20,321 bases of DNA from a virus. This document shows, in pieces, positions 1 through 20,321 of the stretch. The number at the start of each line of letters is the position of its first letter. Positions within the stretch are counted from its first letter, which is position 1. Under the pieces are notes generated by a model, which worked only from the letters and a program-made list of their open reading frames with translations, did not search any database and was not told the DNA's origin. The stretch covers positions 1 to 20,321 of IMG/VR virus record IMGVR_UViG_3300047564_000408; one strand, written 5' to 3'. The translations under genes and the position numbers were made by a program.

Positions 1-351
1 GCAAAAGAAGGTGAAGCATTAATTAACAGAGTATATAACCCTGCTTTACCACAAAGTGTCAACGTCAAACGTCTTGAGTTATTACAAGAACAAATGACAA
101 GTGCTGCTAAAACTAAACAAGAAGCAGTTGATTACTATAATGCTAATGGAACATTAAAAGGTTTCAAAGGTAAATTATATAACAATGCTAGTGACTTTTT
201 AAATGAATATAATTCTAAACTCAAAGGTGCAGATAAAGCAGGACCAACACAAAAAATGCCAGCTTCAACAGGATTTAAAGAAGGCATGAGAACAAAGTCA
301 AAAAGTGGTAAGCCAATGATATTTAGAAACGGTCAATGGGAGTATGAATAA
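1..351 (+). CDS. Phage virion-associated protein, C-terminal part (5' end outside window)
   Basis: The frame is open from base 1, so this is the last 116 residues of a longer protein; the first internal ATG at 94 is unlikely to be the true start because coding continues upstream of it. The visible part is polar and helical, with Lys- and Asn-rich stretches, and ends in a short aromatic tail (FRNGQWEYE after a Lys/Ser/Gly-rich linker), a kind of ending I recall from phage structural proteins. The stop overlaps the start of the next gene by one base (TAATG), so the two are translationally coupled. Its position just before an Ala/Gly-rich virion-type gene and the lysis block suggests a late structural or internal virion protein. 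No catalytic motif is visible and the exact role is unknown. Confidence 0.7.
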   Translation, partial: AKEGEALINRVYNPALPQSVNVKRLELLQEQMTSAAKTKQEAVDYYNANGTLKGFKGKLYNNASDFLNEYNSKLKGADKAGPTQKMPASTGFKEGMRTKSKSGKPMIFRNGQWEYE

Positions 352-1898
352 TGGCAGCAGTTCCTTTAGAAGACTTGCCTAGTAATTTAGTTCCTGCAAG
401 TGATTTACCTACTAACATAGTTCCTGAAGATGACCTACCTACATCTATTCTTAAAAAAGAAAGAAGTCTTACAGAAAAAATAGGTCGTGGTTTAAGTTCA
501 GTTGCTAGAGGTGCAGCAGTTCCATTAACAGGTGCAGCAGCAGGTGGAGCTTTAGCAGGTCCAGCAGGTGCAGTTGCAGGTTCACTTGCTTTACCAGCAG
601 CAGAACTAATTACTAAAGGCTTAAATGCAGTATTACCTGATAAATATGATATACCTTCACCTACAGCTCAAGTAGAAAAAGGTTTAACTAAACTAGGTTT
701 CCCACAACCAGAAACACAAACAGAAAGAGCATTACAAGTAGGTGGTGGTGCATTAGGTGGTGTGGGTGGTCAAGTAGGTGCATTAGGTCAATTAGCAAAA
801 ACAGCAGCAAGTCCTGTAGCTCGTGGTGTTGCACAAACATTATCACAACAACCAGTTAGACAAGTTGCAGCAGCATTACCTGTAGGTGCTACATCACAAT
901 ATGTCGCAGAAGAAACAGGTAGTCCTACACTAGGTCTTGCAGCAGGTGTAGCAGCAGGTATTCCATTTGCTATGGGTGCTAAAGGCACATTACAAGCTCC
1001 TACTGTTCAAGAGTTAAAAGGACAAGCTGGTCAACAATATAAGTTTGCTGAAGATGTAGGTGCAGTATTTAAAAAGAACTCTTATAACCAATTTGCTAAC
1101 AAGCTAGAATCAACATTAGCTAAAGAAGGTTTAGATAAAGCATTACAACCTAGAGTATTTGCAGCATTAGAAAGAATTAAAGATACTAAAAACTCTAATG
1201 TGACGCTTGAAAATATGGAAATATTAAGACGTATTAGTCAAGCAGCAGGTTCTAGTGCAGACGCATCTGAAAGACGTTTAGCAAGTATTATGGTAGATAA
1301 CCTAGATGACTTTGTAGAAACAGCACAACCTAGTCAATTAGCTAAAGGTTCATCTGAAGCTGTAAGTGCTTTAACAGACGCTAGAGAATTATGGAAACGT
1401 GCTAAGAAAACAGAAATTATTGATGACTTAGTAGCTAGTGCAGAATTACGTGCAGAAGCTAACTTCTCACAGTCAGGTATGGAAAATGCACTAAGACGTA
1501 AATTAGTTAATCTTGCAGATAATCCTAAAGCATTACGAGCATTTACTAAAGAAGAACAAAATGCAATTAAAGTTGCAGCTAAAGGTGGTCCTGTACAAAA
1601 CGTATTGCGTTTAGTAGGTAAACTTGCACCAACAGGAGCTATCTCTGCTGGTATATCTGGAGGTGCTGGTTTTGTTTTTGGTGGTCCTTATGGAGCTGTA
1701 GGTTTACCACTTATAGGTGGTGCATCTAGACTAGGTGCTACACAATTAGGTCTACGCAATATAGAACAATTACGTAATAGACTTGCTACAGGTAATGTTC
1801 CTATTCCACAAGTAACGCCTAGAAGTCTTATCGGTGCTAGAGAAGTAGCAGCACCTATCATCAACCCTATCACAGGATTATTGACAGAGGAACAGTAA
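351..1898 (+). CDS. Probable internal virion / DNA-ejection protein
   Basis: 515 aa, rich in Ala and Gly. Residues 5-33 hold three near-copies of a short motif of the type DLPxxxVP (the pattern LEDLP, ASDLP, EDDLP). This is followed by Gly/Ala-rich, weakly hydrophobic stretches around residues 50-85, 135-150 and 195-215, and a charged helical middle (about 225-400). Another Gly-rich hydrophobic segment lies near 425-460. Repeated short N-terminal motifs plus Ala/Gly hydrophobic helices are typical of large internal virion proteins that cross or insert into the cell envelope during DNA ejection, and the position before the lysis genes fits. This is inference from composition and context: I see no lytic transglycosylase catalytic motif. 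It is coupled to both neighbours by TAATG overlaps. Confidence 0.6.
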   Translation: MAAVPLEDLPSNLVPASDLPTNIVPEDDLPTSILKKERSLTEKIGRGLSSVARGAAVPLTGAAAGGALAGPAGAVAGSLALPAAELITKGLNAVLPDKYDIPSPTAQVEKGLTKLGFPQPETQTERALQVGGGALGGVGGQVGALGQLAKTAASPVARGVAQTLSQQPVRQVAAALPVGATSQYVAEETGSPTLGLAAGVAAGIPFAMGAKGTLQAPTVQELKGQAGQQYKFAEDVGAVFKKNSYNQFANKLESTLAKEGLDKALQPRVFAALERIKDTKNSNVTLENMEILRRISQAAGSSADASERRLASIMVDNLDDFVETAQPSQLAKGSSEAVSALTDARELWKRAKKTEIIDDLVASAELRAEANFSQSGMENALRRKLVNLADNPKALRAFTKEEQNAIKVAAKGGPVQNVLRLVGKLAPTGAISAGISGGAGFVFGGPYGAVGLPLIGGASRLGATQLGLRNIEQLRNRLATGNVPIPQVTPRSLIGAREVAAPIINPITGLLTEEQ

Positions 1899-2056
1899 TG
1901 GTAAACAACGATACAGATTCACGTTTAAGCACACACGAAGAAGTTTGTGCTATTCGTTACGAGCAAATAAATGCAAGACTTAAACGCTTAGAACAAATCC
2001 TTTTAGGCACAGCAGGTTTTGTTATTGTCTTTTTGTTGACACAGCTATCAAAATGA
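1898..2056 (+). CDS. XhlA-like small membrane protein (lysis block)
   Basis: A 52-aa protein. The ATG overlaps the preceding stop (TAATG) and its TGA overlaps the next ATG (ATGA). The first ~35 residues are polar and helical (RYEQINARLKRLEQ suggests a short coiled coil); residues 36-49 form one hydrophobic segment (LLGTAGFVIVFLLT). This coiled-coil-then-single-TM layout matches the XhlA family, which works with holins in phage and prophage lysis. Its place at the head of a block with a holin supports that role. It could equally be another small inner-membrane protein; the family call rests on layout, not on a profile search. Confidence 0.6.
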   Translation: MVNNDTDSRLSTHEEVCAIRYEQINARLKRLEQILLGTAGFVIVFLLTQLSK

Positions 2057-2382
2057 AACACTTTCTCATGGCAGTTACTTTAGTATTGCTATGGTTGTTT
2101 TTATATGACTATGCTGACGGTAAAGAACTACCTAAAGAAATGTCTATGAAAACAGATGTAGGTGAAGTCGTGCTTACTACAGAAGAATGTATTTTTATAA
2201 AGATGGGTTTAAGAAACTATCCTTATGCTGCATACGCTACTGAAAAAGGTAAAGCTAATCACGAAGGATGTTGGCGTAAAGATGATGTCAATGGTATGTC
2301 ATCTGTCTTAATTTACTTTCCTGAAATAGACTCTACAGCAGTATATAACCCACAACTATTTAGCCCACGTTCAACACTATGA
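2053..2382 (+). CDS. Small exported phage protein of unknown function
   Basis: 109 aa with an N-terminal hydrophobic stretch (residues 5-19, MAVTLVLLWLFLYDY) that looks like an uncleaved anchor or a signal peptide, so the rest is probably periplasmic. The soluble part has two cysteines, one in a TTEEC motif and one in a HEGCW motif, that could form a disulfide. I recall this layout (Glu-Cys near the start, His-x-Gly-Cys-Trp near the middle) from small proteins of many proteobacterial phages, always without a known function. It overlaps its neighbours by ATGA on both sides and sits between an XhlA-like protein and an SprT-like metalloprotein. An accessory role in lysis or envelope passage is possible but not shown. 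Confidence 0.6.
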   Translation: MKHFLMAVTLVLLWLFLYDYADGKELPKEMSMKTDVGEVVLTTEECIFIKMGLRNYPYAAYATEKGKANHEGCWRKDDVNGMSSVLIYFPEIDSTAVYNPQLFSPRSTL

Positions 2383-2738
2383 CATTTATAACCGAAAATA
2401 ATATAGCGAACTTGTATGACACACTTATACAATTTCCTGTGTTTGACGAATATAAACTCCCACCAGCATCTAAAGTGGACTTCGTAGTAGTGCATGACGA
2501 TACTATCTGTGGGCAATATGAACCACCAGAACAAGGTGAGCCACATGTCATTACTATATCTACTGCAAAGTGTGGACATTTAGATACTGTCATCAAGACC
2601 ATCTGTCACGAAATTATCCACATGATATGCTATCTTGAATCGCCTAAAACAGAGAAATATACAAGTCACAAAGGTTTATTCTTAAAACTACAAAAGAGAG
2701 TAGCTAACACACTTGGCTACGACCCTAAGGAGCTATAA
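2379..2738 (+). CDS. SprT-like zinc metalloprotein
   Basis: 119 aa. The motif HEIIH at residues 77-81 is the HExxH zinc-binding and catalytic signature of metallopeptidases. A third likely ligand is His97 in SHKGLF, with about 15 residues between, as in SprT/Spartan-like domains (HExxH then H-x-G-x-x-F). The N-terminal half is a small alpha/beta region with two cysteines (residues 44 and 65). It has no signal peptide, so it probably acts in the cytoplasm. Its substrate is not evident: SprT-like proteins can cleave DNA-bound proteins, and phage copies are often found beside structural or lysis genes. The start overlaps the previous stop as ATGA and the end overlaps the next start as TAATG. Confidence 0.75.
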   Translation: MTFITENNIANLYDTLIQFPVFDEYKLPPASKVDFVVVHDDTICGQYEPPEQGEPHVITISTAKCGHLDTVIKTICHEIIHMICYLESPKTEKYTSHKGLFLKLQKRVANTLGYDPKEL

Positions 2739-3127
2739 TGATTGGTTCAGTCGCATCTTTAATATTACCAGCTTTAGTACCTGCATTTAGTGATGGTGTT
2801 CGTGGAATTATCGCTAAATTTACAGGTGGTGCTGGTGGTCAACCACAGAACGTAGAAGAACGAGTTAAACTTATGGAAGCTGAAGCTGCAAAACTACAGG
2901 CTTTAGCAGCATTAGATGGTGTTAATGGTGAACCTTCTAAATGGATTATTAACCTAAGAGCATCATTCAGATACGTTATTATTAGTGCTATTATGATATT
3001 TACTGGTGTTATTGTATTTACACCTGATATTGTAGGTGCATCTGTAGTAGCAATATTTCTTGATATGACTGGAGCTTGTATGTCTTTCGTAATTGGCGAG
3101 AGAATGTACCTGACACTTAGAAAATGA
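2738..3127 (+). CDS. Holin, GTA/3-TM type
   Basis: 129 aa. An N-terminal hydrophobic helix (residues 4-17) is followed by a Gly-rich linker (28-35), an amphipathic charged helix (38-60) ending near W69, and two strong membrane segments (about 77-95 and 97-118). The SKWIINLRASFRYVI junction before the first strong TM is like that of the holin family described for gene transfer agents and many phages (GTA_holin_3TM). Holins form holes in the inner membrane that time lysis. The gene is flanked by other small membrane proteins and a DUF5675 gene. The stop overlaps the next ATG (ATGA). The family call is from layout and recall. Confidence 0.7.
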   Translation: MIGSVASLILPALVPAFSDGVRGIIAKFTGGAGGQPQNVEERVKLMEAEAAKLQALAALDGVNGEPSKWIINLRASFRYVIISAIMIFTGVIVFTPDIVGASVVAIFLDMTGACMSFVIGERMYLTLRK

Positions 3128-3282
3128 TAGTCTTAAACATACTTAACTTTATCGGTTTAGCTATACTTAAATTATTAGTCGTATCATTGCTATTCGTAGC
3201 TATGGGCTTCTCTATTCTATTTATGTATGCTATGCAATATCTTACACAGGCTTTAACTTATATAGACAAACATGTTAATTGA
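3124..3282 (+). CDS. 52-aa hydrophobic membrane protein (holin partner or antiholin candidate)
   Basis: The ATG overlaps the holin stop (ATGA) and the end overlaps the DUF5675 gene by 11 bases. Residues 2-40 are almost continuously hydrophobic, enough for one long or two short membrane helices, with K16 as the only charge inside. The C-terminal dozen residues are polar. Its position directly after the holin suggests an antiholin, a second holin or a spanin-like accessory protein. No lipobox is seen, so a lipoprotein spanin is unlikely. It has no enzymatic motif. Confidence 0.6.
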   Translation: MIVLNILNFIGLAILKLLVVSLLFVAMGFSILFMYAMQYLTQALTYIDKHVN

Positions 3283-3661
3283 AGTAAAAAGGTTTGAGTT
3301 TAAAGACACACATACCATAGGTAAGATGTATTTAGACGGTCAGTATGAGTGTTACACGTTAGAAGATGTTGTTAGAAAAGGAGCTAAAGTAAATGGACAA
3401 ACAGCTATTCCTACTGGCACTTATAACCTCATTATTAATCATAGCAATCGTTTCAATAGGGATTTACCTTTACTAGAAAACGTGCCTAATTTTACCGGTG
3501 TTCGTATTCATGCAGGTAACACATCTGCTCATACAGAAGGATGTATATTAGTAGGCACTACATGGTCAGGTAAAGACTTTATTGGTAATTCAAGAGTAGC
3601 GTTTAACAAACTATTTGAGAAGCTCAAGAAAGCTAAAAAAGTCACAATTAAGATATGCTAG
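3272..3661 (+). CDS. DUF5675 family protein, possible murein-active enzyme
   Basis: 129 aa. The order of motifs matches what I recall of the DUF5675 family: YTLED near 28-32, IPTGTY at 46-51, SNRF then PLLENVP (58-72), VRIHAGN with His80, and HTEGC at 87-91 before ILVG. The His...(S/T)xGC arrangement resembles the catalytic layout of L,D-transpeptidase (YkuD) domains, in which the Cys is the nucleophile. Whether DUF5675 is catalytic is inference. There is no signal peptide, so if it acts on the wall it would depend on the holin. Its place directly after the holin and the 52-aa membrane protein makes a lysis-related role plausible. The other candidate endolysin is the SleB-like gene at 5799-6182. 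Confidence 0.75.
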   Translation: MLIEVKRFEFKDTHTIGKMYLDGQYECYTLEDVVRKGAKVNGQTAIPTGTYNLIINHSNRFNRDLPLLENVPNFTGVRIHAGNTSAHTEGCILVGTTWSGKDFIGNSRVAFNKLFEKLKKAKKVTIKIC

Positions 3662-3762
3662 ACTATCTTATATGCGACATACTGTGCGCTATCACACACT
3701 TTAAATACGTGTTTCTAATGCTAATTTTATATATAGTATATAATAAAGTATCTCAACACTAG
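3655..3762 (+). CDS. Possible 35-aa membrane peptide
   Basis: An ATG seven bases before the end of the DUF5675 gene opens a frame of 35 codons ending at TAG 3760-3762. The middle (about residues 19-29, VFLMLILYIVY) is strongly hydrophobic, so it could be a tiny membrane peptide closing the lysis block. No clear ribosome binding site stands before it, and the same bases hold a promoter-like AT-rich dyad, so the frame may be open by chance. The stop is directly followed by the ribosome binding site of the exonuclease gene. Confidence 0.3.
   Translation: MLDYLICDILCAITHFKYVFLMLILYIVYNKVSQH
3727..3744 (+). promoter_or_regulatory. AT-rich dyad with -10 box before the exonuclease gene
   Basis: A perfect inverted repeat, TTATATA-TAG-TATATAA (3727-3743), overlaps a consensus -10 hexamer TATAAT at 3739-3744. 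No good -35 box is found at 16-18 bases upstream. The arrangement could be a promoter with an operator over its -10 for the exonuclease gene starting at 3772. A similar 7-3-7 dyad is at 8532-8548. Because the bases are nearly all A and T, chance cannot be excluded. Confidence 0.35.
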
Positions 3763-3771
3763 GAGAGTTAC

Positions 3772-4512
3772 TTGAAGATTTTACTTTTAGATATAGAGTG
3801 CGCACCAAATCTTGCAACAGTATGGGGAATCTGGCAGCAAAACATTGCACTTAACCAACTCCTAGAGTCATCATATACATTATGCTATGCAGCTAAATGG
3901 TATGGTGAGAAAAAGATTATGTTTGATTCTGTATATAAGTCAGATAGAAAAGCAATGCTTAAATCTATTCACTCTCTTATGGATGAAGCTGACGCAATCG
4001 TTCACTATAATGGCAATAGGTTTGATATACCTATGCTTAATAAAGAGTTCCTAGAAGCTGGTATGCCACCTCCTAGTCCTGCTAAACACATAGACTTACT
4101 GCAAACATCTCGTAGCAAATTTAGATTCGTTTCTAATAAACTAGACTATATTGCACAACGTTTAGGTCTTGGTAAAAAGACTGCACATGAAGGTCATGAG
4201 TTATGGCTTAAAGTTATGAATAACGATAGGTCAGCATGGAAACGCATGGAAGAATACAATAGGAATGATGTTGTATTACTAGAGAAAGTATATGACAAGT
4301 TTAAAGGTTGGATAAGTAATCATCCTAATCACAATCACTTTTCAGAAGAAAGAGTATGTCCTAGTTGTGCAAGTCATAAAGTGCAACAACGTGGTTATGC
4401 TGTATTAACTGGTGGAAAGTATCCAAGATTCCAATGTCAAAATTGTGGTTCTTGGTTTAGAGGTAATAAAAAAGTAACAACAGATAAGTCAGAAAAATTT
4501 GTTAAAATATAG
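3772..4512 (+). CDS. DnaQ-like 3'-5' exonuclease (RNase H-like fold) with C-terminal zinc ribbon
   Basis: 246 aa, TTG start preceded by AGGAGAG at 3761-3767. Exo motif I is LDIEC (Asp7, Glu9), motif II is HYNGNRFD (Asn80, Asp85), and motif III is YNRND (Tyr162, Asp166); these acidic residues bind the two metal ions of DEDD exonucleases. The domain resembles the YprB/RNase_H_2 group of predicted exonucleases. After residue 190 a zinc ribbon follows: CPSC (196-199) and CQNC (222-225), probably for nucleic-acid binding. No polymerase domain is fused. It sits between the lysis block and the convergent junction at 4693 with its own promoter-like sequence. It may process DNA ends or degrade host nucleic acid; the substrate is unknown. 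Confidence 0.8.
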   Translation: MKILLLDIECAPNLATVWGIWQQNIALNQLLESSYTLCYAAKWYGEKKIMFDSVYKSDRKAMLKSIHSLMDEADAIVHYNGNRFDIPMLNKEFLEAGMPPPSPAKHIDLLQTSRSKFRFVSNKLDYIAQRLGLGKKTAHEGHELWLKVMNNDRSAWKRMEEYNRNDVVLLEKVYDKFKGWISNHPNHNHFSEERVCPSCASHKVQQRGYAVLTGGKYPRFQCQNCGSWFRGNKKVTTDKSEKFVKI

Positions 4513-4519
4513 GACAGTT

Positions 4520-4696
4520 ATGCAACGTTCAGAAGTAGAAATTATCTGCAATCACATGCTAGGTAGAGTGATTGTATCCTGTGAAGCATTACATGGCGAT
4601 AGCACTATAGTCATGACATTAGATGACGATAGCCTAATAGAGATTAGTGGTGAAGAGTTATCTATCTATGGTGAGCTAACGCCTAGAGATGATTAG
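4520..4696 (+). CDS. 58-aa conserved phage-type protein, unknown function
   Basis: I chose ATG 4520 because AGGA at 4511-4514 stands five bases before it; a TTG 21 bases upstream lacks such a site. The product is 58 aa, without membrane segments, acidic at the C-terminus, and looks like a small all-beta domain (alternating hydrophobics in the segment VIVSCEALHGDSTIVMTLDD and around LIEIS). Two cysteines are present (residues 10 and 21). It follows the exonuclease gene by seven bases, so they likely share a transcript. The last four bases overlap the end of the opposite-strand gene at 4693-4848. No function can be assigned. Confidence 0.6.
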   Translation: MQRSEVEIICNHMLGRVIVSCEALHGDSTIVMTLDDDSLIEISGEELSIYGELTPRDD

Positions 4697-4848
4697 ACGC
4701 AGACCACAATACCATTACTACCTACTTGACACACAGTCACAGAACCATCTGGTGCTAGTATAGTCGTAGTTTGAGCTAAAGCCTTTTCAGTTCCCCATAT
4801 AGCTAACGCTGCCATCACTACAATAAATATCCAATATATTTTACTCAT
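4693..4848 (-). CDS. 51-aa exported small protein with two cysteines
   Basis: An open frame of 51 codons on the minus strand. Residues 1-25 are a clear signal-peptide-like start: Lys3, a hydrophobic core (IYWIFIVVMAALAIW) and an Ala-Leu-Ala site before Gln26. The mature part would be only about 26 residues and contains a PDGS turn and two Cys (40 and 50), a pattern I recall from tiny exported phage proteins. Its ATG overlaps the end of the DUF3310 gene by eight bases, which supports coupling. It is the last gene of the leftward operon and converges with the 58-aa gene, sharing four bases. Function unknown. Confidence 0.65.
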   Translation of the reverse strand: MSKIYWIFIVVMAALAIWGTEKALAQTTTILAPDGSVTVCQVGSNGIVVCV

Positions 4849-5116
4849 CATCAAATCTTTCTAAGATAGCTTCTACTTCAGGTGGATTAATAGCATCTTC
4901 ATCTTTAGTAGCTTCTAATAGTTTATTCTTATACCAATCAGACTTCTCTAAATCTTGCTGTGGATTATCTTTAAACGGATAACGTAAGTCATACTTGAGC
5001 TTACATCCTTTTAGATACCCAATATATTCTTCTTTTGTTAAACGACTTTTAATTACGTCTATTGCTTCTATACCACCTACCATGTAATGTGGAGGTCTAT
5101 TCACCATATCTACCAT
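4841..5116 (-). CDS. DUF3310 family protein
   Basis: 91 aa. The start carries the family hallmark NRPPHY followed by GGIEAIDVI, then LTKEEYIGYLKGCKLKYDLRY and a DLEKSDWYKNKL helix. These blocks match DUF3310, a small domain common in phages and sometimes annotated as a nucleotide kinase-like or SaV-like protein, without proven function. Length is usual for the minimal family. The ribosome binding site AGGGG lies eight bases before the ATG at 5116, inside the end of the upstream 38-aa gene. It belongs to the leftward early operon together with recombination genes, so a role in nucleotide or DNA metabolism is reasonable but unproven. The last residues are acidic. Confidence 0.8.
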   Translation of the reverse strand: MVDMVNRPPHYMVGGIEAIDVIKSRLTKEEYIGYLKGCKLKYDLRYPFKDNPQQDLEKSDWYKNKLLEATKDEDAINPPEVEAILERFDDE

Positions 5117-5118
5117 AA

Positions 5119-5235
5119 CTATCCCCTTATAAAAAATAAATCAACAACTTGATACGTACCATAAAAAAAGCCTATTATACTACCAATTACTAAAATCCAT
5201 ATAATATAATCAATTACCTTTTCTAGCAAGTCCAT
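5119..5235 (-). CDS. 38-aa single-pass membrane peptide
   Basis: A short minus-strand gene with a good ribosome binding site (GGAGAAAGAA directly before ATG 5235). It overlaps the upstream gene by 26 bases. Residues 1-9 are polar, then residues 10-26 form one hydrophobic helix (YIIWILVIGSIIGFFYG), followed by a short tail ending in Arg-Gly. The Shine-Dalgarno site of the next gene (DUF3310) is within its last codons. Small membrane peptides in early phage operons may modify the host envelope or host membrane enzymes; nothing specific can be said. Confidence 0.6.
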   Translation of the reverse strand: MDLLEKVIDYIIWILVIGSIIGFFYGTYQVVDLFFIRG

Positions 5236-5431
5236 TTCTTTCTCCATAAGATAAAGGTTTTGGTAAATGCACAAGACCTTCTTGTTCTAAATATTTAAGC
5301 CTATAAAAGTTTGTAATACAATCTTTAGCTATTTTTGTTCTATGAGCTGTAGGATTATTCTTTACATAAGCCATAATTTTTAATGCTTGTTCTCTATCGT
5401 ATGCTACGCTATACACTTTACCCTTAGCCAT
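5210..5431 (-). CDS. 73-aa basic protein, possible winged-helix DNA-binding
   Basis: 73 aa and basic. Residues 13-50 read as helix - turn - helix: EQALKIMAYVKNN, then TKIAKDC, then NFYRLKYLEQEGLV. The pattern 'RLKYLEQEGLV' followed by a strand is typical of the recognition helix and wing of small winged-helix proteins. The Arg/Lys-rich tail agrees with DNA binding. It may be a small regulator or nucleoprotein of the early operon. It overlaps the upstream 47-aa gene by eight bases and the downstream 38-aa gene by 26 bases. The call is from secondary-structure reading only. Confidence 0.6.
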   Translation of the reverse strand: MAKGKVYSVAYDREQALKIMAYVKNNPTAHRTKIAKDCITNFYRLKYLEQEGLVHLPKPLSYGERNGLARKGN

Positions 5432-5567
5432 TTTTTATTCCATGAGCCTGTTCTAGTAATCTTGCAAATCTAAATATTCTATCTATTGTAACCAACTGGT
5501 CACCTTTGCCAAATGCTTCTTTATATATTTTAATTATTTCTTCTTGCGTTAATGCTTTAGAGTCCAT
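5424..5567 (-). CDS. 47-aa small phage protein
   Basis: A minus-strand frame of 47 codons overlapping the upstream gene by 11 bases and the downstream gene by eight. The sequence is of a type I recall as widespread in phages: a start with TQEEIIKIYKEAFG, a short spacer, then RIFRFARLLEQ at the end. Two helices are predicted by eye and no cysteines or membrane segment are present. Function is unknown. Confidence 0.6.
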   Translation of the reverse strand: MDSKALTQEEIIKIYKEAFGKGDQLVTIDRIFRFARLLEQAHGIKNG

Positions 5568-5799
5568 TATTGCTTTCAATCAATCGTTGTGTTGCTTCTG
5601 AATACTTATTCATTGACTTATATTCTTCTATCTTATCACCTCTAAATAACGGTGTAATCTTAATATGATGTGTAGCATTTTTTAAGTCATTAAGATATGA
5701 CAGTTCTTTAGGATGAAATGACCACAGGTAAGACTTTTTAAGGTCACCTGACTTAACATCAAACTCTTCGTAAAGCCATGCTACAGGTTCTTTTTTCAT
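5557..5799 (-). CDS. 80-aa conserved phage-type protein
   Basis: 80 aa. Begins MKKEPVAWLYE and has ITPLF near residue 48; the pair EPVAW...TPL(F/Y) marks a small phage protein type that I recall in many early regions without known role. The start ATG overlaps the stop of the SleB-like gene as TAATG, so it is translated by coupling. The sequence is mixed charge with aromatic residues in the first half and a helical, polar second half. No catalytic motif. Confidence 0.6.
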   Translation of the reverse strand: MKKEPVAWLYEEFDVKSGDLKKSYLWSFHPKELSYLNDLKNATHHIKITPLFRGDKIEEYKSMNKYSEATQRLIESNNGL

Positions 5800-6182
5800 T
5801 AGTAAAACACCATCCTTCCTATGTGAGTAATCTTTTTATGACCAAACCACGAATGTTTTGGCATAATCGAGTCATCATGGAAATACAGACTGTTTGCCAC
5901 TGGATTTGCAAATTTATTAAATACAATTGCATCAAGTACCAATAGTTGCGTTTCAAGATACGTCTTTTTATCAACTTTCTTATGGCTCTCGTCTGTAACG
6001 CCAATAAATTGCCCAGAAGCATAAATAACAGAGCATACATCACGACCCCAAAGACCAGATTTGACACGATTACGAATAACATTAATGACACCTAGCTTCT
6101 CCTCTAATGTTCTATTATTAACTTCGTGATACACAGCAGTAGCATAGCACGAAACTTCTAGTTCTAAGTTATGTATATCCAT
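5799..6182 (-). CDS. SleB-type cell-wall hydrolase (Hydrolase_2), candidate endolysin
   Basis: 127 aa. The start of the domain shows the SleB/CwlJ pattern: Glu20 in YHEVNN (catalytic acid position), then GVINVIRNRVKSG (33-44), a VCSVIYASGQF block (49-59) and a C-terminal FHDDSI...HSWF region. Hydrolase_2 enzymes cleave the glycan strands of peptidoglycan and serve as endolysins in several phages. There is no signal peptide, so a holin would be needed for export. It is placed at the far end of the leftward early operon, on the strand opposite to the holin, which is unusual for a late lysis gene. The ribosome binding site GAAAGGT stands five bases before the ATG. Alternative roles are early cell-wall remodelling or an ejection-linked activity. 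Confidence 0.75.
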   Translation of the reverse strand: MDIHNLELEVSCYATAVYHEVNNRTLEEKLGVINVIRNRVKSGLWGRDVCSVIYASGQFIGVTDESHKKVDKKTYLETQLLVLDAIVFNKFANPVANSLYFHDDSIMPKHSWFGHKKITHIGRMVFY

Positions 6183-6203
6183 TACAGACCTTTCATGGTT
6201 TTC

Positions 6204-6235
6204 TTGTGTCTAGTAAACCCATATAAGCGTATAAT
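6204..6235 (+). promoter_or_regulatory. Promoter candidate for pqqA
   Basis: A perfect -10 hexamer TATAAT lies at 6230-6235, 33 bases before the pqqA ATG. The best -35-like hexamer, TTGTGT at 6204-6209, is 20 bases upstream, longer than the usual 17, so the match is moderate. The gene is the only rightward gene in this part of the window and cannot be read from the leftward operon, so it needs its own promoter. Confidence 0.45.
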
Positions 6236-6268
6236 TCTACTATAAATCTAAAAGAAAGGAGAAACGCC

Positions 6269-6340
6269 ATGTGGACAACACCATCAGCAACTGAAATGCG
6301 CTTTGGATTTGAAGTTACTATGTACGTAATGAACAAGTAA
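6269..6340 (+). CDS. pqqA: PqqA-like peptide, precursor of pyrroloquinoline quinone
   Basis: A 23-codon gene with a strong ribosome binding site (AGGAG at 6257-6261, seven bases before ATG). The peptide starts MWTTPSATE, continues MRFGFEVTMY and ends VMNK. It has the length of classical PqqA and its signature: Trp2, Pro5, Arg11, Gly13, then E-V-T-x-Y with Glu15 and Tyr19, the two residues that PqqE cross-links and that become PQQ. PQQ is the periplasmic cofactor of methanol, alcohol and glucose dehydrogenases. No pqqB-E gene is in the window, so the peptide would use host enzymes. It stands alone on the plus strand inside a leftward operon, with its own promoter-like sequence. A chance match of this length and motif spacing is very unlikely; whether it is processed is inference. 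Confidence 0.93.
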   Translation: MWTTPSATEMRFGFEVTMYVMNK

Positions 6341-6353
6341 TTATCATGCGAAT

Positions 6354-6381
6354 GGGGATGCTCCTAGAAAGGAACATCCTC
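6354..6381. other. Hairpin after pqqA, overlapping the 3' end of the SSB-tail gene
   Basis: GGGGATG (6354-6360) pairs with CATCCTC (6375-6381, one G-T wobble) and TCCT (6362-6365) pairs with AGGA (6370-6373), leaving a four-base loop and a one-base mismatch. It begins 13 bases after the pqqA stop, so it could protect or end the short pqqA transcript. No T-tract follows on either strand, so it is not a standard intrinsic terminator. Part of it encodes the acidic tail of the opposite gene. Confidence 0.4.
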
Positions 6382-6606
6382 ATCTGCACCTTCTACAGCT
6401 GGTTTACTTCTTGTTTCACCCTGAGTTTCTTTCATCTGTACAGAACCGCTAATAAACTTGCCGTTCTTACCTTCTCTAATCCAACCACTAATTCTAAACT
6501 CAATGCCATCTACGTTTGCAGTTCCTGCGTAATCAGGTCGTTTAGGATTGTCACCCTTATCATTCTTAAATAATGCAAATGTGTTTGTGTTATCGTACTG
6601 CGCCAT
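6364..6606 (-). CDS. Small protein with SSB-like acidic tail, possible ssDNA-binding
   Basis: 80 aa. The first 55 residues look like a compact beta-rich domain (NTFALFKND, ANVDGIEFRISGW, KFISGSVQM), followed by a polar linker and the C-terminal tail EDVPF preceded by acidic residues. Bacterial SSB proteins end in the same kind of acidic tip (DDDIPF), which docks repair and replication proteins. Together with its place just after the annealing protein and exonuclease genes, this suggests a minimal ssDNA-binding or recombination accessory protein. The main domain is a type I recall from many phages, but I cannot confirm an OB fold. RBS AAAGGAG is seven bases before the ATG; the gap to the exonuclease stop is three bases. 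Confidence 0.65.
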   Translation of the reverse strand: MAQYDNTNTFALFKNDKGDNPKRPDYAGTANVDGIEFRISGWIREGKNGKFISGSVQMKETQGETRSKPAVEGADEDVPF

Positions 6607-6609
6607 ATA

Positions 6610-7239
6610 CTACTCCTTTAGTTTTAAAATTGTTGCGTCTACTTCGTCTAGGAACTTAATTACTTCAGCTTCTAGTTCTGCAATGTAAGCATTATCTCTT
6701 TCAACTCTAGCTACAAAAAGTTGCATTGTATCAGGGAAGTTTGGATTAAAAGAAATAAAATCTACCCATTTTACGTTAGGACTTACAGAAGCCATTTGCC
6801 ATTGTATCTGTGGAATGTATTTACTAGGCACAGACTTACTCATAAGTGTATTAGTATGGGTTGTTTCTATAGGACATTTAATCTCTATAAGACCTGCATA
6901 CTTACCTTCTTCTTCTGCATTTACAGCTCCGTCAGGACTAGCACCACTATTCTTAATAACAGGATGGTCAAAGAAACCTACCTCTGTTACAGATACCCCT
7001 TTAGTTTGCATATAAAGCTCTCTAGCAGCACTTTCTCTTTCAATCCCATCTAACATAGCCTGATTAACAAAGCTATCGCCTTTCTTGCCTGTAAGACGTT
7101 CTGATACTAATTGGACAAGGTAGTTTTGACGTGACGTAGATACACCTGTTTTAGTCTTGGCTATGACATCCGATATTCTGGATGCCGTAACCTTACCTAG
7201 ACGTTGTTCAAACCATTCTTCTGTGCGTTGTTCTATCAT
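6610..7239 (-). CDS. YqaJ/lambda-exonuclease-like recombination nuclease
   Basis: 209 aa, typical for the YqaJ viral recombinase family. The visible motifs are RTEEWFEQRLGKVTAS (5-20), GIERESAARELY (65-76), SPDG with Asp103, LIEIKCP with Glu119 and Lys121 (the PD-(D/E)XK active site), and IPQIQWQM (142-149). These enzymes digest one strand of dsDNA ends 5' to 3' and hand the ssDNA to an annealing protein. Its start overlaps the stop of the DUF1071-type annealing protein gene as ATGA, the classical two-component phage recombination pair. It is probably used in recombination-dependent replication and end repair of phage DNA. Confidence is high from the complete motif set. Confidence 0.92.
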   Translation of the reverse strand: MIEQRTEEWFEQRLGKVTASRISDVIAKTKTGVSTSRQNYLVQLVSERLTGKKGDSFVNQAMLDGIERESAARELYMQTKGVSVTEVGFFDHPVIKNSGASPDGAVNAEEEGKYAGLIEIKCPIETTHTNTLMSKSVPSKYIPQIQWQMASVSPNVKWVDFISFNPNFPDTMQLFVARVERDNAYIAELEAEVIKFLDEVDATILKLKE

Positions 7240-7640
7240 AGGAAGTCCTTGCTAGATACAGCTTTTAATGTTGGTTGTTCTGTATCAGGAGCTATGTCTT
7301 CACCAGAATATATGTATAAGCCAATACCATGTAATGCAATAGCTTTAGCTAAACAACGCTGCATAGCTGTATTAACTGCCATAGCATCAGGGTTAGGAAT
7401 AGCTTGGTTTCTAAAGTTAAGCACAGGTAATTGTGAAGTCATAGACTTACCAAACGCATGTACTGTGCAGAATACCATAAGTGTTTCACCAAACTGTTTA
7501 GGTTCGCCATAAGTCCATGTAGCAGTTGGGTCTTGCTGTAGAAGAGTATCCACAGCCCAAGCCCATGATAAGTATGATAGACCATTCTTTTTCTCAATGT
7601 GGTCTGATACATTAATCTTACGTAGTTCGTTATAGTTCAT
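7236..7640 (-). CDS. DUF1071-type single-strand annealing protein
   Basis: 134 aa from ATG 7640, chosen because AGGAGAG stands five bases upstream and because the conserved domain begins right there; an ATG at 7724 would add 28 Gln/Met-rich residues encoded in the overlapping upstream gene. The motif order matches DUF1071: LSYLSWAWAVDTLL, ATWTYGEP, ETLMVFCTVHAFG, LPVLNFRNQAI, DAMAVNTAMQRCLAKAIALHG and GLYIYSGED. These proteins anneal complementary ssDNA and are grouped with Rad52-like phage annealing proteins. The stop overlaps the exonuclease start (ATGA), making a recombination pair. The last residues (SKDFL) may contact the exonuclease, but this is a guess. Confidence 0.88.
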   Translation of the reverse strand: MNYNELRKINVSDHIEKKNGLSYLSWAWAVDTLLQQDPTATWTYGEPKQFGETLMVFCTVHAFGKSMTSQLPVLNFRNQAIPNPDAMAVNTAMQRCLAKAIALHGIGLYIYSGEDIAPDTEQPTLKAVSSKDFL

Positions 7641-7800
7641 TTTTCTCTCCTGTTGTTGGTGTTGTTCCATCATCACCTGGTCGTAAAACTGTTGTTGACT
7701 CATTTGCTCTCTCCCTTTCATCAAATCGTTTATTAAATTCTTCTAAGTCTTTCCATACTTCTGGTAATATTTCAGCGATACGCTTTAAACCATTCGCCAT
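7630..7800 (-). CDS. 56-aa acidic helical protein upstream of the annealing protein
   Basis: Start taken at ATG 7800, giving MANGLKRIAEI and 56 aa; GGGGGT lies seven bases before it. A longer frame starting at 7878 exists, but its extra 26 residues overlap two tiny membrane-peptide frames and lack a good ribosome binding site. Residues 4-34 form an amphipathic helix (LPEVWKDLEEFNKRFDERER), followed by a Thr/Gly-rich tail. It overlaps the annealing protein gene by 11 bases. Function unknown; it could be a small partner in the recombination operon. Confidence 0.55.
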   Translation of the reverse strand: MANGLKRIAEILPEVWKDLEEFNKRFDERERANESTTVLRPGDDGTTPTTGEKNEL

Positions 7801-7850
7801 ATTATATACCCCCAAAATACAAAAAGGAATAGCCATATGTATTTGTTCAT
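7785..7850 (-). CDS. Possible 21-aa membrane peptide
   Basis: The ATG overlaps the stop of the 31-aa gene as ATGA. Residues 4-17 are hydrophobic and aromatic (YIWLFLFVFWGYII), ending in WRMV. It overlaps the start of the next gene by 16 bases. The stop-start coupling and membrane character argue for a real gene, but at 21 codons a chance frame cannot be ruled out. Confidence 0.4.
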   Translation of the reverse strand: MNKYIWLFLFVFWGYIIWRMV

Positions 7851-7942
7851 ATTGCACCTGCCAACTTACCCATAACATATAGGCATAAACCTACATAACA
7901 CCAAAAAGCTATTGCTGTAATAATCATTGTTTTAATCTTCAT
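7847..7942 (-). CDS. 31-aa membrane peptide
   Basis: ATG 7942 is preceded by GGGAGA seven bases upstream, overlapping the end of the 187-aa gene. The peptide has Lys2 and Lys4, then a hydrophobic stretch of about 20 residues (TMIITAIAFWCYVGLCLYVM) with two Cys, and a short tail. It reads as a single-pass membrane peptide or a bare signal-anchor. It is coupled to the 21-aa frame by ATGA. Function unknown. Confidence 0.5.
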   Translation of the reverse strand: MKIKTMIITAIAFWCYVGLCLYVMGKLAGAI

Positions 7943-7944
7943 AA

Positions 7945-8508
7945 TTATCTCCCATATCCAAAAGCTGTTTCATATTTAGGTTGACCATCCCAAAGGTAAG
8001 CATTTGAAAAGCTAGTAATTTTAACACTATTTTGCTTGCCATTTGCAATTTTTAACATTGGCTCGCCTTTTTCTTCACCAGCTACCATATAATCAGCACC
8101 AGTACTTTGTTCTTTAACTACTGCTGTCATAGGAACAATTTTAATTCTATTGTTACCTAATACTTCTTTAACTTTATAAAAGTCAACTTGAGTCTGGTCA
8201 TAACCCCAACTACAATAAAGAATGTCACCTTCTTTTAAATCAGTAGGAGCAAGTCTTTCTGCTTTGTATTTTGCAACTTCTGCAGCTCTAGCAATTCTGT
8301 TATTAACAGTTCTAGCAACTTGAGCTAACATAGCTTCTTCATTTTTGAATAGGTAGTACCAGGTAGGATTAACAGCTTTACCAGCAAAACAAATAGCAGA
8401 CCATTTGTTATTTGCACCATTGTTTGTATAAACAACTACGTCTGCTGGGTTATCTATTGCTAGTGGTACATAACCTGCTGGAATATATCTTTCTTTTTTT
8501 ACTGCCAT
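7945..8508 (-). CDS. 187-aa conserved phage-type protein, unknown function
   Basis: First gene behind the minus-strand promoter at 8541-8568, with AGGAGAG five bases before ATG. The middle carries the blocks CFAGKAVNPTWYYLFKNEE and, after an Arg/Ala-rich helix (ARTVNNRIARAAEVAKYKAE), GDILYCSWGYDQTQVDFYKV. I recall the last block (SSWGYDQTN-VDFYQV type) from proteins of many phages and plasmids of unknown role. The rest looks beta-rich, with no signal peptide or membrane segment. Being the first gene behind a separate early promoter, with a strong ribosome binding site, it is probably abundant early in infection; a host-takeover or counter-defence role would be speculation. Confidence 0.65.
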   Translation of the reverse strand: MAVKKERYIPAGYVPLAIDNPADVVVYTNNGANNKWSAICFAGKAVNPTWYYLFKNEEAMLAQVARTVNNRIARAAEVAKYKAERLAPTDLKEGDILYCSWGYDQTQVDFYKVKEVLGNNRIKIVPMTAVVKEQSTGADYMVAGEEKGEPMLKIANGKQNSVKITSFSNAYLWDGQPKYETAFGYGR

Positions 8509-8531
8509 TTTTTCTCTCCTTATATAATGTT

Positions 8532-8548
8532 TATATACACAGTATATA
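8532..8548. promoter_or_regulatory. 7-3-7 inverted repeat over a promoter -10 (operator candidate)
   Basis: TATATAC-ACA-GTATATA is a perfect dyad that covers the -10 hexamer of the minus-strand promoter at 8541-8568. This is a usual place for a repressor site. It shares its architecture and the GTATATA half-site with the dyad at 3727-3743. Low sequence complexity lowers confidence. Confidence 0.35.
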
Positions 8549-8568
8549 CATATTTAAAATAAATGCAA
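8541..8568 (-). promoter_or_regulatory. Promoter for the 187-aa gene and downstream leftward genes
   Basis: On the minus strand, TTGCAT (8563-8568) and TATACT (8541-8546) are separated by 16 bases, a good sigma70-type match. The start codon of the 187-aa gene is 33 bases past the -10. It lies in the only gap of this size (67 bases) between minus-strand genes, so it probably reinforces expression of the leftward recombination operon. Confidence 0.55.
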
Positions 8569-8575
8569 TACTTTT

Positions 8576-8779
8576 TTATTTAATTAAACCTCTTGCAATA
8601 GTTGCTGCTGGAACAGAATAATCAGTAACAGTTTGACCTAAAAATATATGAGTTGCACAATACTGGGTTTTAACTAATTCATTTTGTTTGTTATATGTCT
8701 TAAAAATATCTATAACAGTACATTCATTAGGAAATTTACCTCCAGTCATAAATTTAGTGCCTATTGGATATTCATTCAT
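8576..8779 (-). CDS. 67-aa conserved phage-type protein
   Basis: 67 aa; the start overlaps the upstream stop as ATGA. Seems a small beta-rich protein: [20 protein letters not shown], then a second half with the block [26 protein letters not shown]. The second block (THxFxGQxVxDxxVxxxTIARG) is one I recall from small phage proteins of unknown role. It is followed by the promoter region at 8509-8575. No further function can be given. Confidence 0.6.
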
Positions 8780-9030
8780 ACAACCTCACTTTCTGCCCAA
8801 GTATTACCATTTGCTATACATTTAACATCTTTACCACCAGTAAGCGCATATTGCTTAAATGGTTCTGGTTTGTCTGCTTTTTTACCCTTAAGTACTATTT
8901 TTGCAGCTTCTAGTCTTTTCCAGTCTTCTGGGGTATTTAAAAATGTAAGCATTTGTAATGCCTTTACCATATTTTTTAGTGCATAAGTAGGTTGGTTTCC
9001 TACTATTTTTTTAGCTTCTGCGTAGTTCAT
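8776..9030 (-). CDS. 84-aa conserved phage-type protein
   Basis: 84 aa, with AGGAGAG four bases before ATG 9030. Begins [20 protein letters not shown] and continues with an Ala/Leu-rich helix and [17 protein letters not shown], blocks I recall from small early proteins of many phages. Helical, basic in the middle, no membrane segment. It is the second gene of the leftward operon and couples by ATGA to the next. Function unknown. Confidence 0.65.
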
Positions 9031-9053
9031 ATACTCTCCTTGTTTAATATTAA

Positions 9054-9227
9054 TTAAATTCTTTGGTCATATTTATAAAAAGGTCTGGCACTAGTTTCTT
9101 TGTCATAAGTCTCAACAATTTTTTCTCCTGTTGAGTTGTCAAGATAAACAACCCAATCACCTATGGTTACAAATACACAACCATTATTTTCTCCTTCACC
9201 TTGTCTTACGTCAACATTTACTTTCAT
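9054..9227 (-). CDS. 57-aa first gene of the leftward early operon
   Basis: A minus-strand frame of 57 codons with AAGGAGAG five bases before its ATG, directly behind the promoter at 9263-9290. The product is acidic and beta-rich ([34 protein letters not shown]) with one Cys, ending in a YKYDQR tail. No membrane segment or known motif. First position in an early operon is often held by small host-takeover proteins, but no direct evidence exists here. Confidence 0.65.
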
Positions 9228-9262
9228 TTTTTCTCTCCTTGTTAATTAATTACTACAACAGA

Positions 9263-9290
9263 ACTATATCACGTACAAAAAAATATACAA
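9263..9290 (-). promoter_or_regulatory. Leftward early promoter
   Basis: On the minus strand TTGTAT (9285-9290) and TATAGT (9263-9268) stand 16 bases apart, a good sigma70-type promoter, 36 bases ahead of the first leftward gene. The same spacing occurs in the second leftward promoter at 8541-8568. It shares the divergent region 9228-9370 with rightward elements. Confidence 0.55.
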
Positions 9291-9296
9291 TAGCTA

Positions 9297-9360
9297 TATA
9301 ATAAATATATAAAAATAATTTTAATTAAATATCTTGCAAATAGAAATTAGCTGTGATAAT
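9297..9360 (+). promoter_or_regulatory. Rightward early promoter elements
   Basis: Two candidates are visible. The nearer has TTGCAA at 9334-9339 and an extended -10 (TGTGATAAT, hexamer 9355-9360) with a 15-base spacer, which would start RNA near 9367. The farther has a perfect TATAAT at 9297-9302 with a poor -35 and lies in an AT-rich stretch (TATATA-ATAAA-TATATA). Either could drive the rightward replication operon. With the nearer one, the mRNA would begin about at the ATG at 9371 (leaderless). Confidence 0.45.
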
Positions 9361-9370
9361 GTTTTTCCCA

Positions 9371-9547
9371 ATGGAAAACTTACGGTATATTATCTTAGAC
9401 GAATTTGATGGAAAACCTTTGAGAGCCTTTAGTAACAAGGCTTCTGCTAAATGGTTTCTTGAGAATAGACCAGAATGTAAGCTCCATGTTTTGCCTAAAG
9501 CAAAAGTTGTGCCAATGACAGAATTATATGAAGAATGTTTATTTTAA
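9371..9547 (+). CDS. 58-aa first gene of the rightward early operon
   Basis: I take ATG 9371, because similar phage proteins that I recall start close to RYIILDEFDGKPLRAF; GTG 9353 and ATG 9359 in the same frame are alternatives (up to 64 aa). None of these starts has a good ribosome binding site, while an extended -10 box lies just upstream, so translation may be leaderless. The protein is small, with a beta-strand start, a helix (NKASAKWFLENRP) and an acidic end. Function unknown. The next gene follows after nine bases that contain AAGGAGAG. Confidence 0.55.
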   Translation: MENLRYIILDEFDGKPLRAFSNKASAKWFLENRPECKLHVLPKAKVVPMTELYEECLF

Positions 9548-9556
9548 GGAGAGTAT

Positions 9557-10156
9557 ATGAAAATTAAGAACTGGGACAAGTTTCAACATTTTAAGCATAA
9601 AAGCGATATGAAATGGTTTAAATGCTATGGTCGTGACTTGTTAAATGACCCTGATTTTATGAAAATGGATGATGTAAAACAGGCTACTTTATTCAAATTA
9701 TGGTGTTTAGCAAGTGAGTCAAACGGTGTTTTACCCAATGCCTATGACATTGCGTTTCGTTTAAGAAAACCTATAGCATTTGTAGAAAAAATACTAATAG
9801 AATTAGATACTTGGTTTGAAAAAAGTGAAAATATAGACAAATTATATACAAATTATATAACAGATAAGATAAGAGATAGATTAGATAAGAATATAAAAAC
9901 CATTGTGCGTTTTGATGAGTTCTGGAATTTATATCCACCTGTTCGTAAAACTAACAAAAAAGGTTGTATGGAAAAGTGGCAAGCAAAAGACCTTGACTCA
10001 ATAGCTGATAAAGTTATAGGCTATGTCAAAACTATGAAAGAAACTAAACAATGGAAAGAAGGGTTTGTGCCAGCACCTATGACATTAATTAACCAGGAGA
10101 GGTGGGAAGATGGTAATATGCCAAAAATTAGAAACCCATGGGACAATGCGAAATGA
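9557..10156 (+). CDS. Replication initiator / helicase loader-like protein
   Basis: 199 aa. Residues 15-95 look like a DNA-binding HTH region (DFMKMDDVKQATLFKLWCLASESNGVLP, then FRLRKPIAFVEKILIEL), typical of phage replication proteins that begin with a DUF1376-like or DnaD-like domain. Residues 115-190 hold FDEFWNLYPPVRKTNKKGC...KW and the FVPAPMTLINQERWED ending, a C-terminal module often seen in phage O-like or DnaT/DnaD-like replication proteins that recruit a helicase. The gene has AAGGAGAG before ATG and overlaps the DnaB-like helicase gene as ATGA. The pair should assemble the replisome at the origin, whose location is not visible. Confidence 0.75.
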   Translation: MKIKNWDKFQHFKHKSDMKWFKCYGRDLLNDPDFMKMDDVKQATLFKLWCLASESNGVLPNAYDIAFRLRKPIAFVEKILIELDTWFEKSENIDKLYTNYITDKIRDRLDKNIKTIVRFDEFWNLYPPVRKTNKKGCMEKWQAKDLDSIADKVIGYVKTMKETKQWKEGFVPAPMTLINQERWEDGNMPKIRNPWDNAK

Positions 10157-11067
10157 AAATTGGAGAAGCATTAGATAAATTAACCATAACAAAAAAAGAC
10201 ATTAATGAATACTACAATACTGAATATGGAACTAGCGAGTTTCTTGTAAAGGATGCTTCAGTATTCACAGATGATGTTGTTAAATACTTTTCTGAAGAAA
10301 TATCTTCAGGTTTGTCATTGGGCTTTGTAAAAACTGAACAAGACTTTAGGGTAAGAATGTCAGAGCTTACAATTGTAACCGGTGTAAGTTCACATGGCAA
10401 ATCGTTATGGCTTTCGCAAGTCATATTAGCTCTTATGGGTCAACAAACTAAATGCTTGATAAGTAGCCTTGAGATGAGAGCTGTGCTTACTCTTTCTCGT
10501 ATGATACAGCAAACCTTAAAGTCTACAGACCCCACAGAAGATTTTATTAAAAAGTTTTGCACTCGTGCATCTGACAAACTATGGATATATGACCAAACAG
10601 GAAGCACTACTACAGACGATATGATAGCTACGCTTTACTATGGCAAACATGTCTTAGGTGTAGAAGTATTTGTGATAGACAGTCTTATGAAAATGAGTGA
10701 TATATCTGAAGACAACTACGAAAAGCAAAAATTATTTATTGATAGACTTGCAACATCTTGTCGTGATTTAAACATCCATATATTTTTAGTAGCACATACT
10801 CGTAAAATGGCAGATGAAACTATAGCTCCAGACGCAACTCACATTTTAGGCAGCTCTCATATTCGTAACCTTGCAGATAATATCTTATGCGTTTACAGAT
10901 GCAAGAAAAAAGAACGTGATATTGAAAATGGTGAAAAAACTGCCGAAGAATTAAAAGGCGTTCCTGATTGTGTAGTATACTTACAAAAACAACGTAATTA
11001 TCCGATTGAAGGCAGTTGGGGATTTTATTTTGACAATAAAGGATTGAGATATAAGGAGAGTCCATGA
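10153..11067 (+). CDS. DnaB-like replicative helicase (RecA-type ATPase)
   Basis: 304 aa from ATG 10153, chosen because it overlaps the previous stop as ATGA; an in-frame ATG 15 bases upstream is also possible. Walker A is GVSSHGKS (77-84), the catalytic Glu lies in SLEM (Glu107), Walker B is EVFVIDS (Asp176), and the H3-type motif FLVAHTRKM has His215. An arginine-finger region follows (SSHIRNLADNILCVYR, about 236-251). The length fits the C-terminal ATPase domain of DnaB with only a short N-terminal extension; the usual primase-binding N-terminal domain is missing. It unwinds DNA at the phage fork, using the preceding protein as loader. No primase gene is in the window. Confidence 0.88.
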   Translation: MKIGEALDKLTITKKDINEYYNTEYGTSEFLVKDASVFTDDVVKYFSEEISSGLSLGFVKTEQDFRVRMSELTIVTGVSSHGKSLWLSQVILALMGQQTKCLISSLEMRAVLTLSRMIQQTLKSTDPTEDFIKKFCTRASDKLWIYDQTGSTTTDDMIATLYYGKHVLGVEVFVIDSLMKMSDISEDNYEKQKLFIDRLATSCRDLNIHIFLVAHTRKMADETIAPDATHILGSSHIRNLADNILCVYRCKKKERDIENGEKTAEELKGVPDCVVYLQKQRNYPIEGSWGFYFDNKGLRYKESP

Positions 11068-11270
11068 CATTAGATAATATACCAATCACAACTATCACAT
11101 CTCTTTACAATGCAGTAGAATATGTTGTGCAAAGGGAAGATAAACCTAAAGAAATATTACCATTGAAAGTTAGACAAAAGTTTGATAGATGGAAACGTGA
11201 AGACTTTTACAAAGATGACCACTATAAAGACATGTGGGATAAGAATTGGATAAACCATGACCATAAATGA
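11064..11270 (+). CDS. 68-aa charged protein, unknown function
   Basis: The ATG overlaps the helicase stop (ATGA) and has AAGGAGAG three bases before it. The product is 68 aa, strongly charged and rich in Lys, Asp and aromatic residues, especially in the second half (FDRWKREDFYKDDHYKDMW). No metal or nucleotide motif is visible. Its place between helicase and recombination genes suggests a small replication or recombination helper; this is only context. Confidence 0.6.
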   Translation: MTLDNIPITTITSLYNAVEYVVQREDKPKEILPLKVRQKFDRWKREDFYKDDHYKDMWDKNWINHDHK

Positions 11271-11430
11271 TTTTATTAAAGAGTGTAAAAAGCTATTTGG
11301 TTCAGATATAGAATATAAAGCTGTATCTAAAGACGGACAAGTATTTAAAACGAAAGGATGGAGAGATGATAAAGTGGACATTAAATCAGCAAAACCTACC
11401 CATGTTGTACGAGAAATTAAAATCTCTTGA
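11257..11430 (+). CDS. 57-aa basic protein overlapping both neighbours
   Basis: An ATG at 11257 opens a frame of 57 codons that overlaps the previous gene by 14 bases and the NinB gene by 65. The protein is basic with a helical start (NDFIKECKKLFG) and a likely beta hairpin (IEYKAVSKDGQVFKTKGW). It fills the gap of about 95 bases between the flanking genes, which would otherwise be the only non-coding stretch in this operon. The ribosome binding site is weak (GGATAA). Confidence 0.5.
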   Translation: MTINDFIKECKKLFGSDIEYKAVSKDGQVFKTKGWRDDKVDIKSAKPTHVVREIKIS

Positions 11431-11722
11431 CTTTACTAAACGGTGGCGTGTTACAGTAACAGACGCAAAACTTAACAGGAGTTTACAGCAGAACGAGAGA
11501 TTATGGGAATTGTATACAAGCATAGGTAACCATTTAGGCATAGAAAAAGACAAGATACACGAACTCATGGGATATAAATTCTTACGATACCAAACTGAAA
11601 TAGCAGGTATGCCTGTAGAGCTTATAAAGTCAACAACTAAATTAACCACAAGTGAGATGACAGAATACCAGCAACAGATAGAAGTATGGGCGCAGACTAT
11701 GGGTTGGGGTTGGGACTTTTAG
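11366..11722 (+). CDS. NinB family recombination protein
   Basis: 118 aa. The signature of NinB is visible: WRVTVTDAKLNRSLQQNERLWELYTSIG near residues 27-54, a middle block with KDKIHELMGYKFL, then KSTTKLTTSEMTEYQQQIEVWA near 88-109. NinB (lambda Orf) binds ssDNA and SSB and helps load recombinases, replacing host RecFOR. It is shorter than the lambda protein but holds the core. GGAGAG lies directly before the ATG. Its stop overlaps a GTG start of the next gene. It probably works with the annealing protein and exonuclease of the leftward operon. Confidence 0.85.
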   Translation: MIKWTLNQQNLPMLYEKLKSLDFTKRWRVTVTDAKLNRSLQQNERLWELYTSIGNHLGIEKDKIHELMGYKFLRYQTEIAGMPVELIKSTTKLTTSEMTEYQQQIEVWAQTMGWGWDF

Positions 11723-12003
11723 TGATATATCGTAATCAAAAACTAACTCAACTTTTAAGACAGCTACCTTGTCAACATTGTGGTATCATGTCTGAAACAG
11801 TTTGTGCTGCACATAGAAATGAAGGCAAAGGAATGGGTATCAAAGTATCAGATGCGTTATGTGCTGCATTATGTTATGAGTGCCATTACACACTAGACAT
11901 GGGTAAAGATTTAACAAAAGAAGAAAGACGTGATATGTGGAATAGAGCTTACGTTACTACAATGCAATATCTTTGGGAACATGAAATGATAGGAATAATA
12001 TAA
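11722..12003 (+). CDS. HNH-like zinc protein (DUF968/NinG-like)
   Basis: 93 aa from GTG 11722, which overlaps the NinB stop as TAGTG; an ATG at 11686 gives 105 aa, but its extra residues are low-complexity Gly/Leu encoded inside NinB. The motifs are CQHC (Cys17, Cys20), a CAAHRNEGKGMGIKVSD block with His31, and LCYECHYTLDMG with Cys51, Cys54 and His55. This Cys/His pattern, with AH...GMGxK.SD...LC..CH, fits the phage HNH-like proteins of the DUF968/NinG type, thought to be structure-specific nucleases in recombination. Neighbouring NinB supports this. The catalytic role is inferred. Confidence 0.75.
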   Translation: MIYRNQKLTQLLRQLPCQHCGIMSETVCAAHRNEGKGMGIKVSDALCAALCYECHYTLDMGKDLTKEERRDMWNRAYVTTMQYLWEHEMIGII

Positions 12004-12206
12004 TGGGAAAAGGAAGCGCACCAAGACCGTTTACAGATAGACCTACGTTTGAAGATAACTGGGATAAGATATTCGGCAAGAAAAAGAAAGATGCCTATAC
12101 ATCACCGCATCTAATAGAATATGAACTTAACAAGTCAACAGGTGAGTTAGACAGATTATACGAAGGCACATCTAAGCCTAGTAGTGAGCAGTTTGATGGC
12201 GAGTAA
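12003..12206 (+). CDS. 67-aa conserved small phage protein (MGKGSxPRPF type)
   Basis: Start overlaps the previous stop (TAATG). The N-terminus GKGSAPRPF followed by NWDKIFGKKKK is a pattern I recall from many small phage proteins of early or ninR-like regions. The first half is basic, the second acidic, without predicted globular domain. It could bind DNA or a host protein; no function is known to me. Confidence 0.65.
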   Translation: MGKGSAPRPFTDRPTFEDNWDKIFGKKKKDAYTSPHLIEYELNKSTGELDRLYEGTSKPSSEQFDGE

Positions 12207-12516
12207 ATCACCTACGCAATTATCATTAGCTAAACTAAGAGAAGAAGGATACACTTGTTGGATTACAGAGCATTGGAATAATTGGAGTAAGACTAGACAA
12301 GACTTATTTGGCTTCATAGATATACTAGCTCTAAAAGGAAAAGAAACATTAGCTGTCCAAACAACTTCAGCAGGTAACATGAGTGCTAGATGTAAAAAAA
12401 TAGCTGACCATGAAAATGTAGGTGCAGTTCGTGAAGCAGGTTGGACTATTCATGTGCATGGTTGGCATCAAGACGATAAAAGGAAATGGCATTGCAAAGT
12501 GAAAGATGTATCGTGA
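12196..12516 (+). CDS. PD-(D/E)XK-like nuclease / Holliday-junction-resolvase-like protein
   Basis: 106 aa from ATG 12196 (an upstream GTG at 12184 would add four residues). Layout: a first helix (SPTQLSLAKLREEGY), a strand with EHW, then the RQDLFGFIDILAL block (Asp36, Asp42) and TLAVQTTSAGNMSAR, followed by a helix and a WHC/HGW-rich end. This is the order of a minimal PD-(D/E)XK fold: D in 'IDILAL' and Gln55 in 'AVQTT' at the place of the usual E-x-K. The Q variant is known in some nucleases of this fold. In an operon with NinB and an HNH-like gene it could be the junction resolvase. It overlaps both neighbours. Confidence 0.65.
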   Translation: MASKSPTQLSLAKLREEGYTCWITEHWNNWSKTRQDLFGFIDILALKGKETLAVQTTSAGNMSARCKKIADHENVGAVREAGWTIHVHGWHQDDKRKWHCKVKDVS

Positions 12517-12857
12517 AAGAAAAGATATTAGCTTATCTTACAGAACCACGAACAATAAACGACATAGCAGCACATATACAATCTAACTATCCTATTACAA
12601 AGAACATACTTGTAGAGATGAGAGATGCAAATGTTATTCATGCTTACAAAGATAACCAAGATAGACTCATGCACTATTACGTGCCACAACCACATCCACT
12701 ACAAACTATATTTGGACACACAGCAAACTTTACAGATGACCAGATAAAAGGAATTATCATACATAATGCAGATGACGCTAAACATAACTTGCAACAAAGA
12801 ACCACACAAGAAACATTTGGACAAAGCGTAGCATATACGCTAACACAATATGATTAG
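12513..12857 (+). CDS. Winged-helix/HTH protein
   Basis: 114 aa from GTG 12513, which overlaps the previous stop as GTGA; ATG 12486 (123 aa) is the alternative. The first 55 residues read as a winged helix: KEKILAYLTEP, TINDIAAHIQ (turn helix), PITKNILVEMRDANVI (recognition helix and wing), then a strand YYVPQ. The rest is polar and Gln/His/Thr-rich, probably unstructured. It may be a transcription regulator or replication accessory protein. Its place just before the Q-like gene fits a role in early-to-late control. Confidence 0.6.
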   Translation: MKEKILAYLTEPRTINDIAAHIQSNYPITKNILVEMRDANVIHAYKDNQDRLMHYYVPQPHPLQTIFGHTANFTDDQIKGIIIHNADDAKHNLQQRTTQETFGQSVAYTLTQYD

Positions 12858-13179
12858 TATGGAACGCTTATTATCTATCCTTGAGGATTGGGGTAGGTGG
12901 ATGGATTGGGATAATCACAAACTAGGTTATCCATCTAAAAGCATAGGTATGTCATCAGGTGGTGAGTCAACCTCAGAGGTCTTTGAAGAAATGTGTTCAG
13001 CTCAAGACATGAGTAACATACGCACTATACACGCTATCATACATAGCCTAGAACAAGGACAACAAGACGCTATCTATGCTAAATACTTAGGTGCTAAACC
13101 ACCACTAGCTTACCCATGGCAATTAGACATGGCATACGATAATCTCTTGGTAATTGCAGGAAGACGGATAAACGCATAA
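12850..13179 (+). CDS. Q-like late antiterminator
   Basis: 109 aa; the ATG overlaps the previous stop region by eight bases, and ATG 12859 is an alternative. The start RLLSILEDWGRWMDW...LGYPS resembles the N-terminal signature of the phage 82-type Q family (LERWGAWA...), and the second half holds an HTH-like arrangement (IHAIIHSLEQGQQDAIYAKYLG, then a helix to the end). The strongest support is context: it is the last gene of the early operon and is followed directly by a strong promoter and, about 80 bases later, an intrinsic terminator, before the late genes. Q proteins load on polymerase at such promoters and let it pass the terminator. The family call is from recall. Confidence 0.65.
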   Translation: MISMERLLSILEDWGRWMDWDNHKLGYPSKSIGMSSGGESTSEVFEEMCSAQDMSNIRTIHAIIHSLEQGQQDAIYAKYLGAKPPLAYPWQLDMAYDNLLVIAGRRINA

Positions 13180-13184
13180 ACTTG

Positions 13185-13214
13185 TTGAACAGAAATAGCA
13201 AAGTATGCTATAAT
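13185..13214 (+). promoter_or_regulatory. Strong late promoter (pR'-like)
   Basis: TTGAAC (13185-13190), an 18-base spacer, and an extended -10 TGCTATAAT with the perfect hexamer TATAAT at 13209-13214. It is the best promoter I see in the window. RNA should start near 13221. It stands five bases after the Q-like gene and ahead of all packaging genes, so it is the likely start of late transcription. Confidence 0.75.
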
Positions 13215-13220
13215 AACGCC

Positions 13221-13300
13221 TGTTGGACAACTCCTGTCCGTAAGAAACGTAATTCTACAAAAGCCTGACTGCACTCTCTCCGTGGTTGGGCTTTTTCTTT
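13221..13300 (+). ncRNA. Short leader RNA between late promoter and terminator
   Basis: Transcription from the promoter at 13185-13214 and stop at 13259-13300 would give an RNA of about 80 nt. Its 5' end can form a hairpin (GGACA 13225-13229 with TGTCC 13235-13239, loop ACTCC), followed by a single-stranded A-rich stretch and the terminator hairpin. It corresponds in position to the lambda 6S RNA, the attenuated pR' transcript. The ends are predicted. Confidence 0.5.
13259..13300 (+). terminator. Intrinsic terminator in the late leader (tR'-like)
   Basis: AAAAGCCTGAC (13259-13269) pairs with GTTGGGCTTTT (13285-13295) over 11 positions including two G-T pairs; CAC and GTG can extend it above a bulge. 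The tract TTTTTCTTTT follows at 13292-13301. This is a convincing rho-independent terminator placed before, not after, the late genes, so readthrough must be regulated or partial. Confidence 0.8.
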
Positions 13301-13303
13301 TAT

Positions 13304-13477
13304 ATGAAGCTATCTATTTGCGAACAATGTGGTGAACCATTTGACTTCACCGAGTATACTCTTTGTAACGATTGTAGATACGACCACCGATTTATAAAGT
13401 TAAGGAAAAGCTATGAAGAAACCAACAACGAAAAAGGGCAAGATGGCGAAAGTCAGCAAAGTGATGAAAGAATTTAA
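13304..13477 (+). CDS. 57-aa zinc-finger-like protein
   Basis: Start set at ATG 13304; a longer frame from TTG 13286 lies in the terminator and is unlikely. Residues 6-9 (CEQC) and 21-24 (CNDC) form a four-Cys zinc site, followed by a basic helix (YDHRFIKLRKSYEE) and a polar tail. It may bind nucleic acid. First gene after the late leader. No clear ribosome binding site is present, because the terminator T-tract stands directly before the start. It overlaps the next gene by 65 bases. Confidence 0.5.
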   Translation: MKLSICEQCGEPFDFTEYTLCNDCRYDHRFIKLRKSYEETNNEKGQDGESQQSDERI

Positions 13478-13589
13478 AACAGGTTCATTACATTCAGGTA
13501 AAGGTGGTAAAGTAGTAAAATCTCCTAAACAAGCTATCGCTATTGCACTTAGCGAAGCTGGTATGTCTAAAAAAAAGAAAGGTAAATAA
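13413..13589 (+). CDS. Small Lys-rich protein (DUF6496-like)
   Basis: 58 aa with AAGGA a few bases before ATG 13413. Lys-rich at both ends (MKKPTTKKGKMAKVSKVMKEF and KKKKGK), with the central block SGKGGKVVKSPKQAIAIALSEAG, which I recall as the hallmark of a family of tiny basic proteins found in phages and bacteria (DUF6496). The charge suggests binding to DNA or RNA. First of four consecutive small basic genes. Function unknown. Confidence 0.7.
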   Translation: MKKPTTKKGKMAKVSKVMKEFKTGSLHSGKGGKVVKSPKQAIAIALSEAGMSKKKKGK

Positions 13590-13591
13590 TT

Positions 13592-13723
13592 ATGCCAATG
13601 GTAAACGGAAAGAAATACGCATATACTAAAACAGGTATGGCAGCAGCTAAAAAAGCAGCAAGCAAATCAGGTAAAAAAATGGTTTCTAAACCTGCAAAGA
13701 AAGCTATGAAAAATGGCAAATAA
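13592..13723 (+). CDS. Small Lys/Ala-rich protein
   Basis: 43 aa, of which about one third are Lys. The sequence begins MPMVNGKKYAYTKTGMAAAKKAA and resembles tiny phage proteins I recall that start M-P-x-V-N-G-K-K-Y-x-Y. It starts two bases after the previous stop and overlaps the next gene by 11 bases. Probably nucleic-acid binding; no fold is predicted. Confidence 0.65.
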   Translation: MPMVNGKKYAYTKTGMAAAKKAASKSGKKMVSKPAKKAMKNGK

Positions 13724-13868
13724 GCCAGGTCTCTACGCAAACATTGCAGCCAAAAGAGCTAGAATAAAAGCTGGTTCAGGCGAAAAGATGCGCAAAGTAG
13801 GAAGTAAAGGCGCACCTACAGCTATGCAATTTAAACAAGCAGCAAAGACAGCAAAGAAAAAGAAATGA
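13713..13868 (+). CDS. Small Lys-rich protein (MANKPGLYANI type)
   Basis: 51 aa. The N-terminal block NKPGLYANIAAKRARIKAGSGEKMRK followed by GSKGAP, and a Lys-rich end, match a small protein type I recall from many phages. It starts inside the previous gene and couples to the next by ATGA. Strong positive charge suggests DNA or RNA binding, perhaps DNA packing in the head. Function not established. Confidence 0.7.
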   Translation: MANKPGLYANIAAKRARIKAGSGEKMRKVGSKGAPTAMQFKQAAKTAKKKK

Positions 13869-14158
13869 GTGTTTGGCAAAAGAAAGCAGGTAAGAACCCT
13901 AAAGGTGGCTTAAACGCTAAAGGTCGTGCCTCATACAATAGAGAAACAGGTGGTAATTTAAAAGCACCAGTAAAGTCAGGCGATAATCCTAGACGTGCAT
14001 CTTTCCTAGCAAGAATGGGTAATATGCCAGGACCAGAACGCAAACCTAACGGTGAACCAACAAGACTATTACTATCACTAAAAGCATGGGGAGCATCTAG
14101 CAAAGCAGACGCAAAAGCGAAAGCTAAAGCTATAAGCGCAAGAAACAAAAAGAAGTAA
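13865..14158 (+). CDS. Basic protein, DUF6321-like
   Basis: 97 aa, very basic. Carries the full set of blocks I associate with DUF6321: GGLNAKGRASYNRETGGNLKAPVK, NPRRASFLARMGNMPGP, GEPTRLLLSLKAWGASSKADAKAKA. The family is found in phages and some bacterial genomes and has no proven function. It is the last of the four tandem basic genes and overlaps the glycosyltransferase gene by one base (TAATG). Late expression and charge make a virion or DNA-packing role possible. Confidence 0.75.
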   Translation: MSVWQKKAGKNPKGGLNAKGRASYNRETGGNLKAPVKSGDNPRRASFLARMGNMPGPERKPNGEPTRLLLSLKAWGASSKADAKAKAKAISARNKKK

Positions 14159-14865
14159 TGCTGAAATTAGATATATACGTAGGATATGACGGTAAGGTTG
14201 AGCCTGTGGCTTATCATAACTTTTGCCAGTCAATCATAGAAAAGTCATCTATACCGGTAAGTTTTACACCATTAGCATTAAATACTTTAAAAGACTACGA
14301 AGAAACACATAAAGACGGTAGCAACGCATTTATCTACTCACGCTTTTTAGTGCCATATCTAAACAACTTTAAAGGTATTGCACTATTTGTAGATGGCGAT
14401 ATGACGTGCCGCACAGACATTGCAGAGATACTGGCGAACTTTGATAATGACGAAGCAGTCAAAGTCGTAAAGCATAACTACACAACAAAGCATCCTATCA
14501 AGTATCTAGGTGCAAAGAACGAAGACTATCCTAAAAAGAATTGGTCAAGTGTTATGTTATGGAATTGTTCACATTGGTTAAACCGTCAGCTAACACCTAA
14601 GTTTATTCAAGAGCAAACAGGTAAATACCTACACAGGTTTGAATGGCTCAAATATCCTGAAGAGCAAGTAGGTAAGCTAGACGAAACATGGAACTGGCTA
14701 GAAACAGAATACGAATACAACCCAGATGCTAAGTTAGTGCATCATACATTAGGCACACCATGCTTTAAAGACTATCAGAATACAGACTATAGTCAAGAAT
14801 GGTGGGAAACATACCAAAGAATGATATACCCACTTAAGGGAAACAAACGACAATCGGAGTTATAA
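14158..14865 (+). CDS. GT8-like glycosyltransferase (GT-A fold)
   Basis: 235 aa. Starts with the LDIYVGYDGKVEPVAYHNFCQSI block typical of phage GT-A enzymes that resemble family 8; FVDGDM at 78-82 is the DxD metal and nucleotide-sugar site; NWSSVMLWNC (128-137) and VHHTLGTPC near 196-203 are further family-like blocks. No signal peptide or membrane segment, so it acts in the cytoplasm. Possible targets are host surface precursors, phage DNA bases, or virion proteins; the sequence does not decide. It is in the late operon just before the zeta-like kinase and the terminase genes. Confidence 0.8.
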   Translation: MLKLDIYVGYDGKVEPVAYHNFCQSIIEKSSIPVSFTPLALNTLKDYEETHKDGSNAFIYSRFLVPYLNNFKGIALFVDGDMTCRTDIAEILANFDNDEAVKVVKHNYTTKHPIKYLGAKNEDYPKKNWSSVMLWNCSHWLNRQLTPKFIQEQTGKYLHRFEWLKYPEEQVGKLDETWNWLETEYEYNPDAKLVHHTLGTPCFKDYQNTDYSQEWWETYQRMIYPLKGNKRQSEL

Positions 14866-14866
14866 T

Positions 14867-15934
14867 ATGGCATTATTAAACACATGGGCAAGTCAGCAAG
14901 ACCCAAATAGTTTATCGCCATTAGACCGTGCTTTAAATACTTATATTCAACAAGGTAATGCTCCATTATCATATTTATTACGTGGCGATACACAAGGTTT
15001 ATTAAAAGATATAAATACGCCTAGACCTGTTAACATTACTCAGGATATGATGAATACAGCTTTAAATGTTAATCCTGTATCTGGGTTATTAAGCAAAGCA
15101 ATTACTCAAGGACCAAAATATAGTTCTTTGTTAGGTAAATCAGATGTAGAACAGTCTGCAACCAATAGATTAATTACACAATACCCAGAACTTAAACAAC
15201 AATATAATACTTTAGATTTACCCCATGCTGAAACAAAAGGTGGTAGAATATTAAATACTGATGCTGCAAGAGAGTTATTTCCTGAATATCAGGCAAATAG
15301 AACGTTATCTGCACAAGTGCATGAACCAGCAAGTACATTTGTTAAGAACTTATATGCAGAAAAACTATCTCAACCTACACCTAAAGGTTATGATAGTACA
15401 GTAGTATTTACAGCAGGTGGAACTGGAGCTGGTAAATCAAAAGCAATACAACAAGCATCTCAAGCAGCTTCTGATACAATTAATAAAGCTGAAATGATTT
15501 ATGATACAAACATGAATACATTTAAGTCAGCAGATGATAAAATACAACAAGCATTAAAAGCAGGTCGTGATGTAAGAATATTTTATACTTATCGTGACCC
15601 AATAGAGTCATTAACAAAAGGAGCTTTACCTAGAGCTTCAGGTATAGAAGCAACTTTTGGTTCTGGTAGAACAGTACCATTATCAGAACATTTAAAAACA
15701 CACGTTGGTTCTAGAAAAACTATAGATGAATTAGCTTCTAAATATAAAGATAACCCAAACGTACAAATTTCAGCAATTGACAATTCTAGAGGAAAAGGCA
15801 ACTCTAGAAGAATAGAGTTAAGCGATTTGCCAAAATTAAATGAAAAAGCATTAAGGAGACAATTAAGTGAAGCCCTTGAACAATCCAAATCAAACATATC
15901 AGAAGCAATCTACACAGGCACAAAAGATTACTAA
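14867..15934 (+). CDS. Zeta-toxin-like P-loop kinase with long N-terminal region
   Basis: 355 aa. Residues 1-170 are polar with no known domain. From 174 the sequence reads STVVFTAGGTGAGKSKAIQQ, a Walker A (184-191) of the zeta-toxin type, followed by IYDTNM and a helix, then RDVRIFYTYRDPIES (strand-loop with Arg), and a variable C-terminal part. Zeta toxins phosphorylate UDP-N-acetylglucosamine or other small substrates and stop wall synthesis; phage zeta-like domains are also found in virion-linked proteins. No epsilon antitoxin gene precedes it, but a 51-aa gene overlaps its 3' end. Located between glycosyltransferase and terminase genes. It could be a late host-poisoning enzyme or a virion-carried effector; a mere structural ATPase is less likely. 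Confidence 0.7.
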   Translation: MALLNTWASQQDPNSLSPLDRALNTYIQQGNAPLSYLLRGDTQGLLKDINTPRPVNITQDMMNTALNVNPVSGLLSKAITQGPKYSSLLGKSDVEQSATNRLITQYPELKQQYNTLDLPHAETKGGRILNTDAARELFPEYQANRTLSAQVHEPASTFVKNLYAEKLSQPTPKGYDSTVVFTAGGTGAGKSKAIQQASQAASDTINKAEMIYDTNMNTFKSADDKIQQALKAGRDVRIFYTYRDPIESLTKGALPRASGIEATFGSGRTVPLSEHLKTHVGSRKTIDELASKYKDNPNVQISAIDNSRGKGNSRRIELSDLPKLNEKALRRQLSEALEQSKSNISEAIYTGTKDY

Positions 15935-16022
15935 CAATAAAAAAGTAGATGATATTCAAAATAAAATGGCAGATGAATTAGTAAATGCCTTAAATGCCTA
16001 TACAAAAAAACAAGGGTACTAA
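15867..16022 (+). CDS. 51-aa polar protein overlapping the zeta-like gene
   Basis: GTG start at 15867 with AAGGAG about eight bases upstream, inside the last 68 bases of the kinase gene, in another frame. The product is polar, Gln/Asn/Lys-rich, without Cys or membrane segment, and ends with a helix (DDIQNKMADELVNALNAYTKK). It fills the stretch before the small terminase gene. The overlap may mean coupled translation, as in some toxin-partner pairs; its role is unknown. Confidence 0.55.
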   Translation: MKPLNNPNQTYQKQSTQAQKITNNKKVDDIQNKMADELVNALNAYTKKQGY

Positions 16023-16030
16023 AATCAAGG

Positions 16031-16052
16031 GCAACCAACCTTAGGGAGTTGC
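16031..16052 (+). promoter_or_regulatory. Hairpin holding the terS ribosome binding site
   Basis: GCAAC (16031-16035) pairs with GTTGC (16048-16052). AGGGAG (16043-16048), the Shine-Dalgarno site of terS, lies in the loop and edge of the stem, ten bases before ATG 16059. It might moderate terS translation. A five-base stem is short, so this could be chance. Confidence 0.3.
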
Positions 16053-16058
16053 AATATT

Positions 16059-16388
16059 ATGGATAACGAAGAACGAAAAAGACTAGCAGCAGAACGTAGC
16101 TCTGAAGCAAACCGAGGGAACACTCACTCTAGTAAAATCAATAGGTTAGCAGCAGATACACTTAGACGTGTTTTAATACAAGAAGAAGCTATTAGATTAC
16201 GTAATGTTACAGAAGCATTAGTAGCTAAAGCAGAGAGTGGTGATATATCAGCTATTAAAGAAGTCTTTGATAGAATGGATGGTAAAGCTGTAGCTACTCA
16301 AGAATTAACAGGACCAGATGGTTCTAACTTACCTAGTGGAATAGGAATACTCTTTGTCAAGCCAGACGATAGCCAAGTTTCCGAATAA
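16059..16388 (+). CDS. terS: Terminase small subunit
   Basis: 109 aa, directly before the large terminase gene and overlapping it by 35 bases. The sequence is helical: a basic start with EERKRLAAERSSEANRGNTHSSKINRLAADTLRRVL, then GDISAIKEVFDRMDGKAVATQELTGPDGSNL, a block shared by small terminases and DUF5681-like proteins, and a C-terminal strand (GIGILFVKPDDS). It should recognise the packaging site on phage DNA and stimulate the large subunit. The pac/cos site is often in or near this gene, but none can be recognised by eye. Confidence 0.75.
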   Translation: MDNEERKRLAAERSSEANRGNTHSSKINRLAADTLRRVLIQEEAIRLRNVTEALVAKAESGDISAIKEVFDRMDGKAVATQELTGPDGSNLPSGIGILFVKPDDSQVSE

Positions 16389-17610
16389 ACTAGACTTCTT
16401 ATTTGAACCACACCGTTACAAAGTAGCATACGGTGGTAGAGGTTCAGGTAAGTCATGGTCATTCGCAAGAGCATTGCTTATAAAAGCAGCTAATGAACCA
16501 ACACGTGTCTTATGCGCACGTGAAATACAAAAGTCTATTAAGCAGTCAGTACATACATTACTTAATGACCAAATACAGTCTTTAGGTCTAGGAGCTTTCT
16601 ATGAAGTATTGGAAGCAGAGATACGTGGTCTTAACGGTAGCACGTTCAGTTTTACTGGGTTGGCTACTAATACTGTTGAGTCCATTAAGTCTTTTGAAGG
16701 ATGTGATATTGTCTGGGTGGAAGAGGCACAAACAGTATCAAAGAAGTCGTGGGATATTTTAATACCTACAATACGTAAACCTAATTCAGAAATATGGGTA
16801 TCATTTAACCCTAACATAGATACAGACGATACATACCAAAGGTTTGTAGTAGAGCCACCAGAGAACGCTAAAGTCGTTAAGGTTAATTACCAAGACAACC
16901 CTTGGTTTCCTGAAGTGTTAGAAATAGAACGTCAACACAGTCAAAAGACTAACCCTGACTATGCAAACATTTGGGAAGGTGAATGTAAAGCTGCTGTAGA
17001 TGGTGCTATCTATGCTAACGAGATAAGAGAAGCACAAGAGAATAACCGTATTACTACTGTACCTTATGACCCAATGCTCAAGGTTCATGTAGTGTTTGAC
17101 TTAGGGTTTAACGACTCTATGGCTATCATATTATGCCAACGTGGTGTTTCTGATATACGCATTATTAAATACATAGAAGATAATCATAGAACATTAGACA
17201 GTTTCTCATCTGAGATAAGGTCACTAAACTATAATTGGGGTACAATGTTCTTACCACATGATGGTAGGTCTAGGGATTATAAGTCAGGTCTGTCAGCAGA
17301 AGACATTATGAGAAAGCAAGGCTGGAGTGTTCGTATAGTTCCAGTATCAAGTATAGAAGCTGGTATTAAGATAGCTAGGATGCACTTCCATAAATGCTAT
17401 TTTGATAAGTCTACACAAAGACTATTAGAATGTTTAAAGAATTATAAGAGGTCAATTAACTCATCAACCAATGAACCAGGCGCACCTTTACATGATGAAT
17501 ACAGTCATGGTGCAGACGCATTTAGATATATGGCTACATCTGTAGAACAAATGAAGAATGAGTCTTGGGGTGGTGAGAAGATAATATATAACAACCGAAG
17601 TATCGTATAG
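16354..17610 (+). CDS. terL: Terminase large subunit (Terminase_3-like)
   Basis: 418 aa from TTG 16354, preceded by AGGA at a suitable distance and in line with the family start (LDFLFEPHRYKVAYGG). Walker A is GGRGSGKS (27-34); Walker B is IVWVEE with the catalytic Glu (119-124); the coupling region FNPN is at 151-154. The RNase H-like nuclease domain shows VVFDLGFND with Asp249, LPHDG with Asp303, and DEYSHGADAFRYM with Asp381 and Asp388. It is the motor that pumps DNA into the procapsid through the portal and cuts the concatemer. Complete motif set and usual length, so the call is firm. Confidence 0.93.
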   Translation: MSSQTIAKFPNKLDFLFEPHRYKVAYGGRGSGKSWSFARALLIKAANEPTRVLCAREIQKSIKQSVHTLLNDQIQSLGLGAFYEVLEAEIRGLNGSTFSFTGLATNTVESIKSFEGCDIVWVEEAQTVSKKSWDILIPTIRKPNSEIWVSFNPNIDTDDTYQRFVVEPPENAKVVKVNYQDNPWFPEVLEIERQHSQKTNPDYANIWEGECKAAVDGAIYANEIREAQENNRITTVPYDPMLKVHVVFDLGFNDSMAIILCQRGVSDIRIIKYIEDNHRTLDSFSSEIRSLNYNWGTMFLPHDGRSRDYKSGLSAEDIMRKQGWSVRIVPVSSIEAGIKIARMHFHKCYFDKSTQRLLECLKNYKRSINSSTNEPGAPLHDEYSHGADAFRYMATSVEQMKNESWGGEKIIYNNRSIV

Positions 17611-17620
17611 GAATTTACTG

Positions 17621-19627
17621 ATGAAAATACAGGACATGGAGATAATTGCACAGATTGAGGCAGAAGAGAATATTGCCTATGGTGTAAATGATAGTGCATT
17701 GTCTAATGATAGAGCAGAAGCGATTGACTACTACCTAGGGCAACCATTCGGTAACGAAGAAGAAGGTCGTTCACAAGTTGTATCTTATGACGTTCAAGAC
17801 ACGATTGAGTCAGCACTCCCACAGCTTTTAAAAGTCTTTGTAGCCGGTGATAAGGTTGTTCAGTTTGACCCTAAAGGTCCTGAAGACCAAGACGCAGCAG
17901 ACCAAGAAACAGATTATATTAACCATATCGTGATGGAAAAGAACGAAGGGTTCAAGATATTCTACGTATGGTTTAAAGACGCATTACTCTCTAAAAACGG
18001 TTATGTAAAAGTATATGCCGAAGAAGAAGAGGAAGAAGAAGAATACGAGTATAAAGGGTTAACAGACGCACAACTCCAAATGTTAGCGTCAGATGAGAAT
18101 ACAGAAGTATTAGAACACGAAGCCTATCCTGACCCAAGTGTCAACATGGATGTTATCTATCAACAAGCAGCCATGAATGGTGTTGACCCAGCTACAGTTA
18201 TGCAACCTATGTTACATGACGTTAAGCTCAAGACTACAGAAAAAGAAACAGAGATTGTCATTGAGAACGTAGCACCTGAAAACATGATGGTATCTGTAGA
18301 GGTATCAGGTCCTAACCTACAAGATGCACGTTTCGTTCAGCATAGAGAAGTGATGCAATTGTCAGATATTGCTGAAACATTTGACAAGCCACTAGAATAC
18401 ATTAAGTCTATCATGTCAGACCTTCGTGATACATTTGAAGAAGAGTCTAATGCACGTGATATTTATGACGAAGAATATGACAGAGCTATTGAGTCTAACG
18501 AAGCTCTAGTTAAAGACACATACATTAAGTTAGAAGGCAAGAGACATAGAGTAGTCGTATTAGGTAATACTATTCTCTACAAAGAGCCATGCGAGTATGT
18601 TCCATTTGCATGTATCACACCTATGATTATGCCACATAGACATATTGGTCGTTCTTATGCTGACTTGACTATGGACATTCAACTTATCAAGTCTACACTT
18701 ATTCGTGGTCAGTTAGATAATATGTATCTAGCTAACAATGGTCGTTATGCTATCTCTGACAGAGTAAACCTAGACGATATGCTTACATCAAGACCAGGTG
18801 GTATTGTTCGTGTAGAAGGTGACCCAGGTGCAGGCATTATGCCTTTATCACATCCACCACTACCAGCATCATCATTCGGTATGGTTGAATACATGGACTC
18901 TATGAAAGAGAAGAGAACAGGTATCACAGCATATAACCAAGGCTTAGATGCTAACAGTCTTAACAAGACAGCTACAGGTGTAGCACAGATTATGAATGCG
19001 TCACAACAACGCATAGAGTTAGTAGCTAGAACATTCGCAGAGACAGGTGTTAAAGAGTTATTTAAACTTGTGCATTACTTAGTTAGAACAACACTTACTA
19101 AACCTGACATCACACGTATTAGAAACAAATGGGTAGAAGTAGACCCTAGAGAATGGAAAGCTCGTAAAGACTTATCTATCTCTGTAGGTTTAGGTGCTGG
19201 TAATAAAGACCAACAACTTATGCACTTAACATCTATCTTGAATATGCAAAAAGAAGCTATCCAAGTAGGTCTTACAAACCCAGAGAAGATTTACAATGCG
19301 TTAGCTAAACTTACACAAAACGCAGGCTTTAAGAACCCTGAAGAGTTCTGGGTAAACCCAGCTAATACACCACAAATGGAAGGTCAGCAAGAAGATAAAC
19401 CTTCTGAAGCTGAGATTGCTGTTCAAGGTCAATTACAAATAGAACGTGAGAAAGCACAAGCTCAACTACAACAAGAGCAGTTACGTTCACAAAATGATGT
19501 TATAATTGAACGTGAGAAGATAGCAGCACAAGCAGAGTTAGAAAGATTTAAAGCTCAACTCAAAGCTGAAACAGATTTAGCTATCGCACAAATTAAGGCA
19601 CAATCAGGAATGATGTATGGCGGATAA
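17621..19627 (+). CDS. Portal protein
   Basis: 668 aa, large for a portal and close to P22-type and other podovirus portals. The N-terminal part has RAEAIDYYLGQPFGNEEEGRSQVVSYDVQDTIESALPQL, a region I associate with such portals. Residues 134-141 are eight consecutive Glu, an acidic loop. The middle has the block LTMDIQLIKSTLIRGQLDNMYLANNG and MDSMKEKRTGITAYNQGLD, near the wing and stem. The last 90 residues are a long Gln/Glu/Lys coiled coil (REKAQAQLQQEQL and repeats), like a barrel or C-terminal coil. The portal forms the dodecameric ring for DNA passage. It follows terL after ten bases with AGGAA as binding site. Confidence 0.88.
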   Translation: MKIQDMEIIAQIEAEENIAYGVNDSALSNDRAEAIDYYLGQPFGNEEEGRSQVVSYDVQDTIESALPQLLKVFVAGDKVVQFDPKGPEDQDAADQETDYINHIVMEKNEGFKIFYVWFKDALLSKNGYVKVYAEEEEEEEEYEYKGLTDAQLQMLASDENTEVLEHEAYPDPSVNMDVIYQQAAMNGVDPATVMQPMLHDVKLKTTEKETEIVIENVAPENMMVSVEVSGPNLQDARFVQHREVMQLSDIAETFDKPLEYIKSIMSDLRDTFEEESNARDIYDEEYDRAIESNEALVKDTYIKLEGKRHRVVVLGNTILYKEPCEYVPFACITPMIMPHRHIGRSYADLTMDIQLIKSTLIRGQLDNMYLANNGRYAISDRVNLDDMLTSRPGGIVRVEGDPGAGIMPLSHPPLPASSFGMVEYMDSMKEKRTGITAYNQGLDANSLNKTATGVAQIMNASQQRIELVARTFAETGVKELFKLVHYLVRTTLTKPDITRIRNKWVEVDPREWKARKDLSISVGLGAGNKDQQLMHLTSILNMQKEAIQVGLTNPEKIYNALAKLTQNAGFKNPEEFWVNPANTPQMEGQQEDKPSEAEIAVQGQLQIEREKAQAQLQQEQLRSQNDVIIEREKIAAQAELERFKAQLKAETDLAIAQIKAQSGMMYGG

Positions 19628-19889
19628 GTCACTAGAAGAAGTAAAACGTGGTGAACAAGCAGCACAGATATTAGATAACCCTATCTATAAAGAAGCATTA
19701 GAGAAGGTTCGTGAAAGCATTGTATCTAGTATGACTAATAGTCCACTAGGTGACGAAAAGACCCATAACAGATTAGTTATCGCATTACAATTACTAAACC
19801 AAATTAACAAGCAACTTACTGACGTTATGCAAACAGGTAAGTTAGCAGCTATCCAAACAGATAGACCTAAGTTTAAGATATTTGGGTAA
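19617..19889 (+). CDS. 90-aa helical protein between portal and scaffold
   Basis: ATG overlaps the portal end by 11 bases. All-helical by eye: SLEEVKRGEQAAQILDN, YKEALEKVRESIVSSMTNS, then GDEKTHNRLVIALQLLNQINKQLTDVMQTGKLA, a block I recall from small proteins next to P22-like portals. It may help portal or capsid assembly. An intrinsic terminator follows 15 bases after its stop. Function not proven. Confidence 0.65.
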   Translation: MADKSLEEVKRGEQAAQILDNPIYKEALEKVRESIVSSMTNSPLGDEKTHNRLVIALQLLNQINKQLTDVMQTGKLAAIQTDRPKFKIFG

Positions 19890-19903
19890 GGACAAGCCCA
19901 CTT

Positions 19904-19928
19904 AAAGCCTACTTCGGTAGGTTTTTTT
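19904..19928 (+). terminator. Intrinsic terminator inside the structural operon
   Basis: CCTAC (19908-19912), the very stable loop TTCG, GTAGG (19917-19921), then seven T (19922-19928). The A-run before the stem pairs with the T-tract. A textbook rho-independent terminator in the middle of the late operon, between the 90-aa gene and the scaffold-like gene. Late readthrough by an antiterminated polymerase, or a change of expression level at this step, would be needed for the capsid genes. Confidence 0.85.
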
Positions 19929-19953
19929 ATTGTCTAATTTCAAGGAAAATATT

Positions 19954-20321
19954 ATGAGTGACCAAGTCGTAGAACAGTCACCACAAAGCCGATTAGAGGC
20001 TATGCTAGGTGATGATATTGTATCTGATGTGCAAGCTAATTTAGATGCACCTGAAGAGAAAGAACAAGCACCACTAGAGGCTGAAGCAGAAGCACCTGTT
20101 GAAGAAACAGATGCAGAAGAAGAAGCAACAGATGATGCACCAGATGACCAAGCTGAAGAAGAAGAACAGTCGGAAGATGAAGTTCCTGCTATCTTAAAGC
20201 TAAAAGTTAATGGTGAAGAAGTTGAAAAGCCACTAGACGAAGTCGTAGCATTAGCACAACAAGGCTTAGACTACACACAAAAGACACAACAAGTAGCAGA
20301 ACAACGTAAAGAGCTAGAAGC
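19954..20321 (+). CDS. Scaffolding-like protein, N-terminal part (3' end outside window)
   Basis: Starts at ATG 19954 with AAGGAAA as ribosome binding site; the frame stays open to the last base, so only the first 122 residues are seen. The first ~75 residues are extremely acidic and Ala/Glu/Asp/Pro-rich; then a compact block PAILKLKVNGEEVEKPLDEVVALAQQGLDYTQKTQQ follows, with the start of a coiled coil. Acidic N-termini followed by this VNGEE...DYTQKTQ-type block and coils are common in phage scaffolding proteins, which shape the procapsid. Position after the portal and before the presumed capsid gene (outside) agrees. Confidence 0.75.
   Translation, partial: MSDQVVEQSPQSRLEAMLGDDIVSDVQANLDAPEEKEQAPLEAEAEAPVEETDAEEEATDDAPDDQAEEEEQSEDEVPAILKLKVNGEEVEKPLDEVVALAQQGLDYTQKTQQVAEQRKELE

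Follow-up and report, generated by a model that had tools for sequence, protein, structure and literature searches.

Our results reveal that pqqA, the gene for the 23-residue peptide precursor of PQQ, is near-fixed in three phage lineages (those of the window, of Venkman and of P19250A) and patchy in two others. The window is the whole stretch of DNA analyzed here, the 20,321 nucleotides of IMG/VR virus record IMGVR_UViG_3300047564_000408, and probably comes from a virus that infects methanol-using bacteria of the Methylophilaceae. We consider it likely that pqqA is a precursor-only auxiliary gene, which feeds the host's own PQQ pathway during infection and in this way helps the phage.

The product was identified as PqqA because two curated profiles score it above their cut-offs. 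Pfam PF08042 (PqqA) matched over its entire length (profile positions 1-19) with 41.3 bits against a cut-off of 21.1 (E 1.4e-10), and NCBIfam TIGR02107 gave 38.5 bits against a cut-off of 20 (E 6.9e-10). An earlier note, made from the letters of this DNA, had described a 23-residue PqqA with Trp2, Pro5, Gly13, Glu15, Val16, Thr17 and Tyr19. All seven residues were found, and the similarity to PqqA held in both profile collections by wide margins. The residues that are cross-linked and become PQQ, Glu15 and Tyr19, are both present, three residues apart. When the PqqA pattern (W-x2-P-x7-G-x-E-V-T-x-Y) was searched as DNA, it occurred once in the window and in none of 100 shuffles; a chance ORF is ruled out by the two profiles, the shuffles and a control with the pattern reversed. 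No solved structure matched the peptide. Judged by its sequence, the product is authentic PqqA. It is like the Methylophilaceae type of the family in its length, its match to the whole profile and its Glu and Tyr, and an identical peptide occurs in hosts; unlike family PqqA, it is encoded by a phage, outside a pqqBCDE operon and beside phage recombination genes.

Table 1. Features at and around pqqA in the window
Feature	Position	Strand	Basis
pqqA, 23-residue PQQ precursor peptide MWTTPSATEMRFGFEVTMYVMNK plus stop	6269..6340	+	translation, profiles, DNA pattern
Shine-Dalgarno (SD) AAAGGAG, ending 7 nt 5′ of the ATG	6255..6261	+	sequence
Putative -10 box TATAAT within block GCGTATAATTC	6230..6235	+	invariance in 10 aligned relatives
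Hairpin 3′ of the pqqA stop, overlapping the ssb 3′ end; putative two-way terminator	6347..6388	+	-22.3 kcal/mol, z -3.97
Cell wall hydrolase / endolysin-like protein, start at 6182, divergent from pqqA	5799..6182	-	
Single-strand DNA binding protein (SSB), ending at 6364, convergent with pqqA	6364..6606	-	
YqaJ-type exonuclease, marker of the lineage survey	6610..7239	-	
Sak single-strand annealing protein	7236..7724	-	

In the window, pqqA sits between two opposite-strand genes, with the hydrolase on one side and the SSB, YqaJ and Sak recombination genes on the other (Table 1). The strong ribosome binding site previously claimed for it is present, and an SD-like motif precedes pqqA in all 68 window-lineage members examined. 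The -10 box proposed with it stood only in part: the TATAAT is there, in a block whose 10 aligned relatives were hand-chosen, but a strict sigma-70 scan of positions 5700-6700 reports no promoter at pqqA. With one mismatch or fewer, TATAAT lies upstream in 52/52 window-lineage stretches; since it is also found in 127/159 host stretches, these counts carry no proof. The mean z of the hairpin is -4.80 in the window lineage (38 distinct stretches, against simple shuffles), -3.56 in the P19250A lineage (n=38) and -1.78 in the Venkman lineage (n=12), and a strict terminator scan reported no terminator at pqqA, hairpin included. As both strict scans were negative, it is conservation that points to pqqA as, probably, a small transcription unit of its own. 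Elsewhere in the window, positions 14867-15934 encode a protein of 355 residues that includes a kinase domain of the zeta-toxin type; before it, at 14158-14865, lies the gene for a glycosyltransferase-8-like protein, whose score is below the Pfam cut-off. The sole near DNA match of the entire window in the phage collection is a stretch of 94 bases (13771-13864) with 88% identity to Roseobacter phage CRP-4, where it lies inside a small hypothetical gene.

Since selecting on PqqA was to be avoided, we fetched relatives via neighboring genes. In the YqaJ survey of the window lineage (80 loci), pqqA was present at 66 of the 68 loci whose downstream sequence was 700 nt or longer and at 71/73 when shorter positives were included, always antisense to YqaJ and 334-976 nt past its end. 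The YqaJ survey of the Venkman lineage (80 loci) found pqqA at 31 of 33 informative loci with at least 60% identity and at none of 41 below 60%. The corresponding survey with P19250A gp31 (80 loci) gave 59/61 among loci that had 700 nt downstream and an identity of 60% or higher (64/66 in the lineage with shorter positives) and 0/3 below; the 60% split was chosen after viewing the identities, before counting. At all six loci without pqqA in these three near-fixed lineages, there was no decayed copy. The strand of pqqA is the same as that of YqaJ in P19250A and opposite in Venkman and the window. Although the annotation of P19250A gp31 (L001:2546-3202) reads diguanylate cyclase/phosphodiesterase, its matches are phage recombination exonucleases, and it shares 38% identity with the window YqaJ. 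A terminase survey, with pqqA in 8/80 stretches, was uninformative because 10 kb separate terminase and pqqA in the window and most stretches were short.

Two further surveys gave the patchy pattern. With the MEP401 marker, pqqA was found near 3/12 loci; with the Melnitz marker, it was found at 8/47 loci of at least 60% identity and at 0/26 below. Alignment of 13 Melnitz/MEP401-type loci revealed a block of ~150 bp, containing the SD and pqqA, that is missing in other loci; in Melnitz it directly precedes a tRNA-Leu gene. Melnitz-like loci with and without the block share a 99-100% identical marker (L464-L470 versus L467, L468, L502 and L007), and its presence or absence in these phages could follow host range. 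As the surveys covered one site, pqqA could sit elsewhere in Melnitz- and MEP401-type phages. The Melnitz leader contains GCCCTC, which is able to pair with the SD GGAGGGC; since its z is only -1.46, we make no regulatory claim for it.

Viral pqqA usually goes unannotated. The PqqA-shaped DNA pattern matched at least 120 stretches in IMG/VR, and all 120 of those listed are PqqA frames with start, SD and stop; a control with the pattern blocks in reverse order gave 2 matches. A tblastn search with PqqA against 50,697 phage records returned 12 matching records, and Acinetobacter PqqA as a second query returned the identical twelve. Two of these, filed as 'Acinetobacter phage', were dropped as bacterial contigs. 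The remaining 10 are P19250A, Venkman, MEP301, MEP401, MEP402, four Melnitz isolates and one uncultured Manatee Spring virus. The hosts of the nine isolates are all Methylophilaceae/Methylophilales, and in none is the gene annotated as PqqA: five isolates have no annotation whatever at the site, and in Melnitz EXVC044M, as in the Manatee Spring virus, a hypothetical protein is annotated on the opposite strand. No PHROG matched pqqA. The suspicion that genes of this kind are overlooked in other phages owing to their small size was thus well founded, and the isolate records and fixed phage neighbors place a host-type metabolic gene in real virus genomes. Because PqqA itself was the query, the nine isolates give no denominator; further phages are known by name, among them MEP431-434, Venkman EXVC038S, mg-mtp1 and rsa-mfp1. 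We found nothing relevant in the literature on MEP431/432/434. When other proteins of P19250A, MEP401, Venkman, MEP301 and Melnitz were used as queries, the matches listed contained no further Methylophil- record. Four Pelagibacter phages have a phosphodiesterase with 64-68% identity to that of MEP301, and none of the four is among the PqqA matches.

How might a phage profit from this gene? In PQQ synthesis, PqqD and PqqE cross-link a Glu and a Tyr of PqqA, and a protease, PqqB and PqqC complete PQQ. As PqqA is the sole pathway component consumed one for one, it is the part worth carrying. During infection of Methylophilaceae, the phage gene would be transcribed as its own small unit and would yield the peptide, which would then enter the host pathway, where PqqD/PqqE would join Glu15 to Tyr19. 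PQQ, the cofactor of methanol dehydrogenase, would thus stay available while host gene expression falls. Cyanophage psbA-type auxiliary genes likewise encode a part that a host energy process uses up, and they are common in the phages of that host; here, the part is a 23-residue cofactor precursor instead of an enzyme subunit.

The hosts themselves offer a precedent. We detected PqqA in 149/150 Methylophilaceae genomes, with 1-12 copies each. Hosts are described as having 3-12 pqqA copies, with the other pqq genes single as a rule (PMC4109929), and a PQQ-producing methanol user has five copies, two of which are the most expressed (PMC9851590). Since hosts multiply the consumed part alone, phages that add pqqA copies do as their hosts do. 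The phage gene resembles the stand-alone pqqA copies of Methylophilaceae in being an extra precursor gene without extra enzyme genes (PMC4109929) and differs in that the extra copy arrives via a phage. For the window itself, a methylotroph host, as implied before, is favored by the nine cultured relatives, all from lineages other than its own, and by host genomes that encode the very same peptide. Against this host, 150 Methylophilaceae genomes contained just one relative of the window terminase, at 44% identity.

That many related viruses keep pqqA intact suggests a demand for fresh precursor in infected cells. However, PQQ can be reused as a cofactor, so why a single infection would require more of it is not self-evident. 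Also against precursor supply, most Melnitz-like and MEP401-like relatives are without pqqA at the surveyed site (8/47 and 3/12 have it), and three window-lineage loci (L302, L324 and L351) have GMEITAY in place of GFEVTMY at the same site, an allele type found in 0/187 Methylophilaceae genomes. The GMEITAY motif occurs in 3/369 genomes of the class, in each case in an unrelated protein. The allele possibly reflects a host switch.

The earlier note had also stated that the window holds no other pqq gene and that the phage seems to supply the precursor only. The first claim stood as far as it could be followed: PqqE was absent from the window record (20.3 kb), and PqqB, PqqC and PqqD were absent among the 20 window proteins examined (10 in Pfam and 10 others in NCBIfam). 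The second agrees with the relatives. We examined 45 long virus records, which may be fragments (34 of the 120 pattern loci, picked for length, and 11 of the window lineage). PqqA scored above cut-off in 44/45, while PqqE reached its cut-off of 381 in none (one weak match had 27.7 bits) and PqqB matched none. Adjacency to a pqqBCDE operon, which is usual but not required for PqqA, was thus found neither in the window nor, judged by PqqE and PqqB, in the 45 records. In the phage collection, the only close PqqE matches were the two bacterial contigs, with the other 11 matches below 60% identity. A full pqq operon in phages was rejected for this collection, the two 'Acinetobacter phage' contigs having been set aside as bacterial. 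The stretch L008 (CAKLQF020000010.1, filed as 'Acinetobacter phage MD-2021a') contains ppk, pqqB, pqqC, pqqD and a radical SAM gene; since ppk is also present, it looks like bacterial chromosome. Under the same name, CAKLQH020000055.1 has PqqD and a radical SAM gene beneath its PqqE match.

The PQQ-dependent alcohol dehydrogenase family was found in only 1/45 of the long virus records, and pqqA therefore has no direct tie to that enzyme. This rarity fits a benefit other than methanol oxidation, in which the peptide would become modified PqqA or PQQ whose use lies, for example, in redox protection, in another PQQ enzyme or in PQQ set free at lysis. We regard this as unlikely, given that the nine cultured carriers infect Methylophilaceae and that, in the Lake Baikal study (PMC7678222), viruses have PqqA together with methanol dehydrogenase. 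In L054 (record G164, 72 kb), PqqA and a PQQ-dependent alcohol dehydrogenase occur together, as in the Baikal viruses.

Support of methanol oxidation has been proposed for a T4-like virus of Lake Baikal with PqqA and methanol dehydrogenase (PMC7678222). As described there, the Baikal Methylophilaceae virus populations VP_139 and VP_266 are like the window in a virus-encoded PqqA for methanol oxidation, but they are T4-like and have methanol dehydrogenase, and the window's lineage is a different one. Here, in contrast, the 45 long related or PqqA-bearing records contain PqqE in none, PqqB in none and methanol dehydrogenase in one, and pqqA is near-fixed in three lineages. In a 2026 paper, viral pqqA, E and D appear on a list of phosphorus-cycling genes (PMC13188868). 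The available parts of the main texts on Venkman, MEP301, MEP401/402 and Melnitz do not name PqqA, and that of the Melnitz paper names PQQ solely as a medium component. PQQ is present at 1 nM in the medium published for OM43 (PMC9004378). Thus, viral PqqA is already in print; among open-licence full texts, we found neither its near-fixation in methylophage lineages nor a paper describing it as common in methylophages.

Selection keeps pqqA as a peptide. Over all codons, dN/dS was 0.120, 0.107 and 0.073 in the window, Venkman and P19250A lineages (40, 7 and 41 haplotypes), and it was 0.169, 0.138 and 0.101 once codons prescribed by the search pattern were excluded. PqqA was present at 303 of the 530 viral loci examined, as 72 distinct peptides. 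These data bear on a possible decoy role, in which the phage peptide would tie up PqqD/PqqE of the host and so prevent PQQ from being made. Phages often block the metabolism of their hosts, and the binding part is conserved along with the core. Yet a decoy would be free to lose the cross-linked residues, and Tyr19 is present in 72/72 distinct viral peptides, although the search also permitted Phe (Glu15 was required by the search, so its invariance is fixed by design). Moreover, the six lineage loci without pqqA hold no mutated copy, and the common peptides are identical to host ones. We consider a decoy very unlikely.

A strong hairpin directly past the pqqA stop codon could mean that the conserved element works as RNA (a leader, small RNA or terminator) and not as a peptide. 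Within pqqA, pS is 0.34-0.43 and pN 0.045-0.065, such that synonymous sites vary freely while the peptide is retained, and the window has no Rfam match; we judge an RNA function to be highly improbable. Comparison of 144 viral and 130 host nucleotide haplotypes (leaving out sequences containing N, and one viral and one host sequence lacking the expected stop) revealed only 3 in common, and therefore no fresh capture from a host; at the peptide level, 4 were common to the viral and host sets. Although the window peptide occurs in host genomes (4/126 peptides within 120 stretches) and the two 'Acinetobacter phage' records have PqqA adjoining bacterial pqq genes, a functionless recent capture or misfiled bacterial DNA is scarcely credible in view of the few common haplotypes, the fixed phage neighbors and the purifying selection.

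Beyond precursor supply, we lean cautiously toward a model in which this stand-alone gene for a cofactor precursor belongs to the core of several obligate-methylotroph phage lineages, acquired by unrelated phages, kept intact or lost whole, and with alleles swapped at one site. Unrelated phages carry it in different settings: next to recombination genes, next to a T4-like tRNA gene, and in Zobellviridae. If this model is true, PQQ precursor supply would limit virus production in these hosts, and a 23-residue frame, which gene callers miss, could identify uncultured phages as methylophages and serve as a possible host marker. Methanol in coastal and lake water is turned over by OM43- and Methylopumilus-type bacteria. 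If the phages of these bacteria routinely carry pqqA, one peptide would sustain C1 oxidation during infection, and PQQ supply would be a testable bottleneck of infection.
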